Assembly: GCF_900112065.1 (NCBI RefSeq)
Contig: NZ_FOKE01000003.1
Span: 628,249-692,248, forward strand
Source of the DNA: Cohnella sp. OV330
GTDB lineage: Bacteria; Bacillota; Bacilli; Paenibacillales; Paenibacillaceae
Length of the DNA: 64,000 nt
Direction of reading: 5' to 3'
Shown here: piece by piece, positions 1 through 64,000 of the stretch
Numbering within the stretch: position 1 is the first letter of the stretch
How the letters are laid out: each line of letters opens with the position of its first letter
Notes under the pieces: model-generated
The model's database searches: none
What the model was told of the DNA's origin: nothing
The model's input: the letters and a program-made list of their open reading frames with translations, nothing else
Program-made: the position numbers and the translations under genes

Positions 1-202
1 ACACGATCTCTCGCGTCCGTTCCAAATTCAAAAACGAAAAATCCCCCAAATGAAAGACCGCATCATCCTTGCCCACCGCGGCATTCCATCGTTCGATCAT
101 GACTTCCGTCATCTCCTCGGCGTCCGCGAAGGGCCGGGACTCGAAGTCGATAATGTTGCGGTGTCCGAAGTGATGATCGGAAATAAAAAATGTTTGGGTC
201 AT
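1..202 (-). CDS. Metallophosphoesterase, N-terminal part (runs off the window)
   Basis: The reverse strand from 202 reads MTQTFFISDHHFGHRNII and continues to about residue 67, where the window ends. It shows the calcineurin-like phosphoesterase pattern: a D-x-H metal site in SDHHFGH, an RPF...E..I.RWN stretch, and a GD site in VFHLGDFSF. These motifs bind the two catalytic metals in this superfamily, which cleaves phosphomono- or diesters in the cytoplasm. The start follows a strong GGAGGGG ribosome site about 6 bases upstream. The lipase-like gene lies 38 bp upstream in the same direction, so the two are probably co-transcribed. The substrate cannot be told from this fragment. Confidence 0.8.
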   Translation of the reverse strand, partial: MTQTFFISDHHFGHRNIIDFESRPFADAEEMTEVMIERWNAAVGKDDAVFHLGDFSFLNLERTREIV

Positions 203-240
203 CGGCAGCCCCTCCCCTTCCTCAACGATTCGACGATCCT

Positions 241-1143
241 TTAACGATTCAAGGCTTTTTTCCGCTTTTCGTCCGCAAGCCGCTTCGCGATCCAATCCCG
301 AATCGCGGCCAGCACGGGCTCGCGCGCCAGTTCGTTGTGCAGCTCGTGCTTGTAGCCGTGCCATTCCCGGTAATCGCAGAGGGGGCCTGCCCTTTCCGCG
401 AACTGCCGGCTGGCCGCGACCGAGGTGACCCGGTCGTCGTCCCCGTGCATGAGCAGGGTGGGCACGCTTAGCTCGTCGGCGTGCTGGATCGCCCACGGTC
501 CAGCGCGCTGTACGCCGAAGAAGAAACGCGCCGTGATGTGGCCATGGCCGAGCGGATCGCTGCGATATCGCTCAGCCATGGCGGGATCGGTCGTCAGGTG
601 TTCGACTTTCATCGGCCGTTTGTTCGTGAAGCCCGGGTAGAGCCGCTCGACCAGCCGTCCGATGACGACCTGCGCCTGCGGCGGCGCGAACGCCAGCCTA
701 AGCCAGGGGCTGCCGATGACCGCGCCGACGACGTTCGGTTTACGCCGCAGCAGGTAGTTCAGCGCCACGTTGCCGCCCATGCTGTGCCCGTACAAAATGA
801 CGGGGACGCCCGGATATCGCCGCGCAGCTTCGGCGAACAGCAGATTCACGCCTTCGAGCAGCCCCTCGTAGCTGGGCGTATGGCCGCGCTTGCCGGCGGT
901 CCGGCCATGTCCGCGCTGGTCGAAGCCGAGCGCCGCGTATCCCGCTTCGTTCAACATTGCCGCGACGTGATCGTAGCGCCCCATATGCTCGCCCATGCCG
1001 TGCACGAGCAGCACGACGGCGGATGGCGCCTGCGCTTCCGTTCGTTCTGTGGCGCCTCGTTCGTTTGTTCCGCCTGCCGTCCACTCGCCGGCCGCCATGA
1101 CGGTTCCGTCGGACAATGTCCTGGAGAAAGGTTGAAAGGTCAC
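241..1143 (-). CDS. Alpha/beta hydrolase, monoglyceride lipase/lysophospholipase type
   Basis: A 300-residue cytoplasmic protein without a signal peptide, predicted to hydrolyse monoacylglycerols or lysophospholipids. The catalytic triad is visible: the nucleophile elbow GHSMGG (Ser121), Asp237 in HGDDDRVT and His266 in YKHELHNE. The oxyanion-hole motif HGMGEH is at 48-53, and GFDQRGHGRT at 73-82 is typical of the Hydrolase_4 (monoglyceride lipase) group. A Gly/Thr/Glu-rich insert at 22-40 precedes the first core strand. The metallophosphoesterase gene follows 38 bp downstream. Membership of the family is clear; the true substrate is not. Confidence 0.85.
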   Translation of the reverse strand: MTFQPFSRTLSDGTVMAAGEWTAGGTNERGATERTEAQAPSAVVLLVHGMGEHMGRYDHVAAMLNEAGYAALGFDQRGHGRTAGKRGHTPSYEGLLEGVNLLFAEAARRYPGVPVILYGHSMGGNVALNYLLRRKPNVVGAVIGSPWLRLAFAPPQAQVVIGRLVERLYPGFTNKRPMKVEHLTTDPAMAERYRSDPLGHGHITARFFFGVQRAGPWAIQHADELSVPTLLMHGDDDRVTSVAASRQFAERAGPLCDYREWHGYKHELHNELAREPVLAAIRDWIAKRLADEKRKKALNR

Positions 1144-1278
1144 GGAGAGTCGCTCCTTCGCTCAAAAGTCGCCGGTGCATTTGTTCTATTATATGCCGAC
1201 GCATGCCCGGGAAGGAAGCGGTTCGTCAATCGTGCCGGATTCTAGAAGAGGGCTCGCCTCGCTAGAGTACGCACCAAA

Positions 1279-1315
1279 GAAGCGAAACAGCGTTAGAGCG
1301 CCGCTGTTTCGCTTC
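1279..1315 (-). terminator. Hairpin terminator after the acyltransferase gene
   Basis: A 14-bp near-perfect stem (GAAGCGAAACAGCG paired with CGCTGTTTCGCTTC) lies about 45 bp past the stop of the minus-strand acyltransferase gene. On the minus strand only TTT follows, so termination may be weak. It separates the acyltransferase operon from the downstream hydrolase gene. Confidence 0.55.
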
Positions 1316-1360
1316 CAAAGGGAGCCAGGCTTCCAAGAATAACGCTTAAGATTGGAGGGG

Positions 1361-2461
1361 CTATCCCGCCCGGGAGACCTCGGCCTGACCCTCGTTTAAA
1401 CGAGGCGCCGGCGCGCGCACGCCGCGCAGCTTGTCCAGGCGCATCCATGCATAGGTGAGCGCCGCGCATTGCGCCAACGCGAGGCAGGATAGCAGTACCT
1501 CTTGCAGGACTACCGGGTTTGCGTTGGTCCATCCGAATACGAGCAGGTCTAGCTTGATTAGCAGCGTATGGCCGAAAAAGGTCACGAGACTGAACCGGTT
1601 GAGCAGACGGTGATGCCGCCTGACCGCATCCCACCGTATGCGCGCGATGCCATAGAACATCAGGATCGAGGCCGGCAGCGTCGAAAAGGCAAGCCTGTAA
1701 TCGTCGCTCCAGTCGGCCGTTTCCCATAAAAAAGCCGTCTCCGCTGCGGCCAGCAAGCCGGTCAGCGCGAGCAGCGGACGAACCGGCAGCCTTTTGAACG
1801 CTTCCTCACGTCTTGCGAGCAGCACGCCGGCACCGACGAAGACGAGTCCGAAGCCGCCGTAGTTGACGAGCGCCTTCGCCGCCATATGCGCGCTTTCAGA
1901 TCCGAACAAGTCCGGCCAAGCCGCTCTGACCAACCCGCTCGGCGTGCCGGCGAGGCATTCCGCTGCCGCAAGCGACAGCGCGGCGTACCCGATCAGCTGC
2001 CGTTCGCGCCCGGCGGAGACGAGGGCATAGGATACGAGCATGCCGAAGATCAGCGGCGGGATAAACCAAAGCTGCTGGTAAGCCCCTTCGACGAAAATCC
2101 GCAGCGCGACCCTTTTTCCCAAGGCCAGCAGTCCGCTCGCGCTCGTATCGCCGTGCAAAATCGCGCCCGCGATCTGTCGCCCCGTGTTGAGCAGGCACAA
2201 TAGCCCGTAAACGATCGCGATCCGCGACACGTACCGTTTTACGTAAATGCCCGCATGCGCCGCCCGCGTCCAGCCTTGATAGGCGAGGAAGCCTGCGATG
2301 AGGTAGAACCCCGGCACGACGGTGCCGAACGATAGGCCGGCAAACGACAATTGCCGGTTGTCCAGCGTCGACATGAGGGGCAGAAACAGCTCGTGGGAGA
2401 AAACGACGAGGATGCAGCCCAGCACTTTGAACAGCGTGATGCCGGGATAATAATTACGCAT
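1361..2461 (-). CDS. Acyltransferase-3-type integral membrane protein
   Basis: A 366-residue, strongly hydrophobic protein with about ten membrane segments that opens MRNYYPGITLFKVLGCILVVFSH, the usual N-terminus of the acyltransferase-3 (OafA/WecH) family with a histidine in the first helix. A second hallmark is LWFIPPLIFGML near the middle. Such proteins move acyl groups onto sugars, lipids or other acceptors at the cytoplasmic membrane. The ATG at 2461 was chosen because the open frame upstream of it overlaps the ligase gene; this start overlaps the ligase stop by 8 nt, indicating translational coupling. The C-terminal tail (about 25 residues) is polar. The acceptor is unknown. Confidence 0.8.
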   Translation of the reverse strand: MRNYYPGITLFKVLGCILVVFSHELFLPLMSTLDNRQLSFAGLSFGTVVPGFYLIAGFLAYQGWTRAAHAGIYVKRYVSRIAIVYGLLCLLNTGRQIAGAILHGDTSASGLLALGKRVALRIFVEGAYQQLWFIPPLIFGMLVSYALVSAGRERQLIGYAALSLAAAECLAGTPSGLVRAAWPDLFGSESAHMAAKALVNYGGFGLVFVGAGVLLARREEAFKRLPVRPLLALTGLLAAAETAFLWETADWSDDYRLAFSTLPASILMFYGIARIRWDAVRRHHRLLNRFSLVTFFGHTLLIKLDLLVFGWTNANPVVLQEVLLSCLALAQCAALTYAWMRLDKLRGVRAPAPRLNEGQAEVSRAG

Positions 2462-4238
2462 TGAGCCTGCTCTCCGCTGGTTCTCCGAGTTGGGCGAGCG
2501 CAAGGCCGCGTACGTCCGCCACCGCGACCTTGCCCGTAGGCGACATCGGCAGGCTGGGCACGAAAAGGAAGTGCGCGGGAATCTTGAAGGCCGACAGCAT
2601 GCCGGCGAGGTCATGCCTGATCTTCTCGGCGACGAGCGTCGCGTCGCGGCGAGGCACGATGCAGGCGCAGATCCGCTCGCCGTATTTATCGTCCGGCACG
2701 CCTACGACGAACGCCGCTTCGATGCCGGGGAGCTTCAGCAACGCATGCTCGATCTCGACGGGCGATATCTTTTCCCCGCCGCGGGAGATGATGCGCTTGA
2801 TTCGTCCGGTGACGATCAGGTGGCCGTTCGCGTCCAGATAGCCGAGATCGCCGGAGCGGAACCATCCGTCCGCCGAAGGCCCGGCGTCCTCCGCATCCGA
2901 CAGCCCTGCGTAACGCATGACCCGGTGGCTCCGGATGCGGATCTCTCCTTGTTCCCCGAGAGGCATCCGAACGCCTGTCGCGGCATCCACGATCGCCACC
3001 TCGACGTTTTTGTCCACCTTGCCGGCCAGGCTGTATTCGCACGCCATGAATTGCTGCAGGCCGATGAACCCGCTCACCAGCTTCGATTGCATGAACAGGC
3101 CGTAGAGCGGCGACAGAATCGGATGCGGCTTGCGGTCCGTCACGCATACGCCGTTCGCGACGGCGCCCGCTTCTGTCGAGCCATAGCTGACCATGAAAAA
3201 GTAGATATGCAGCTCGCGCGCGATGCGCTCGAGGACGCGGCGGTCGACGGCGGACGACGTGAAGACGAGCCCGAGCAGGCTGCGCAAGTCGTGCTTGTCC
3301 CTCGCTTCGGACGAGAGCATCTGCTCGATCATGAACGGCGTGCCGATGAGGACCCGGCATTTGAAGCGTTCGACGAAGGCGAGCGCGCTGTTCGGGCTGT
3401 AGTGGCTGAGCATGACGATGCGGATCGAACAGGCCTTCAAGGCGGTGAAGATCGTCCCGAACCCGCCCATATGGTACAGGGGCAGCAGGCTCATGACGCA
3501 CAGCTTGCGCGTCAACCGGTCCGTCACGCGGATCAGCGCGGCGGAGGCAAGGCCTGTCCGCTTGGGCGATCGGGCGGCGGTCAAAAAGGATGCGGTGGAG
3601 CGGAGCACGCCCTTGGGTTTGCCGGAGGTGCCGGACGTATACAGCAGCACGAGCGGGTCGCGGATGTCGCGCCCGGCGGCGGCATCCCTGAACGCCTGCG
3701 GTCCGGCCTTCGGCGCTTCGTCGGCCATCTCGGAGTAGGCGCGGAAGGGCGCGCGGACTTCGGCCCGATCCGTGAGCACGAACAGATGCCGCGGGACCGG
3801 GCATTCGGCTTGGTTGCCTTGCGCGCCTCCCGTCTCCGCAAGCAGCTCGGCGACCATCGTTATGTAGGATTGGCGCTGGCCCTCTTTGTCCATCAACAAA
3901 GCAGCCGGTTTGCAGTCGGCGAGCAGCGCGCGGAGCTCTTCTTTTTTGCTGTATGTATTCAGCGGGACGGCGACGGCCCCGATGCAGGCGGAAGCGAAGA
4001 TCAGAAGCACGAGCTCGATGCGTCCCTGCATGAGCAGGGCGATTCTGTCTCCCGGACGTATGCCGAGCGCGAGCAAACCCTCGGACAACCGTTGGACTTC
4101 CTCGCGGATCGTCCGCCAGTCGTAATGCTGGTCGAAGCTCGGGAAGCTGAACGCGATGTCGTTCGGCGAGCGTCTGGCGCGGCTTTGCAGCAATTCGGGA
4201 ACCGTGTCGCGCGGCGCCGCCCATGCCCTGTCCTTCAT
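2454..4238 (-). CDS. AMP-dependent acyl-CoA/acyl-acid ligase
   Basis: A 594-residue adenylate-forming enzyme expected to activate a carboxylic acid with ATP and pass it to CoA or another thiol. Visible motifs, in order: the phosphate-binding loop LLYTSGTSGKPKG, the adenine-binding SYGSTEAGA, the GWFRSGDLGYLD motif, the hinge GRIKRIISRGGEKISP and the catalytic-lysine region SPTGKVA near the C-terminus. A GAGGAGG ribosome site lies 6 nt before the ATG. It overlaps the acyltransferase gene, so activated acyl groups may be handed to that membrane enzyme. About 90 residues between the adenine motif and the hinge (LYGLFMQSKLVSGFIG) are more hydrophobic than usual. The acid it activates is not predictable. 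Confidence 0.85.
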   Translation of the reverse strand: MKDRAWAAPRDTVPELLQSRARRSPNDIAFSFPSFDQHYDWRTIREEVQRLSEGLLALGIRPGDRIALLMQGRIELVLLIFASACIGAVAVPLNTYSKKEELRALLADCKPAALLMDKEGQRQSYITMVAELLAETGGAQGNQAECPVPRHLFVLTDRAEVRAPFRAYSEMADEAPKAGPQAFRDAAAGRDIRDPLVLLYTSGTSGKPKGVLRSTASFLTAARSPKRTGLASAALIRVTDRLTRKLCVMSLLPLYHMGGFGTIFTALKACSIRIVMLSHYSPNSALAFVERFKCRVLIGTPFMIEQMLSSEARDKHDLRSLLGLVFTSSAVDRRVLERIARELHIYFFMVSYGSTEAGAVANGVCVTDRKPHPILSPLYGLFMQSKLVSGFIGLQQFMACEYSLAGKVDKNVEVAIVDAATGVRMPLGEQGEIRIRSHRVMRYAGLSDAEDAGPSADGWFRSGDLGYLDANGHLIVTGRIKRIISRGGEKISPVEIEHALLKLPGIEAAFVVGVPDDKYGERICACIVPRRDATLVAEKIRHDLAGMLSAFKIPAHFLFVPSLPMSPTGKVAVADVRGLALAQLGEPAESRLNA

Positions 4239-4359
4239 AGGGCGTCCTCCTCATCGTTTGTGATACGAATAGTATACATAACGTTACAATTGGTTGATAT
4301 AGGAAAATGAAGATGTGCCGGCATCCGACGGAATCTCCGTCTAACGGCGCGGAAACGAC

Positions 4360-4404
4360 AAAAAAAGCCGGGACGGCCGTTGGGCAACGGTTCGTCTTCG
4401 GCTT
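4360..4404 (-). terminator. Rho-independent terminator of the AraC gene
   Basis: On the minus strand AAGCCG, GACG and CCGTTG pair with CAACGG, CGTC and CGGCTT, followed by a run of seven T. It starts about 20 bp past the stop of the AraC regulator gene. Confidence 0.8.
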
Positions 4405-4422
4405 ATAGCGGGCTGGCACGGG

Positions 4423-5301
4423 TCAGGCGAGCGCGGTGCTGCCTCGAAGGGCGGAGGGAGAGACGCCGCAATAGCTCTTGAACAATCGGCTGAAATAGTA
4501 GATATCGCTAAAGCCGTGCTCGAGCGCGATCTCCGATACCGTCTTGTTCGTATATCGCAGGTCCTGCGCGCAGCGGCCGATCCGCACGAAGTTTACGTAG
4601 TCGGTGACCGAGCGGCTGGTAAGCTCCTTGAAGACGCGGCTGAAGTGATAGCGGCTCATGCCGGCGATGCCGGACAGCGTCTCCACGTCGAGCCGCTTGG
4701 CATAGTTCTCTTCGATATGCTGCAGCACGGGCTCGATGCGGGTCAGCCGCCGGATGCGGGAGGCGAGCTCGCCTTCGGGCATGCTTTCCGCGACGTGTCC
4801 GCGCAGCATGACCGCGAGCAGGCGGTACAGGCAGGACTTCACCGAGAGCTCATAAGCGATATCCTTTTTTTGAAATTCGCTGATCAGCTCGTCGAGGCTC
4901 TCCTTGATGGCCGAATCGCCGGCGATCAGGTTCGCGAAGCGGATGCGGGAGCGGACGATCGGCGTGATGAACTTCGTCTCGGCCGAGTCCAGCCGGTGGC
5001 TATGCAGCAGATCGGGGTCGAAAATAACCGCATAATAAGTCAAACGGTCCGACATGCACACGCCTTGATGCAGATCGGCGCAGTTCACGACGATCAGGTC
5101 TCCCGGACCGACGTCGTAGCTGTTGGCGTTGCACGTGATGCGCGCCGAGCCTTCGATGATATATAGGAATTCCATATGCTCGTGCCAATGCGGATAAAAA
5201 GCGGGCGTGCCCACGCGCTCGTATCGGCAGATATGGAGCTTGAGCGGAAATTGGGGATCGGGCATATCCATCGGCTCCAGCAGATCGGGATTGCGGTCCA
5301 T
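4423..5301 (-). CDS. AraC-family regulator with N-terminal cupin sensor
   Basis: A 292-residue regulator. The N-terminal half contains cupin motifs (PHWHEHMEFLYI, then SYDVGPGDLIVV) that form the sugar-sensing barrel in AraC proteins. The C-terminal ~100 residues hold two helix-turn-helix units: LDVETLSGIAGMSRYHFSRVF and VSEIALEHGFSDIYYFSRLF, ending in GVSPSALR. It is divergent from the Gfo/Idh dehydrogenase gene with only 117 bp between them, so it most likely controls that catabolic operon from the shared promoter region. It ends at a strong terminator. The ligand is unknown, probably a sugar or derivative handled by the neighbouring enzymes. Confidence 0.85.
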   Translation of the reverse strand: MDRNPDLLEPMDMPDPQFPLKLHICRYERVGTPAFYPHWHEHMEFLYIIEGSARITCNANSYDVGPGDLIVVNCADLHQGVCMSDRLTYYAVIFDPDLLHSHRLDSAETKFITPIVRSRIRFANLIAGDSAIKESLDELISEFQKKDIAYELSVKSCLYRLLAVMLRGHVAESMPEGELASRIRRLTRIEPVLQHIEENYAKRLDVETLSGIAGMSRYHFSRVFKELTSRSVTDYVNFVRIGRCAQDLRYTNKTVSEIALEHGFSDIYYFSRLFKSYCGVSPSALRGSTALA

Positions 5302-5418
5302 GCGGCGGCACCTCCGTATCGCACAATATTACAAATCGCCAGCATAGCTATTCATGGCTGGCCTGCTCTATTCATTTTATAGTACAGGTAGACAAATGAG
5401 TAGAGGGAGGCAATACCT

Positions 5419-6477
5419 GTGAAAAAGCTGGGCATCGGCGTTATCGGCACGGGCTCGATCTCCGAATCGCACTTGAATGCATACGCGGCCAACAAGGACG
5501 CGACGATCGTCGCGGTCTGCGACCTGAACCGGGAGCGCGCGGACAAGGCGGCGGCCAAATACGGCGCTTCGAGCGTCTATACGAATTATCATGACCTGCT
5601 GGCGAATCCGGAAGTGGAAGCCGTCAGCATTTGCACATGGAATCATACGCATGCGGAGATCGCGATCGCCGCGGTCAAGGCGGGCAAGCACGTGCTCGTG
5701 GAAAAGCCGCTTAGCATGACGGTTGAAGAAGCCGAAGCCGTGCGCGAAGCGGTCCGGTCGACCGACCGCATTTTGCAGGTAGGCTTCGTCCGCCGCTACG
5801 ATGCTAACGCCCAACTGGCCAAGCGCTTCACGGAGCAGGGAGAGTTCGGCGAGCTTTATTACGCGAAGGCTTCGCTCATCCGGCGTCTCGGCAATCCGGG
5901 CGGCTGGTTCGCGGACAAGGACCGCTCCGGCGGCGGCCCGCTGATCGATATCGGCGTCCACGTCATCGATCTGTCCTGGTATCTGATGGGCCGTCCGAAG
6001 GTGAAGTCGGTTAGCGGCAACGTATACAACAAGCTCGGCAACCGTTCGAACGTCAAGGGACTGTCCTTCTACCAGGCGGCCGACTACGACGCTTCGCGCA
6101 ATACGGTCGAGGATCTGGCGAACGCGCTCATCCGGTTCGAGAACGGCGCGTCCCTGCTCGTCGAAGTAAGTTACGCGCTGCACGCCAAGAGCGACGAGTC
6201 CGCGGTCCGGCTGTACGGCACCAAGGGCGGGTTCGAGATCGATCCGGAGCTGACGATCGTCTCGGAGCGGCATGACACGATCCTGAACGTGACGCCGCAG
6301 GTCGACAGCCTAAAGTTTAATTTCCAGCAAGCGTTCCAGTCGGAAATCGACAGCTTCGTCGCTTCGGCGACCACGGGCACGGAGCCGCTGAGCCCGGTCG
6401 AGGATGGTCTCACAATGATGCGGATCCTGCGCGCGATCTACGAATCGGCTGAGCAGGGTAAAGAGATCGAGCTTTGA
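5419..6477 (+). CDS. Gfo/Idh/MocA-family oxidoreductase
   Basis: A 352-residue NAD(P)-dependent sugar or cyclitol dehydrogenase. The Rossmann motif GVIGTGSIS is at 8-15, the conserved EKP triad has Lys96 in VEKPLSMT, and the catalytic Asp/His region is GGPLIDIGVHVIDL near 175-190. The GTG start at 5419 sits 8 nt after GGGAGG. It is the first gene of a three-gene operon with two TIM-barrel sugar isomerases and is divergent from the AraC regulator. The set resembles inositol- or keto-sugar-degrading operons, in which a ring hydroxyl is oxidised and the product is dehydrated or epimerised. The exact substrate cannot be read from sequence. Confidence 0.85.
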   Translation: MKKLGIGVIGTGSISESHLNAYAANKDATIVAVCDLNRERADKAAAKYGASSVYTNYHDLLANPEVEAVSICTWNHTHAEIAIAAVKAGKHVLVEKPLSMTVEEAEAVREAVRSTDRILQVGFVRRYDANAQLAKRFTEQGEFGELYYAKASLIRRLGNPGGWFADKDRSGGGPLIDIGVHVIDLSWYLMGRPKVKSVSGNVYNKLGNRSNVKGLSFYQAADYDASRNTVEDLANALIRFENGASLLVEVSYALHAKSDESAVRLYGTKGGFEIDPELTIVSERHDTILNVTPQVDSLKFNFQQAFQSEIDSFVASATTGTEPLSPVEDGLTMMRILRAIYESAEQGKEIEL

Positions 6478-6523
6478 TTCGCGCGATTGCGGGCGGCAAC
6501 ATGCATATGAAGGAGCGAATGAA

Positions 6524-7378
6524 ATGAAGCTTGGACTCAGCACGTATAGTTTGTACCGCGCGATCGAATCGGGCGAGTTGACGGTGACGGGCGCGATCGA
6601 CTGGATGGCGGAGCAGGGCTGCGAGCACGTCGAGATCGTGCCGATCGGCTTCGACATCCGGACGCCCGGATTGATCGACGAGATCGTCAGCCGCGCCGCG
6701 GCCGCGGGGCTCGAGATCTCGAACTACGCGGTGGGCGCGAACTTCGCGGTCGACGAAGACGAAGCGTACGAAGCGGAGATCGAGCGCGTCAAGGGCGAGG
6801 TCGATATCGCGCGCGCGCTCGGCGTGAAGAAGATGCGGCATGACGTCGCGTCCCGCCAAGGCGCGTCGGTGGGCCAATTCTGGCGCGAGCTGCCGAGACT
6901 CGCGGATGCTTGCCGCCGCGTCGCGGAATATGCGGCATCGGTCGGCGTCGTGACGAGCGTGGAAAATCACGGCTACTACATGCAGTCGAGCGAGCGGGTG
7001 CTGGGCCTGCTGGCGGAGACGAATCATCCGAACTTCCGCCTCACGCTCGACGTCGGCAACTTCATGTGCCTGGACGAGGATCCGGCGGCGGCCGTCCGGC
7101 GGTCGATCGGCGAAGCTTCCATCGTGCACCTGAAGGACTTTTACCTGCGGCGCGGCGACCAAGATCCGGGCGAAGGCTGGTTTAAGACGGCGGCCGGCAA
7201 CTACCTGCGCGGCTCGATCTTCGGCCAGGGCGACATCGACGTGCGCGAGGTGCTGCGCGTCGTGAAGGCGTCCGGCTACGACGGCTATCTGTCGCTGGAG
7301 TTCGAGGGCATGGAAGAGTGCAAGCAGGGCTCGCGCATCGGTCTCGCCAACGCGCGGCGCATCTGGTCGGAAGTATAG
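6524..7378 (+). CDS. Sugar phosphate isomerase/epimerase (xylose-isomerase-like TIM barrel)
   Basis: A 284-residue AP_endonuc_2/xylose-isomerase-like barrel. It opens MKLGLSTYSLYRAI, the usual first strand of the family. Metal-binding positions are suggested by SVENHGYYM, LTLDVGNFM and IVHLKDFYLR, and the C-terminal strand YLSLEFEGME supplies the last Glu. It lies 46 bp after the Gfo/Idh gene behind a GAAGGAGCG ribosome site and 45 bp before a second barrel of the same family. It probably acts on the keto product of the dehydrogenase as an isomerase, epimerase or dehydratase of the IolE/IolI kind. Confidence 0.8.
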   Translation: MKLGLSTYSLYRAIESGELTVTGAIDWMAEQGCEHVEIVPIGFDIRTPGLIDEIVSRAAAAGLEISNYAVGANFAVDEDEAYEAEIERVKGEVDIARALGVKKMRHDVASRQGASVGQFWRELPRLADACRRVAEYAASVGVVTSVENHGYYMQSSERVLGLLAETNHPNFRLTLDVGNFMCLDEDPAAAVRRSIGEASIVHLKDFYLRRGDQDPGEGWFKTAAGNYLRGSIFGQGDIDVREVLRVVKASGYDGYLSLEFEGMEECKQGSRIGLANARRIWSEV

Positions 7379-7423
7379 GCTCGAAGGGTAAGGCAACTTG
7401 AAAGAGAAAGGGGACATACACGC

Positions 7424-8311
7424 ATGGTGCAAATCGCGAATCCGATCGGCGTCATCGTCGACAGCTTCCGGGTCGGCGTGCGCGCCGGGCTGCTGAAGGC
7501 GAAGGAAATCGGCGCCGAGGGCGTGCAGATCTACGCGGTGGAAGGCGAGATGGATCCGGACAAGCTGGATGCGGCTGCGAGAACGGAGCTGCGCGCGTAC
7601 GTAGACTCGCTCGGCCTGCGCATCTCCGCGCTGGTCGGGGATCTTGCCGGACATGGCTTCCAGGATCGGCGCGAGAACGGCTGGAAGGTCGAGAAGTCCA
7701 AGCGGATCCTCGACCTGGCGCTGGACCTCGGCACGAACGTGGTGACGACGCATATCGGCATCGTGCCCGAGGACGAGACGAGCGACGTGTACGCCGCGAT
7801 GCACGATGCGGTCGAGGAGCTTGGCCGCTACGCGAGCGAGCGGGGCGCCTTTTTCGCGATCGAGACCGGTCCCGAGACTTCGGCGCGTCTGAAGGGTTTC
7901 CTCGACAAGATGAGCACGAAGGGCGTTTCGGTTAATTTCGATCCGGCCAACATGGTCATGGTGACCGGCGACGATCCGGTGCAGGGCGTCTATAACCTGC
8001 GCGAGTATATCGTGCATACGCACGCCAAGGACGGCATCAGACTTCAGGAGACCGATCCTCGCAACATCTACGGCGCGCTCGGCTACGAAGCGATGTCGCA
8101 CGAGAAGCTGGCGGAGCAGGGCGAGTCGGGCGAATACTTCCGCGAGGTGCCGCTCGGCGAGGGCGGCGTGGATTGGCCCGCCTACCTGCAGGCGCTGCAG
8201 GATATCGGCTACGAGGGCTTCCTGACGATCGAGCGCGAGGTCGGCGCGAGTCCGGAGCGCGATATCAAGCTGGCGGTCGACTTTTTGAAGCAGTATCGCC
8301 GGTCGAACTGA
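7424..8311 (+). CDS. Sugar phosphate isomerase/epimerase, second paralogue
   Basis: A 295-residue barrel with the same fold as the gene before it. Likely metal ligands lie in FAIETGPE, VNFDPANMVM, VHTHAKDGI and FLTIEREVG. The phrase LREYIVHTHAKD followed by a long loop with GEGGVDWPAYLQAL is typical of this family. It is the last gene of the operon. Its final 47 nt overlap convergently with the 3' end of the germination-permease gene on the other strand, so no separate terminator exists between the two transcripts. Substrate unknown; it presumably works in the same pathway as the preceding isomerase. Confidence 0.8.
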   Translation: MVQIANPIGVIVDSFRVGVRAGLLKAKEIGAEGVQIYAVEGEMDPDKLDAAARTELRAYVDSLGLRISALVGDLAGHGFQDRRENGWKVEKSKRILDLALDLGTNVVTTHIGIVPEDETSDVYAAMHDAVEELGRYASERGAFFAIETGPETSARLKGFLDKMSTKGVSVNFDPANMVMVTGDDPVQGVYNLREYIVHTHAKDGIRLQETDPRNIYGALGYEAMSHEKLAEQGESGEYFREVPLGEGGVDWPAYLQALQDIGYEGFLTIEREVGASPERDIKLAVDFLKQYRRSN

Positions 8312-9383
8312 TCAAGGAAGCCGCCCATACGAGCAGGGGCAGCAAGAAACCGGTCGTCAAAGCATAAAAGGGCCATATCTCGGAAGCGAAGATTCTGAAG
8401 TAGACGATATTCGGATAAACCACGATCGACACCATGAGCACGATCATGGCGCATGGCACGATCAGGGGACGGTACGAATTCATTTTGAGCAGCTGTGCCA
8501 ATCCTAACAGCGAGGCGTAAAAGCACAGCACGAGCTTGAAAAAAATCGTCAAAAACCAGATGATCGCGACCAAGACTTCGATTCGCTGCAGAAATTCGCC
8601 GACTTGAATTTTCTTGGCCAAGGTGTAGCTGGGAAAGGTATGTCTGGACGTGAAATCCCAGCCAAGGACGAAGACGCATAGCATGGTAATCAAAACGAGG
8701 ACGGTGCCGCCGATCAATGCCCCTTTGATCATGGCGGCCCCTCTTCGATCCGGCTTGCCGACGTAAGGATAAATCATCAGAAAGACGACCAACTCCAAAT
8801 AGGGAATGCTGATCACGGACAGACTTCCGCGAACGATCGTTTTTACGCCCGATTCGAACACGGGCTGGATGCGGTCCATTTCGATTTGCGGAAAAAGAAA
8901 GACGATTAGAAAGAAGAGAAGCATCAGCACCCACGGCAGAAAGATTTCCGCCGATCGGGCGATGACTTCCAAACCCAAGCCGACGCCCATCGCGATCGCG
9001 ATCAGCAAGATGAAGTGCACGGATTCAATCGGAGTCTCCGGCATCACGATGGTCGTAATGAAGTCGCCCACGTTGCGAAGAACGAGCGCGGACAAGAGCA
9101 AAAAGAAAGAAAAGAACAGCAGCCCGACGATTTTTCCGACCCATTTACCAAGCAGGCGTTCGGTATACTCGATAAGGGTCAGATCGGGATGCCGAGACCC
9201 GAGCGCGTTGTAAAAAGCCAGAAGCGGGATGCCGGCGGCAACGCCGACGATGGCGGAAATCCAACCGTCCTGCATCGCCGCGGCGGTCAGCGCGGACGGT
9301 ACGATCAGAATCGCGCTTCCCAGGCTGAAGAGCAAGGTTAAAATCGAAAATTGACGCGCGTTGATTTTTCCCTTTTCGATCAT
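8265..9383 (-). CDS. Spore germinant receptor subunit B (GerAB/GerKB-type permease)
   Basis: A 372-residue membrane protein with about ten helices of the APC-like spore-germination permease family. It opens with the usual INARQFSILTLLFSLGSAILIVP, and contains FYNALGSRHPDLTLIEYTERLLGKWVGK and a PYLELVVFLMIYPYV segment, all characteristic of GerB subunits. In the receptor this subunit binds the germinant, usually an amino acid, in the spore inner membrane. It is the last of four genes (A, C, D-like, B) in one operon and follows a GGAGAGG ribosome site. Its 3' end overlaps the isomerase gene on the opposite strand. Confidence 0.88.
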   Translation of the reverse strand: MIEKGKINARQFSILTLLFSLGSAILIVPSALTAAAMQDGWISAIVGVAAGIPLLAFYNALGSRHPDLTLIEYTERLLGKWVGKIVGLLFFSFFLLLSALVLRNVGDFITTIVMPETPIESVHFILLIAIAMGVGLGLEVIARSAEIFLPWVLMLLFFLIVFLFPQIEMDRIQPVFESGVKTIVRGSLSVISIPYLELVVFLMIYPYVGKPDRRGAAMIKGALIGGTVLVLITMLCVFVLGWDFTSRHTFPSYTLAKKIQVGEFLQRIEVLVAIIWFLTIFFKLVLCFYASLLGLAQLLKMNSYRPLIVPCAMIVLMVSIVVYPNIVYFRIFASEIWPFYALTTGFLLPLLVWAASLISSTGDTASKSRPPA

Positions 9384-9407
9384 CCGCGGACCTCTCCTTT
9401 CGTCTTC

Positions 9408-9635
9408 CTAAGATAGCGCGGACAAGATGAACTTGCTCGCGGGCTTATACACGGCGCCGATCCAATCCAAGGGGTCCGGAATCGGCACGTGCGCGCTTCT
9501 GAGGATAAATAAAGTCGCGGCAAAACCGAGCAAGCACGCGGAGATGGACAGATCTTTGAACTGTTTTCGGCGATAGAGCCTGACATATTCGAAGCGGACG
9601 ACGCAGGCAGCCGCGGCAAGCACGATCCAGACCAA
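9408..9635 (-). CDS. Small two-helix membrane protein, candidate germinant-receptor D subunit
   Basis: A 75-residue protein with two hydrophobic segments: VWIVLAAAACVVRF and SACLLGFAATLFIL, separated by a basic loop (YRRKQFKD). The TTG at 9635 was chosen because GGAGG, inside the gerC 3' end, precedes it by 9 nt and it starts 1 nt after the gerC stop; an upstream TTG at 9659 would add eight residues. Small two-helix D subunits are known in some ger operons, and the position between C and B fits, but sequence similarity to known D subunits was not tested. The 24-bp gap to gerB indicates the same transcript. Confidence 0.6.
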   Translation of the reverse strand: MVWIVLAAAACVVRFEYVRLYRRKQFKDLSISACLLGFAATLFILRSAHVPIPDPLDWIGAVYKPASKFILSALS

Positions 9636-9636
9636 T

Positions 9637-10848
9637 TCAGGAATCCTCCATTCGTTCAAGAAACGATTCGACCACGGAGCCTGTACGGCGAATCTTCGCG
9701 TTAACGGTGACGTGGACGGGAAGATGAACGAATTCTTCGTCCCAGCGGTCCTTCAGCCGACTCCAAGTCCTGAAGTCCGCGCGATGAATGGCCGCTCCGA
9801 ATCCGAAGATGTCCGACTTGTAATCTTTAGCCCGCGCGATTGTCGCTTCCATGCTTTCCTCGATCGCATCGCTTAGTTCTTTCTCCAGGCGGGGAATCGC
9901 GCGAGGCGTATTCAAGTTCATCGCGCACTCCACTTCGCCGATATTTCCCTCCGCGTTCAACCGCACGTCGATCTCGGGCTTTCCGTCTCTGATTTTCCCT
10001 TTGATGCGATGGCTCGTACGGATGAGTTCTACCGCGAGCTCGCCGCCTTTCGGACAAGGGAGCCGGACAATGGTGCTTTTGAGGCTGCCCCGAATGTAGT
10101 TGTAGCCTTTGCTTTGTTCGTCGTCCAGCCAGCCGACGAGTTTGTCTTTGCGGAACACGGCAAGGCCATGATACTTCAGCGTGGCGGGCGGGCGGACCGT
10201 TTGCAGATTCGCGTCCGTTCCTCCGATATTTTCGTTTCCTTCGATGACGATACCGGCCAACACGGGGTCTTTTCCTTTATCGACTAGGTCGTAGATCAAT
10301 TGATGCAGATCGACCCGGGCGGTGATTCCCCAATTGCGCTGGGAAGCTTGGAGGGAAGAGAACATTTTGTCCGTCGGAATCTTCTCGAGCGGCGTCAACA
10401 CCTGGAGGATCTCGCTCGCCGTTCGTTCGCGGGCTACGATGATATAAAAATCGGTTCTCAATTCATGGTCTCTGGATAGACCGTCCAGGAGCTTCGCGAT
10501 TCCTGCCCGCGCCAAGTCTTCTCCGATGACGAGAATGCGCAGATGGGACGAATAAATTTTTCTGGGCGTGGTGGTCGTTAAAGCGCGAATCGATTCGAAT
10601 AGCGTATTTCCGGTGGCCTGCTGAACCGTCACGACCGGCACCCGCCCCCCGCCTCCTTGTTTGTCGGCGATCTCGCCGGCGTTAACCAATTGTACGGACA
10701 CGCGGTACCGGTCTCCGCGCGCGTCGAATCCGAAGGCGGTGGCGATCGAGAGCTCATTCAATTCTTTTCGATTCCAGCATCCCGGCAAAGCCAGGAGCGC
10801 CGCGGCCAGAAGCAGCAGCTTCAACCCCTTGTTCAGCGTGGTGTTCAT
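9637..10848 (-). CDS. Spore germinant receptor lipoprotein subunit C (Ger(x)C)
   Basis: A 403-residue lipoprotein. The signal peptide ends at the lipobox LPGC (Cys24) followed by WNRKELNELSIATAFG, the signature opening of GerC proteins. ARAGIAKLLDGLSRDHELR and PRKIYSSHLRILVIGEDLA also match the family. The ATG at 10848 follows GGAGGT and immediately yields the signal peptide; the longer open frame upstream is the shadow of gerA. It lies downstream of gerA by 32 bp and touches the D-like gene. The lipidated subunit sits on the outer face of the spore inner membrane and is needed for receptor assembly. Confidence 0.9.
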   Translation of the reverse strand: MNTTLNKGLKLLLLAAALLALPGCWNRKELNELSIATAFGFDARGDRYRVSVQLVNAGEIADKQGGGGRVPVVTVQQATGNTLFESIRALTTTTPRKIYSSHLRILVIGEDLARAGIAKLLDGLSRDHELRTDFYIIVARERTASEILQVLTPLEKIPTDKMFSSLQASQRNWGITARVDLHQLIYDLVDKGKDPVLAGIVIEGNENIGGTDANLQTVRPPATLKYHGLAVFRKDKLVGWLDDEQSKGYNYIRGSLKSTIVRLPCPKGGELAVELIRTSHRIKGKIRDGKPEIDVRLNAEGNIGEVECAMNLNTPRAIPRLEKELSDAIEESMEATIARAKDYKSDIFGFGAAIHRADFRTWSRLKDRWDEEFVHLPVHVTVNAKIRRTGSVVESFLERMEDS

Positions 10849-10880
10849 GCCGGCATCGCACCTCCGATCGTTAAGTCGCG

Positions 10881-12467
10881 TCAAGGAGCCGGTTTCCGCG
10901 GCGGTCGATCCTTTTCCCGCACGAGATTGCCGTCGCTGGAATAGCGCGGACGGGTGAGCATCGCCCAACGCGGGAATCGAAAAATATTGTCCTTCTGATC
11001 TTCGACGATAAAAGGGGCGAACGGCGCCATGTAGGGAACGCCGAACGAACGCAAGCTGCATAAATGCAACACCATGACGATGGCGCCTACGAGAATGCCG
11101 TACAGGCCGAAAGAGGCGGCGAGAATCATGAACGGGAATCGGATCATACGGATCGATATTCCCATGTTGTAGGAAGGGATAACGAAATTCGAAATGGCCG
11201 TAATGGACACGACGATGACCATCGCGGGTCCCACCAGTCCGGCTTCCACCGCGGATTGCCCGATGACGAGCGCCCCGACGATGGATACGGCTTGACCGAC
11301 CGTCCTCGGCATCCGTACGCCGGCTTCCCGGAGGATTTCGAACGTAATCTCCATCAGGAGCGCTTCTACGAACGCCGGAAAAGGGATGCCTTCCCGCGCC
11401 GCGATGACGCTAAGGAGCAGCGGAGTCGGAATCATCTCCTGGTGGAACGTCGTCACGGCGATGTAAGCGGCAGGTCCGAATAAGGCGATGAACAAGCACA
11501 CGTAGCGCAGGATGCGAAGCAAGCTGCTGATATCCGCGCGCTGATAATAATCCTCCGGCGTCTGGAGAAAATGCGTAAACAAAGCCGGAACGACGAGGAC
11601 GAAAGGGGTGCCGTCCACCAAAATGGCAATGCGGCCTTCAAGCAGCCCGCCGGCTACCGCGTCGGGCCGCTCCGTATTGAATATGGTCGGGAAAGGGGTA
11701 TAGGTCTCGTCTTGAATCAGTTCTTCGATATAACCGCTCTCGAGAATCGAATCGATCCGAATCCGATCCAGCCGCATCCTGACTTCGTTAACGGTTTTGT
11801 CGTTTGCGATGCCCTTGATATACATGATCGCGACATCGGTCTTGGTGACTTCGCCGATCCGCCTGGTCTCCATCCACAGGTTGGGATTTTTGATTTTCCG
11901 CCGAACGAGCGCCGTGTTCGTCCGCAGCGTCTCCGCGAATCCTTCGCGTGGTCCTCTCAGCACGGCCTGCGAAGCAGGCTCCGATATGTTTCTATCCTTG
12001 GCGGCGCCGGTGCCGGCGGCGATCGCTTCGGACGCGCCGTTCAACAAGATGCAGGTATCTCCGGATAATATCGCGTGATAGAGCGTGCTGAGATCGGAGA
12101 CGCCGTTGATCTGGCCGATCTTCAACAGATACTGGCGAATGAGCTGCACAGGCTCGACGTCTTCGGCGGATTGCAGGATCTCCTGCATGTCGCCGCTGTC
12201 CGCGAGCAGAGATTCCAGGAGCTCTTTGGGATCCGCCAGTCCGTCTATATATACGATCGCAGCCGGGTGCGGACGGCGGTTCATCATGATCGCGAATCTT
12301 CGAATCACGAGATCCGCGCTGCCGCCGAGCGCGTTTTTTACGGTCCGCAGGGTATCGTCGAGACTGCGGGACAAGGGAGCGGGCGGCTTGCCGCCGTCGC
12401 CCGCCGGTCTACGGGAACCGAGCCCCTTTTTAAGCAGCTTTTTGATCGGGTATAAGAAAGAGACCAT
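10881..12467 (-). CDS. Spore germinant receptor subunit A (GerA family)
   Basis: A 528-residue GerA-type protein. Its cytoplasmic N-terminal half contains VYIDGLADPKELLESLL, the FPTIFNTERPDAVAGGLLEGRIAILVDGTPFVLVVP block and the EDYYQRA motif diagnostic of this family. About five membrane helices follow (LRILRYVCLFIALFGPAAYIA, EAGLVGPAMVIVVSITAISNFVIP). The C-terminus is a cytoplasmic tail (SSDGNLVREKDRPPRK). The ATG at 12467 has a GGGCGGTG stretch at better spacing than the GTG six bases upstream; either start is possible. It is the first gene of the ger operon and is divergent from potA. The sporulation sigma factor controlling it could not be assigned from the -10/-35 region. Confidence 0.9.
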   Translation of the reverse strand: MVSFLYPIKKLLKKGLGSRRPAGDGGKPPAPLSRSLDDTLRTVKNALGGSADLVIRRFAIMMNRRPHPAAIVYIDGLADPKELLESLLADSGDMQEILQSAEDVEPVQLIRQYLLKIGQINGVSDLSTLYHAILSGDTCILLNGASEAIAAGTGAAKDRNISEPASQAVLRGPREGFAETLRTNTALVRRKIKNPNLWMETRRIGEVTKTDVAIMYIKGIANDKTVNEVRMRLDRIRIDSILESGYIEELIQDETYTPFPTIFNTERPDAVAGGLLEGRIAILVDGTPFVLVVPALFTHFLQTPEDYYQRADISSLLRILRYVCLFIALFGPAAYIAVTTFHQEMIPTPLLLSVIAAREGIPFPAFVEALLMEITFEILREAGVRMPRTVGQAVSIVGALVIGQSAVEAGLVGPAMVIVVSITAISNFVIPSYNMGISIRMIRFPFMILAASFGLYGILVGAIVMVLHLCSLRSFGVPYMAPFAPFIVEDQKDNIFRFPRWAMLTRPRYSSDGNLVREKDRPPRKPAP

Positions 12468-12636
12468 GCGCACCGCCCGTTAGATGTTTTTACTAATATC
12501 TCCACAATCTTTTTTTTAAAACGCGATTAGATCCGCTGTCCGCGGCTTGCCGGATGATGGCTCCGGGGGTTGCGATTCCGAAGGAAAAGGAGATAATAAG
12601 AGAATCGAAAGGGTTCGCATAGATGGGAGAGTCGGA

Positions 12637-13752
12637 ATGGGCGCAAGCGCAGAGCAGCCGATCATCCGCTTCGAGCGGGTGAGCAAACGGTACGAGGACG
12701 GGGAGACCGTCCTGAAGGAAGTGAGCTTCGAGATCCGGCGGGGGCAATTCTATACGCTGCTCGGGCCGTCGGGCTGCGGCAAGACGACGATTCTGCGGCT
12801 CATCGCGGGGTTTCAGGAGCCGTCCGCGGGCGAGATTTATTTTGACGGGAAAGTGATCAACCGCGTGCCCGCCAACGAGCGGCAGGTGAACACGGTGTTC
12901 CAGGATTACGCGCTGTTCCCGCACCTCGACGTGTTCGAGAACGTCGCGTTCGGTTTGCGCATCAAGCGCATGAAGCAGGCGGACGTCGAAGCCAAGGTGC
13001 TCGAGGCGCTTCGCTTCGTCAACCTGAAGGGCTACGAGAAGCGGCAGATCACCGAGCTGTCCGGCGGCCAGCGGCAGCGGGTGGCGATCGCGCGCGCGAT
13101 CGTGAACGAGCCGCAAGTGCTGCTGCTGGACGAGCCGCTGTCGGCGCTCGACCTCAAGCTGCGCACCGAGATGCAGTACGAGCTGCGCGAGCTGCAGCGG
13201 CGGCTGGGCATCACGTTCATCTTCGTCACGCACGACCAGGAGGAAGCGCTGGCGATGTCGGACGAGATCTTCGTCATGAAGGAAGGCACGATCCAGCAGA
13301 GCGGCACGCCGACGGACATCTACGACGAGCCGATCAACCGCTTCGTGGCGGACTTCATCGGGGAGTCGAATATCGTGGCGGGCCAGATGGTGCGCGACTA
13401 CGAAGTCCGCTTCGCGGGACGCACGTTCGAATGCGTGGACGGCGGCTTCCGGCCGGACGAGCCGGTGGAGATCGTCATCCGTCCCGAGGATCTCGAGATT
13501 ACGCCGCCTGAAGCCGGCAAGCTGGTCGTGAAGGTCGACTCGCAGCTGTTCCGCGGGGTTCACTACGAGATCATCGGCTACGACGACGCGGGCAACGAAT
13601 GGATGGTGCATTCGACGAAGCGCGCGACGGTCGGGGACCGGGTCGGACTCGGCTTCGATCCGGAGGCGATCCACGTCATGCGCTTCGGCGAGACCGAGGA
13701 AGAGTTCGACCGGCGGCTGCTCGCGTATGAGGAGAGCGCCAATGAACGCTAA
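12637..13752 (+). CDS. potA: Spermidine/putrescine ABC transporter ATPase
   Basis: A 371-residue ABC ATPase. Walker A is GPSGCGKTT at 43-51, the Q-loop is in [16 protein letters not shown], the signature is [14 protein letters not shown], Walker B is [12 protein letters not shown] and the switch histidine is in [18 protein letters not shown]-terminal TOBE domain begins near residue 250. The ATG at 12637 follows GGGAGAG and gives the family's usual length; an upstream in-frame ATG at 12547 lacks a good ribosome site. It heads a four-gene operon with overlapping potB, potC and potD, whose context identifies the polyamine substrate better than the ATPase alone. Confidence 0.9.
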
Positions 13753-14548
13753 GCGCAACGTCTACCTGGCGCCGTACCTGGCCTGGATGGCGCTGTTCAT
13801 CGTCATTCCGATCGCCCTTATCGTCTACGATTCCTTCTTCGACATCGACGGCGGCTTCACGTTCGGCAACTACGAGAAGTTTCTGACGCCGATTTATTTG
13901 AAAATGACGGTCAGCTCGATCTGGTACGCCTTCCTGATCACGGCGTTCTCGCTGCTGATCGCCTACCCGGCCGCCTACGCGCTCACCAAGATGAAGCATA
14001 AGCAGCTGTGGCTGCTGCTGCTCATCCTGCCGAGCTGGGTCAATCTGCTGCTGAAGGTGTATGCCTTCCTCGGCATCTTCGGCACGTACGGCTTCGTCAA
14101 CGGCGCCCTAGAGGCGCTCGGAATCGGCCGCCAGCAGATCCTGTTTACCGACTTCAGCTTCGTGTTCGTGTCCGTGTACATTTTTATCCCGTTCATGATC
14201 CTGCCGGTCTACAATGCGCTCGAGGACCTGAATCCGTCGCTCGTATTCGCGGCGCGGGATCTGGGGGCGTCCGGCTGGACGACGTTCCGCAAGGTCGTCT
14301 TCCCGCTGACGACGGACGGCGTCAAGGCAGGCTGCCAGGCCGTGTTCATCCCCGCGCTGTCGCTGTTTATGATCACGCGGCTCGTCGCGGGCAACCGGGT
14401 CATCACGCTCGGCACCGCGATCGAGCAGCATTTTCTGGTCACGCAGGACTGGGGAATGGGTGCGGCCATCGCCGTGTTCCTGATCATCGCCATGGTCGTC
14501 ATCATGCTGCTGACCGGGACCGGCCAGGCGGGGAGGGTGAGACGATGA
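13742..14548 (+). CDS. potB: Polyamine ABC transporter permease PotB
   Basis: A 268-residue inner-membrane permease with about six helices. The EAA loop for docking the ATPase reads [22 protein letters not shown]. The N-terminus ([27 protein letters not shown]) and the [23 protein letters not shown] segment are typical of PotB. The start overlaps the potA stop by 11 nt and its own stop overlaps potC in an ATGA, so translation of the operon is coupled. Confidence 0.9.
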
Positions 14549-15348
14549 GGGCGGCAAAACGCTGGCAGTCGGCCTATCTGATCGTCGTGTTCGCGGTGCT
14601 GTACGCGCCGATCGCTTACATGATTTTTTACTCGTTCAACAGCGGCGGCACGATGCACGGATTTGAAGGCTTTACGCTCGAATATTACGGCGAAGTGTTC
14701 CAGGACGCGCGCCTGCTCATCATCGTGCTGAACACGGTCGTCATCGCGCTGCTGTCGTCGACGATCTCGACGATTCTCGGCGTGGTCGGGGCGCTTGCCA
14801 TCATGCGGACGCGGACGAGGCGCTCGCGCAACGCGCTGCTGTCGATGAACAACGTGCTCATCGTCAGCCCGGACGTCATCATCGGCGCGTCGCTGCTCGT
14901 CATGTTCACGATGGCCGGCATCCGACTCGGCTTCACGTCCGTACTGCTGTCGCACATCGCGTTCAGCGTGCCGATCGTCGTGCTCATGGTGCTGCCCAAG
15001 CTGCAGGAGATGAGCCCGACGCTCATCGACGCGGCGCGCGACCTGGGCGCGACCGGCTGGCAGGTGCTGTTGCGGGTCGTCGTGCCGTTTATCAAGCCGG
15101 GTATCTTCGCCGGATTTTTCATGGCGCTGACGTACTCGCTCGACGACTTCGCGGTCACCTTTTTCGTCACCGGCAACGGCTTTTCCACGCTGTCCGTCGA
15201 GATCTACTCGCGCGCGCGGCAGGGCGTCTCCCTGTCGATCAACGCGCTGTCGGCGCTCATCTTCCTGTTCACGCTGCTCATCGTGCTCGGCTACTACGTG
15301 ATGAACCGCCGCAGCGCGAAGCGCCTCGGAACGGGGGTGCCGAGATGA
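14545..15348 (+). CDS. potC: Polyamine ABC transporter permease PotC
   Basis: A 267-residue permease opening [32 protein letters not shown], as PotC proteins do, with the EAA loop DAARDLGATGWQVLLRVVVPFIKPG and YSLDDFAVTFFVTG near the end. The start codon shares ATGA with the potB stop, and the stop shares ATGA with potD. It forms the translocation pore with PotB. Confidence 0.9.
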   Translation: MRAAKRWQSAYLIVVFAVLYAPIAYMIFYSFNSGGTMHGFEGFTLEYYGEVFQDARLLIIVLNTVVIALLSSTISTILGVVGALAIMRTRTRRSRNALLSMNNVLIVSPDVIIGASLLVMFTMAGIRLGFTSVLLSHIAFSVPIVVLMVLPKLQEMSPTLIDAARDLGATGWQVLLRVVVPFIKPGIFAGFFMALTYSLDDFAVTFFVTGNGFSTLSVEIYSRARQGVSLSINALSALIFLFTLLIVLGYYVMNRRSAKRLGTGVPR

Positions 15349-16418
15349 ACAGCCTGGTCCGGACGTTCATCGCCGTCCTCGTCATCGCGGGCGGCCTGCT
15401 ATTCGCGATCAACAGGCTCAATTCTTCGCAGGGTTACTCGGGCGCGGATACGCTGACCGTGTACAACTGGGGCGATTATATCGATCCCGATCTGCTGGAC
15501 AAATTCAAGGAAGAAACGGGCATCAAGGTCATCTACCAGACGTTCGACTCGAACGAGGCGATGATGACCAAGATCGAGCAGGGCGGCACGACGTTCGACA
15601 TCGCCGTTCCGTCCGACTACGCCATCGGCAAAATGCGCGAGGAAAACCTGCTGCTGCCGATCGACCATGCCAAGCTGCCGAATCTTGCCAATATCGATCC
15701 CCGTTTCCTGGACCAGTCGTTCGATCCGGGCAACGTCTACTCGATCCCCTACTTCTGGGGAACAGTAGGCATCGTGTACAATCCGGAGCTGGTCGGCGAC
15801 CTGACGTTCGACAGCTGGGACGATCTGTGGGACCCGTCGCTTCGCAACAATATCCTGCTCGTCGACAGCGCGCGCGAGGTCATCGGGATGGGGCTCAACA
15901 GCCTGGGCTATTCACTGAACGATACGAATGAGACACATCTGCAGGAGGCGCTCGCCAAACTCAAGAAGCTGACGCCGAACGTGAAGGCGCTCGTCGGGGA
16001 CGAGATCAAGATGCTGCTCGCGGGCGAAGAGGCGGCGGTCGGCCTCGTCTGGTCGGGGGACGCTTCGGAGATCATGGACGAGAACGACAAGCTCGACTAC
16101 GTCATTCCGAAGGACGGCTCGAACCTGTGGTTCGACAACATGGTCATCCCGAAGACGGCCCGCAACCTGGATGGCGCGCTCAAGTTCATGAACTTCATGC
16201 TCGACCCGGAAAACGCGGCGCAGAACGCCGAATACGTCGGTTACGCGACCCCGAACGCCAAGGCCATCCCGGTCCTGCCGGCGGAGATTGCTGAGGACAA
16301 GCGGTTCTATCCGGAGCCCGCATTGACGGACAAGCTTGAAGTATACGATAATTTGGGCAAGCGGATGCTCGCCCACTACAACGAGCTGTTCCTCGAATTT
16401 AAAATGCACAAAAAGTAA
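15345..16418 (+). CDS. potD: Polyamine ABC transporter substrate-binding protein PotD
   Basis: A 357-residue binding protein with an N-terminal membrane anchor (FIAVLVIAGGLLFAINRL). No lipobox cysteine is present, so it is probably tethered by the uncleaved helix. The mature part begins LTVYNWGDYIDPDLLDKF, the PotD/PotF signature, followed by TFDSNEAMMTKIEQGG and FDIAVPSDYAI. Aromatic and acidic residues that clamp polyamines in this family occur in YFWGTVGIVYNPE and WSGDASEIM. It is translationally coupled to potC. No polyamine-responsive regulator gene is adjacent. Confidence 0.9.
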   Translation: MNSLVRTFIAVLVIAGGLLFAINRLNSSQGYSGADTLTVYNWGDYIDPDLLDKFKEETGIKVIYQTFDSNEAMMTKIEQGGTTFDIAVPSDYAIGKMREENLLLPIDHAKLPNLANIDPRFLDQSFDPGNVYSIPYFWGTVGIVYNPELVGDLTFDSWDDLWDPSLRNNILLVDSAREVIGMGLNSLGYSLNDTNETHLQEALAKLKKLTPNVKALVGDEIKMLLAGEEAAVGLVWSGDASEIMDENDKLDYVIPKDGSNLWFDNMVIPKTARNLDGALKFMNFMLDPENAAQNAEYVGYATPNAKAIPVLPAEIAEDKRFYPEPALTDKLEVYDNLGKRMLAHYNELFLEFKMHKK

Positions 16419-16465
16419 AGAATTGGGTATAAAAAGAAACGCGGAACCCTACGCGGAAGGAGCGG

Positions 16466-17440
16466 ATGATCGATATGAGCGAAAAGTTGGAAAAAGCGAC
16501 GTTTGCAGGAGGCTGCTTCTGGTGCATGGTGACGCCGTTCGACGAGCTCCCGGGCATTCACGGGATCGTATCCGGCTATACGGGCGGCCATATGCCGAAC
16601 CCGACCTACGAGCAGGTGTGCTCGGAAACGACGGGACATCAGGAGGCCGTGCAAATCACGTTCGATCCGGATCTATTCCCGTATCGCAAGCTGCTCGGCA
16701 TCTATTGGCAATCGGTGGACCCGACGGACGGCGGCGGCCAGTTTTTCGACCGCGGGGAGTCTTATCGTCCGGTCATTTTCTACCATAACGAGGAGCAGCG
16801 GCAAGCTGCCGAGGAGACGAAGGCCGAGCTGGACGCCAGCGGGCGCTTCGACAAGCCGATCGCGGTGACGATCGAGCCCGCCTCCGAATTTTACCCGGCC
16901 GAGGACTACCACCAGGATTACCATAAGAAAAATCCGCTCCGGTACAAGATGTACCGCAAGGGCTCCGGCCGCGACGCCTACATCAAGCGGCACTGGAACA
17001 CGGACAAGGATAAGGAGGCGCTGCGGTCGCGCCTCACGCCGCTGCAGTTCGAGGTGACGCAGAACAACGCGACGGAGCATCCGTTCCGCAACGAGTTCTG
17101 GGACAATCACCGCGAGGGGCTGTACGTGGACATCGTGTCCGGCGTGCCGCTCTTCAGCTCGAAGGACAAGTTCGATTCCGGCTGCGGCTGGCCGAGCTTC
17201 GCGAAGCCGCTCGAGTCGGGCGGCGTCCGCGAGGAAGAGGACCTCACGCACGGCATGGTCCGCACGGAGGTGCGCAGCCGCGAGGCGGACTCGCACCTCG
17301 GCCACGTGTTCAACGACGGCCCGCGCGAGCTTGGCGGCCTGCGCTATTGCATTAATTCCGCCGCGCTGCGCTTCATTCCCGTCGAGGACCTCGAGAAAGA
17401 GGGCTACGGGCGGTACAAGAGCGTGTTCGGCCAAGCGTGA
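16466..17440 (+). CDS. msrAB: Methionine sulfoxide reductase MsrA-MsrB fusion
   Basis: A 324-residue two-domain repair enzyme. The N-terminal MsrA domain (about 10-160) carries the catalytic GCFWC (Cys17) and reduces the S-sulfoxide of methionine. The C-terminal MsrB domain (about 180-318) has CGWPSF with a metal-binding or structural cysteine, [10 protein letters not shown] and the catalytic [11 protein letters not shown], and reduces the R-sulfoxide. Fused MsrAB is common in Firmicutes. There is no signal peptide, so it acts in the cytoplasm. The AAGGAG ribosome site is only 3 nt before the first ATG, so the ATG at 16475 could be the true start. A strong terminator follows. Confidence 0.93.
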
Positions 17441-17463
17441 TCCGCTGTCTGCGCATGATCGGG

Positions 17464-17499
17464 ACCGTTAAGCAGTTTTCGCTGCCTAACGGTTCTTTT
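17464..17499 (+). terminator. Rho-independent terminator after msrAB
   Basis: ACCGTTAaGCAG pairs with CTGCcTAACGGT around a six-base loop, followed by TCTTTTGTTT. It lies 23 bp after the msrAB stop and insulates the two-component genes downstream. Confidence 0.8.
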
Positions 17500-17597
17500 G
17501 TTTAGAAAAACTTTATAAATCCTTCAGCTAAATTACAAGCTTGAGCGACGGGGCTTTTTTTATACTAGAAGCTAAACGGATAAAAGGGGAATGCCGG

Positions 17598-18299
17598 ATG
17601 AATGCCGCTCAAATTCTGATCGCGGACGACGACCGGGAGATCGCGGACCTGATCGCCATCTATCTGCTGAACGAGGGCTATCGCGTGCTGAAGGCGGCGG
17701 ACGGCCGCGAAGCGCTGTCGCTGATCCGGTCGGAATCGGTCCAGCTCGTCATCCTCGACGTGATGATGCCGGAGATGGACGGGCTCGAGGTTTGCCGCGC
17801 GGTGCGCGCCGACGACGCGGTGCCGATCTTGATGCTTAGCGCGAAGGCCGAGGACATGGACAAGATCATGGGGCTCATGACCGGGGCCGACGACTATATG
17901 GTCAAGCCGTTTAACCCGCTGGAGCTCGTCGCCCGGGTCAAGTCGCTGCTCCGCCGGTCGTTCGGATTGAACGCCAGGCTGCGGCAGAGCCGCGAGGACG
18001 ACGATATCCAGATCCAGTCGCTTCGAATCAACAAGAATACCCACACCGTCATGGCAGAGGACAAGCATATCAATCTGACCTCGACGGAGTTCGATATTTT
18101 GCATCTGCTGGCCAGCCACCCGGGGCAAGTGTTCAGCGCCGAGGCGATCTTCGAGGCGGTCTGGAAGGACAAGTTCCTGGAGTCCAACAACACCGTCATG
18201 GTGCACATCAGCAATCTGCGGGACAAGCTGGAGCACGCGCTGGACGGCGCCAAGCCGATCCGGACGGTGTGGGGAGTAGGTTATAAAATTGAACCCTAA
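17598..18299 (+). CDS. VanR-like OmpR-family response regulator
   Basis: A 233-residue regulator. The receiver domain (1-115) has acidic pocket Asp10/Asp11, phospho-acceptor Asp54 in LVILDVMMPEMDG, and the conserved Lys in YMVKPFNPLEL. The C-terminal winged helix reads NLTSTEFDILHLLASHPGQVFSAEAIFEAVW...VMVHISNLRDKLE. The wording EIADLIAIYLLNEGY and SAKAEDMDKIMGLMTGADDYM resembles the VanR subgroup. The ATG at 17598 follows AAGGGG at good spacing. It overlaps the kinase gene by 11 nt. VanR-like pairs are common in Paenibacillaceae and most are not linked to glycopeptides, so the function is inferred only at family level. Confidence 0.85.
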   Translation: MNAAQILIADDDREIADLIAIYLLNEGYRVLKAADGREALSLIRSESVQLVILDVMMPEMDGLEVCRAVRADDAVPILMLSAKAEDMDKIMGLMTGADDYMVKPFNPLELVARVKSLLRRSFGLNARLRQSREDDDIQIQSLRINKNTHTVMAEDKHINLTSTEFDILHLLASHPGQVFSAEAIFEAVWKDKFLESNNTVMVHISNLRDKLEHALDGAKPIRTVWGVGYKIEP

Positions 18300-19371
18300 C
18301 CCGCTGTTCGGGCTGCGCTTCAAGCTGCTGATCCTGGTCGCGCTCAGTCTCGGGTTCGCGGGCGGTACTGCGATGCTGCTGTACGTCCTTGCCGTCCAAT
18401 TCGATATTACGATCCTGAATGCGCTGGCATGGTGGTTTTACGAACGCTTTGGCAGGTCGATCACGCTCGCGTTGGCGATTCTCGCGCTGTTTATCGTCTA
18501 TTTGTTCGTCTTCAGCCATGGCACCATCCGTTATCTGCTGCGGATCACGCAAGGGGTGGGCGAGATCGCCGAAGGTAAATTCGACAGCCGCATCCCCGTC
18601 CGGACGGGCGACGAGCTCGGCGTGCTGGCGGATCGCATCAACCGCATGAGCGAGCAGCTTAAGCGCTCTATCGAGGAAGAACGGCGGACGGAGCGGGCCA
18701 AGACGGAGCTCGTTACCAACGTCTCCCACGATCTGCGAACGCCGCTCACCTCGATCGTCGGCTATCTGGGACTGATCGAGCAGGACCGCTATCGCGACGA
18801 GGTCGAGCTGCGCCACTACACGGGCATCGCTTACGACAAGGCGCTGCGGCTGCAGGGACTGATCAACGACCTGTTCGAATATACCCGCACGAGCGGCGGG
18901 ATGCCGCTCCGGCTCGCGCCGCTTAACCTGGTCGAGATGCTGGGGCAGCTGGCCGTTCAGTTCCGGCTTCAATTCGAGCAGGCGGGGGTCGAAGGCGCTG
19001 CGACGTTCGCGGAGAAGGAGCTGACCGTGGCGGCGGACGGCGACAAGCTGGTACGGGTGTTCGAAAATCTGATCGACAACGCGATCCGTTACGGCAGGGA
19101 TGGCGGCAGGATCGACATTCGGGCGCGGCGAGAAGGAACGGAGGCGGTGGCGGAGATCGTGAATTACGGCGAGCCGCTGCCAGCCTCGGCAATCCCGCTG
19201 CTGTTCGACCGTTTTTACCGGCTGGAGCAGTCCCGTTCGCGGCATACCGGCGGATCGGGCCTCGGGCTCGCGATCGCCAAAAACATCGTCGAGCTGCACG
19301 GCGGCTCGATCGCGGCTTCCAGCGGCGAGGGGGGCACGATTTTTGCGGTTCGGCTGCCCTTGATGAGGTAG
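18289..19371 (+). CDS. VanS-like sensor histidine kinase
   Basis: A 360-residue membrane kinase. Two helices (about 11-37 and 58-76) flank a very short outside loop of about 20 residues. A HAMP linker follows (about 79-130). The dimerisation domain has His147 in NVSHDLRTPLTSIVGYL, then the ATP-binding boxes FENLIDNAIRYG (N), a divergent D box, and GSGLGLAIAKNIVELHGG (G2). The TTG start at 18289 overlaps the regulator stop and is preceded by GGGGAG/AGG. The tiny sensor loop suggests detection of something in or at the membrane rather than a large ligand domain. A terminator lies 34 bp downstream. Confidence 0.87.
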   Translation: MNPNPLFGLRFKLLILVALSLGFAGGTAMLLYVLAVQFDITILNALAWWFYERFGRSITLALAILALFIVYLFVFSHGTIRYLLRITQGVGEIAEGKFDSRIPVRTGDELGVLADRINRMSEQLKRSIEEERRTERAKTELVTNVSHDLRTPLTSIVGYLGLIEQDRYRDEVELRHYTGIAYDKALRLQGLINDLFEYTRTSGGMPLRLAPLNLVEMLGQLAVQFRLQFEQAGVEGAATFAEKELTVAADGDKLVRVFENLIDNAIRYGRDGGRIDIRARREGTEAVAEIVNYGEPLPASAIPLLFDRFYRLEQSRSRHTGGSGLGLAIAKNIVELHGGSIAASSGEGGTIFAVRLPLMR

Positions 19372-19404
19372 GTGCAAAGTGAAGGATTAGGTTGGTACTA
19401 GCAG

Positions 19405-19434
19405 CGCCGGGTCGAAGTTGACCCGGCGTTTTTT
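19405..19434 (+). terminator. Rho-independent terminator after the VanRS-like pair
   Basis: CGCCGGGTC and GACCCGGCG form a perfect 9-bp stem with a six-base loop, followed by six T. Confidence 0.9.
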
Positions 19435-19647
19435 CGGTTCCGGAAAAGCGCCGTTCACAAGGCTTTGTTTTCGGTTGATTGCTCCTTTTGACTCCGATAA
19501 GCGCCGAATTGAACGAATCGACGCAAATTGAAGTGTACATGAACGCGGGAGGAGGCTAAATTAAGGCTGCAGCGGTCGCATAAGCATCGCTCCCCGTCGT
19601 CCTCGGGACGCGGGACGCGCAGCATTCGTTACAAAGGAGATTGCAGG

Positions 19648-20733
19648 ATGAAGAAGCTGAAAGTCGGGATTATCGGCGTTGGAGAGATCGCCCAAATCAT
19701 TCATTTACCGATCTTGCAATCGCTGCCCGAGCTGTACGAGATCGTCGCCTTATGCGATATCTCTCAGCGGCTGTTAGACGTAATGGGGGAGAAGCACAGC
19801 GTGAAAAACTTGTACACAAACGCTTCGGATATGCTCGACCAAACCGGGTTGGATGCCGTATTCGTACTGAACAACATGGAGTATCATACGGAATGCACGG
19901 TCGCGGCGCTCCAAAGGAATCTTCATGTATTCGTGGAAAAACCCATGTGCGTAACCGAAGCGGAAGCTCGCGACATCATCCGGGCGCGGAACGCGTCGAG
20001 TGCGCAGGTGATGGTCGGCTATATGCGAAGGTTCGCGCCGGCTTACCTGCGCGCGCTGGAGGAGGTACGGGCACTGGGTCAGATCAATTATGCGCGCGTA
20101 CGCGACATGATCGGGCCGAACGCGTACTTCACCGGTCAGTCGGGCATTCATGTATACCGGTTCGGCGATATTCCCGCCGAAGCCGTCAAGGATCGCAAGG
20201 AGAGAAATACAAGGCTGATGCAGGAAGCGATCGGCGAAGCCTCCAATGAAGACTATGCCGCGTACGGTCTGCTTCTTGGCTTGAACAGCCACGATATATC
20301 CGCGATGCGCGAGATGCTCGGCATGCCGATACGCGTGAAGGCGGCTTCTTCCCGGCAAGGCGGCAGATTCAAGAATGCCATCCTGGAATACGACGGCTTC
20401 GATGTCATGTTCGAGACCGGCGTGGACCAGCAGGGACGTTTTGATGCCCATATTGAAGTGTACGGCGAGCGCCGATCGGTTCTGGTTCAGTACGATACGC
20501 CGTATTTGCGCCAATTGCCGACGACGCTGCGGATTCGGGATACGATCGGGGATGCGCTGGAGGAGACGGTCGTCCGCCCGACGTACAAGGACGCATATAC
20601 GTGCGAGCTCGAATACTTCCATGAGGTTGTCGCGAATGGCTTGGCTCCGAAAACGACGCCGGAGGACTATCTGCAGGATCTGACGATTATCAAAATGATC
20701 GCGGATGCGGTCCGGCGAGGTGCGGAGCGATGA
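19648..20733 (+). CDS. Gfo/Idh/MocA-family oxidoreductase
   Basis: A 361-residue dehydrogenase distinct from the one at 5419. The Rossmann motif is GIIGVGEIAQ at 7-16 and the catalytic EKP triad has Lys98 in VEKPMCVTEAEA. LGLNSHDISAMREMLGMP supplies the conserved substrate-site histidine. The ATG is preceded by AAAGGAG. Its stop overlaps the SGNH hydrolase start in an ATGA, so the two are made together. As the first gene of the large plus-strand carbohydrate block, it probably oxidises a sugar released by the downstream hydrolases. Confidence 0.85.
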   Translation: MKKLKVGIIGVGEIAQIIHLPILQSLPELYEIVALCDISQRLLDVMGEKHSVKNLYTNASDMLDQTGLDAVFVLNNMEYHTECTVAALQRNLHVFVEKPMCVTEAEARDIIRARNASSAQVMVGYMRRFAPAYLRALEEVRALGQINYARVRDMIGPNAYFTGQSGIHVYRFGDIPAEAVKDRKERNTRLMQEAIGEASNEDYAAYGLLLGLNSHDISAMREMLGMPIRVKAASSRQGGRFKNAILEYDGFDVMFETGVDQQGRFDAHIEVYGERRSVLVQYDTPYLRQLPTTLRIRDTIGDALEETVVRPTYKDAYTCELEYFHEVVANGLAPKTTPEDYLQDLTIIKMIADAVRRGAER

Positions 20734-21842
20734 GAGAGACGGGGGCGCGCGACGCCCGGCAGATGGATTCGAATATGAGAATCGGCGGGGGCGTCGCGCC
20801 GGACCTGGACTGGCTGGCCGTACCCGGCGCGCCCTTCCGCGTGACCGGATTGCCATGGCTGGAACAGGACGGCGTCTTCCGGAGGCTGCCGGTCCGGCCG
20901 AGCCATGCGATCCGTCCGGAAGTGGACCGGCTGGCGAATTTTACGACAGGGGTGCAGGTCCGGTTCAGGACGGATTCCCCGAGGCTGTACGTGCGGGCGA
21001 AGCTGGCGGACAAGTACAGCATGTACCAGCTGGCGGCGACGGGCCAATGCGGGATCGATTGTTATATCGGCGGGCTTGGCGATCAAAAATACATCAACAC
21101 GACGCGCTTCGACTTCACCCAAACCGAGTATGTCTCCGTCCTGTTCGATGCTCTTCCGCGCGAACTGCGGGACATAACGCTCAATCTGCCTCTGTATCAA
21201 GGCGTGGAAGCGTTGTGGATCGGCGTTGAACCCGCTTCGAAGATGGCCGAATTCCCGGGCTTCCCCACTGACAAAAAGGTGCTGCTCTATGGCACCTCGA
21301 TTACGCACGGCGCCTGCGCGACCCGTCCCGGCATGGCCTACCCTAATATTTTAAGCCGGATGTTCCCGCTTGAATTCGTCAATCTCGGTTTTTCCGGCAA
21401 TGCGCAGGGAGAGCCCGAGCTCGCCCATCTCATCAGTCAGATCGCGTCTCCGGCCATGCTCGTTCTGGACTACGAGGCGAATACGCCGAGTACGGAGCGG
21501 CTAAGGGAATCGCTGCCTGAATTCATCCGGATTTACCGCAGCCGCCATCCCGCAGTGCCGATTCTCGTACTGTCGCAGATTCGCTTGGCTATGGAGTCGT
21601 TCGACGTCGCCGTGGCTTCCCGCCGCGACGAGCGCAGGCGGATTCAGCGAGAAGAGGTCGAGCGGCGCCGGCTGGCGGGAGACGGTCACATTCATTTTGT
21701 CGACGGCACGGATCTGCTCGGAGAGGCGGATCAGGACTGTACGACGGACGGCATCCACCCTTCGGATCTGGGTTACGACCGCATCGCAAGCAGACTTCGG
21801 CCCGTACTGGCCGGGCTGCTCCATCCAATCGTTGAAGCATAA
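20730..21842 (+). CDS. SGNH/GDSL hydrolase with GxDLY-type N-terminal domain
   Basis: A 370-residue esterase-type protein without a signal peptide. Residues about 25-180 form a beta-sandwich-like region with CGIDCYIGG, close to the GxDLY motif that precedes GDSL_3-type lipases. The catalytic half carries LYGTSITHG (Ser190, block I), NLGFSGNAQGE (Gly/Asn, blocks II-III) and DGIHPSDLGYDRIA (Asp340/His343, block V). Members of this architecture remove acyl groups from sugars or natural products. It is translationally coupled to the dehydrogenase and 19 nt before a large unknown gene, which suggests deacylation of an imported oligosaccharide. Confidence 0.82.
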   Translation: MRETGARDARQMDSNMRIGGGVAPDLDWLAVPGAPFRVTGLPWLEQDGVFRRLPVRPSHAIRPEVDRLANFTTGVQVRFRTDSPRLYVRAKLADKYSMYQLAATGQCGIDCYIGGLGDQKYINTTRFDFTQTEYVSVLFDALPRELRDITLNLPLYQGVEALWIGVEPASKMAEFPGFPTDKKVLLYGTSITHGACATRPGMAYPNILSRMFPLEFVNLGFSGNAQGEPELAHLISQIASPAMLVLDYEANTPSTERLRESLPEFIRIYRSRHPAVPILVLSQIRLAMESFDVAVASRRDERRRIQREEVERRRLAGDGHIHFVDGTDLLGEADQDCTTDGIHPSDLGYDRIASRLRPVLAGLLHPIVEA

Positions 21843-21860
21843 AAGGAAGGGGCTGCTGTT

Positions 21861-24317
21861 ATGAGCCGGTCCGAGACAATCAAGAGACTCCGGCGGGTTA
21901 CGCTCGAAATGAGCTTAAAGCCATTCACAAGCATGGCGCTGCCGGCGATCGAAGCGGTATGCGAAGAAGCGATCCGTCAATGGCTGCCGCTGATCGACAT
22001 GGCGGACGGCTGCTCGGTGCTGCTATGGGTTGCCGACGGCAGCGAGATTTTGGAGTGGGACGGCAACGGGGAGCGCGCGATCGAGTGGGGGCGCTATATC
22101 GGCTTTGCGAACGAGGACCGGTTCGGGCATATCCAACCGAACGATCCCCGGATCGCCAAGCTTTACCGGCCCGACGCCTGCGAGATTACGTACGATAACT
22201 TGCGGACGATCGTGGCGGCGTTCAAGCGGATCGCCCGCGACCGGTTCGGCGTCTCGATGGAAGTGGGCGCCACCTTCGACGCCGGGCCCGAGTTCGCCTA
22301 CTCCGACTTTAAGTATACGCGGCATCCGGAGATCAACCGCGCGAAGCTGGGGGGCAAGGAGATCGCGCTCAAGGCCGATTATACGGTCGTCTGCACGTGG
22401 TCGGAGCTTTGCGGGGATTCGGTCGCCTATGCCGCCTATCCGGACGGCATTCCCGAAGGCACCCCGTTCGGCGAATTTCTCGGCCGGCAATGCGCGAGCT
22501 TCCTCCCCGCGCTCGGGTTCGACTATATTTGGTTCTCGAACGGCTTCGGGTTTTCCTATTTTCCTTGGACGTACCTGGGAGCGAACTACGACGGCACGTC
22601 GATGCCGACGGCGGACTACCGCGAACTGGCGGACCAAACGCTGTCGTTCTGGGAACATTTCAAGCGGGAATGCCCGGGTTATCGCACGGAAGTACGTGGC
22701 ACCAACTTCGGAACGGGGATGGATCTGGCCAAGGACTTCATTCCGCTGCAGGAGATGTACCGCAGAAATTATATCGAGCTGCCGCCTCCGAATTCGCCGT
22801 GGGGCGCGCTCAACTTCGATTTCGGCCTGGAGATCGCGTCCTATATGTCCCGCATCGCGGTATTGCCGGGCGAGACCTACCCTTATCGCTTCTATCCGAA
22901 CGATCCCTGGTTCTGGCAAAATCCCTGGTGGGATCTGTACGACCGGGAGCCGCACGACATTTATTGCCCCATGTCGGTCGCCCGGATGAATAGCGACGGC
23001 GAGCTGGAGAATCCGGGCATCGTCGAGCTGCTGACGATCGATACGGAGAAAGGCGAACTGAACGCGGATTGTCCGGCGGAGGTCATTCCCCACTTGCGCA
23101 GGGCGATCAAGGACTATCCCGATCAAGCCGGCATTCTCGCCTGGCTGTATCCGTTCAGCGAGTACCATGCCTCCGTCGAGCGATCGGCGGAAGCCGCCAA
23201 GTCGATCTTCTTCGAGGAATGGTTCGTGCGCAACGCGGTGAACGAGGGAATGCCGCTCAATACGGTACTCAGCACGGACGACTTGGCGGCGATGCAGGAC
23301 GGGGCGCTGGGAAAGCTGCGGGATACGATCTTATGGACGCCGGCCTCCTGGCTGACGGGGGCGAACGCCGCAAGCCTGGCCGCTTTCATCCGGGAGGGCG
23401 GCAGAGCGATCGTTTACGGCAGCGTCGTAGACCCGGAGCTCCAGCAGCTGCTGAATCTCCGGCAGGATGCGGGAATCCAGGGCGAGATCGCGCTCTCCTG
23501 CGCGCTGCCGCAGGATCGATTGTCCGAGACGACCGAGTCGACCGCCGTTTTCCTGCACGATCCGCAGATCGGCGGAGGCGCGCTAGGCGAGGTACTGAAC
23601 GATGCGGACGATCCCGGCACGAAGGTATGCGCGACCGGCATTCAAGGCGATCAGGTGCGCGTCCTGGCGCTGACGCGTGAACTGCCGGCGTGGAACGGCG
23701 GCAAGATCGGATGGGTTCGCGGCTCCTTGCCCTTCGAATCGGGCGCCGTATCCCATCTGCCGAACCGGCAGCCCGAGCGGTTCAAGGACATCTCGGTGCT
23801 GGCAAGGCAGCTGCTTGCCGAGTTCGGGTATGAACTGCAGCAGGTCAAGCAGTCGGAAGCGGATAAGCCGGCGCTCTTGTTCGTGACGCGCAGCGACAAT
23901 GGCTTTTGGTTTACGGGCTGCCGTCAGGACACGTCCGTGACCCTTCGCCTGCGCTTTCCCGAAGGGGTACCGGCGATTATCGGGCAGACGACGAGGGCGG
24001 GGGAAGGCGCCGCGCCTTATGCGCCGGACCGCACCTTCCACGACGAATGCCGCGTCTTCGTCAAGCAGCGCGAGACGACCTCCGTCTCCTGCCGGGAGCT
24101 CGCGCCGGGACCGACGCCGAAGAAGAGCTCGGAGCGGATGCTCTTCGTCGCCGGTCTGCGGGAAGCGCAGGTGACGATCTACCCGCCGCTGGCAAACCTT
24201 CGTGCAGGAAGCGTAGAAGTGCGGGGAGAGTCTGCGTATCTGGATCTTACGGACTGCATCCGGGGCGATCGGCTCGTGTTGACGAATATCAGCGGCGCGA
24301 TCGAGATCACATGGTAG
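21861..24317 (+). CDS. Unrecognised 818-residue protein, possible glycoside hydrolase
   Basis: I do not recognise the family. There is no signal peptide or membrane segment. Residues about 10-430 are rich in aromatic and acidic residues in an order that suggests a TIM barrel: LEMSLKPFTS, VLLWVADGSEILEWDG, VSMEVGATFDAGPEF, GFDYIWFSNGFGFSYF, EVRGTNFGTG, then NDPWFWQNPWWDLYDREPHD. Residues about 490-640 (DTILWTPASWLTGANAASLAAFIREGGRAIVYG) resemble a class-I-glutamine-amidotransferase-like or beta-galactosidase trimerisation domain, and the end is beta-rich. That order recalls GH42-type enzymes, but no catalytic motif of a named family is evident. It sits in a glycan-catabolic operon, hence the tentative idea of an intracellular glycoside hydrolase. 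Confidence 0.6.
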   Translation: MSRSETIKRLRRVTLEMSLKPFTSMALPAIEAVCEEAIRQWLPLIDMADGCSVLLWVADGSEILEWDGNGERAIEWGRYIGFANEDRFGHIQPNDPRIAKLYRPDACEITYDNLRTIVAAFKRIARDRFGVSMEVGATFDAGPEFAYSDFKYTRHPEINRAKLGGKEIALKADYTVVCTWSELCGDSVAYAAYPDGIPEGTPFGEFLGRQCASFLPALGFDYIWFSNGFGFSYFPWTYLGANYDGTSMPTADYRELADQTLSFWEHFKRECPGYRTEVRGTNFGTGMDLAKDFIPLQEMYRRNYIELPPPNSPWGALNFDFGLEIASYMSRIAVLPGETYPYRFYPNDPWFWQNPWWDLYDREPHDIYCPMSVARMNSDGELENPGIVELLTIDTEKGELNADCPAEVIPHLRRAIKDYPDQAGILAWLYPFSEYHASVERSAEAAKSIFFEEWFVRNAVNEGMPLNTVLSTDDLAAMQDGALGKLRDTILWTPASWLTGANAASLAAFIREGGRAIVYGSVVDPELQQLLNLRQDAGIQGEIALSCALPQDRLSETTESTAVFLHDPQIGGGALGEVLNDADDPGTKVCATGIQGDQVRVLALTRELPAWNGGKIGWVRGSLPFESGAVSHLPNRQPERFKDISVLARQLLAEFGYELQQVKQSEADKPALLFVTRSDNGFWFTGCRQDTSVTLRLRFPEGVPAIIGQTTRAGEGAAPYAPDRTFHDECRVFVKQRETTSVSCRELAPGPTPKKSSERMLFVAGLREAQVTIYPPLANLRAGSVEVRGESAYLDLTDCIRGDRLVLTNISGAIEITW

Positions 24318-24360
24318 AACTGGTAGAGATAATAGATATAGCAGAGAAGGGGGAAATCGA

Positions 24361-25125
24361 GTGAAGCACAAGTTTGCGGTGCAGCTGTACACGCTGCGCA
24401 AGGAATGCGAGCGGGATTTTCCCGAGACGCTTCGAACGCTCGGCCAGATGGGCTGGGCCGGCGTTGAAACGGCCGGTTTGCACGGCCATGACGCAGCGGA
24501 GATCGCGGAGGTGCTGAGAGAAGCGGGACTGAAAACGGCGGGCATGCATATTTCCGTCGAGCGTCTGCGCGCCGAGCCGGACAGCGTCAAGGCGGAGGCG
24601 AGACAGCTCGGCACCAACCGGCTGATCTGCCCGTCCGTGCCGCATGAATGGCGCGACGAGCAGGGCTATATCCGGTTGCGCGAGGAATTGAACGCGGCTG
24701 CGCGCGAGCTGCGGGACGAGGGGTTCACGGTCGCGTTTCACAACCACGCCTTCGAATTCGAGACGCGCGTCGGAACGACGGACGCCCTGTCTTATCTGCT
24801 CGATCCTGCGGCGGACAACGCCATATTGGCCGAGATTGATGTATACTGGGTGAGCAAAGCCGGAAAAGACCCGGCCGCATTCGTGGCGCCGTATCGCGGT
24901 CGCATGCCGACGATGCACCTGAAGGACATGACCGCCGACGAACGCAGAACGTACGCCGAGATCGGAACGGGCCTGATCGACTTCGAGCCCTTGCTTCTAT
25001 GGGGGGAGCGCAGCGGCGTGGAATGGTATGTCGTCGAGCAGGATATCTGCGAGGGCGACGCGCTGGACAGCGTGCGGATCAGCCTGGACAACCTGCATGC
25101 GCTGGCCGACAGGCTGGGCGTCTAG
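24361..25125 (+). CDS. Sugar phosphate isomerase/epimerase (TIM barrel)
   Basis: A 254-residue xylose-isomerase-like barrel opening MKHKFAVQLYTLRKECERDF, a common start in this family. Metal-site motifs are VAFHNHAFEFE, LAEIDVYWV, MHLKDMTAD and WYVVEQDIC. The GTG start is preceded by AGAAGGGGG. It ends the enzyme set that begins with the Gfo/Idh gene at 19648; such dehydrogenase plus barrel pairs often work on 3-keto sugars. It is 43 bp from the unknown 818-residue gene and 116 bp from the AraC regulator. Confidence 0.82.
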   Translation: MKHKFAVQLYTLRKECERDFPETLRTLGQMGWAGVETAGLHGHDAAEIAEVLREAGLKTAGMHISVERLRAEPDSVKAEARQLGTNRLICPSVPHEWRDEQGYIRLREELNAAARELRDEGFTVAFHNHAFEFETRVGTTDALSYLLDPAADNAILAEIDVYWVSKAGKDPAAFVAPYRGRMPTMHLKDMTADERRTYAEIGTGLIDFEPLLLWGERSGVEWYVVEQDICEGDALDSVRISLDNLHALADRLGV

Positions 25126-25241
25126 ACCGTTATATTAGATCAAAAGCAAGGGGCTGGCGGATGCCGGTCCTCTTCGGCATTTGGCACGCAAGGCAGCGAA
25201 GACGATCACCCCTGCCTCGAAGAAGGAGAGGAGATTCCCGC

Positions 25242-27578
25242 ATGAAGCGATTCGGGGCTAAGGCTTACTATATCAAAATGCTGCTATGGATCAGCATGGC
25301 GATTCTGCTCATCGTCGTCGTGCTGTCCGCCGTCGTCTACATCAACGCCCAGAAGCTGCTCGTCAAAAACGAGTATGCCTCCAATCAGAAAATACTGTAT
25401 CAAGTCAAATACAATATGGAATTCATGGATCAGACGATAGCGAGCCTGTGCCAGTCGCTTTATTTGAACAGCGACGTAGCCGCGGTCATGTACGCCAGAC
25501 AGGAGAATATGGTCGAGGTTGCCAACAGGCTGAACAAAGTCACCAGCTCCGTCACCTCGGCCAATCCGTATATTCATTCGCTCACGATCTACAACCGGAA
25601 TCTGGATCAGACGTACAATGCGGGGAGACCTTTGTTTTTTGAAGACCGGCTGCTAGGCGAGCTGTACGATTCGGACCGGCTGCTGCCCAAGATGAAGCCG
25701 ATTTTCCGCAACATTCAGAAGCTCGTGAACGGGAAGACCGAGCCTGAGTACGTATTCTCCTATATGATGTACGAGACATCGGCGAGCGATCAGAAGCCGG
25801 ACGGCGTCATCGTGGTCAATGTCCGGTCCGAATGGCTGCTCGACAACATCGGCGAGATCAACATGATCGACAAGCGCAAGGGCGACAATATATTCATTAT
25901 GGACCAGGCCGGCGAGTACCTGGACGACGGTACGGGCGACCGGGAGATCATGAAGTGGCTGAAAAGCGACTTTGCGGCCTACCAAGCCGCGCATCCCGAC
26001 GCCGATTCGGAAGGTTTTTTTCAGCGCAAGCACGGGGGCAAGCCGTATTTGATCACGTATTCGAACGTCGACGGCGCCGGCATGACGCTGCTCAAGACGC
26101 AGCCGGTCCTTGAAGTTTATCAATCGATCGACAGACTCCGGACCAGCATTCTGCTCATTACGCTGATCGCTTTGCTGCTGGCGTTCGTCGTCTCCATCCT
26201 GATCTCCCGGACCATTTACCGGCCGATCGGCAATCTGGTGAACGCGGTGAAGCAGAACAGGCCGGGCAGAGCGGTCGAGGCCGAGGTCGGCGACGAGATC
26301 TCTTATTTGAATACCGTTTATCGGCAATCGATGGAGGAGTTGAATCTTTTTTACAAGGAAAAAGATCAGTACAAGGATGTCATGAAGCATTATTGGCTGA
26401 GCCGGCTGCTCGCCGAGCGCTTTTCGATCCCGGAGCCCGAGCTGGCTTCCTTGTTCAGGGAGATGAGGATCTCCTTGCCGCCATCGGGCGCGTATGCAGT
26501 CTGTTTATTGAAAATCGACAACTACAAGGAATTCCAGCAGTTTTTCTCCGCTCGGGACAAGGAAACGATCCGGTTCGCCCTGATCAATATCGCCTCGGAG
26601 ATCGTGGCCGGCAAGTATGCGAACGAAGGCATCGACATGAAGGAAGATCATGTTCTGCTGATCGTGAGCGTACCGGAGGAGAGCCCGGACTGGCAATCCG
26701 GACTCGCAGCGCTGATGGCCGAGGCGCAGGACAATTTCTCCCGTTTTTTCAAGGTGACGTTCACCGCTTCGATCAGCGGCAAGGCCGAGGCGCTCGGCGG
26801 ATTGCACGCGCAGTATACGCAAGCGATGGACCAGTCGATGTACCGTCTGCAGTTGGGCCATGGCTCCGTCATCACGCAGGAGCGCCTCCGGGGATGCGCC
26901 GACAACAAAAAAACGGGTTACTCCAAGGAATTGGAAGATTGGCTGATGGAGACGATCAAGTCGGGCAACGTCGCCGCGATGCGGGACGTGCTGGCGAACC
27001 TGTTCGAGGAGATGGCGGCGCTGAATTATCACAACGCCCTGATCTCGATTCTCCGCCTGGCGGATGCCGTGATCGAAGGGCTGGACAAGGCAAAGGTGAC
27101 GGCAGCTCCCTCTCTGCAGAAGGCATCGATCGGCAGGCATATCCTGGAGAAGGAGACGATGGCCGAGATCGAGCGTATCGTCTGGAGCGGCTTGCAGGAC
27201 TCGTTCAATAAGGAGACGGCCGAGGATGCCGAAGCGCTCAACTACTTTGTCGTGGACGCCGTGACGGAATACGTCCATCGCAATTATCAGGATCCCTCCC
27301 TGAGCCTGTCCTCGATCGCTTCGATGATGAAGATCTCCTCGCGAAGCTTAAGCAAGATCTACAAGGAAGCGACCCAGCTGTCGATCGCGGATCTGATCAA
27401 CGGCGTGCGCCTGACCAAAGCGGCGGAGCTTCTGATTCAGGAAGACTTGAGCGTGTACGAGATCGTGCAGAAGGTGGGCATCACGAACGAGACGTATTTT
27501 TTCAGCCTCTTCAAGAAGAAATACAAGATGACCCCCAAGGAATACGCGCTGCAGCGCAACGCGAACCAGATCAACTAG
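25242..27578 (+). CDS. Membrane-bound AraC-family regulator with extracytoplasmic sensor
   Basis: A 778-residue regulator of the YesS type. Helix 1 (about 10-33, WISMAILLIVVVLSAVVYIN) and helix 2 (about 300-322, SILLITLIALLLAFVVSILI) enclose an outside region of about 265 residues, probably a Cache-type ligand domain. A HAMP-like stretch follows, then a cytoplasmic region, and a C-terminal AraC DNA-binding domain with LSLSSIASMMKISSRSLSKIY and VYEIVQKVGITNETYFFSLFKKKY. The ATG at 25242 follows GGAGAGGAG. It directly precedes an LplB/YtcP/lipoprotein ABC set, the standard arrangement for regulators that sense extracellular oligosaccharides and switch on the transporter. Confidence 0.88.
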   Translation: MKRFGAKAYYIKMLLWISMAILLIVVVLSAVVYINAQKLLVKNEYASNQKILYQVKYNMEFMDQTIASLCQSLYLNSDVAAVMYARQENMVEVANRLNKVTSSVTSANPYIHSLTIYNRNLDQTYNAGRPLFFEDRLLGELYDSDRLLPKMKPIFRNIQKLVNGKTEPEYVFSYMMYETSASDQKPDGVIVVNVRSEWLLDNIGEINMIDKRKGDNIFIMDQAGEYLDDGTGDREIMKWLKSDFAAYQAAHPDADSEGFFQRKHGGKPYLITYSNVDGAGMTLLKTQPVLEVYQSIDRLRTSILLITLIALLLAFVVSILISRTIYRPIGNLVNAVKQNRPGRAVEAEVGDEISYLNTVYRQSMEELNLFYKEKDQYKDVMKHYWLSRLLAERFSIPEPELASLFREMRISLPPSGAYAVCLLKIDNYKEFQQFFSARDKETIRFALINIASEIVAGKYANEGIDMKEDHVLLIVSVPEESPDWQSGLAALMAEAQDNFSRFFKVTFTASISGKAEALGGLHAQYTQAMDQSMYRLQLGHGSVITQERLRGCADNKKTGYSKELEDWLMETIKSGNVAAMRDVLANLFEEMAALNYHNALISILRLADAVIEGLDKAKVTAAPSLQKASIGRHILEKETMAEIERIVWSGLQDSFNKETAEDAEALNYFVVDAVTEYVHRNYQDPSLSLSSIASMMKISSRSLSKIYKEATQLSIADLINGVRLTKAAELLIQEDLSVYEIVQKVGITNETYFFSLFKKKYKMTPKEYALQRNANQIN

Positions 27579-27625
27579 TCATGGCGTCATTTGGAGTTCT
27601 ACTGAAAAAAATCCGCTTGAAAAGC

Positions 27626-27667
27626 AAGGTACAGTCCCATGGGAAGCTCAGGGACCGTACCTTTTTT
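27626..27667 (+). terminator. Rho-independent terminator after the AraC-Cache gene
   Basis: AAGGTAC-a-GTCCC pairs with GGGAC-c-GTACCTT, followed by a T run. It separates regulator and transporter transcripts. Confidence 0.88.
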
Positions 27668-28108
27668 GCATGGCATTCAAAGCTTGCGGGACCGGTCGAT
27701 GCCACGCCTCTATAAAAGAAATCCGATAAGATGGTCTTTGGGGAGATTAGAAAGTATGAATATGGGCGGCAATTGCGGAATGTTAAACGCGACACGCTTT
27801 CGGCGTACCGCGGCTTTATGGAGGGGGCGGGCTAAAAAACTGCATCTGTACATGTATTTTCTAACGGCTCGCGCCACTCGATGGAATGCCTGCTAATGTG
27901 CAGGTAAATGCAATGCGCAAGCAATAAATCCGGAAGGTGGAAGGAAATAACTGCATTTTTGCATCTATCCCATACAAAGGACGCGAAGTTGGCGAAAAAA
28001 GATGTATTTTTGCAGGCATTGCGGCGAAAGAACGACGCTGGCAGCGATACGCTGGTCCGTTGAAAGGCAGTCGAAGCCATCGTTAGGCGTTCCGCGCGCG
28101 GTTCTACA

Positions 28109-28186
28109 GCGACCACCGCACCTCCGCGACCACCGCACCTCCGCGACCACCGCACCTCCGCGACCACCGCACCTCCGCGACCACCA
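28109..28186. repeat. 17-bp tandem repeat, four copies plus a partial
   Basis: The unit GCGACCACCGCACCTCC is repeated four times without change from 28109, then decays to GCGACCACCATCTTGCA. It is not in a credible gene. The identity of the copies suggests recent slippage. Confidence 0.9.
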
Positions 28187-28359
28187 TCTTGCACCGCATT
28201 CCTTTTGCTTGAGGCTTCGGGAAAACGCATATTGCTCCGATCGGAGGCTTCAACGCCGGTTTTTATAGGAAAATGCCGTTTTTAAAATATACATTCCCGC
28301 CTTCCGCGCCTAAAGTTGGCTTATCACGACAAGCAATGCGAAAAGGAAGTGCAGGACGC

Positions 28360-29262
28360 ATGATCAGGGCGATCAAAAAGAACTTCGGATTATCGATGTT
28401 GGCGCTGCCGGGATTTCTGCTCATTATTCTCTTTAACTACGTGCCCCTGTACGGCATGCTGCTGCCCTTCAAGAGCTACCGCTACAATCTGGGCATCTGG
28501 AACAGCCCCTGGGTCGGCTTCGAAAATTTCGGCTTCCTGTTCAACGGGGACGTGCTCTACCGGGTGCTAAGGAATACGCTCCTCTACAATATGACCTTTA
28601 TCGTGCTGGGCACCACGCTGTCGGTGACGATCGCGCTGCTGCTGTACGAGCTCAGCCGCAGATTCGTCAAAGCGTATCAGACCATTCTGTTTATCCCTTA
28701 CTTTATCTCCTGGGTCGTGGCGGGATTCGCCTTCCGCTCGCTCTTCGATATGGATTACGGCGTGATCAACAGGCTCCTGGTCACCTTGGGCAAAGAACCG
28801 ATCCTCTGGTACAGCGATCCCAAGTACTGGCCTTACATTCTAGTGGCAGCCGCCGTATGGAAGGGACTCGGATACGGTTCGGTCATCTACTACGCCGCGC
28901 TGATGGGAATCGATTCGGAGTATTACGACGCGGCCAAGATCGACGGGGCGAGCAAGTTCCGGCAGGCGATCTCGATCTCGGTGCCGATGATCAAGCCGAT
29001 CGTCATCATGATGGTCATCCTGCAAATCGGCAGCATCTGCTACAGCGACTTCGGGCTGTTCTACAACGTGACGCTCAATTCGTCGCTGCTCTACAAGACG
29101 ACGGATGTCATCGATACGTTCGTCTACCGGTCGCTGATCGACATGGGCGACATCGGGATGGCATCGGCGGCGGGCTTTTTCCAATCCATCGTCGGCTTCT
29201 GCCTCGTGCTCACGACCAATTATATCGTCAAAAAAATCAATCCGGAAAATTCTCTTTTTTAA
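28360..29262 (+). CDS. Carbohydrate ABC permease, LplB type
   Basis: A 300-residue six-helix permease of the binding-protein-dependent family. It begins with the standard KKNFGLSMLALPGFLLIILFNYVPLYGMLLPFK of LplB proteins and has the EAA loop YYDAAKIDGASKFRQAISISVPMIKP. The ATG at 28360 is preceded by AGGA and gives the usual N-terminus; an ATG at 28336 would add eight residues. It forms a pair with the permease 12 bp downstream. No ATPase is encoded nearby; in Firmicutes such systems share a general MsmX-type ATPase. Confidence 0.9.
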   Translation: MIRAIKKNFGLSMLALPGFLLIILFNYVPLYGMLLPFKSYRYNLGIWNSPWVGFENFGFLFNGDVLYRVLRNTLLYNMTFIVLGTTLSVTIALLLYELSRRFVKAYQTILFIPYFISWVVAGFAFRSLFDMDYGVINRLLVTLGKEPILWYSDPKYWPYILVAAAVWKGLGYGSVIYYAALMGIDSEYYDAAKIDGASKFRQAISISVPMIKPIVIMMVILQIGSICYSDFGLFYNVTLNSSLLYKTTDVIDTFVYRSLIDMGDIGMASAAGFFQSIVGFCLVLTTNYIVKKINPENSLF

Positions 29263-29273
29263 GGAGTGCAGCC

Positions 29274-30182
29274 ATGAACGGTTCCGTATCGGCCCTCAAG
29301 CGGAGTCAACCGACCGCCGGGAAAATGTTTATTCATCTCGTCTTTATCCTTTTGTGCGTGGCCAGCCTGTTTCCGTTTCTCGTCATCATCGGCACGTCGT
29401 TTCAGAGCGAGAACGACATCGTCAAATTCGGGTATTCCGTCATTCCGAAAAACTTCACGTTCGACGCTTACCGCGTCATCCTGCACGAGCCCAAGGTGCT
29501 GTTCCAATCTTACTTCGTCACGATCGCGACGACCGTCATCGGCTCGATCGTCGGGATGTGGGTCACGACGACGTACGCCTACGCCATCTCGCGCAAAGAC
29601 TACCGCTTCCGGTCGTTCCTCGCCTTCTTCATCTTTTTTACGATGCTGTTCCACGGCGGGATGGTGCCTTCGTACATTCTGATGGTCAAGTGGCTGGGAC
29701 TGAAGAACAACATCCTCGCGCTCATCTTGCCCTATCTGATCAGCGGCTGGTTCGTGCTGCTGATGAAGGGATTTCTCCAGACGATCCCGGAGGCGGTCAT
29801 CGAATCGGCGAAGATCGACGGCGCCGGCGAGCTGCGCATCTTCGCGCAGATCGTCATTCCGATCTCCAAGCCGGCCTTGGCGACGTTGGGCTTGTTCTTC
29901 GCCCTCCAATATTGGAACGACTGGTGGCTGACGCTGCTCTACGTCGAGCATGACAACCTGATGAAGCTGCAATATTTGCTCATCCGCGTTTTGAAAAATA
30001 TGGAGTACTTGAACTCTGCTGAAGCCATTCAATACGGACTCGTCAAACCGGGCATGCTCGTGCCTTCCTTAAGCGCAAGAATGGCGATGTGTATTTTGGC
30101 TGCCGGTCCGATGCTGCTCGTGTTCCCGCTTTTTCAGAAATATTTCGTGCAGGGCTTGACGGTAGGCTCGGTTAAAGGGTGA
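29274..30182 (+). CDS. Carbohydrate ABC permease, YtcP type
   Basis: A 302-residue inner-membrane permease. Features include the N-terminal helix IHLVFILLCVASLFPFLVIIGTSF, the FHGGMVPSYILMVKWLGLKNN segment characteristic of YtcP-like proteins, the EAA loop ESAKIDGAGELRIFAQIVIPISKPAL and the C-terminal PLFQKYFVQGLTVGSVKG. AAGGAG lies just before the ATG. It works with the LplB-type permease and the downstream lipoprotein. Confidence 0.92.
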   Translation: MNGSVSALKRSQPTAGKMFIHLVFILLCVASLFPFLVIIGTSFQSENDIVKFGYSVIPKNFTFDAYRVILHEPKVLFQSYFVTIATTVIGSIVGMWVTTTYAYAISRKDYRFRSFLAFFIFFTMLFHGGMVPSYILMVKWLGLKNNILALILPYLISGWFVLLMKGFLQTIPEAVIESAKIDGAGELRIFAQIVIPISKPALATLGLFFALQYWNDWWLTLLYVEHDNLMKLQYLLIRVLKNMEYLNSAEAIQYGLVKPGMLVPSLSARMAMCILAAGPMLLVFPLFQKYFVQGLTVGSVKG

Positions 30183-30189
30183 TAATTAC

Positions 30190-30216
30190 AGCCGTAGAAG
30201 ATGGGATGCTACGGCT
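30190..30216 (+). promoter_or_regulatory. Stem-loop between permease and binding-protein genes
   Basis: AGCCGTAG and CTACGGCT form a perfect 8-bp stem around an 11-base loop, without a T run. Positioned between the permease stop and the binding-protein ribosome site, it may protect or process the mRNA so the binding protein is made in excess. That role is inferred from position only. Confidence 0.5.
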
Positions 30217-30259
30217 GCTGATTATAAATGAAAGGCAATAGACAAGGGAGGCAATCCGA

Positions 30260-31864
30260 GTGAGTCCGACAAACCTGAAGAAAGCAAAATGGCTTGGAAC
30301 GAGTACTTCCGCCATGCTGGCGGCGGCGATTATCGTAAGCGGTTGCAGTTCGAAGGAAGAGGGATCTTCAAGCCCCTCCGCAAGTTCGAGCGCAGGGGAG
30401 AGCGCCAGCCCGAGCGCCAGTCCGAGCGGCAGCACGCCTGCTTCGCAGCCGGCGGACACCGGCGGCGATACCAAGGACTTCGTCAAGCTCAGCTGGTATA
30501 TGCCGAAGCCGATCGACAACATGAAGGATCAAGCGGACGTCGAAGCGGAAGCCAACAAGATCATCAAGGAGAAGCTGAACGCCGAGCTTCATCTCAATCT
30601 GATCGACAATGCCGGCTGGGAAGACAAGATGAAGCTGATCTCCGCGGCGGGCGAGCCTTACGACATCGTATTCTCCACGTTTTCCTCCAATCGCATCAGC
30701 GACAATGTGCAAAAGGGCGCCTTCCTGCCCCTGGATGAGCTGCTGCAAAAGTACGGCCAAAACATCCTGGCGAAGGTCGACCCTCGCGCCTGGAAAGCGG
30801 TCACCTACAAAGGCAAGATCATGGCGATCCCCGCACAGACGCCCTATGCGCCAGCCGGCGCGCACGTTTTCAAGAAGGATATGGTGGAGAAGTACAAATT
30901 CGACTACAAGAGCGTCAAGAGCATCAAGGATCTGGAGCCGTTCCTGGCCGAGATCAAGAAAAACGAGCCGAACATGATCCCGCTCCTGGCTACGGCCAAC
31001 GGTACCGCGGCGGGCGTCAGCTTGTACGATTATACGACGATTACGCCCGGCATCTCCTACAGCGAGAAGGACGGAAAGATCGTCAAGATTCTGGACGTTC
31101 CCGAGAACAAGGAGAACTACCGGACGATCAACGATTTCTACAAAAAAGGCTATATTGCCAAGGACGCGGCCATCAAGACGGACTACCTGGCCGAGGCCAA
31201 ATCGGGCAAGTATGCGGTCATGCGCGACTCGGGCGGTTATACGGAGGACGGCTCGAAGTCGACGGCGACGTACGGCTTCCCGACGGTGGAGACGCTGGCA
31301 GGCTATCCGACGATCTCGACCAACTCGATGACTTCCGCCGCGACGGCGATCAGCGCTACCTCCAAGAACCCCGAGCGGGCGATGATGCTGCTCAACGAGA
31401 TCTGGGGCGACAAGTACCTGCTGAATACGCTGGCCTACGGGGTCGAGGGCAAAAACTATACGGTCAAGTCCGGCACCGTGAAGGACGACAATCCGACGAT
31501 CGAGGCGACGACCGGCGCGGACCAGACTTGGGCGATCTGGCACAACTGGCTTGGACCGCTGTGGGATCAATGGGATTCGAACTGGAACTCCACCGCCGCG
31601 CTCGAAGCGATGAAGAAAAACAACGACAACGGCAAGGCGTCGGGCATCCTCGGCTTCATCTTCAACTCGGAGCCCGTCAAGACGGAGATCGCCCAGGTGA
31701 GCGCCATCCAGAAGGAGTCGAATCCGATCCTGACGACCGGCTCGATGCCTGACTTCGAGAAGTACTATACCGATCTGCAGCAGCGTCTGAACGAAGCGGG
31801 CATGGACAAGATCATGGCCGAAGCGCAGAAGCAGTTCGATGCCTGGAAGGCGGAAAACAGCTAA
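30260..31864 (+). CDS. Sugar ABC transporter substrate-binding lipoprotein
   Basis: A 534-residue lipoprotein of the LipO/YtcQ-type extracellular solute-binding family. The signal peptide ends at VSGC (Cys29), followed by a Ser/Ala/Pro/Gly-rich linker to about residue 70. The mature domain starts FVKLSWYMPKPI and has repeated Trp/Tyr residues (QTWAIWHNWLGPLWDQWDSNWNS) suited to stacking on sugars. The GTG start at 30260 follows AGGGAGG. It completes the transporter with the two permeases upstream. The large size is typical of proteins that bind complex oligosaccharides. A strong terminator follows. Confidence 0.9.
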   Translation: MSPTNLKKAKWLGTSTSAMLAAAIIVSGCSSKEEGSSSPSASSSAGESASPSASPSGSTPASQPADTGGDTKDFVKLSWYMPKPIDNMKDQADVEAEANKIIKEKLNAELHLNLIDNAGWEDKMKLISAAGEPYDIVFSTFSSNRISDNVQKGAFLPLDELLQKYGQNILAKVDPRAWKAVTYKGKIMAIPAQTPYAPAGAHVFKKDMVEKYKFDYKSVKSIKDLEPFLAEIKKNEPNMIPLLATANGTAAGVSLYDYTTITPGISYSEKDGKIVKILDVPENKENYRTINDFYKKGYIAKDAAIKTDYLAEAKSGKYAVMRDSGGYTEDGSKSTATYGFPTVETLAGYPTISTNSMTSAATAISATSKNPERAMMLLNEIWGDKYLLNTLAYGVEGKNYTVKSGTVKDDNPTIEATTGADQTWAIWHNWLGPLWDQWDSNWNSTAALEAMKKNNDNGKASGILGFIFNSEPVKTEIAQVSAIQKESNPILTTGSMPDFEKYYTDLQQRLNEAGMDKIMAEAQKQFDAWKAENS

Positions 31865-31894
31865 ACGGAACAATACGGAACGGAACGGTTAGGC

Positions 31895-31934
31895 AAGGCG
31901 GCCCTGCTTCAAGCAAGTCGGGCCGCCTTTTTTA
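31895..31934 (+). terminator. Rho-independent terminator after the ABC operon
   Basis: AAGGCGGCCC and GGGCCGCCTT pair perfectly over 10 bp around a 15-base loop, followed by a T run. Confidence 0.92.
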
Positions 31935-31973
31935 TAAGCGCCTGTGCTTCTAATCGAATGCAAAGGGGAATCG

Positions 31974-34900
31974 ATGTTGATGAATCCATGGAGAAACGGA
32001 TGGACGGCTTTCTGCGCGGCACTGCTTGTATGCGTTTTCTTAATTGTCGCTGCACCTCGTTCCGCGTCGGCGAATACCGCGCCGGAGGGGGCCGCTTACC
32101 TGGTGGACGAGGATTTTGCGTTTCTCTCGAACCTGGTGCCGGGGGAGAGCCAGCCGTCCGGCTGGGACATCCGCGCTGCGGGCGGCGCGCTGACGAGCAT
32201 TTATAACAACACGTTAAAAATCAGCGATGCCAGTACGAAGCTTCCCGTATCGATGAGCCGCAAGTTCCCGGCCCAGAGCGAAGGGACGCTGACGATGGAG
32301 TTTCGTTTCAGGCCGTTCAGCGTCATGGGCGGCTTGCATTGCCAGCTGCTCGGCGACAACACGCCCGGCGTCAGCATCGCGACCAGCGCCAGCGGGAGCA
32401 ATCTCGTGCTGGAGACGTCCGGAGGCGGTACGGTGACCTTGCAGGCGTATGAAGCCAATAAAGAATATGGCGTCAAGGTCATTGCGAATCTGTCCACGCA
32501 AAAGGCGGATGTCTACGTCAACGGCATCCTGCGGGCGAGCGCCCAAAATTTTGCGAACGCGGTGTCCGCGCTGAACCGCTTCCAGCTGACGACGGGCGTC
32601 GCTTCGACGGGCGACTTCTTCTTTACGCCGCTTCATATCTATAAAGGCTACGCGGTCAACGAAAGGCTGCTGTCGGTGACCCCTGAATCGGGTAACTTGC
32701 CGCAGGATTGGACGGCCGCCCTTAACGGAGGCACGATTAAGGTCGCCGAGATGCTCAGCGCCCCGAAGCCGGACGTCAATAGCTTGAAGATCGATGCGTC
32801 CGCCTCGACCGGCAGCATGACGCTTGGGAAGAGCTTCGCCGCCATCTCGGGCGATCTGACCGCGGAATACAAGATTTTTATTCCCGCGAAAACGGACGGC
32901 CTCGCGGCCGAGCTCAGAAGCGGAAGTACGACGGCGCTCAAGCTGTTCACCTCCAACGGGAAGCTGTCGTACGAAGCCGCAGCGGGAACGCCCGTGGAGC
33001 TGTACGACTACAAGGCGAATCTGTGGTATCGCCTTAAGGTGGTTCTGAAGCCGGCCGCGCACAAGGCCGACCTGTACATCAACGGTAAATTGCAGGCAAC
33101 GGACGTGAATATCGCGGCCGGCATCGCTTCCGTCGACGGTATCCGGTTCTCCACCTCCGCCGCGAACAAGGGCTTGATGTGGATCGACGATATCCTTGTT
33201 TATGCGAATACGCCGGAGCCTGCGGATTATGTGCCCGCGCCGGCAGTCGTGAGCACCGGCGATCAGCTCGTCGGGGTGCAGAGCTGCCCGATGTGGCGGG
33301 AAGGGCATCATCTGGGCTGGGACGTGATCAATCCGTTCCCGGACCGGACGCCGTATCTGGGCTTCTACGACGAAGGCAATCCGGAGACGGCGGACTGGGA
33401 GATCAAGTGGATGCTCGAGCACGGCATCGACTTCCAGATGTCCTGCTGGTTCAGGCCGATCGGGGGAGAAGGCGCGCCGATCAAGGATTCCTACCTGTCC
33501 GATGCGCTGGACGACGGCTACTTTAATGCCAAGTACAGCAATATGGCGCACTTTGCCATCATGTGGGAGAACCTGAACTCGGCGGCGAAGGACATCGCCG
33601 ATTTCCGCGACAATCTGGTCCCCTACTGGATTGAATATTACTTTAAGGACCCCCGGTACTTGAAGGTTGACGAAAAGCCGGTGTTCACCATCTATAACTA
33701 CGATCAATTCGTCAAACTGGCAGGCGGCACCAAAGAGCTAGCAAAGGATTTGATGGATGATCTGCGGGACGCGGCGCGCGATGCCGGCGTCGGCGAGTTA
33801 ACCATTCTGAACGTATACAACGGTACGAACGCCCAGGATCTGCAGAACCGCAAGGCCGCGGGCTTCGACGGCGTCTACGCCTATTCGTGGGGCTCCTTCG
33901 GCGGGCATCCCGATTTTCAGAAGCTCAAGCTGACGCTGGAAAACAACGCCGGCGTGATGGACGTCATCCCCGGCCTCAGCATGGGCAGGGACGATACCGC
34001 CTGGGGGCTGAGCTCGGGGTATTATGCGACCCCGGCCGAATTCAAGTCGCTGGCGCAGTGGACGAAGGACACCTATATTCCGTCGCTGTCGGCGGGCAAT
34101 CTAGGCAAGAAGCTCGTCATGCTGGACAACTGGAACGAATTCGGGGAAGGCCATTTCATCATGCCGGCAGGGCTCGCGGGCTTCGGCTACGTGGATGCGA
34201 TCCGCGACGTATTCGCGGGCGTCAGTACCCATACGGATGCCGTGCCGACCGCAACGCAGAAGGCGCGAATCAACGTCCTGTATCCGGAAGGACGCGTCGT
34301 GCAGAACCGTACCTTGACGCCTCCGGCGATATCGAGCAATTCGGTCGCCTCGTGGGAATTCAACACGCCGGGCGACAGCGAGGGTTGGAGCGTGCTGAAG
34401 CAGATCGACGCGGTGAGCGTCGCGGGCGGCACCTTCACCGGTACCACCAACAACACGGACCCGGGCATCATCTCGGCGGACCATCTGGGGATTAAGGCGG
34501 AGGACGCGCCTTATCTCAAGATCCGGATGAAGAACAGCGCGAACGACATCGACGGCAGAGTGTTTTTCACGACGGAGCTGGACGGGGACTGGAACGAGAC
34601 GAAGGCGATGGGCTTCTACGTGAAGCCGCAGGACGACGGATACACGGATTATTACGTGGAAATGTGGCGGAACAAGAGCTGGACCGGCAATATCCGGCAG
34701 ATCCGGATCGATCCGATCTCGGCGATCGGCACGATCAGCATCGACTATATCCGGGCAGTCGCGGACGATTCTACGGACATCAAGCTGTATATCGACGGCA
34801 AGCGGAAAAACTTCAGCCAGCCGGCGCTCGTGCAGGACGGCGTCGTCATGGTGCCGATCAAGGATATCTGGCTGCAGCTCGGCGTCAGATCCGAGTGGGA

Positions 34901-37754
34901 CGCGGCGAATCAGAAGTTCATCGCAGTCAAGGGAGGCAGCGTCTACGAATTAACGGTCGGCAGTACGACGGCGCTCAAGGACAATCAGTCCATCACGCTC
35001 GAACACGCGCCGGTGAAGCTGGCCAACGGAACGGTGCTCGCGCCGCTCTCGTACCTCAAGCAAGCCTTCGGGGCGACCTTGAAGTGGGACGCGGCCGCGC
35101 AGAAAATCCAAATCTATCCGGCAGGCGTCGTCTGGGACTTTGAATTCGGAGACGACTGGACGGCGAACGGGCGCATCGCCGGCGGGCAGGCGCTGGGCGG
35201 CCGATTCGGCGGCACCTCCTTGGGCGTATCCGGCGGGGTAGAACCTGCGGTCGAATCGCCGGATCAACTGGGGCTGGACGCGTCCACGATCAAGCGGGTC
35301 CGCGTGCAGCTCGGCAACCAGACGACAGGCTCGCAAGCGAAGCTCTATTATACGACGGACGCCGATCCCGTATGGAATGCGGCCAAGTCGTTCTCGACCT
35401 ATATCCTGCCAAGCGATTCGACGCTCCGCGAGTACGTGTTCGATACGAGTTCCGCGGCAGCCTGGACAGGGACGATCAAGCAAATCCGGGTCGTGCCTAC
35501 GCTGTCGGCCGGCAGCTTCAGCGTCGATTCCGTGCAGCTGGATACGGCAACCTCGCTGCCGATGCCGGGCGCCAACCTTGTCGCGGATCCCGGCATGGAA
35601 GGAAGCACGATTCAGGCGCGCGTGCAGAACGGCGCGCTGGGTCTGGACGTCACGCAGTATCACAGCGGCCATCAGTCGCTCAAGGTCGTCAAGGACAGCC
35701 GTTACGGCAGCGCTTCCTTCCCGATCGCCGTCACGCAAGGCCAGGAATACCATTATTCGGTCTGGGCGAAGCTCGCGAAGGCGCCGACGCTCACCGAACC
35801 GCTGCGGCTTTGCTTGCAGTATACGGTTGACGGCAATACCAAGCAGATGATCATTTACACCAGCGCCGGGCTCTCCGCCGATCAATGGACGCAGCTGCAG
35901 GGCAACTACACGATCGCGGAGACCAGTCCCATCTCCAATGTGCTGCTTTACTTTTACACGGAGATCGACGGCACCAACCACGACTACTATCTCGACGATG
36001 TCGAAGCGAGGCTCGTGACCTACTCGTCCAGTCCGACATGGACCTATGCGACGGGACTGAGTATCAACCCGACGACGACGATGAACATGGGCGAGACGAA
36101 GACGCTCGTTCCGACGTTCCAGCCCTCGAGCAGCGTCAATAACCAAGCGCTGATCTGGAACTCCGACAATCCGGACGTGGCCGTCGTAGACATCAGCGGC
36201 ACGGTGTTCGCGAAGAAGACGGGAATCGCGAATATTACGGCCAAGGCCATCGACGGCGGATTCACGGCGACGACGGCGGTGACGGTGGCGCTCGGTTCCG
36301 GGCAGCCCGCCGGGGCGGTGCTGGGAAGCAATCTCATTCTCAACCCCGACATGGAGGGTGCCGCGATTCCTTCGTCTTATTACGGCTCCAGTGCGGGCGT
36401 AGCCTTGACGACGTCGGAGCATCGCCTGGGGACGCAGTCTTTGCAGGTGACGAAGCTGAACAACAACAGATTCGCGTCGTTCTTCATGCCCACATCGATC
36501 GAGCAGGGGAAGACGTATTATTACTCGGCCTGGGCCAAACTGGATGCAGCACCCGCGCAGCCTGCGCTGTTCCGGATTTGCCTGCAATATAAGGTGGACG
36601 GCGTCGGGAAGCAGATATATATATTCACCAGCGCGCCGCTGCTCAGGGGGGGCTGGACGCAAGCATCGGGCTTTTGGAAAATCGATGAGCCGGGGACGGT
36701 CAGCGATGTCCGGGTATACCTGTATACGGAACAAAGCGGTCCGGTGCAAACCTTCTACGTCGACGATATCGAGGTTCGTCCGGTCCTTGCAGACAGTACC
36801 CCGCCGGTCACGACGGCCGCGCTGAATCCGTCGGCGCCCGACGGTCCGGGCGGCGCGTATAACGGCCCGGTTACGCTGACGCTTGCGGCATCGGACAGCG
36901 TGTCCAGCGTCGCGCAGACCGTGTACAGCGTCGATAACGGGACGACATGGGCCCCGTACACGGCGCCGCTGGCGTTCGGCAAACAGGGCTCGTATACGAT
37001 TCTTTACAAGTCGACCGACCTGGCGGGCAATGCCGAGACGCAGCAGAGCGTAAGCTTCAGCCTGGCCGCGACGGTGACCACGGTCTCCCTGCAGGATAGC
37101 GCGGGACAGCCGCTGAGCGGCGGCACGGTCAAGTATTACGACGGCAGCTGGAAGGACTTGGGGACGACGGACGCCTCGGGGCAGGCGACGAAGGCGCTGC
37201 CGGAGCGGAGCTATATTTTCTCCGTGACCTATCTAGGCACGACCAAGCAGTTGACGCAAAATACGGCGACAGGTCCCGCGTCCGTCGTCTTCCAGACGGT
37301 AAAAGCGAAGGTGCAACTCAAGGACAGTCAGGGCAATCCGCTGAACGACGCCGTCGCGAAGGTATATGCCGGAGGCAGCTGGCAGACGATCGGCACGACT
37401 GCGGGCGGCGAAACGACGAAGGAGCTGCTGTCGGGCACGTATACGTTCGGCATTACCTATGACGGCGTGTACAAGGAAAAGAGCCAGAACGTTGGCGACG
37501 ATCCGGCCGTGGTATTCCAGACGGCGAGCGTTCTCATCCAACTGAAGGATGCCGGCGGCAGCCCGGTGAACGGCGGCACGGCCAAGGTGTATGCGGGCGG
37601 CAGCTGGCGGACGATCGGCAGCACGGCGGGCGGCGAGATCCGCTTGGAACTGCTGCCCGGCTCGTATACGTTCGGCATGACGTACGGAACGGCGCTCGCG
37701 AACATCGTGAAGGATATCGGGACGGATCCGACCGTCGTGTTCCAACTGCCTTAA
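31974..37754 (+). CDS. Giant secreted GH99-like multidomain protein
   Basis: A 1926-residue exported protein; AGGGG precedes the ATG at 31974 and the signal peptide ends near APRSASA. Two laminin-G-like regions span about 30-425. A GH99/WbsX-like domain (about 432-747) includes DWEIKWMLEHGIDFQMSCW, KPVFTIYNYDQF and DNWNEFGEGHFI (Trp720-His727); GH99 enzymes are endo-alpha-mannosidases. Then come a beta-sandwich (about 790-933), a copper-amine-oxidase-N stalk domain (936-1051), a second sandwich (1052-1193), a CBM-like module (1196-1352), a Big2 immunoglobulin-like domain (1358-1441), a second CBM-like module (1451-1606), an OmpL47/chitobiase-like domain (1610-1700) and three about 70-residue repeats containing KVYAGGSW to the end. 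No sortase or SLH anchor was seen. It follows the ABC importer and precedes beta-mannosidase. Confidence 0.8.
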   Translation: MLMNPWRNGWTAFCAALLVCVFLIVAAPRSASANTAPEGAAYLVDEDFAFLSNLVPGESQPSGWDIRAAGGALTSIYNNTLKISDASTKLPVSMSRKFPAQSEGTLTMEFRFRPFSVMGGLHCQLLGDNTPGVSIATSASGSNLVLETSGGGTVTLQAYEANKEYGVKVIANLSTQKADVYVNGILRASAQNFANAVSALNRFQLTTGVASTGDFFFTPLHIYKGYAVNERLLSVTPESGNLPQDWTAALNGGTIKVAEMLSAPKPDVNSLKIDASASTGSMTLGKSFAAISGDLTAEYKIFIPAKTDGLAAELRSGSTTALKLFTSNGKLSYEAAAGTPVELYDYKANLWYRLKVVLKPAAHKADLYINGKLQATDVNIAAGIASVDGIRFSTSAANKGLMWIDDILVYANTPEPADYVPAPAVVSTGDQLVGVQSCPMWREGHHLGWDVINPFPDRTPYLGFYDEGNPETADWEIKWMLEHGIDFQMSCWFRPIGGEGAPIKDSYLSDALDDGYFNAKYSNMAHFAIMWENLNSAAKDIADFRDNLVPYWIEYYFKDPRYLKVDEKPVFTIYNYDQFVKLAGGTKELAKDLMDDLRDAARDAGVGELTILNVYNGTNAQDLQNRKAAGFDGVYAYSWGSFGGHPDFQKLKLTLENNAGVMDVIPGLSMGRDDTAWGLSSGYYATPAEFKSLAQWTKDTYIPSLSAGNLGKKLVMLDNWNEFGEGHFIMPAGLAGFGYVDAIRDVFAGVSTHTDAVPTATQKARINVLYPEGRVVQNRTLTPPAISSNSVASWEFNTPGDSEGWSVLKQIDAVSVAGGTFTGTTNNTDPGIISADHLGIKAEDAPYLKIRMKNSANDIDGRVFFTTELDGDWNETKAMGFYVKPQDDGYTDYYVEMWRNKSWTGNIRQIRIDPISAIGTISIDYIRAVADDSTDIKLYIDGKRKNFSQPALVQDGVVMVPIKDIWLQLGVRSEWDAANQKFIAVKGGSVYELTVGSTTALKDNQSITLEHAPVKLANGTVLAPLSYLKQAFGATLKWDAAAQKIQIYPAGVVWDFEFGDDWTANGRIAGGQALGGRFGGTSLGVSGGVEPAVESPDQLGLDASTIKRVRVQLGNQTTGSQAKLYYTTDADPVWNAAKSFSTYILPSDSTLREYVFDTSSAAAWTGTIKQIRVVPTLSAGSFSVDSVQLDTATSLPMPGANLVADPGMEGSTIQARVQNGALGLDVTQYHSGHQSLKVVKDSRYGSASFPIAVTQGQEYHYSVWAKLAKAPTLTEPLRLCLQYTVDGNTKQMIIYTSAGLSADQWTQLQGNYTIAETSPISNVLLYFYTEIDGTNHDYYLDDVEARLVTYSSSPTWTYATGLSINPTTTMNMGETKTLVPTFQPSSSVNNQALIWNSDNPDVAVVDISGTVFAKKTGIANITAKAIDGGFTATTAVTVALGSGQPAGAVLGSNLILNPDMEGAAIPSSYYGSSAGVALTTSEHRLGTQSLQVTKLNNNRFASFFMPTSIEQGKTYYYSAWAKLDAAPAQPALFRICLQYKVDGVGKQIYIFTSAPLLRGGWTQASGFWKIDEPGTVSDVRVYLYTEQSGPVQTFYVDDIEVRPVLADSTPPVTTAALNPSAPDGPGGAYNGPVTLTLAASDSVSSVAQTVYSVDNGTTWAPYTAPLAFGKQGSYTILYKSTDLAGNAETQQSVSFSLAATVTTVSLQDSAGQPLSGGTVKYYDGSWKDLGTTDASGQATKALPERSYIFSVTYLGTTKQLTQNTATGPASVVFQTVKAKVQLKDSQGNPLNDAVAKVYAGGSWQTIGTTAGGETTKELLSGTYTFGITYDGVYKEKSQNVGDDPAVVFQTASVLIQLKDAGGSPVNGGTAKVYAGGSWRTIGSTAGGEIRLELLPGSYTFGMTYGTALANIVKDIGTDPTVVFQLP

Positions 37755-37768
37755 TCGTATAAGAACGC

Positions 37769-37833
37769 AAGAGGATGCTCCCGCCGGACCCTGGCCATGC
37801 GCGTCGGTCCGCGTCGGAGAGCATCCTCTTTTT
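37769..37833 (+). terminator. Rho-independent terminator after the giant gene
   Basis: AAGAGGATGCTC pairs with GAGCATCCTCTT, with an inner GACC/GGTC stem, followed by TTTTT. The T run ends directly against the ribosome site of the beta-mannosidase gene, so the latter depends on read-through or on a promoter inside this hairpin region. Confidence 0.85.
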
Positions 37834-37850
37834 GGGGAGGAAGATTGAAA

Positions 37851-40565
37851 ATGAGAAGATCGATAGAGCTGACAGGCGCTTGGCAACTGAAAGGCGAAGG
37901 CATAGACCCTTCGGGAAAGGAAGCGAGCATCGCGATCGATGCGCAGATTCCCGGTCATGTGCACCAGGATCTGCTCGCGGCGGGCCTGATCGCGGATCCG
38001 GGTTACCGCAAGCAGGCGGACGATTGCCAGTGGGTGGAGCATTGGCGGTGGACGTACAGCCGGACGTTCGAGCTTGAGCGATTGGAGCCGGGACGTCCCC
38101 TGCTGGAATTCGAAGGGCTGGATACGTTCGCGGAAATCGAGGTGAACGGCGTCCGGCTCGCCCGGACCGACAACATGTTCGTCCGCTACCATTTCGACGT
38201 GTCGGGGCTGCTGCGGGAAGGCACGAACGAGCTCGTGGTGCGGTTCCGGACGGTCGCGGAAGGGCTTGCGGGCAAGTCGTACGCCGGTCTCGGCGCAGCC
38301 TTCACGAACGAGCGGCTGTTCGTCAGGCGCATGCAATGCACGTTCGGCTGGGACTGGGTGGGGCGCCTCGTCAGCTACGGCATATGGCGGCCGGTTCGTC
38401 TCGTGTTCGAAGACGTGGCGGCGATCGACGATCTCTTCGTGTACACGAACGCTTTGGACGCGCGAGGCGCGTCCCTTGCCGTCGCGGTCGAGACGCGCAG
38501 CCGCGCCGAAGAGCCGCTGCGGCTGTCGCTTGCGATAGAGGGTCCGTCCGGCGGAATCGTCTGGCAGGCCGAGCGCCGGCTGAACGGCGGCAAGCTGGAG
38601 CTGACGGCCGATCTGACGGAGCCGGAGCTGTGGTGGCCGGCGGGGTACGGCGGCCAGCCGCTGTATACGCTCGTCGCAAAGCTGTACGACAAGTCGGGAT
38701 TGCTCGACGAGCGTTCTCGCGCGTTCGGCATCCGGACGGTGCGCATCGAGCAGCTCGCGGACCGGACGGGAAGCGCAGAGGCGCGGATGACCGAAAAGAT
38801 TCGCTCGCAAGTCATGATAGGGGATGCGAACGCCGACAATCCGGACGGCATGGTCTGGGAGGCGAACGGCGACCGCCCTGGCAGCGGCTTCCGTTTGCTG
38901 GTCAACGGCGTTCCCGTCTTTTGCAAGGGAGCCAATTGGGTGCCGTGCGATCCCTTCCCCTCGCGCGTTCCGGACTCGCGGTACGAGCACCTGCTCCGGC
39001 TCGCCCGAGATGCCGGCATGACGATGCTCCGCTGCTGGGGCGGCGGCATCTACGAGCCGGAGCCGTTCTGGGACTGGTGCGACCGGCTCGGGATCGTCGT
39101 CGTCCAGGACTTTATGATGGCATGCGGGACTTATCCCGAGTCGGACCGGGATTGGAAGGCATCGCTGACGGTCGAGATCGAGGGCGTCATCCGTTCGCTG
39201 CGGAATCGTCCCAGTCTCGTCTGGTGGAACGGCGACAATGAAAACGGCATGTTCGCAGCCGAGGATGACTCGGATTATCCGGGTCGGAGCATCGCCGAAC
39301 GAATCACGGGCCGGCTGTGCGCCGCGCTCGATCCGTCCAGACTGTTTCAACCCACGAGTCCTTTCGGCGGCAGCACCAACAATTCGTTTACGATCGGCAC
39401 CGCGCACTATACGGGGGCGTTATTCGAGATGTTCGACGTGTTCCGCAATACGGATTTGCGCGACTACCGCTCTTACTTTGCCGGCCTGTTAAGTCGATTC
39501 TGTCCGGAGTTTCCGATGTTCGGCACGCCGGAGGTTCATACGCTGCGGCGGATGATGAACGACGAGGATCTGGCCGATCCGGCGTATGACATGCTCGAAT
39601 ACCATACGAAGAATCATCCGGGGCTAAAGGATTTCTCGCTCTTCCGTGCGCTCGAGACGCTGGCCGACAAGCTTGCCCCGCCCGCCGCGTCGAATGTCGA
39701 GCAGATCCAGCGCATGTCGTTCGTTCAGCACGAGCTTACCCGGCTGATCTTGGAGGCCTACAGGCGCAACCGGCATTACGCGGGGGGCATCCTGTTCTGG
39801 ATGTATAACGATTGCTGGCCGGCGAGCGGCTGGAGCCTGGTCGATTATTACGGGTACCCGAAGGGCGGGTATTACGGATTCCGAAAAGCGGCCCGGCCGG
39901 TGATCGCTTCGATCGAAAAAAACGCGGCGGCCGGGACGTACGATTGTTGGGTATGCAGCGACAAGCCCGAGGAGATCCGGGGAACGGGGATGCTGCGCGT
40001 GCTGAAGCTTGACGGCTCGGCCGAAGACGCCGAGGTCTGGTCCAGGACGTTCGACTTCGGGGTGGAGGCGGGCGCTTCGGCAGTTGCTGCGGGGATTCCG
40101 GCGGCTGAGATGGATGCGCTGCTCGATCATCGCCACGTGCTGGTCATGGATATAGCCGGCGACTTTGGCGGCGATCGCTGCATCTATTTCGCGGGACTGC
40201 CGGCGGAAATGAAGCTCGCGCCTTCCGGTTTGCGGATCGCGTCCCGTGCAGGCGGGCCTGAGGCCGGAAGCGTGACCGTCGCGGCGGACCGCTATGCCAA
40301 AGCCGTACTCCTGCATGGCGCGTTCGTCTTTTCGGACAATTACTTCGATCTGCTGCCGGGAGAAAGCAGGACGATCGAGTACCGTAGTCTGAAGGCAGCG
40401 ACCTATGCCGACGAACCGGGAGCCAAAGCAGGAGACGCGGGCGCGGGAGCCGAAGCGGGTGAGGAATCGGCAATCGAAGCGGGAGACGCGGGAGTCGAAG
40501 CAGGCGAGAAATCGACAATCGAAGCGGGCGAAGCGCCGGCGATCGAGCTGATCGCCTGGAACTGA
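37851..40565 (+). CDS. Beta-mannosidase-type GH2 glycoside hydrolase
   Basis: A 904-residue cytoplasmic enzyme releasing terminal beta-mannose. The N-terminal sugar-binding domain (RSIELTGAWQL; GHVHQDLLAAGLI; YSRTFEL) and the LWWPAGYGGQPLYTL block are beta-mannosidase hallmarks. The catalytic acid/base is Glu464 in LVWWNGDNENG and the nucleophile is probably Glu553 in CPEFPMFG, which aligns with the SEFGFQ motif of the family. ILFWMYNDCWPASGWSLVDYYG is the conserved barrel end. The ATG at 37851 follows GGGGAGG. Residues about 855-895 are an odd Ala/Gly/Glu low-complexity stretch inserted before the final IELIAWN strand. Confidence 0.9.
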   Translation: MRRSIELTGAWQLKGEGIDPSGKEASIAIDAQIPGHVHQDLLAAGLIADPGYRKQADDCQWVEHWRWTYSRTFELERLEPGRPLLEFEGLDTFAEIEVNGVRLARTDNMFVRYHFDVSGLLREGTNELVVRFRTVAEGLAGKSYAGLGAAFTNERLFVRRMQCTFGWDWVGRLVSYGIWRPVRLVFEDVAAIDDLFVYTNALDARGASLAVAVETRSRAEEPLRLSLAIEGPSGGIVWQAERRLNGGKLELTADLTEPELWWPAGYGGQPLYTLVAKLYDKSGLLDERSRAFGIRTVRIEQLADRTGSAEARMTEKIRSQVMIGDANADNPDGMVWEANGDRPGSGFRLLVNGVPVFCKGANWVPCDPFPSRVPDSRYEHLLRLARDAGMTMLRCWGGGIYEPEPFWDWCDRLGIVVVQDFMMACGTYPESDRDWKASLTVEIEGVIRSLRNRPSLVWWNGDNENGMFAAEDDSDYPGRSIAERITGRLCAALDPSRLFQPTSPFGGSTNNSFTIGTAHYTGALFEMFDVFRNTDLRDYRSYFAGLLSRFCPEFPMFGTPEVHTLRRMMNDEDLADPAYDMLEYHTKNHPGLKDFSLFRALETLADKLAPPAASNVEQIQRMSFVQHELTRLILEAYRRNRHYAGGILFWMYNDCWPASGWSLVDYYGYPKGGYYGFRKAARPVIASIEKNAAAGTYDCWVCSDKPEEIRGTGMLRVLKLDGSAEDAEVWSRTFDFGVEAGASAVAAGIPAAEMDALLDHRHVLVMDIAGDFGGDRCIYFAGLPAEMKLAPSGLRIASRAGGPEAGSVTVAADRYAKAVLLHGAFVFSDNYFDLLPGESRTIEYRSLKAATYADEPGAKAGDAGAGAEAGEESAIEAGDAGVEAGEKSTIEAGEAPAIELIAWN

Positions 40566-40591
40566 TTCGGCGCCGAAGCGGCGATACAAGG

Positions 40592-40780
40592 GCTATCGCG
40601 CAAAAGTACACGATCGAGAGCCGCACCTGTTCGTCGTTCCGCCTATCGCGCAAAAGTGCAGGATTTTTACCCGAAACACCCGGGTTCTCGCTTAAAGAAA
40701 CGAGCTACCGTGCACTTTTGCGCGATAGATCGCAAAAATACGCCATACCGGCCTTGGATGATGCATTTTTGCAGGATAGC
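40592..40780. repeat. Cluster of TGCA-type intergenic repeats
   Basis: The intergenic segment contains CTATCGCGCAAAAGTRCA twice in direct orientation (from 40592 and 40643), once inverted (around 40709-40729), and two decayed copies (ATCGCAAAAATACG near 40728; TGCATTTTTGCAGGATAG near 40759). Together they can fold into long stems between the convergent beta-mannosidase and VanT-like genes. Related sequences occur near 27.9 kb, 55.15 kb and 58.1 kb. Confidence 0.7.
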
Positions 40781-40781
40781 A

Positions 40782-41900
40782 CTAGTGCCGGATCGATACC
40801 GATCCGGTTTTTTTGGCGCGATGACGCATGGCGGTCCGAATCGTTCGTAAGGTAGGGAAGCGGACGGCAACGGCCGCCATCGCGATGGAAAACGCGCAAA
40901 CCGCGGCGAAGTGAATGAGGCTGTTGCCGATCAGCCATGGCTGCAGCCCCGTCGCTTTGGCGGCGCCGCGCACGAGCACGATGGCGAGCGGATGCAGGAC
41001 GTAGATCCACGCGCGTCCCTCCCGAAGCGTACGGTTCGCCGGCCCTTTATAAGGGAGAGCCAGCAAGAGTAGAAAATAGGCGGCAGGCACCGCAAAAACG
41101 TACATGCTGTCGTGCCGCGGAATGTCGCCCGCGCGCAGCCAGACCGCCTCCGCGAGCATCGCGGACAGCGAAGCAAGGAACAAGATCGCATGCGCGAGCG
41201 GGCGTCTGACCGTTCGCGGTCGCCTTGCGACGGAGGCGCCCAGCGCCAGGTAGATCGGCGCGAAAAACAGGCCGTTGCGCGTATAGTCGAACGCGCGGAA
41301 CATTCCGTTATACCATCCCGTCAGGACATCGCTGCCTGCGAGGAAGCTGTAATAGCTGTCGCCGAACAGTCCGACGGCATACAGCAAGCAAGCGACGGTA
41401 ATGACCGCGGCCGGCTTCAGCGCGCGGTACAGTCCGTGCAGCATGGCGATGCCGATCATCAGCGCAGGCAAGTACCAGAGGTGGTAGAAGGTGCCGTCGA
41501 ACGCAAGGTCCCGCAGCAACGAAAGCGTGCCGAACTTTGGGGAAGAGAAGTAACCATTGTATACGTTGAGCGGCACATAGAGCAGGATGGCGATCGCGTA
41601 CAGTCTGGCGATGCTGCCGAGATAGCGCCGAAGATGGCGCCGGTCGGCGAGCGGGTCGCCCGTCAGCTTGCGGAAGTAGAAGAAGCCGGAGGTCATGAAA
41701 AAGATCGGTACGGCGATGCGGGTGAGCGCGCCGTCGACCAGAAAGTCCGCGGACGGGCCAAAGACGGCGAATGGGCCCGTATGGTTGGCGATGACGAGCA
41801 AGGCGGCGACGAACTTCAGCCATGACAGTCCGAGGAAATCCGTTTTGGCGGAAGTAGCCGATGTAGCCGATGTAGCCGATGTAGCCGATTTAGCCGACAA
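40782..41900 (-). CDS. VanT-like membrane domain protein (acyltransferase-3 family)
   Basis: A 372-residue polytopic protein. LSWLKFVAALLVIANHTGPF, ADFLVDGALTRIAVPIFFMTSGFFYF and FYHLWYLPALMIG closely follow the N-terminal membrane domain of VanT serine racemases, which is thought to take up L-serine. The racemase half is absent here and is encoded two genes upstream. The TTG at 41900 overlaps the VanXY-like stop by 11 nt; no ATG exists before the core domain. Residues 2-18 are an Ala-Thr-Ser repeat encoded by 9-bp tandem units. It is the last gene of the four-gene operon. A plain acyltransferase role is the main alternative. Confidence 0.75.
   Translation of the reverse strand: MSAKSATSATSATSATSAKTDFLGLSWLKFVAALLVIANHTGPFAVFGPSADFLVDGALTRIAVPIFFMTSGFFYFRKLTGDPLADRRHLRRYLGSIARLYAIAILLYVPLNVYNGYFSSPKFGTLSLLRDLAFDGTFYHLWYLPALMIGIAMLHGLYRALKPAAVITVACLLYAVGLFGDSYYSFLAGSDVLTGWYNGMFRAFDYTRNGLFFAPIYLALGASVARRPRTVRRPLAHAILFLASLSAMLAEAVWLRAGDIPRHDSMYVFAVPAAYFLLLLALPYKGPANRTLREGRAWIYVLHPLAIVLVRGAAKATGLQPWLIGNSLIHFAAVCAFSIAMAAVAVRFPTLRTIRTAMRHRAKKTGSVSIRH
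41854..41898. repeat. 9-bp tandem repeat at the start of the VanT-like gene
   Basis: GTAGCCGAT occurs four times in a row and a fifth degenerate copy (TTAGCCGAC) follows. On the coding strand it specifies repeated Ala-Thr-Ser at the N-terminus. Copy changes would keep the frame but alter the length of the cytoplasmic tail. Confidence 0.9.
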
Positions 41901-42765
41901 GGGACCGCCGCCTTTTGCCGCTGAAAGCCGTCACGATCAGGCCGCCCGCGTTGTCGCCGGACAGACGGTAATAATCGCAATCCGGAATCGGTACCTCGAT
42001 AAAGCTGCCGTCGCCGATGGGGACGTAATAGATTTCGACGCGCTCGCGTTCGTCTTCGATGGCGAGCCGTTCTCCGCCGAACGAATATCGACGCAGCCGC
42101 TCGATGTATTCTTCGAGGCACAGATTCTCCCGTTCCATAAGCTCGGCGTGCGGGGCCCCGACGTAGCGGAAATGCCATGGCTCGCAGGCGATGCCGGTGA
42201 GGGCCTCCTTGCCCGCGCGGTATCGCTGGACGAAGCCGTGCTGCGCGGCGAGCCGCTTGAAGTCCAGGCAGGCGCCGCTATCGGGGAAGTCCGGCGCGAT
42301 GAAGTCGAGCTCGCCGCCGCCCGCAAAGCCGACGTCCACGGCGAGTCCGGTCTGGTGCTCGCTGCAGCCGGGCCAGGCGACATACGCGGCCGTATACTGC
42401 GGCCCGTTGTCCCGAAGCGACGATTCGTAAATTTCAGTCTGCTCGGCCGCCGTCCGATACGCGCTCACCGCCACGATATCCGCCGTGCCGCGGCAGGCCG
42501 CCAGCAGCTCGCTTAGCCGGGCGAGCGCCGTCGTTTCCAGAAGCATTCCCGGCGCGAGCGCGCGCATCGCGGGATACGCGTCCAGATCCGCCAGCTTGTC
42601 CGCGGGGACCGGCTCGCGTACCGGATGCTGCCGATTGACGAGGATGAGATGGCCTTCGCGGACGGCCGCGACATCCACTCTAATCAGGTGATGATTGCGA
42701 ACCTGCAGCTCCGTCAGATCACGGTCGGCTCCTGCCGCTGCGGTTGAAAATAAGCGTTGTTCCAT
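41890..42765 (-). CDS. VanXY/VanY-type D,D-peptidase (M15B family)
   Basis: A 291-residue zinc peptidase cleaving D-Ala from D-Ala-D-Ala dipeptide and/or pentapeptide stems. Visible: the substrate-pocket SAYRTAAEQTEIY, zinc ligands His137 and Asp144 in SEHQTGLAVD, catalytic Glu195 and zinc ligand His198 in CEPWHFRYVG. There is no signal peptide or membrane anchor, which fits cytoplasmic VanXY rather than membrane-bound VanY. A C-terminal extension of about 65 residues (VEIYYVPIGDG...YRLSGDNAGGLIVTAF) recalls that of VanXY-G. The ATG at 42765 follows GGAGG. It overlaps the racemase gene by 52 nt and the VanT-like gene by 11 nt. Confidence 0.85.
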   Translation of the reverse strand: MEQRLFSTAAAGADRDLTELQVRNHHLIRVDVAAVREGHLILVNRQHPVREPVPADKLADLDAYPAMRALAPGMLLETTALARLSELLAACRGTADIVAVSAYRTAAEQTEIYESSLRDNGPQYTAAYVAWPGCSEHQTGLAVDVGFAGGGELDFIAPDFPDSGACLDFKRLAAQHGFVQRYRAGKEALTGIACEPWHFRYVGAPHAELMERENLCLEEYIERLRRYSFGGERLAIEDERERVEIYYVPIGDGSFIEVPIPDCDYYRLSGDNAGGLIVTAFSGKRRRSLVG

Positions 42766-43889
42766 GGACAGCGAACCTCCTTTGCGCTTGCGTATATTTT
42801 GGCGACGCGCTCCGTCAGCGCCGTCGTGATCGCTTGCGACGGGCCGTCGATATGGGCGGCCAGCTCGGCGAACGAGACGCGCTCGCCGCCCTGGCGACCG
42901 ATCAGCGTCACCCGGTCCCCGGGCGCGCAAGGTCCGGGCAGCCGGAGCATCAGCTGATCCATGGAGATCTTGCCGACGATCTCGGCGCGCTGTCCGCGCA
43001 CCAAGGCGGCGGCGCCCTGCATCCGCTGCGACCAACCGTCCGCATAGCCGATCGGGACCGTGCCGATCCATTCGTCGGCGTCGGCGCGGTAGGCGTTGTC
43101 GTAGCCGATATAGTCGCCCCGCCGCACGCGCTTCGCCTGCATGAGCGTACTGTGCAGGCTGAGCGCCGGCTCCAGTTCGACGGGCGGCGCGAGATGTCCC
43201 GGATAAAAGCCGTACATCGCGGCGCCGATCCGCACCATGTCGAGCGCCAGGCCGGGGAACCGCAGCGCCGCGACGCTGCCCGCGCAGTGATAGTGACGAA
43301 TGGCGATGCCGCTAGCCTTGCTGCGCTCCATGAGCGCCGCGAATTGACGGGCTTGCCGCTCCAAGTATGCCGTATCCGCTTGCCCTGCCGTCGCGAAGTG
43401 CGTATAGAAGCCGTCGACGTCGATGTCCGGGGCGGCGAGCCACGGGACCAGCGCGTCCCACTCCGCCTCCGTCCGGAAGCCGATCCGGCCGAGCCCGGTG
43501 TCCGCCTTGACGTGGACGCGCAGCTTGCGGCCGGCCAACGAAGGCACTTGCCTTCGAAGCTCCCGGAACCATTCCGCGCCCGTGACAGTGAGCATGAGAT
43601 CCTGCGCCAGCGCCAGCTCGACCTGCTCCGGGCGGATCGGCGTCAGCAGCAGGATCGGGAGCGTAGCGCCTCCGGCCCGCAGGCGCAGCGCTTCCTCGAG
43701 AAAGGCCACCGCCAAATAATCCGCTCCCGCCTGTCTCGCAGCCTCGGCGGTCTCAAGATCGCCGTGTCCGTAGCCGTTCGCCTTGACGACGGCCATCAGC
43801 TTCACGCCCGCGGGCAGCGTGCCGCGAATGGCTCGCAGGTTGTCCGCGATGCGGCCGGGCTCGATCTCCGCCCACGTCTCCCTCAGCAT
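42714..43889 (-). CDS. Alr-type PLP racemase (alanine or VanT-like serine racemase)
   Basis: A 391-residue fold-III PLP enzyme. The PLP lysine is Lys36 in AVVKANGYGHGD, and the second catalytic base is expected in DYIGYDNAYRA. VPIGYADGWSQRM and GKISMDQLMLRLP match Alr and the C-terminal domain of VanT. It would supply D-Ala or D-Ser to the ligase encoded just upstream. The residue before RVAKIY near the C-terminus is Glu; the matching position is Tyr in Geobacillus Alr and reported as a specificity residue (Asn) in VanT-G, so sequence alone does not settle the substrate. It overlaps the ligase gene by 7 nt. Confidence 0.82.
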   Translation of the reverse strand: MLRETWAEIEPGRIADNLRAIRGTLPAGVKLMAVVKANGYGHGDLETAEAARQAGADYLAVAFLEEALRLRAGGATLPILLLTPIRPEQVELALAQDLMLTVTGAEWFRELRRQVPSLAGRKLRVHVKADTGLGRIGFRTEAEWDALVPWLAAPDIDVDGFYTHFATAGQADTAYLERQARQFAALMERSKASGIAIRHYHCAGSVAALRFPGLALDMVRIGAAMYGFYPGHLAPPVELEPALSLHSTLMQAKRVRRGDYIGYDNAYRADADEWIGTVPIGYADGWSQRMQGAAALVRGQRAEIVGKISMDQLMLRLPGPCAPGDRVTLIGRQGGERVSFAELAAHIDGPSQAITTALTERVAKIYASAKEVRCPWNNAYFQPQRQEPTVI

Positions 43890-44974
43890 GTGCTTTTCCT
43901 CACGTATTGGAGCGTTTGCCTGGCTTCGTGTCGAGCGAACGCATAATCGATCAGCCGCTCGATCAGCGCCGCGTATGTCGTGCCGTCCGTCCGCTCCCAC
44001 ATGACTGGATACATGCTGGCGGACGTGAAGCCGGGCAGCGCGTTGATCTCGTTCAGATAGAACAGGCCGTCCCGGTCCAGGAAAAAGTCCACGCGGGCAA
44101 GCCCTTCGCAGCCGAGCGCCCGGTAAGCTTGCAGCGCCAACGACCGGACTTGTCCGATCAGCGCTTCGCTCACTTCGGCCGGAATCGACATGCGCAGCTT
44201 CGGATCCGAATACTTGGACGCGAAGTCGAAAAAGCGGTGATCGTGAATGAACTCGCCCGGAAGAGAGGCGATCGGCTCTTCGTTTCCCATGACCGCCACC
44301 TGAATCTCCCGTCCTTGCAGCTCGCGTTCAACGACCAGCTTGGCATCGTACCGGAAGGCCTCCGCGATGCCGGCCAGCAGCTCGCTCCGATTGTCGCAGC
44401 GGCTGATGCCGATGCTCGAGCCAAGCGATGCCGGCTTAACGTAGCAAGGATAGCCGATCTCATCCTCGAGCATGCCGATGCAGCCTTGCTCGTCCGCCAG
44501 CCATTGTCCGCGCAGAACGACCCGATGGTCGACCTGGCGGATGCCTGCCTGCGCGAGGACCTCCTTCGACATCGCCTTGTCCAGCGTGAGCGCCGCGGAC
44601 AGCACGCCGTTTCCTACGTACGGCACGTTCAGCATTTCAAGCAGACCTTGCAGCGTTCCGTCTTCGCCGAAGGATCCGTGAATCAAAGGCAGGACGACCT
44701 TTTTGCCGGGCAGCGACAGCTTGCGGAGCAGGATGTCGCCGATCGAGGCGGCTTCGCTGTCGTGGGACGGCTCGGCGAGGAGACGCTCCGCCGCTTCGAT
44801 GCCCGAGAGGCCCTGCGCGTCCGGCGCGCACCAGCGTCCATCCCTGGCGATATAGATCGGATGCAGCTCGAACTTGGATTCGTCGACCGCGCCGAGGACG
44901 GTGCGGGCGGTTTTTAGCGAAATCTCGTGTTCGACGGACTTGCCGCCATACAAGACGTACAGTTTGGTTTTCAT
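43883..44974 (-). CDS. D-Ala-D-Ala ligase-family enzyme (Ddl/Van ligase)
   Basis: A 363-residue ATP-grasp ligase. The N-terminal VLYGGKSVEHEISLKTA and the signature PLIHGSFGEDGTLQGLLEMLNVPYVG are diagnostic. The ATP-grasp part has YVKPASLGSSIGISR, VVERELQGREIQVAVMG, the omega-loop FFDFASKYSD, and metal ligands in ARVDFFLDRDG and YLNEINALPGF. The omega loop keeps Lys-Tyr, as in D-Ala-D-Ala ligases, rather than the Lys-His of VanA-type D-Ala-D-Lac ligases. It is the first gene of an operon with racemase, VanXY-like and VanT-like partners. Whether the product is D-Ala-D-Ala or D-Ala-D-Ser cannot be decided by eye. GGAGGT precedes the ATG. Confidence 0.88.
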   Translation of the reverse strand: MKTKLYVLYGGKSVEHEISLKTARTVLGAVDESKFELHPIYIARDGRWCAPDAQGLSGIEAAERLLAEPSHDSEAASIGDILLRKLSLPGKKVVLPLIHGSFGEDGTLQGLLEMLNVPYVGNGVLSAALTLDKAMSKEVLAQAGIRQVDHRVVLRGQWLADEQGCIGMLEDEIGYPCYVKPASLGSSIGISRCDNRSELLAGIAEAFRYDAKLVVERELQGREIQVAVMGNEEPIASLPGEFIHDHRFFDFASKYSDPKLRMSIPAEVSEALIGQVRSLALQAYRALGCEGLARVDFFLDRDGLFYLNEINALPGFTSASMYPVMWERTDGTTYAALIERLIDYAFARHEARQTLQYVRKSTC

Positions 44975-45051
44975 CAGATGACCTCCGGTTCGCGATTTTC
45001 TTCGATGTCTACAAGATAACCGCCAACTTTTAAAAAGGTTGAAACGAAAGT

Positions 45052-45079
45052 TTAAGGATTGCTTAAGATTGCTTGAAGC
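45052..45079. promoter_or_regulatory. Direct repeats, possible response-regulator operator
   Basis: TTAAGGATTGC, TTAAGATTGC and TTGAAGC follow one another with about one helical turn spacing, the pattern used by OmpR/PhoB-type regulators (the VanR family). The element lies 78 bp upstream of the ligase start and 120 bp upstream of the alcohol dehydrogenase start. Function inferred only. Confidence 0.4.
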
Positions 45080-45094
45080 GGGGACCTTTCTTTA

Positions 45095-45127
45095 AGTTGG
45101 ATTCGCGGCGTGCGCGCGCTGTATAAT
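45095..45127 (+). promoter_or_regulatory. Candidate sigma-A promoter for the alcohol dehydrogenase gene
   Basis: A perfect TATAAT at 45122-45127 is preceded by TTGGAT near 45097 at a slightly long 19-bp spacing. It lies about 72 bp before the start codon. Confidence 0.5.
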
Positions 45128-45199
45128 AGGGAGGTTGGCGCCGCTTGACGCGTTCAAGCCGCGCCCCGAATCCAATCGCTAACGGAGGTTTGCCGCTCC

Positions 45200-46363
45200 A
45201 TGAACAATTTTGAATTGTACAATCCAACGAAGCTGGTGTTCGGCAAGGATACGGTCTCGAAGCTGGGATCGCTGGTCGAGCCGTACGGCAAGAAGATCCT
45301 GCTCGTCTACGGCGGCGGCAGCATCAAGAAGTCGGGACTTTACGACCGCGTGCTGTCCGAGCTTGCGGCCATCGGCGCGACGGTGCATGAGTTGCCGGGC
45401 GTCGAGCCCAATCCGCGCCTGTCCACGGTACATAAAGGCGTCGACATCGTTCGCGCCGAAGGGATCGAGTTCATCCTCGCCGTCGGCGGAGGCAGCGTCA
45501 TCGACGCGGCCAAGGCGGTGGCGGCGGGCGCGAAGTACGCGGGCGATCCGTGGGACTTCACGATCGGCAAGGCCAGGATCGAGGACGCGCTGCCGCTCGG
45601 CACGGTGCTGACGCTGGCGGCGACGGGCTCCGAGATGAACGGCAACGCCGTCATTTCCAATTGGGAGACGAAGCAGAAGCGCGGACTGGGGAGCAAGCTC
45701 GTCTATCCGCGCTTTTCCATCCTGGATCCGCAGTTGACCTATTCGGTCCCGCGCGATCAGACCGTGAACGGGATCGTCGATATCATGTCGCACGTGTTCG
45801 AGCAATACTTCACGTTGACGGACGGCGTGCCGCTTCAATCGCGTTTCGCGGAATCCGTGCTGTTGACGGTCATCGAGAACGGCGAGAAGGCGTTGGCGAA
45901 CGGCGAGGACTACGAGGCGCGCGCCAACCTGCTGCTGGCCGGTACTTACGCGCTCAACGGCACGCTGCCGAACGGCGTCGTCACCGACTGGGCGACCCAC
46001 GGCATCGAGCACGAGGTCAGCGCCATCTACGACATCGCGCACGGCGCCGGTCTCGCGATCGTTTTCCCGAACTGGATGAAGTACGTGTACGACGCCAAGC
46101 CCGAGCGGTTCGCGAAGTTCGCCGAGCGGGTATGGGGCATCGATCCGTCGGGCAAGTCGGCGGATGAGCTCGCGCTGGCCGGCATCCAGGCGACCCGCGA
46201 CTACTTCACGCGCATCGGCGCGCCGGCTACGCTCGGCGAGCTCGGCATCGGCGCAGAGCAGCTGGACCGCATGGCGGACGAGGCGGTGCAGTTCGGACCG
46301 ATCGGCTCCTTCAAGAAGCTCGAGAAGGCGGACGTGAAACGAATTCTCGAGATGAGTCTGTAG
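45200..46363 (+). CDS. Iron-containing alcohol dehydrogenase (butanol dehydrogenase type)
   Basis: A 387-residue Fe-ADH of the YqhD/BdhA group, oxidising alcohols or reducing aldehydes with NAD(P)[13 protein letters not shown] opens the family, [12 protein letters not shown] binds the cofactor, [13 protein letters not shown] follows, and metal ligands lie in [11 protein letters not shown] and [30 protein letters not shown]. It is 11 bp upstream of the PHP-phosphatase gene in the same direction. The neighbour deoC makes acetaldehyde, which this enzyme could reduce, but the two belong to separate transcripts. Confidence 0.92.
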
Positions 46364-46374
46364 GAGGCTGCGGC

Positions 46375-47214
46375 ATGGCGTTGAAGTGGGACGGACATAC
46401 GCATACGAAATTTTGTTATCACGGCAGTCCCGCTGAGTCGGACGCGTATCTGGATCGCGCGATCGCGCTCGGCTTCGTCCGCTATACGCTGAGCGAGCAT
46501 CCGCCGCTGCCGGACCGGTACGTGGACAATCCGAAGCTGATGGCGGAACTCGCGATGCCCGAGCGAGAGCTGCCTGAATATATGGCATACGCCGCCGAGG
46601 TCAAGGCGCGCTACGAGGGCCGCATCGAGGTCGCCGTCGGACTCGAGATGGACTATCTGCCGGGGATGACGGACTATTCCGACCGGCTGCTCGCGCCGTG
46701 GCTCGGCGAGCTGGAGGATATCGTCGTGTCCGTGCACTATTTGCCGGGCAAGGGCGGGATGCGCTGCATCGACTTTACGCCTGCGGACTTTGCCGACGCG
46801 TTCCTGGCGCATTACGGCTCGATGGATGCCGTCGCGGACGCTTATTACGATGCGGTGGAGGGCGCGATCGGCTGGGCTGCGACGCTGCCGAAGTCGATCC
46901 GCAGGCGTATCGGCCACGTCAACCTGATCCGCAAGTTCCATCGCGAGCTGCCGCCGATGGACGAGGATCGCGCGCGGGCGCGGCTTACGGCGCTGCTGCC
47001 GAAGCTGAAGGCGGCCGATCTCGCCCTCGACGTGAACGTGGCGGGCTTCCGCAAGCCGACCTGCGGCGAATCGTACGTGCCCGAGTGGCTCATCGATCGC
47101 TGCATCGCCGAAGGCGTCGGGCTGGTGTACGGCTCGGATACGCACAAGCCGGAAGAGGTCGGCGCGGATTGGGAATGGTTCGAGCGGGCGGTCGCCAAGG
47201 GCGGCGCACGTTGA
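46375..47214 (+). CDS. Histidinol-phosphatase-type PHP-domain protein
   Basis: A 279-residue PHP metallophosphatase similar to HisJ/HisK. The first metal site is DGHTHTKFCYHG; SEHPPLP, GLEMDYLPG, VVSVHYLPG and HVNLIRKF contribute other ligands, and YGSDTHKPEEVG gives the last. It removes phosphate from histidinol phosphate or a similar substrate in the cytoplasm. The start is 11 bp after the alcohol dehydrogenase gene and a terminator follows. With no his genes close by, another small phosphate ester is possible. Confidence 0.85.
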   Translation: MALKWDGHTHTKFCYHGSPAESDAYLDRAIALGFVRYTLSEHPPLPDRYVDNPKLMAELAMPERELPEYMAYAAEVKARYEGRIEVAVGLEMDYLPGMTDYSDRLLAPWLGELEDIVVSVHYLPGKGGMRCIDFTPADFADAFLAHYGSMDAVADAYYDAVEGAIGWAATLPKSIRRRIGHVNLIRKFHRELPPMDEDRARARLTALLPKLKAADLALDVNVAGFRKPTCGESYVPEWLIDRCIAEGVGLVYGSDTHKPEEVGADWEWFERAVAKGGAR

Positions 47215-47231
47215 GCGATTAACTAACGAAG

Positions 47232-47263
47232 GACGCGAATCCGCGAGGGTTCGCGTCTTTTTT
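47232..47263 (+). terminator. Rho-independent terminator after the PHP gene
   Basis: GACGCGAA pairs with TTCGCGTC, followed by six T. Confidence 0.9.
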
Positions 47264-47312
47264 ACCGGATACGTTTCAAATGAGCTAAAGCCGTTAAACC
47301 TGGCGTAAACGG

Positions 47313-47342
47313 TTGAACTACAAGCCGTCAATCGATTATGAT
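47313..47342 (+). promoter_or_regulatory. Promoter and possible operator of the SorC-family/deoC operon
   Basis: TTGAAC (47313-47318) and TATGAT (47337-47342) are separated by 18 bp, a good sigma-A promoter 30 bp before the start codon. Just upstream CCGTT and AACGG form an inverted repeat (about 47291-47312) that could bind the regulator encoded here. Confidence 0.6.
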
Positions 47343-47371
47343 GGTTCCAAATCCCGGACGGAGTGTTGCGC

Positions 47372-48322
47372 ATGAACCCAGAGACAGGCGGAGACCGGCT
47401 GGCCCGCATGATCGACACGGCGAAGATGTATTACGAACTGAATTACAGCCAGCAGGAGATTGCCGAGCGGCTCGGGATCTCGCGGCCGACGGTGTCCCGT
47501 TTCCTGCAACAGGCAAAGGACGAAGGCTACGTCCGCATTCAGATCGTCGATCCGCGCGAGAGCAACGACTCGCTCGCCGTCGGGCTGGAGCGCAAGTTCA
47601 AGCTTCGCAAGGCGGTCATCGTACCCGTGCCCCAATACGAGGATAACGTCGTTAAAAAGTACCTTGGCGAAGCGACGGCCGCCTATTTGCACGAGACGCT
47701 GGAGGACGGCGACACTATCGGCGTGACCTGGGGGACGACGCTCTACGAGGTCGCTTGCCGGCTGCGGGACCGGCAGCTTAAGGACGTGCGGGTCGTGCAG
47801 CTTAACGGCGGCGTCAGCCATTCGGAAACGAACACCTACGCGTACGAGATCGTCCAATTGTTCGGCAAGGCTTTTCACACGGTGCCGTACTTCATTCATC
47901 TGCCCGCTATCGTCGACCATGCGATCGTGCGGCATACGATCGAGGCGGATCGGCACATCGGCCGCATCCTGGCGCTGGGCAAGCAGGCGAATATCGCCGT
48001 AATCACCGTTGGTTCGCCGACCGACGATTCGGTGCTGATCAAGGCGAACTATTTTACGGAAAACGACTTGGCCCTGATCAAGGAGCGAGGCGCCGGCGAC
48101 CTATGCTCCCGTTATATCGATCGCGAAGGCAATCTCTGTTCGGAGGAGTTGAACCAGCGGACGATCGGGATCGAGCTCGAGGACCTGAAGCACAAGGAGT
48201 GCTCGGTGCTCGTCGCGGGCGGTCGCAAAAAGGCCGAGGGCATTTACGGCGCTTTGCGGGGAGAATATGCCAACGTGCTGATTACGGATCAATATACGGC
48301 CCAATACTTGTTGGAGAGATAA
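47372..48322 (+). CDS. deoR: SorC/DeoR-type sugar-binding transcriptional regulator
   Basis: A 316-residue repressor. The N-terminal helix-turn-helix is [30 protein letters not shown]. The effector domain contains [16 protein letters not shown] and [13 protein letters not shown], as in SorC-family proteins that sense phosphorylated sugars. The ATG at 47372 is 8 nt after GGAG; the GTG at 47363 overlaps the ribosome site. deoC lies 20 bp downstream, the same pairing as Bacillus deoR-deoC, so deoxyribose-5-phosphate is the probable effector. The symbol rests mainly on this context. Confidence 0.85.
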
Positions 48323-48342
48323 TACGAAGGAGATGGACTGAC

Positions 48343-49044
48343 ATGACGATGAACGGGACAAATAGGGCGAACCCATCCTCCGATTCGCTAGCCGCTTATA
48401 TCGACCATACCGCGCTCAAGCCGGAAACGAGCCGCGACGATATCGTTCGACTGTGCGAGGAAGCGAAGCAGTATCGGTTCGCGACCGTCTGCGTGAACCC
48501 TTATTGGGTCAAGACTGCGGCCGCTCTGCTGGCCGGATCGGGCGTAGGAATCACGACGGTGATCGGATTCCCCCTGGGGGCGACCAGCACGTTCGCGAAA
48601 GCTGCGGAGGCCCGGGACGCCATCGCCGCGGGCGCGACCGAGATCGACATGGTGCTGAACGTCGGCGCGCTGAAGTCCGGGCTTTACGAGGAAGTCGAAC
48701 GCGACATCGCACGCGTGGCCGAGGCTTGCGAAGGCGCGGCTGTGCTTAAAGTTATTCTTGAGACCGGCCTCCTGGCGGACGAGGAAAAAGTAAAAGCGTG
48801 CGAGCTTTGCGTCGCGGCGGGCGCGGACTTCGTCAAGACGTCGACGGGCTTCGGTCCGGGCGGCGCGACCGCGGACGATATCGCCCTGATGCGGCGAACC
48901 GTCGGGCCCGATATCGGCGTGAAAGCGTCCGGCGGCGTGCGCGATGCCGCGACGGCACGCGCGATGATCGCGGCCGGCGCCACTCGCATCGGCGCGAGCG
49001 CCAGCATCGCGATCGTATCCGGCGGCACGGGCGGAGGGTACTGA
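48343..49044 (+). CDS. deoC: Deoxyribose-phosphate aldolase
   Basis: A 233-residue class I aldolase splitting 2-deoxyribose-5-phosphate into acetaldehyde and glyceraldehyde-3-phosphate in deoxynucleoside catabolism. Motifs: [27 protein letters not shown], Asp103 region in EIDMVLNVG, Lys136 in VLKVILET, and Schiff-base Lys165 in [19 protein letters not shown] closes the active site. The ATG at 48343 follows AAGGAG, and an earlier ATG at 48333 stops at once. The regulator gene is upstream and a terminator downstream; no other deo genes are adjacent. Confidence 0.95.
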
Positions 49045-49096
49045 GAACGAGGCGTGCGGATCGATTTGATCGAATCCGCCGAACGTTATGATGGAG

Positions 49097-49134
49097 CACG
49101 GAATCGCCGCATTGGAGCGGAGATTCCGTGTTTT
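49097..49134 (+). terminator. Rho-independent terminator after deoC
   Basis: CACGGAATC and GATTCCGTG form a perfect 9-bp stem around a 16-base loop, followed by TTTTC. Confidence 0.85.
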
Positions 49135-49215
49135 CTGTTTTCGTTATTTATTTCGTATGGTAATGTTGTATGCGAGTTCCATTTTCTGTTTGAGAACTGG
49201 GAATAGGAGGCGATT

Positions 49216-49488
49216 ATGATGAATAATGCGGCCTACAAGGTAGAGATCGAGTTGTTTTTGACGGAGACGGAGAGTTTGAAGGCGCAGATACATAGCCTCA
49301 GGACGGAGAATAATATTCTAAAAGCCGAGAAGGACCGGCTTCTATCGGAGATTGAGCACCTGAAATCGGAAAAGGAACAAATGCATGCCCGGCTGCTGGA
49401 GAGTGGACGTAGGCTGCTGCTTAGTGGCATAGATGCAGCGGAGGTTGCGCGCATTACGGGCTTGTCGCCGGACGAGCTGGAAGCTTAG
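49216..49488 (+). CDS. Small coiled-coil protein with Rpn-like C-terminal motif
   Basis: A 90-residue protein. Residues about 8-62 are a continuous heptad-type coiled coil (SLKAQIHSLRTENNILKAE, LLSEIEHLKSEKEQM). The end, GIDAAEVARITGLSPDELEA, resembles the C-terminal motif of Rpn-type PD-(D/E)XK transposase-like nucleases and related proteins. The start has a GGAGG site; ATG at 49216 or 49219. No nuclease domain is present, so it is either a stand-alone adaptor or the tail of a decayed gene. No function assigned. Confidence 0.65.
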   Translation: MMNNAAYKVEIELFLTETESLKAQIHSLRTENNILKAEKDRLLSEIEHLKSEKEQMHARLLESGRRLLLSGIDAAEVARITGLSPDELEA

Positions 49489-49522
49489 TTCGTCACGATC
49501 GTTTGTTATAGCGTCATTCGAC

Positions 49523-49543
49523 AGGCTGCTCAGGCAGCCTTTT
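49523..49543 (+). terminator. Short terminator after the coiled-coil gene
   Basis: AGGCTGC and GCAGCCT pair around TCAG, followed by TTTT. Confidence 0.7.
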
Positions 49544-49576
49544 GCTGTTCAGTGTCATCGGCAACCACGGACACCT

Positions 49577-49766
49577 GTTGTCGGACCTAGGATCCGCTAT
49601 TTTCGGATTTATCGACTTACTCCTGGGCTAACGGACCGTACGTCCGTTAAATAGCTTAAAACGACCTCTGACGCCCCGTTTTTCCTCAAATAGCGGCGCC
49701 TCTGTCCGCAATAACTGTTTTTTGCCCACTTCCGGCGCAAATAGCGGCTCCTCGGTCCAAGATAAC
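49577..49766. repeat. Three copies of a roughly 28-bp AAATAGCGG repeat
   Basis: Copies at 49688-49715 and 49739-49766 share AAATAGCGGC-CCTC-GTCC-ATAAC. A third lies inverted at 49577-49604 (ATAGCGGATCCTAGGTCC on the minus strand). They are not coding. Confidence 0.75.
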
Positions 49767-50036
49767 CGCCACCTTTCCAGTCATACCGATGCCAAAGTTC
49801 ACCTTAAACGCCTCACATCCGCGTTTTTCGTAGTTAACGCCTCCCCTGCTCGCCTTACCCGCCCCCAACAAGCATAGACGACCCGCCAAGCCTGCATATA
49901 CAATGGCATCAGGCCTTCTTCATGTGCGTTATTACGCAAATCGTGCGCCGTCCCACGGACTTTTCGCAAACGCATACACGGGGACGAGGCCGATCCGCCA
50001 TACTGGAGGAGCCGACAGACGACGGGAGGTCCCGCA

Positions 50037-51833
50037 TTGAAGCTTCATCTGAAGAATCCGCTCACGAGAATGAAGGTCAAGCAGCAGCTGATCCTGCTGT
50101 TCCTGCTGCTGGTCAGCCCCGTGTTCGCGCTGAACTGGTACGCCAACGCGAGAGCCGAGGACATTCTGAAGCAGCATGTGACGAGCGCGTACGCGGAGCT
50201 GAACAAGCAGAACCTCGCGCTCATGAACCGCGACATGGACACGGTCAGCCGCGTGATGACGACGCTGATCCAGCATTCGGTCATCCAGTCGCTGAACCCG
50301 ATGAGCGGCGATACCGCCGACCGAGTGCGGCAGTACGCCGACGCCGACAAGCTGCTCTCCTCCTATTCGATGGGGATGAACGGCGGAGAGGCCGTCTATT
50401 ATTACTTATACGCCTACGATCCGAACAACCGTTACGAATTCGCGCCGACGCCTTCCTCGAAGTTCAAGGCGGTGGGCGGCGTCTACTTTTATAACGATCA
50501 ACAGAAGCCCGAATGGATCGACGAGATTTTGAGCAAACGGGGCAAAGGTTATCTTCGCATCATGAAGGATCTGGGCTCTTCCTCCAGGCCGGATACGCTC
50601 GCTTACGTGCGAGCCGTGTACAGTACGAGTCAGGGCAACCAGGTCGTCGGCGTGCTCGTCGCCACGAACATCAACCGCAAGCTGGTCGAGTCGATGCGGA
50701 CGGTCTCGCTGCCCGACAAGGGCGAGATTTACTTGACCGATTACGAGGACAGAGTGCTGGCTTCATCGACCGGTCCCATCGGGGATCGGCTCGCGCTGCC
50801 GGCGGAGCTTCGCGCGGGAGATGACGTCGAAGGGCAGTCCAACGTGATTACGGACGGCTATATCTATGTGCAGAGCTATCAATATTTGACGCAGCAGAAG
50901 CTGATCTACAAGATCCCGACGCGCTCGCTGCTCCAGCAGCAGAATGAGTTGAAGTTCGTCATCCAGCTGATCTCCATCGTCTACTTCGTCTTTTGCATCG
51001 TCGTCATGGCGTATTTCTGGCGCTCGCTCCTGACGCCGCTTCAGCGGCTCGCCGTGTTCACGCGGTCGTACGTGCCGGGCAAAAGGGTACCCGAGCAGGC
51101 GGCGATCGACCGCAACGACGAGGTGGGCGTGCTCATGCACTCGGTGTACGGGATGGCGGGGAGGCTCAACTCGCTCATCGAGGACCGCTACCTGATGGAG
51201 ATCAAGCAGAAGGAGGCGCAGTTGCAGCTGCTCTACCAGCAGATTAATCCGCATCTGCTATACAATACGCTCGAGAGCATCTATTGGAAAAGCACGCTCG
51301 AGGGGCAGTCCGAATCCGGCGAAATGATCAAGGAGCTGGCCCAATTAATGCGAATCGGGCTGAGCCGCGGACGCGACCTGATCACGCTCGAGGAGGAGCT
51401 GGCGCATGCGAAGGCGTATACGAGCCTGCAGCAAAAACGCTACGAATACGGCTTTTCCGTGACCTGGGATATCGACGAGCGGACGCTCGCCGACCTGATC
51501 CCGAAGATCGTGATCCAGCCGTTGATCGAGAACGCGATCCTTCACGGCGTGCGGAATATGGGGGAGGACGGCGAGATCGCGATCAGTGCGAGATTGGCCG
51601 ATGGCGATGTCGAGATCAGCGTCGAGGACAACGGCTACAAAGAGACCGACTACGAAGCGATCGCCCGCCTGCTCGAAGGCGATAACGGGAGCGAGGGAGC
51701 CGGCTACGGCATCCGCAACGTGCAGCAGCGCATTCGCCTGCAGTTCGGCGCCGAATACGGGTTGGCTTACCGGCCTCGCGAAGGCGGCGGTACGGTCGCG
51801 AGCATCGTGCTGCCGGCTAAGCGCGAGTTATAG
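50037..51833 (+). CDS. YesM-type sensor histidine kinase
   Basis: A 598-residue membrane kinase. Helix 1 is about 17-36 (LILLFLLLVSPVFALNWYA) and helix 2 about 302-322; between them lies an outside sensing region of about 265 residues. A HAMP domain follows, then the His_kinase domain with His406 in QQINPHLLYNTLESIYW and the ATPase boxes PLIENAILHGV and GYGIRNVQQRI. The TTG start follows GGGAGGT. It is 14 bp upstream of the AraC-type response regulator and next to a sugar ABC transporter, the normal Paenibacillus arrangement for sensing an external saccharide. Confidence 0.92.
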   Translation: MKLHLKNPLTRMKVKQQLILLFLLLVSPVFALNWYANARAEDILKQHVTSAYAELNKQNLALMNRDMDTVSRVMTTLIQHSVIQSLNPMSGDTADRVRQYADADKLLSSYSMGMNGGEAVYYYLYAYDPNNRYEFAPTPSSKFKAVGGVYFYNDQQKPEWIDEILSKRGKGYLRIMKDLGSSSRPDTLAYVRAVYSTSQGNQVVGVLVATNINRKLVESMRTVSLPDKGEIYLTDYEDRVLASSTGPIGDRLALPAELRAGDDVEGQSNVITDGYIYVQSYQYLTQQKLIYKIPTRSLLQQQNELKFVIQLISIVYFVFCIVVMAYFWRSLLTPLQRLAVFTRSYVPGKRVPEQAAIDRNDEVGVLMHSVYGMAGRLNSLIEDRYLMEIKQKEAQLQLLYQQINPHLLYNTLESIYWKSTLEGQSESGEMIKELAQLMRIGLSRGRDLITLEEELAHAKAYTSLQQKRYEYGFSVTWDIDERTLADLIPKIVIQPLIENAILHGVRNMGEDGEIAISARLADGDVEISVEDNGYKETDYEAIARLLEGDNGSEGAGYGIRNVQQRIRLQFGAEYGLAYRPREGGGTVASIVLPAKREL

Positions 51834-51847
51834 AAGGGGGAACGGGG

Positions 51848-53164
51848 ATGTACAACATCTTGATCGTCGACGACGAGCCGCTCATTTGCAAAGGCCTCGG
51901 CAACCTGCTGCTGTCGTCGGGATTGAACATCAAGGAGATCTTCTTGGCGGGCAGCGGCCACGAAGCGCTCGATTACTTGCGAATGGAAAATATCGATCTG
52001 CTGATCACGGACATTCAGATGGGCGCGATGAACGGCATCGAGCTTATGCACCAGGCGAAGATCATCAAGCCTTGGGTGCAGGCGATCGTCATATCCGCGC
52101 ACGAGACGTTCCAATACGCGCAGCTCGCCATTAAGCTGGGCGCCAAGGATTATATCATCAAGCCGATCAAAAGCGAACAGTTCCTCGATTCCGTGCGCGA
52201 GGTGCTGCTTCATATGGATAAGCCGCTTCCCGCGGAAGGGGACCTGCTTTCCCAGCTTCGCGAGCATTTTCGCATGGAGGCACCCGGTCCCCATCGGACG
52301 GAACGGCTGAACGCCGTTTTATCCGGCGTGGAGGCGGTTCCCGAAGAGGCGGAGCTGGCGCGGCTTGGGCTTGCGGGACCATACTTCGCCGTCGTCAAGG
52401 TCAAGCTCGATCCCGATCGCGAGCAATCCGGCCGCCGCTACGGCGAAGGAGACGAGCCGCTGCTTCAATATGCCGCGCTCAACATCGTCAGCGAGCTCCT
52501 CGGCAAGGATTGGAGCTACGACGCCTTTTATACGCCCGGGATCGAAGTCTCCGTACTGATCCAATGGGACGACGAGAGCTTCGGCGACTCCAGCGTCGAC
52601 AAGATCAACCAGCTCGAGCTGATCGGCCGCAGCCTCCACCACAACATTTCCAAGTACCTGAACCTGCCCTGCGTCGTCGGCATCAGCCAGATTCTTAAGG
52701 GAGCCGCCTTCCTGCCCGCGCTCGGGGAGCAAGCCCGCAAGGCGATCTTGTGGAACCGCGAGCACAAGGACCATCACGTGTTTTACTACGGGGACTTCAA
52801 GTGGAGCCTATTCGGCAAGGAGCCGACCGAGGAAGAGTGGACGGAGCAGAACAATCAGATCGTGGAAAAGGCAATGGCCTACATCCAGCAAAATTTCGCG
52901 CAAAAGGGCCTGACCCTGCATGAGGTGGCACAGCGGAATCACGTCAGTCCGAACTACTTAAGCTACCTTTTCAAGAAAAACACCGGCTTCAACCTATGGG
53001 AATACGTCATCAAGCTCCGGATGGAGGAAAGCAAGCGCCTGCTGCAGCAGACCGATCTGCGCCGCTACGAGATCGCCGAGCGGGTGGGCTACGAATCGCC
53101 GGAACATTTTAGCAAAATATTCAAGAAATACTATGGAATCTCGCCGAGCGAGCTGAAGAAGTAA
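51848..53164 (+). CDS. YesN-type response regulator with AraC DNA-binding domain
   Basis: A 438-residue regulator. The receiver (1-120) has Asp9/Asp10 acidic pocket, phospho-acceptor Asp55 in LLITDIQMGAMNG and Lys in YIIKPIKSEQF. A middle region of about 200 residues has no assigned function. The C-terminal AraC domain has LTLHEVAQRNHVSPNYLSYLFKK and YEIAERVGYESPEHFSKIFKKYYG. It should receive phosphate from the YesM-type kinase and activate the transporter genes 94 bp downstream. Confidence 0.92.
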   Translation: MYNILIVDDEPLICKGLGNLLLSSGLNIKEIFLAGSGHEALDYLRMENIDLLITDIQMGAMNGIELMHQAKIIKPWVQAIVISAHETFQYAQLAIKLGAKDYIIKPIKSEQFLDSVREVLLHMDKPLPAEGDLLSQLREHFRMEAPGPHRTERLNAVLSGVEAVPEEAELARLGLAGPYFAVVKVKLDPDREQSGRRYGEGDEPLLQYAALNIVSELLGKDWSYDAFYTPGIEVSVLIQWDDESFGDSSVDKINQLELIGRSLHHNISKYLNLPCVVGISQILKGAAFLPALGEQARKAILWNREHKDHHVFYYGDFKWSLFGKEPTEEEWTEQNNQIVEKAMAYIQQNFAQKGLTLHEVAQRNHVSPNYLSYLFKKNTGFNLWEYVIKLRMEESKRLLQQTDLRRYEIAERVGYESPEHFSKIFKKYYGISPSELKK

Positions 53165-53257
53165 GATCACTCACGATCCGAATAGATACGCACATATTCA
53201 GCGGGGGGCCCTTTTTCTACAATAAGGAGGAGGCACAAAAAGAAAGAGGGAGACCGT

Positions 53258-54181
53258 ATGAATCAGACAACCGCCGTAGCCAGCCCGCTGAACGCGGATA
53301 CGACCAAGCCGCGGGGCCGATGGAGGAAGCATGCGTGGGGATATGCCTTCGTGCTGCCGGCCGTCGCGATTTTTCTGCTGTTCCTGTGGCTGCCGATCGT
53401 CAAGGGGATCGTGTTCAGCTTTTACCACATCGACTTCGTGAAGGGCAATTCCTACGTCGGACTCGACAATTACAAGCTGATCTTCAAGGACCCCGACGTC
53501 GGGACCGCCGTGAAGAACACGCTGTATTATATGTTTTTGTGCATCGTCATCGGCTTCTGGGTGCCGATCCTGTTCGCCATCTCGATCTCCGAGCTGCGCC
53601 GCTTCCAGGGATTCGCGCGCATCGCCGCCTATCTCCCTTACGTCGTGCCGGTCGTCGTACTCTATGGCTTGTGGCGCTGGCTGTACGATCCGGTCGGCCC
53701 GTTTAACGCGGCGCTCGAGAAGGTCGGCATCACCCCGATCAGCTTCATGACCGACAAGAGCTGGTCGATGATCTCCATCGTCATCATGGAAACGTGGCAG
53801 CAGTTCGGATCCGCGATGCTGATCTATCTGGCCGCGATTCTGAGCATTCCCCGGGACTGGTACGAGGCGGCCGAGATCGACGGCGCCGGCGTCTGGCGCC
53901 GCATCTGGCATATCGCGCTGCCGTCCATCCGCAACCAGATCGGGCTCATGCTGCTGCTGCAGCTGATCGGCACGTCCCAAGGCTACCAGTCCCAGCTCGC
54001 CATGCTCGACGGAGGCCCGAACAACGCCACGCTGACTTACGCGCTCTACATCGTCAAATATGCGTTCAATAGCTTCAATTACGGCGTCGCATCGGCGCTC
54101 GGGGTGCTCATGTTCCTTGTCCTCGGCGTGCTGGCCGTCATCCAGCACCGGCTGTCCGCCAAAGGAGGGAATGCGGCATGA
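53258..54181 (+). CDS. Carbohydrate ABC permease (MalF/UgpA type)
   Basis: A 307-residue six-helix permease. The first helix is GYAFVLPAVAIFLLFLWLPIV and the EAA loop is YEAAEIDGAGVWRRIWHIALPSIR. AGAGGGAG precedes the ATG. Its stop overlaps the next permease in an ATGA. It carries sugars across the membrane with the partner permease, a shared ATPase elsewhere in the genome and the lipoprotein encoded downstream. Confidence 0.92.
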   Translation: MNQTTAVASPLNADTTKPRGRWRKHAWGYAFVLPAVAIFLLFLWLPIVKGIVFSFYHIDFVKGNSYVGLDNYKLIFKDPDVGTAVKNTLYYMFLCIVIGFWVPILFAISISELRRFQGFARIAAYLPYVVPVVVLYGLWRWLYDPVGPFNAALEKVGITPISFMTDKSWSMISIVIMETWQQFGSAMLIYLAAILSIPRDWYEAAEIDGAGVWRRIWHIALPSIRNQIGLMLLLQLIGTSQGYQSQLAMLDGGPNNATLTYALYIVKYAFNSFNYGVASALGVLMFLVLGVLAVIQHRLSAKGGNAA

Positions 54182-55047
54182 AAAGCGCTGAACGCGGCAT
54201 CATCTCCAGCTACGACATGAAAAAGCCGCTGAACAAGGCGGTCTACATCCTGATGTGCATCGTCGTCGCCGTCATGTGTATAAGCATGCTGTACCCGATC
54301 GCGACCGCGCTCTTCAACGGGCTTAAGGCCAACGTCGAGGTCAACTCCTTTCCGCCGCACTTCCTGCCGCAGGAATGGCACTTCGATAATTATAAGAAGG
54401 GCTGGAGCTTCATCGATCTCCCGCTCTATCTGAGAAATACGATGCTCATCTTCGTCGGCAACATGGTCGTCACGGTCGTCGTCATCGGATTCGCGGCGTT
54501 CAGCCTGTCGCGGCTGGATTGGCCGTACCGCAAAGCCGTCTATTACTTCTTTCTGGCGACGCTGTTCATCCCGCCGACGACGTACATCATCCCGAACTTC
54601 ATCAATCTGCGCGACCTGCATCTGATGAACACGTTCTGGGCATTCTGGCTGCCCGCCGGCGCAAACGCGTTTTACCTACTGCTGCTCAAGAGCTTTTTCG
54701 ACGGCATCAACCAGGAGCTGTTCGAGGCGTTCCGCGTGGACGGCGCATCCGAGCCGCGCGTCTTCTGGCAGCTCGCCTTCCCGCTGTCCCTGCCGATCTT
54801 CGCGACGCTGGCCATTTTCGTCTTCGCCACGTCGTGGAACGACTGGTTCTGGCCGAGCATGGTCATGGGGGGAGAGCACTATCCGCTTGCGACCGCGATC
54901 AAGAAGTTCGTCATCGACGCCCGGCGGCTCGACCTGAACATCCGGTTCGCCATTCTGACGATGATCATGATCCCGCCGATCGCCATCTTCCTGATCTTCC
55001 AGCGCTTTATCGTGCGGGGCTTGCACCTGGGCGGCGTCAAGGGGTAA
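54178..55047 (+). CDS. Carbohydrate ABC permease (MalG/UgpE type)
   Basis: A 289-residue permease with six helices. It has ISMLYPIATALFNGLKAN in the first helix, LFIPPTTYIIPNFINLRDLHLMNTFWAF in the middle and the EAA loop EAFRVDGASEPRVFWQLAFPLSLPI. The C-terminal FQRFIVRGLHLGGVKG is typical. It is translationally coupled to the upstream permease. Confidence 0.92.
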   Translation: MKSAERGIISSYDMKKPLNKAVYILMCIVVAVMCISMLYPIATALFNGLKANVEVNSFPPHFLPQEWHFDNYKKGWSFIDLPLYLRNTMLIFVGNMVVTVVVIGFAAFSLSRLDWPYRKAVYYFFLATLFIPPTTYIIPNFINLRDLHLMNTFWAFWLPAGANAFYLLLLKSFFDGINQELFEAFRVDGASEPRVFWQLAFPLSLPIFATLAIFVFATSWNDWFWPSMVMGGEHYPLATAIKKFVIDARRLDLNIRFAILTMIMIPPIAIFLIFQRFIVRGLHLGGVKG

Positions 55048-55158
55048 GCGATGCGTTGGAAAGCGTATGCTTGGAGCCCGATCCGCGGGCGTTATGCATC
55101 CGTCGGCTAAGGGCGCGATTTAGGCGGATGCGAGGCGCGTATGTGCGGTTCTACGCAG

Positions 55159-55187
55159 GGCGAATGTGCGATTTTACGCACATCGCC
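55159..55187. repeat. Hairpin-forming TGCA-type repeat
   Basis: GGCGA-a-TGTGCG pairs with CGCACA-TCGCC around a short AT loop, without a T run. It lies in the gap of about 250 bp between permease and binding-protein genes and belongs to the same loose family as the repeats at 40.6 kb. It may act as an mRNA-processing or stability element. Confidence 0.5.
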
Positions 55188-55298
55188 GGATCGTAAACCT
55201 GCACACGATCGAAGTAGGAATGCACATCGCGCCGGTGCAAACGCCTCCATTATGATGAGCGTGTAACCAATTCATACCTATCGAAAAGGGGAGTTACC

Positions 55299-56762
55299 AT
55301 GCGCAAGACTTCAATGACCCTGGCCACGCTGGCCGCCTCGGCGCTGCTGCTGTCCGCGTGCGGCGGCAATAACAACAACAATGCTTCGAGTTCCTCGTCC
55401 GCCGCGCCGGCATCGTCTTCGGCCGCGCCGACCGCCGAAGCCAGCGGCAGCGCGAGCGCCGCGCCCGCCGACGATCTTACGCAAAAGAAAGTGACGATCA
55501 GCATCTACTACCCGACGCCGGACCTCGTGGAGAAGCGCGCGCTTGAAGACGACAAGATCAAGCGTTTTAACGAAGTGTACCCGAACGTCACGATCGTCAA
55601 GAGCGACTGGCAGTACAACCCCAACGAGATCGGCATGAAGATGGGCGCGGGCGAAGCGCCGACGCTGTTCAACACGTACGCCACCGAAGGCAAGTTCCTC
55701 GCCGAAAAGGGCTGGGCGGCCGACATCACCGACCTGTTTAACGGCTATCAGTACAAGGACCAGATGAATCCGATCCTGCAGGATCAGTTCATACTCGGCG
55801 ACAAAGTGTACGGCATCGCGCAGCAAGGCTACGTGACCGGCACCGTCGTCAACAAGAAGCTGCTCGACGGCAAGGGCGTCGCTGTACCGTCCTACGATTG
55901 GACTTGGGACGACATGCTGAAGACGGCGCAGGCCGTCGCCGATCCGGCCAAGGGCATCGCGGGCATCGCGCCGATGGGCAAGGGCAACGAGGCCGGCTGG
56001 AACTGGACCAACTTCCTGTTCGAAGCGGGCGGCGAGATCCAGAACGTCGCGGACGGCAAGGTCACTTCGGCGTTCAATAGCGACGCGGGCGTCAAGGCGA
56101 TGGACTTCTATAATAAGCTGGCATGGGAAGCCAAAGCGATTCCGAAGGATTGGGCGCTCGGATGGGGCGACGCCGTAGGCGCATTCGCCCAAGGACGCTC
56201 CGCTATGGTCATCGCCGGTCCGGACGGTCCCGTCGACCAGGCGCTGAACCAAGGCGGCATGAAGCCTGAGGACGTGCTCGTGTACCCGATGCCGGCGGCC
56301 GAAGCCGGCGGCAAGCACACCGGCGTGCTCGGCGGCGACTTCCTCGTCATCAACCCGAACGCCACCAAGGACGAGCAAGCGATCGCGTTCCAATACGCCG
56401 TGTTCGACTACTTCTCCGACAAGGGCCTCGCCTCCGTCGAAGAGAACATCCAGGCGCGCAAGAAGGACAACAAATACTTCATCCCGCCGGTCATCCAGTA
56501 CTTCAAGGACGACTCCGAGTACGGCCAGAAGGTCAAAGCCGTCTACGCCAAGTACGACAACGTGTACCAGTACAACGCCGACTCCCAGGCGCTGCTTGAC
56601 GGCAAGCCGGAAGCGCAGTACAACACGCAAGACTACTACGCCACGATGACTAACGTCATCCAGGAAGTGTTCTCCAAGAAGGGCACCGACGTCAAAGGCC
56701 AACTCGACGTCGCCGCCAAGACGATGCAGTCCAAGTTCTACGACGCCATCAAAGTCGAATAG
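55299..56762 (+). CDS. Sugar ABC transporter substrate-binding lipoprotein
   Basis: A 487-residue family-1 extracellular solute-binding protein. The lipobox LLSACGG places Cys21 at the lipid site, followed by an Asn/Ser/Ala-rich linker to about residue 55. The mature domain has FNEVYPNVTIVKSDW, KMGAGEAPTLFNTYA and WALGWGDAVGAFAQGRSAMVIAGPDG, patterns of maltose/oligosaccharide binding proteins. AAAGGGGAG precedes the ATG. With the GH31 alpha-glucosidase nearby, an alpha-glucoside is the likely ligand. It is unusually rich in Lys and Ala codons but otherwise normal. A terminator follows. Confidence 0.9.
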   Translation: MRKTSMTLATLAASALLLSACGGNNNNNASSSSSAAPASSSAAPTAEASGSASAAPADDLTQKKVTISIYYPTPDLVEKRALEDDKIKRFNEVYPNVTIVKSDWQYNPNEIGMKMGAGEAPTLFNTYATEGKFLAEKGWAADITDLFNGYQYKDQMNPILQDQFILGDKVYGIAQQGYVTGTVVNKKLLDGKGVAVPSYDWTWDDMLKTAQAVADPAKGIAGIAPMGKGNEAGWNWTNFLFEAGGEIQNVADGKVTSAFNSDAGVKAMDFYNKLAWEAKAIPKDWALGWGDAVGAFAQGRSAMVIAGPDGPVDQALNQGGMKPEDVLVYPMPAAEAGGKHTGVLGGDFLVINPNATKDEQAIAFQYAVFDYFSDKGLASVEENIQARKKDNKYFIPPVIQYFKDDSEYGQKVKAVYAKYDNVYQYNADSQALLDGKPEAQYNTQDYYATMTNVIQEVFSKKGTDVKGQLDVAAKTMQSKFYDAIKVE

Positions 56763-56776
56763 TCGGTGAGACCATG

Positions 56777-56808
56777 CGCCGCGCGGGCCTATGCCTGCGC
56801 GGCGTTTT
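56777..56808 (+). terminator. Rho-independent terminator after the sugar-binding gene
   Basis: CGCCGCGC and GCGCGGCG form an 8-bp GC stem followed by TTTTCT, 15 bp after the stop codon. Confidence 0.85.
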
Positions 56809-56828
56809 CTGCCCTTTGCGCGTGCTGG

Positions 56829-57271
56829 CTCCGCGGCCAAAGTAACGTTCAGCAGCGTCAAATCAGCTCCGGACCCCGGTTCCGCGGCCCAAGTACCGTT
56901 CAGCAGCGTCGCATTAGCTCTAGCCCTCGGCTCCACAGCCCAAGTAACGTTGTGCAGCGTCACATTAACACCGTTCCCCAGTTCCGCGGCCCAAGTAACG
57001 TTATTCAGCGTCAAATCAGCTCCGTTCACCGGCTCCCTGGCCCAAGTAACGTTCAGCAGCGTCACATTAGCTCTAGCCCTCGGTTCCGCAGCCCAAGTAA
57101 CGTTGTGCAGCGTCACATCAACTCCGTTCCCCGGATCTGCGGCCCAAGTAACGTTCAGCAGCGTCACATCAACTCCGGTGCACGGTTCCGCAGCCCAAGT
57201 AACGTTGTGCAGCGTCAAATCAGCTCCGTTCACCGGCTCCCTGGCCCAAGTAACGTTCAGCAGCGTCACAT
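56829..57271. repeat. 51-bp minisatellite, nine units
   Basis: The core CAAGTAACGTT recurs at exact 51-bp steps (56838, 56889, 56940 and so on to 57246). Each unit continues through CAGCGTCA and a variable 20-base part. Two alternating versions of the core (TTCAGCAG and TTGTGCAG) and shared blocks between units 1/4/8, 2/5 and 3/6 indicate higher-order duplication of three- to four-unit blocks. Confidence 0.9.
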
Positions 57272-57345
57272 CCGAAAAACAACTTGAACTCTTTCGCAAA
57301 CTGCTTTATTCTTTCAATTAAAGAGGAAAGCAAAGCCTGAAGCAC

Positions 57346-57387
57346 AGGCCGTTCGTACCGGGTTTAACCGGGCGGGCGGCCTTTTTT
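57346..57387 (+). terminator. Rho-independent terminator after the minisatellite
   Basis: AGGCCG and CGGCCT enclose an inner CCGG/CCGG stem and are followed by TTTTTATT. A plus-strand transcript running through the repeats would end here. Confidence 0.75.
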
Positions 57388-57411
57388 ATTACTTTGGCGA
57401 GGGGCGATAGG

Positions 57412-58098
57412 ATGGTTATCGATTCGGTATTCGAAGCGGCCTATGACGAGATGATGTCGCGAGCCGTTCAGACGAGTAGCGGGGAAAGGAGGAGAAGATT
57501 GATCGAAGGCAGTTTTACGAACGAAAAGTTGCTGCTAAAAAGCGTGTGGTGGCCCGCCAAGGGCAATCTGAATGATCTGCATTCCGAATACGAGTTGACC
57601 GATTACAAAGACGGCCAACGATTTGCGGACTTCGCTTATATATTGCCGGGCTTCTACCGAGGGCTGCTTCTGGAAGCGGACGCTTACGGTACGCATTTGC
57701 GCGACGTGAGTCGCTATCGATACGGAGATAATTTGGAGCGACAAAACCATCTTCTCATTGACGGATGGCATCTCCTGCGTTTCAGCAGAGACGATATGCT
57801 CGAGAGACCTAAGCGGTGCCAACAAACTTTGTTAACGGCCTTGGCCGCTTGGGGTTATGGCGATTCGGCGCAGTCTGTCTCCCTGAATCTGTACGAGCAT
57901 GCCATTCTTCACTGGTGCGGGAAACGAAAAGCTTCCTTCAAACCGATCGAAGCGCAATCTGCACTTAAAATCGGGTATTACACTGTCGCGCACGCGTTGC
58001 GGTCTTTGGCCTCGAAAGGTTACTTGCAGGCGAAAAGCTCCCCAAGCGGGCGATCTACGAGCTATCACGTCATGCCAAAAACAAATAAATTGCACTAA
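57412..58098 (+). CDS. DUF559-like PD-(D/E)XK nuclease-fold protein with winged helix
   Basis: A 228-residue cytoplasmic protein. Residues about 70-145 carry the Vsr/DUF559-like pattern: DFAYILPGFYRGLLLEADAYGTHLRD, then DNLERQNHLLIDGWHLLRFSRDDM; the acidic and RQN positions correspond to the nuclease core, although the catalytic E-x-K is altered to EADAYG. The C-terminal 65 residues look like a winged helix (SALKIGYYTVAHALRSLASKGYL). ATG at 57412 follows GAGGGG. It sits alone between a terminator and the alpha-glucosidase gene. DNA repair or regulation is conceivable; no substrate is known. Confidence 0.65.
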   Translation: MVIDSVFEAAYDEMMSRAVQTSSGERRRRLIEGSFTNEKLLLKSVWWPAKGNLNDLHSEYELTDYKDGQRFADFAYILPGFYRGLLLEADAYGTHLRDVSRYRYGDNLERQNHLLIDGWHLLRFSRDDMLERPKRCQQTLLTALAAWGYGDSAQSVSLNLYEHAILHWCGKRKASFKPIEAQSALKIGYYTVAHALRSLASKGYLQAKSSPSGRSTSYHVMPKTNKLH

Positions 58099-58205
58099 CT
58101 AGACGCCCAATTCCGTAATCCTGCACATACATTGCGTAGCCTGGGTAATATCAGTTCAATACGGCTCTTGATATGATGAATTCATCTTAGAAAGGCAGAG
58201 GTGTC

Positions 58206-60662
58206 ATGAGCATGTTGAATAGCGAACAGATTCATCCCGATCACGTGGGGACGGGCCAGACCGCGGACAAGCCGGCGCTCGTGCGCGTCGGCAAGCTGAC
58301 CGCTGCCGAACCGCTTGGCCAGCAAGGCGTCGTCTTCCGCGGAGAAAACGCGAACCTTGCCCTGATCGCGACCGCGGAGGGTATTTTAAGGCTGAAGTTG
58401 TTTTTCGGCGACGGGGATCCGGCGCTGGACGCGACGCCTGCGATCCTTCCGCTCGCGCCGACCGGCGGATTCGCGCTGTCCGAAGACGCGAGCGCTTACA
58501 CGGTAAAGGCCGCTGGCTTGCGCGCGGTCGTCGCCAAGGCGCCGTTCGGCATCCAGGCGTTCGACGGCGATGACCGGCCGCTCGCCAGCGTGCTCGGCAT
58601 CGAATGGGACGGAAAACGCTCGCAGACGATCGCGCTGGCGATGGAGGAGAGCTCACACTTTTACGGCCTGGGGGAAAAGACGGGCTTTCTCGATAAGCGG
58701 GGCGAGCGCTACGAGATGTGGAATAGCGACGTCTACGACCCGCACGTGCCGGATATCGAAGCCCTGTACCAATCGATCCCGTGGAGCATCCATTTCAAGT
58801 ACGATCGCCCCGTCTACGGCGTGCTGCTCGATAATCCGGGCCGCACGGCGTTCGATATGCGTACCCGCAGCGATCGCTATTTGATCTCGGCGGAGACCGG
58901 CGCGCTTGACCTGTACTTGCTGGCTGGACCGACGCTCAAAGACGTCGTCGCGAGGCTCGCCGACCTGACGGGCCGCACGCCGCTGCCGCCGAAGTGGGCG
59001 ATCGGTTACCAGCAATCGCGTTACAGCTACATGAATCAGGAAGAAGTGCTGAAGGTGGCGAGGACGTTCCGGGAGAAAAAGATTCCCTGCGACGTCCTGT
59101 ACCTGGACATTCATTATATGGACGAGTACCGCGTGTTCACCTGGGATCCCGTCGCGTTCCCGCGCCCGAAGGAGATGATGCGGGAGCTCGCGACTATGGG
59201 TTTTAATCTCGTCCCGATCGTCGATCCCGGCGTTAAGAAGGACCCGTCCTACCGGCCTTACCGCGAGGGCGTCCACAACGGTTATTTTTGCCGGAAGCTG
59301 GAGGGCGAGATCTTCGTCGGGCCGGTGTGGCCGGGCCCGAGCGCATTCCCGGACTTTACCGACGACCGCGCGTCCGCTTGGTGGGGCGACTTGCACGTCC
59401 ATTATGTCGAGCACGGCATCAAGGGCATCTGGAACGACATGAACGAACCGTCCGTCTTCTGCGAGTCGAAGACGATGGATCTGGACGTCGTCCACGCGAA
59501 CAACGGCAACCCCAAGACGCATGGCGAATGGCATAATCTATACGGCATGCTCATGTCGAAGGCCACGCACGAAGGCATGAAGCGTCATCTGCATGGGGAG
59601 CGGCCTTTCGTGCTGACGCGTGCCGGCTATACCGGCATTCAGCGTTATGCGACGGTGTGGACCGGCGACAACCGGGCGTATTGGGAACACCTCGCGATGA
59701 GCATTCCGATGGTGCTTAATCTGGGCCTTTCGGGCGTCGCTTTCGCGGGACCCGATATCGGCGGATTCTCTCACCATACGACGGGCGAACTGCTGGCTCG
59801 CTGGACGCAGGTAGGCGCGTTCACCCCGTTTTGCCGCAATCACAGCGCCATCGATACGATCAGGCAGGAGCCCTGGTTGTTCGGGGAAAAGGTGGAAGAC
59901 ATCTGCCGCAGCTATATCGGTCTACGGTATCGGCTCATGCCGACGCTGTACTCGTTGTTCTACGAGGCGTCCGTCTCGGGACTCCCGATCGTGCGGCCGC
60001 TGCTCATGGAATACCCGGACGACGCGACCGTCTATAACCTGTGCGACCAGTTCCTCTTCGGTCCGCACGTTCTGATCGCGCCGATCTTGCGTCCCGGGAC
60101 GTTCTCGCGCGCCGTTTATTTGCCGGCAGGCGTCTGGTTCGACTACTGGACGGGCGAGCGCCACGTAGGCGGCCGCTGGATCCTCGCCGAAGCGCCGCTT
60201 GAGACGATGCCGATGTACGTCCGCGCGGGCGGGATCCTTGCCGAGCAGCCGCTTGCGATGTATGCGGACGACACAGCCGCGCGGTCAGAGCCGATCACGC
60301 TGACCGTATATGCGGGAGGAAACGGGCATTTCCGTCTGTACGAGGACGACGGCAGGACGTACGCATACGAGCAAGGAGCGTACCGGCTTCGCGAATTCAG
60401 TTGGTCGGAGCAAAACGGCGCCGGCACGCTGCGCTGCGAGTTGTTGCACGACGGCTCGCCGCACGACCGCGAGAAGGAGGAGTCGGGGACGAACGCTGCC
60501 AAGCGGACACTTCGGATCGTCGTGCGGCAAATGTCTTCAGCGCCTGCGCAGGCGACGGCATCGGGCGCCTCGCTGCGCGAATGGACTTACGACGCCGAAG
60601 CCCGGCAGGTTCACGCTGTCGTCGAAGGCGCGACGGACAGCTTCGAGCTGCGGTTTTTCTAA
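58206..60662 (+). CDS. GH31 alpha-glucosidase
   Basis: An 818-residue family 31 glycoside hydrolase without a signal peptide, releasing terminal alpha-glucose (or alpha-xylose) inside the cell. The N-terminal beta-sandwich runs to about 260 (SHFYGLGEKTGFLDKRG is the conserved pre-barrel block). In the barrel, PPKWAIGYQQSRYSYMNQ starts strand 1, the nucleophile is Asp411 in GIWNDMNEPSVF, and the acid/base is Asp488 in TVWTGDNRAYWEHL. GVAFAGPDIGGF and the C-terminal sheets (YLPAGVWFDYWTGE) complete it. It is the likely enzyme partner of the upstream sugar ABC transporter. Confidence 0.94.
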   Translation: MSMLNSEQIHPDHVGTGQTADKPALVRVGKLTAAEPLGQQGVVFRGENANLALIATAEGILRLKLFFGDGDPALDATPAILPLAPTGGFALSEDASAYTVKAAGLRAVVAKAPFGIQAFDGDDRPLASVLGIEWDGKRSQTIALAMEESSHFYGLGEKTGFLDKRGERYEMWNSDVYDPHVPDIEALYQSIPWSIHFKYDRPVYGVLLDNPGRTAFDMRTRSDRYLISAETGALDLYLLAGPTLKDVVARLADLTGRTPLPPKWAIGYQQSRYSYMNQEEVLKVARTFREKKIPCDVLYLDIHYMDEYRVFTWDPVAFPRPKEMMRELATMGFNLVPIVDPGVKKDPSYRPYREGVHNGYFCRKLEGEIFVGPVWPGPSAFPDFTDDRASAWWGDLHVHYVEHGIKGIWNDMNEPSVFCESKTMDLDVVHANNGNPKTHGEWHNLYGMLMSKATHEGMKRHLHGERPFVLTRAGYTGIQRYATVWTGDNRAYWEHLAMSIPMVLNLGLSGVAFAGPDIGGFSHHTTGELLARWTQVGAFTPFCRNHSAIDTIRQEPWLFGEKVEDICRSYIGLRYRLMPTLYSLFYEASVSGLPIVRPLLMEYPDDATVYNLCDQFLFGPHVLIAPILRPGTFSRAVYLPAGVWFDYWTGERHVGGRWILAEAPLETMPMYVRAGGILAEQPLAMYADDTAARSEPITLTVYAGGNGHFRLYEDDGRTYAYEQGAYRLREFSWSEQNGAGTLRCELLHDGSPHDREKEESGTNAAKRTLRIVVRQMSSAPAQATASGASLREWTYDAEARQVHAVVEGATDSFELRFF

Positions 60663-60728
60663 GAAACGCGGCATCTGACGAATTGGCGGTGCGTACGCTC
60701 GATATGCCGAATACATGTTAACGAACAG

Positions 60729-60767
60729 ACGGTCTCCGGCACTTCAGCCGGAGACCGTCTTCCTTTA
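60729..60767 (+). terminator. Rho-independent terminator after the GH31 gene
   Basis: ACGGTCTCCGGC and GCCGGAGACCGT form a perfect 12-bp stem with a six-base loop, followed by CTTCCTTT. Confidence 0.85.
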
Positions 60768-60840
60768 GGTCGGAAACTTTTGGCGTACATGCCGCGTCTA
60801 TTTCTAATAACAGGATATATACGGAAAGGGTGGGATTGGA

Positions 60841-62328
60841 TTGTCGATCGTATTAAGAGGGTTGCCGCACGCGCTGCTGGCCGCAGTGCTTCTTCTGCCT
60901 GCAGGCGGCATCGCTTCAGCCGCTGCGCCGACGACCGCCGCCTCTTTTGCCGCTTCCCCGGCGGCCGCGTCGAGCATCGCCGCAGCCAACCCGACCGCCT
61001 TCGTTCAAGTCGCGGCAGGCGAGTATTACTCGACCGCCCTGCGCGCAGACGGTACGGTCTGGGCTTGGGGACGTACGCTGTTCGGCGAGCTCGGCGCGCT
61101 GGAGTCCCGCGTCACGAGCGACATCGACAGGCCCGTCCGTCTCTTCGGGCTCCCGGCGATCGCCGCGATCTCGACGAACGGCGTCGGCACGCAGACGGGC
61201 GTCGCGACGGACGGTACCGTCTGGGAGTGGGGCTCGAGAGGCGCGATACAGGGCGGCACGACGCTGCCGACGCCAATCCCGGGCCTGCAGGACGTGAAGG
61301 CGGCCGTACCGGGATTCGCCCTCAAGAAGGACGGCACGCTCTGGAGATGGACCTACGAGCCGCAGGCAGGGGACAAGCCCAAGATCGCCGTCGCGCAGGT
61401 CGCAGGGACATATCGCTTTGCGAGCATGACCGCCAAGGGCGACCTTGTCTATGCGATCGACGGCGCAGGCGCCGTCTGGGGCTTTGGGGCAGTCCGGAAG
61501 CACGACGGCAGCGGATTTGCGCCTTTGACCCCGGCGCGCCTCGCAGGATTCCAGGCGATGAAGCAGCTGTCCGCCTATCAGGATCGGCTCGTCGGCGTCG
61601 ATACGTCGGGCCGGGCGTGGCAGGCGCAGTTGGACTTCGATGCGCTGTACCAGCAGGCTAAGGCTGGACCCGTTAAGCTGAAAAGCAAGCCGACGCGTCT
61701 TGCGTTGACGCTCAAGGCCGAAGAAGCAGAGATCGCGTACTTTGGCTCCGTGCTGATCCGGACGACCGGCGGCGACGTGTGGACGACGAACGGTTGGCTG
61801 ACCGGCAAGGCCGGCAAGATCGGCGGTTGGTCCGGCATTCGCGAGATCGCTGCGGGCTACCATCATGGCCTGGGGATCGATTTGCTCGGCAGGCTGTGGG
61901 GCATAGGCGGAAACCAGTGGTTCGAGGCCGGCTCCCCTAACGTGAACGACGCACGGATGCTGTACAAGCCTGCGCTAGTGTTGCCTGCGATCGGCGTACA
62001 GGTCGACGGCAAGCCGCTCGCCTCTGGCTATCCGGCGGCGATGGCGGCGGGTCGCGCCTACGTGCCGCTAAAAGATACGGTGCGCGCGCTCGGCGGGACC
62101 TTCAAAGCGGCGCAGGACGGCACGTATGAGATCGCGCTCGGCGAGGCCGCGGCGGTTTTCCGGTTCAGTGACCTGCAAGCGACGATCAACGGCTCGCCGG
62201 CGACGCTGGCGGGCAAGCCGTATACGTCCGCAGGCGCGGTCATGGTGCCGGCTTCCTTGTTCAAGCAGCTAGGGTTAGCGGTCGTCTGGAATGCCAAGTC
62301 GAGCGAGCTTAGCTTGAACAAAGCTTAA
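60841..62328 (+). CDS. Exported RCC1-repeat protein with copper-amine-oxidase-N stalk domain
   Basis: A 495-residue secreted protein. A signal peptide covers about 1-28 (LAAVLLLPAGGIASAAA). Residues about 50-375 contain degenerate RCC1-type propeller repeats (VAAGEYYSTALRADGTVWAWG; ISTNGVGTQTGVATDGTVWEWGS; AAGYHHGLGIDLLGRLWGIGG). The C-terminal 110 residues are a stalk domain: QVDGKPLASGYPAAMAAGRAYVPLKDTVRALGGTF and GAVMVPASLFKQLGLAVVW. Such domains are common on Paenibacillaceae surface proteins and are not amine oxidases. The TTG start follows GGGTGGGA. It is convergent with the TraB/GumN gene. Function unknown. Confidence 0.82.
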   Translation: MSIVLRGLPHALLAAVLLLPAGGIASAAAPTTAASFAASPAAASSIAAANPTAFVQVAAGEYYSTALRADGTVWAWGRTLFGELGALESRVTSDIDRPVRLFGLPAIAAISTNGVGTQTGVATDGTVWEWGSRGAIQGGTTLPTPIPGLQDVKAAVPGFALKKDGTLWRWTYEPQAGDKPKIAVAQVAGTYRFASMTAKGDLVYAIDGAGAVWGFGAVRKHDGSGFAPLTPARLAGFQAMKQLSAYQDRLVGVDTSGRAWQAQLDFDALYQQAKAGPVKLKSKPTRLALTLKAEEAEIAYFGSVLIRTTGGDVWTTNGWLTGKAGKIGGWSGIREIAAGYHHGLGIDLLGRLWGIGGNQWFEAGSPNVNDARMLYKPALVLPAIGVQVDGKPLASGYPAAMAAGRAYVPLKDTVRALGGTFKAAQDGTYEIALGEAAAVFRFSDLQATINGSPATLAGKPYTSAGAVMVPASLFKQLGLAVVWNAKSSELSLNKA

Positions 62329-62347
62329 TGCAACGAAAACGAAAAAG

Positions 62348-62386
62348 AAAAGGATCAGGCCTCCTAACGGGCCCGATCCTTTTTTA
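62348..62386. terminator. Bidirectional terminator between convergent genes
   Basis: AAAAGGATC and GATCCTTTTTT with an inner GGCC/GGCC stem serve both the RCC1-type gene and the minus-strand TraB/GumN gene; T runs occur on both strands. Confidence 0.8.
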
Positions 62387-62421
62387 GTAACAATGTGACT
62401 AACAGGTTCCACATGGCTTCC

Positions 62422-63684
62422 TTACAGCTTCGTCACCGTATAACCGTCGTTTTTCATATGCGTGACGATCCCGTCGTTGCCGAGCATATGGGCCGCGCCG
62501 ACGACGACCATGCGGGTGACGTGATCGTCGTCGTTCAGGTAGCCTTCGATCTTGCTCGTCATGGTCAGGTTCCGGTCGATGACCAGCGCTTTATAATACT
62601 CCTGATCTTCCGCGGACGCTTTGATCATCTCGAGGAGCGCATCCTCGTCTCCCGTGACCCACATGCGCGTGAGCGCGTCTATCGCGGCGCCTCCTTGGGA
62701 GCTTGGGAGATTATAGCCGCCGATCGCCTCCTTCAGCTGCGCTTCCTGAAGGGCCGGGGAAAAGCGGTCGAACATGTCCAGCTGGCTCTCCGCCGACTCC
62801 AGCGGGACGATCAGCTTGTTGTCCTCGGCGGCTTTCCCCATGAAGTACGCGTCGATACCGAGATTCGCCTGGTATCCATCCTCCTCGCTCTGCAAGGAAG
62901 GGAGCGTTTGAGCGACGACCCACGGCTCGTATTGATCGAACGCCGTTACATCCAACTGGTTCGCCTTCAGGATGTTCACGAGCGCTTGATAGGTCGCGGC
63001 GGAGATATGGTCCTTCAGCGTCGTGCCGTCCTTATAGACGCCTTTGTCTTCGACCAGCTTCTCCATTGCCTCCGAGTCTACTTTTGTCATATCGACCTCG
63101 ACGCCAAGATAGCTCGACGCCTTGTAGGCGGCCTCGATCTCGGGGCGAAGCGGATACATCCGCGCTTGGGCGACGTGAATGGACCCGAGCAGGTAGACGA
63201 CGTTGCCGTTCTTCTCCGCCTTCCACAGGAACCCCGTGCTGCCGCCGGGCTGACCGGCCTGCGCCAGCGCCACCGCGTTGTTTTTCGCGTCCCAGGTCAC
63301 CTTGTAGCCAACCGCTTCGGCTACGAAGCGCAGCGGGACATAGGTCGTGCCGCGGATGACGCGCGGGACCGCGTCGAGCTCCTCGACGACGCCGTTTACG
63401 ACGGCCGTGTCGTTGCCGACTTGCAGGGCGAAGGATAACCCGCTTTTCGTTCCCGTTACCGTTTGATTTTTGCCGTCCCAATAGAGATTGACGCCGAGCT
63501 TTTCAAGCAGCGGCCGAAGCGGCACGAGCGTCGTGCCGTTTTCTACCATCGGCGCGCCTTGCTTGAACTGAACGGCCGCGCCGTCCATCCAGATGCTGAC
63601 AGGTTTGGTCGCGGCAGAGGCCGCTCCCGAAAAGACGCTTACCGCCAGGATGAGAGAGAGAAAGAGAGCTCCGAACTTTTTCAA
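62422..63684 (-). CDS. TraB/GumN family protein with stalk domain
   Basis: A 420-residue exported protein. The TTG at 63684 (AGGAG 10 nt upstream) yields a clean signal peptide, KKFGALFLSLILAVSVFSGAASA; an ATG at 63738 would add 18 polar residues before it. A copper-amine-oxidase-N domain spans about 25-130 (TTLVPLRPLLEKLGVNLYW; TTYVPLRFVAEAVGYKVTW). The TraB/GumN domain follows with VYLLGSIHVAQARMYPL and the C-terminal VVVGAAHMLGNDGIVTHMKNDGY. TraB/GumN proteins are Tiki-like metalloproteases; GxxH motifs at both ends carry the metal ligands. Probably acts at the cell surface; target unknown. Confidence 0.88.
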   Translation of the reverse strand: MKKFGALFLSLILAVSVFSGAASAATKPVSIWMDGAAVQFKQGAPMVENGTTLVPLRPLLEKLGVNLYWDGKNQTVTGTKSGLSFALQVGNDTAVVNGVVEELDAVPRVIRGTTYVPLRFVAEAVGYKVTWDAKNNAVALAQAGQPGGSTGFLWKAEKNGNVVYLLGSIHVAQARMYPLRPEIEAAYKASSYLGVEVDMTKVDSEAMEKLVEDKGVYKDGTTLKDHISAATYQALVNILKANQLDVTAFDQYEPWVVAQTLPSLQSEEDGYQANLGIDAYFMGKAAEDNKLIVPLESAESQLDMFDRFSPALQEAQLKEAIGGYNLPSSQGGAAIDALTRMWVTGDEDALLEMIKASAEDQEYYKALVIDRNLTMTSKIEGYLNDDDHVTRMVVVGAAHMLGNDGIVTHMKNDGYTVTKL

Positions 63685-63969
63685 TTGTGCAACACTCCTG
63701 TTCGTCGAATTGGCGATTGCCGGGTTTGAAACGATCATGATAAATCTTTAATCCTATCTGAATGTATACAAAAATAGGAAATATGAAACAGAGGGCGCGG
63801 GAGTCGTCGGTCCTCGGACATGGTACGAATGTGCAGTTGCGCTCGCCGAGCCGCCGGGTAAGAGCTATTAAGCAACTCGCTGGCAACTCGCCAAGCTACC
63901 AGCCGGTCATCGCAAAAGAAGAATGCGATCGACGGCATGGACGTTAAACCACGGCAGGAGGAAACCGAT

Positions 63970-64000
63970 ATGCAATGGCAGGGAAGAAGAGGCAGCGCGA
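63970..64000 (+). CDS. Start of a probable YpfJ-type neutral zinc metallopeptidase
   Basis: Only ten codons are in the window (MQWQGRRGSA) after an AGGAGG ribosome site 8 nt upstream. The wording M-x-W-x-GRR-x-S is the typical opening of the YpfJ/neutral zinc metallopeptidase family. The call rests on this short stretch and should be treated as tentative. Confidence 0.5.
   Translation, partial: MQWQGRRGSA

Follow-up and report, generated by a model that had tools for sequence, protein, structure and literature searches.

A four-gene operon of Cohnella sp. OV330 is best explained, in our assessment, as an inducible wall-remodelling operon that would work like VanG/VanC systems, but with a Ddl-type ligase and an Alr-type racemase. 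Sequence comparison leads us to give this reading a probability of about 50%. Its product would probably be D-Ala-D-X, and D-Ala-D-Ser in particular, if specificity follows the residue patterns described below. The operon lies within a window of 64,000 nt, i.e., the whole stretch of DNA analysed (GCF_900112065.1, NZ_FOKE01000003.1, positions 628,249-692,248, forward strand).

The operon consists of four overlapping genes on the minus strand, in the order Ddl-family ligase (43883..44974, 363 aa), Alr-type PLP racemase (42714..43889, 391 aa), VanXY-like D,D-peptidase, referred to here as XY (41890..42765, 291 aa), and VanT-type membrane protein (40782..41900, 372 aa, TTG start). The ORFs of the window confirm the coordinates and gene order reported in an earlier note on this DNA. 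Ligase and racemase genes overlap by 7 bp, racemase and XY by 52 bp, and XY and membrane protein by 11 bp. No vanH was found among the four genes in the ORF list or with Pfam, and an Rfam scan of the window gave 0 matches at gathering score. In Pfam, the ligase matches Dala_Dala_lig N and C (102 and 221 bits), the racemase Ala_racemase N and C (210 and 116 bits), XY VanY (92 bits) and the membrane protein Acyl_transf_3 (89 bits). The top NCBIfam matches are the D-Ala-D-Ala ligase model, alr, vanXY_G and the N-terminal half of vanT-CELN (protein residues 24-364 on model positions 3-342 of 697), respectively. None of the four proteins passes a Van cut-off of NCBIfam, which weakens the remodelling reading.

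A search for this gene set in other genomes, which the earlier note had proposed, returned 40 related loci with the same hybrid set, all from Paenibacillaceae and referred to here as class A; the membrane gene is missing from four of them by tblastn. Class B comprises 40 Paenibacillaceae loci with VanG-like ligases. The class-A set occurs in environmental members of the family, and a racemase of the class-A kind is present in 59 of 295 sampled genomes. The operon set is not the only copy of its enzymes, since further Ddl and Alr proteins were found in all 35 class-A genomes searched, with at least two matches of each per genome. The genome of the window itself holds one additional strong Ddl (C22) and two more Alr. 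These housekeeping copies are located elsewhere in the genome, away from the operon. A literature search returned no description of the class-A gene set, which does not prove its absence from print.

The window ligase scores 412 bits with the Ddl model, 274 bits with VanG (cut-off 495) and 244 bits with D_ala_D_ser (cut-off 520). D-Ala-D-Ala ligase is the top family model for all four class-A ligases scanned (the window, L033, L064 and L038), and the latter three likewise lie under the cut-offs of the D-Ala:D-Ser ligase models. We take the D-Ser determinants of VanG to be Asp243, Phe252 and Arg324. At these positions, 40/40 class-A ligases carry Gly, Phe and Met (39 of the 40 loci plus the window; L026, whose ligase is broken into two frames, is not in the alignment), and 40/40 class-B ligases carry Asp, Phe and Arg. 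That is, only one of the three determinants, Phe, is present in class A; the other two are Ddl-like throughout (Gly240 and Met321 in the window), which weakens the remodelling reading. The retained Phe, Phe249 in the window, replaces a Tyr of Ddl: the position of DdlB Tyr210 is Phe in all class-A and class-B ligases (40/40 each) and Tyr in 31/31 housekeeping Ddl of the same genomes. Class A retains the residues corresponding to DdlB Ser150 and Tyr216, which have been linked in one paper to ligases that make D-Ala-D-Ala only (PMC7691350); this and the top ligase model also count against the remodelling reading, but both residues are kept in 40/40 class-B ligases too. Tyr255, at the DdlB Tyr216 position, is conserved in 40/40 class-A ligases; the alignment has Lys at this place in a single VanA and a single VanB.

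Identity of the window ligase is 30-41% to class B and at most 45% to housekeeping Ddl of the class-A genomes. In the free ligase tree, class A is joined with housekeeping Ddl (98*). We have withdrawn this tree as proof of a Ddl origin, because an AU test does not reject common ancestry of the class-A ligase with the VanG and VanA-B ligases (p-AU 0.273).

The racemase passes the alr cut-off (312 bits, cut-off 168) and misses that of VanT-G (268 of 460 bits); its identity is 28-35% to class B and at most 40% to housekeeping Alr of the class-A genomes. In VanTG, the residue aligned to Alr Tyr354 is Asn696. This position holds Gln in 41/41 class-A racemases (Gln352 in the window) and Tyr in 29/29 housekeeping Alr. 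The invariant Phe and Gln, against Tyr in the housekeeping enzymes, support the remodelling reading. AlrTt, which has Gln at the Tyr354 position, shows an L-Ser activity that is 28% of its L-Ala activity, and dramatically less in the Q360Y mutant; exchange of the Tyr equivalent for Gln lowers Ala activity and widens specificity (PMC4517790). With Gln, AlrTt still favours Ala (PMC4517790), which weakens the remodelling reading.

Three rows duplicating other loci were removed before the racemase tree was built; two of the three remain in the class-B count of the racemase/XY residue survey. An AU test does not reject shared ancestry of the class-A racemase with the catalytic domains of VanT (p-AU 0.628), and the tree that holds them together is better by 5.29 log units. 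A first reading of the racemase as independent of VanT was dropped on these grounds. A tree that places class A with the main group of housekeeping Alr is likewise allowed (p 0.51). The trees are without an enterococcal VanC reference, because a VanT-CELN search of 398 genomes of the class gave 12 matches, 0 of them above the cut-off.

These results bear on the proposal of the earlier note, namely that the set is a plain VanG/VanC operon whose VanT is divided between two genes. XY, the membrane protein and a linked VanRS-like pair fit this proposal, and so does the Van ancestry that the AU tests allow for both enzymes. The identification of the ligase as a VanC/G ligase and of the racemase as the VanT catalytic half does not stand, however: both lie under the Van cut-offs and score highest as Ddl and Alr, equivalents of Asp243, Arg324 and Asn696 are absent, and the free tree joins the ligase with housekeeping Ddl. 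We thus regard a plain operon of this kind as distinctly improbable; the D-Ala-D-Ser output proposed with it is plausible as a prediction from sequence. The earlier note had also held that grouping of both enzymes with housekeeping Ddl and Alr, and of the membrane protein with OafA, would speak against it. This argument applies by half: the two enzymes score as Ddl and Alr, yet each is an additional copy in which one active-site residue is altered throughout class A, and the AU tests allow either ancestry; the membrane protein is not of the OafA type. A split VanT as such is already known, from vanTmL and vanTrL of the VanL operon (PMC9404765) and from NCBIfam models for both subunits. The Ddl/Alr-type hybrid set is different from a plain VanC/G operon.

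XY falls under the NCBIfam VanXY cut-offs (187 of 500 and 179 of 250 bits), and in the tree it is placed with Paenibacillaceae class-B VanXY (99*), among VanXY-G-like proteins. All 41 class-A XY retain the Zn and catalytic residues of the motifs, with SEHQTGLAVD and EPWH intact in the window, and the N-terminus is without signal or anchor, as judged by eye; the earlier description of an anchorless VanXY-like peptidase is therefore upheld. The membrane protein contains an AT3 domain with a K29-X10-H40 motif, and scores 402 bits on a profile built from 19 class-B VanT membrane domains. Among five further AT3 loci in this genome, the same profile detects two, with 62 and 44 bits. This comparison supports assignment to the VanT type rather than the OafA type, as previously claimed. 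PDB searches with the protein alone and with a 28-row profile found nothing with an E value of 1 or less. A 2025 paper notes that a function for the AT3 domain of VanT has yet to be considered (PMC12423673).

Could XY and the membrane protein simply trim or modify the wall, beside enzymes whose top models are Ddl and Alr? The Ddl-like residues at two of three VanG positions are consistent with this, and additional copies of Ddl are reported to confer resistance to D-cycloserine in other contexts (PMC7691350). XY, however, would destroy the product of such a ligase. If the ligase made D-Ala-D-Ala, the hydrolase next to it would turn the pair into a futile cycle, and we count this in favour of the remodelling reading. 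The loss of the Tyr354 equivalent in every class-A racemase, considering the effect of Gln in AlrTt (PMC4517790), and the VanRS-like linkage of part of the loci also oppose this explanation, which we consider unlikely. The remodelling reading is supported by the VanXY-G type of XY together with the VanT-N type of the membrane protein, and by the intact XY motifs together with this linkage. The additional Ddl and Alr in all 35 class-A genomes searched also count in its favour.

The regulatory pair of the window is encoded on the plus strand and consists of a VanR-like response regulator (17598..18299, 233 aa) and a VanS-like histidine kinase (18289..19371, 360 aa), 96% and 92% identical to their counterparts in L023, from which the family assignments are taken. 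The kinase gene is convergent with the operon and 21.4 kb away. The earlier note did not mention this pair (17598-19371). Of the 40 class-A loci, 15 have a VanRS-like pair next to the operon; two such pairs were scanned, with VanR (287 and 290 bits) and VanS (259 and 256 bits) as top NCBIfam models, all under cut-off. The pair is 21-25 kb from the operon, on the same contig, in the window and in three other Cohnella genomes. Linkage is thus seen in 18/40 class-A loci plus the window; in the other 22/40, neither an adjacent pair nor a close VanS orthologue was found, which weakens the remodelling reading.

Upstream of the ligase gene lies a conserved promoter-region block (45011..45072, minus strand), in which TTAA direct repeats about 11 bp apart are followed by GTTATCTT. 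With weights from 17 other loci, the site in the window scores 82.4 bits and the next site in the window -7.1; with weights from the 14 loci with adjacent VanRS-like genes, the values are 17.2 and -16.1 bits. The upstream region of the VanR-like gene is not among the best six sites for the operon-promoter weights, which gives no support to autoregulation. A simple promoter scan gave one sigma-70-like site in the region, no excess over shuffles, and the comparative block was used instead.

The set might also edit the wall during growth phase or sporulation, with D-Ala-D-Ala turnover and synthesis of a different, non-serine terminal residue, unrelated to antibiotics. Its occurrence in environmental Paenibacillaceae, the frequency of the racemase in the family and the loci without a close VanS are compatible with such a role. 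The VanRS-like pair in the remaining loci and in the window speaks against it, as does a promoter block whose layout is identical with and without an adjacent pair, and we hold this role to be rather improbable.

For the preferred wall-remodelling operon, we infer the inducer, the regulation, the substrate specificity and the role of the membrane protein as follows. The VanS/VanR-like pair would sense a cell-wall-active agent and switch the operon on through the repeat-bearing promoter. The racemase, with Gln352, may then supply D-Ser besides D-Ala, and the ligase, with Phe249, would couple D-Ala with another D-residue, most probably D-Ser. XY would destroy the D-Ala-D-Ala made by housekeeping Ddl, so that the altered precursor becomes dominant. 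The membrane protein may take the part of the VanT membrane domain in this pathway, either supplying serine or transferring acyl groups.

More tentatively, the class-A set may be a second, convergent route to D-Ala-D-Ser or D-Ala-D-X walls in Paenibacillaceae. In that case, a ligase of the Ddl lineage, changed from Tyr to Phe, and a racemase of the Alr lineage, changed from Tyr to Gln, would have been combined with VanXY, the membrane part of VanT and VanRS from an operon resembling VanG. If so, D-Ala-D-Ser type wall editing can be built with Ddl/Alr-like enzymes that standard resistance models call housekeeping, and such operons would be overlooked in environmental genomes. The VanT membrane domain would have a role independent of the VanT racemase; with the two separated, that unexplained function (PMC12423673) would become directly testable. 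Class A would also offer a natural comparison of the ligase and racemase residues needed for D-Ser.

Among known systems, the VanG-type operon of class B shares with the window a VanXY-G-like peptidase, a VanT-type membrane domain, VanRS-like regulators and the ligase-plus-racemase logic. The two differ in the Ddl and Alr scores of the window enzymes, in the Asp243 and Arg324 equivalents, and in gene order, which is ligase-racemase-XY-membrane in the window and ligase-XY-VanT in class B; the ligase of L050 (Paenibacillus sp. MSJ-34), for example, reaches 552 bits on the VanG model (cut-off 495). As in VanL (NCBIfam NF000033, NF033133), the membrane and racemase parts are separate genes, but the window proteins miss both VanT-L models: the racemase reaches 113 bits on the catalytic model (cut-off 750) and the membrane protein 152 bits on the membrane model (cut-off 675). 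Housekeeping Ddl and Alr share the top family models, the Gly and Met residues and the ligase-tree grouping with the window enzymes, which differ from them in Phe for Tyr, Gln for Tyr, separate location and status as extra copies. In contrast to D-Ala-D-Lac systems of the VanA type, class A keeps Tyr at the DdlB Tyr216 position and the window operon is without vanH. The membrane protein resembles the AT3/TmAT acyltransferases OafB and OatA in its Acyl_transf_3 domain and R/K-X10-H residues, but belongs to a VanT-type lineage. Finally, the racemase shares with Thermoanaerobacter AlrTt (PDB 4Y2W) the Gln at the same inner-layer position; the L-Ser side activity is that of AlrTt.

The operon in the window comprises four overlapping genes on the minus strand (40782-44974), as the earlier note had described, and all four are present: a Ddl-family ligase (43883-44974), an Alr-type racemase (42714-43889), a VanXY-like D,D-peptidase, hereafter XY (41890-42765), and a VanT-type membrane protein (40782-41900). 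The closest relatives of these genes are found in Cohnella records; the ligase shares 91% identity with its Cohnella ginsengisoli counterpart. Against NCBIfam, the ligase best matches D-Ala-D-Ala ligase models, at 412 bits versus a cut-off of 449; a D-Ala-D-Ala ligase subfamily model gives 390 bits, above its cut-off of 262, while VanG gives 274 bits, below its cut-off of 495, and VanC 191. The racemase scores 312 bits with alr, above cut-off, and 268 bits with the VanT-G catalytic model, below the cut-off of 460. XY scores 187 bits with vanXY_G, below the cut-off of 500, and its top PDB match is 4f78, a D,D-dipeptidase/D,D-carboxypeptidase. The overlap of the XY and membrane-protein genes contains a 9-bp unit repeated 4.9 times (41854-41897), which gives the membrane protein a TSA repeat at its N-terminus. 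Directly 3' of the operon (40593-40746), TTTTGCGCGATAG forms the core of repeats some 20 nt long, a number of them inverted; a 13-mer of these occurs in three exact copies in the window, versus 0.21 expected with one mismatch allowed.

Relatives were collected with a single XY scan of 84,980 species genomes, from which 80 of 86 loci were kept. Forty are class A, with ligases 57-91% identical to that of the window, and 40 are class B (30-41%), with a VanG-like ligase, XY and a fused or split VanT. Class-A hosts are Paenibacillus, Cohnella and Saccharibacillus, plus two records named Bacillus sp. Here the gene order ligase, racemase, XY, membrane protein, which the earlier note had proposed to seek in other genomes, recurs as the usual one; two loci (L038, L044) have XY, membrane protein, ligase, racemase, and in four (L032, L049, L054, L059) tblastn found no membrane gene. 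In another, L026, the ligase and membrane genes are each in two frames, through sequencing error or decay. In class B, separate membrane and racemase genes occur in L081-L083, L091-L093 and L101; in L067-L071 and L074-L078 the racemase gene adjoining XY lacks a membrane domain matching the window protein. One class-B ligase exceeds the VanG cut-off (L050) and another falls narrowly below it (L099, 488 of 495). Identity of the window proteins to class B is at most 49% for XY and the membrane protein, 41% for the ligase and 35% for the racemase.

In the ligase tree, class A forms a single group (support 99) that joins housekeeping and Listeria Ddl (98), apart from class B, VanA and VanB; a tree in which class B and VanA/B group with class A is, nevertheless, not rejected by the AU test (p 0.273). 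In the racemase tree, classes A and B are each a single group (100). Joining the two is not rejected (p 0.628) and gives a slightly better likelihood, and neither is joining class A to the main Alr group (p 0.51). For XY, class A (support 85) is placed next to the class-B proteins of Paenibacillaceae, with 99 for the two together. These placements thus support a common origin of XY and its counterparts in VanG operons, and are compatible with either ancestry for the ligase and racemase.

The membrane protein is of the VanT type. A profile built from 19 class-B VanT membrane domains matches it at 402 bits, whereas of the five other loci in the same genome with an Acyl_transf_3 (AT3) domain two reach 62 and 44 bits and three give no match to that profile; the match to the N-terminal domain of VanT claimed earlier is thereby borne out. 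With NCBIfam it reaches 236 bits for the vanT-CELN N-terminal half and 152 for the VanT-L membrane subunit. The AT3 motif R/K-X10-H (PMC9833829) is retained, with K or R and H in 37/37 class-A and 19/19 class-B rows. A 2025 paper remarks that the role of the VanT AT3 domain has not been considered so far, and places resistance mutations within it (PMC12423673); a C. difficile evolution study did not succeed in recapitulating the vanT effect (PMC11326576).

At the positions of VanG Asp243, Phe252 and Arg324, which we take to be the D-Ser determinants, class-A ligases carry Gly, Phe and Met (40/40), class-B ligases Asp, Phe and Arg (40/40), and housekeeping Ddl from class-A and class-B genomes Gly, Tyr and Met (31/31). 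The Phe252 position corresponds to Phe249 in the window and Tyr210 in DdlB; equivalents of DdlB Ser150 and Tyr216 are retained in the window ligase and in 40/40 class-B ligases. At the position of Geobacillus Tyr354, the window racemase has Gln352; this residue is Gln in 41/41 class-A racemases, Tyr in 29/29 housekeeping Alr, and Asn in all 31 class-B rows with a residue there (two being duplicates). Two further positions are altered in class-A racemases, Asn203 being replaced by Gly and Ile222 by Ala (41/41 each). Q360 of AlrTt, the Thermoanaerobacter alanine racemase, occupies the Tyr354 place, a register verified on the printed alignment; wild-type AlrTt is reported to racemize L-Ser at 28% of the L-Ala rate, and its Q360Y mutant dramatically less (PMC4517790). 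Residue patterns of this sort suggest that both enzymes have a widened substrate pocket; for the ligase the evidence is mixed.

Beyond the operon, the 7.47-Mb genome encodes another Ddl, which scores better, and two further Alr; all 35 class-A genomes searched (of 40) gave two or more matches each for Ddl and Alr. The operon thus comes on top of the housekeeping set. The chief rival reading is a spare D-Ala branch that would protect against D-cycloserine-like agents. For the gene set as a whole, the best explanation is an inducible operon for remodelling to D-Ala-D-X, probably D-Ala-D-Ser, predicted to work like VanG.

A response regulator and histidine kinase adjoin the operon in 15/40 class-A loci: 12 pairs are divergent just upstream of the ligase, two divergent upstream of XY, and one convergent. 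The two such pairs scanned have VanR and VanS models as top matches, below cut-off. The VanRS-like pair of the window (17598-19371) lies 21.4 kb from the operon in convergent orientation, and is 96% and 92% identical to its orthologues at L023, a class-A locus where the kinase gene directly meets the membrane gene. The intervening 21 kb or so (19372-40781) holds sugar-metabolism-like ORFs. In three further genomes (those of L024, L025 and L026) the operon contig carries a 91-92% identical kinase, at distances from the operon that match coordinates put at about 21, 24 and 25 kb; in the other 22 of the 25 class-A genomes without an adjacent pair, the search gave either a top kinase of 42-53% identity or no passing match. 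The window and 31/40 loci share a promoter block in which TTAA repeats, spaced by about 11 bp, are accompanied by GTTATCTT. Nine loci lack this block; its TATC[TC]T part is selected, because the search was anchored on it. Promoter weights from 14 loci with an adjacent pair pick out the window site, at 17.2 versus -16.1 at the next place.

The earlier note had proposed a VanC/VanG-like D-Ser operon. D-Ala-D-Ser remodelling remains probable, but by the tests made the gene set is not a VanG or VanC member, since four features, namely the ligase model, two ligase residues and the VanT catalytic residue, are lacking or unsettled. Its caution that separate VanT subunits might be known was apt: a split VanT is described for VanL (PMC9404765). 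Counting the racemase gene alone, 59 of the 295 genomes sampled from the family, this one included, encode a class-A-like racemase (E no higher than 1e-100, identity at least 49%); they belong to 9 of 19 genera. As far as literature listings show, the novelty lies in Ddl/Alr-type enzymes being combined with VanXY, the VanT membrane part and VanRS-like genes, a combination that is common in Paenibacillaceae.
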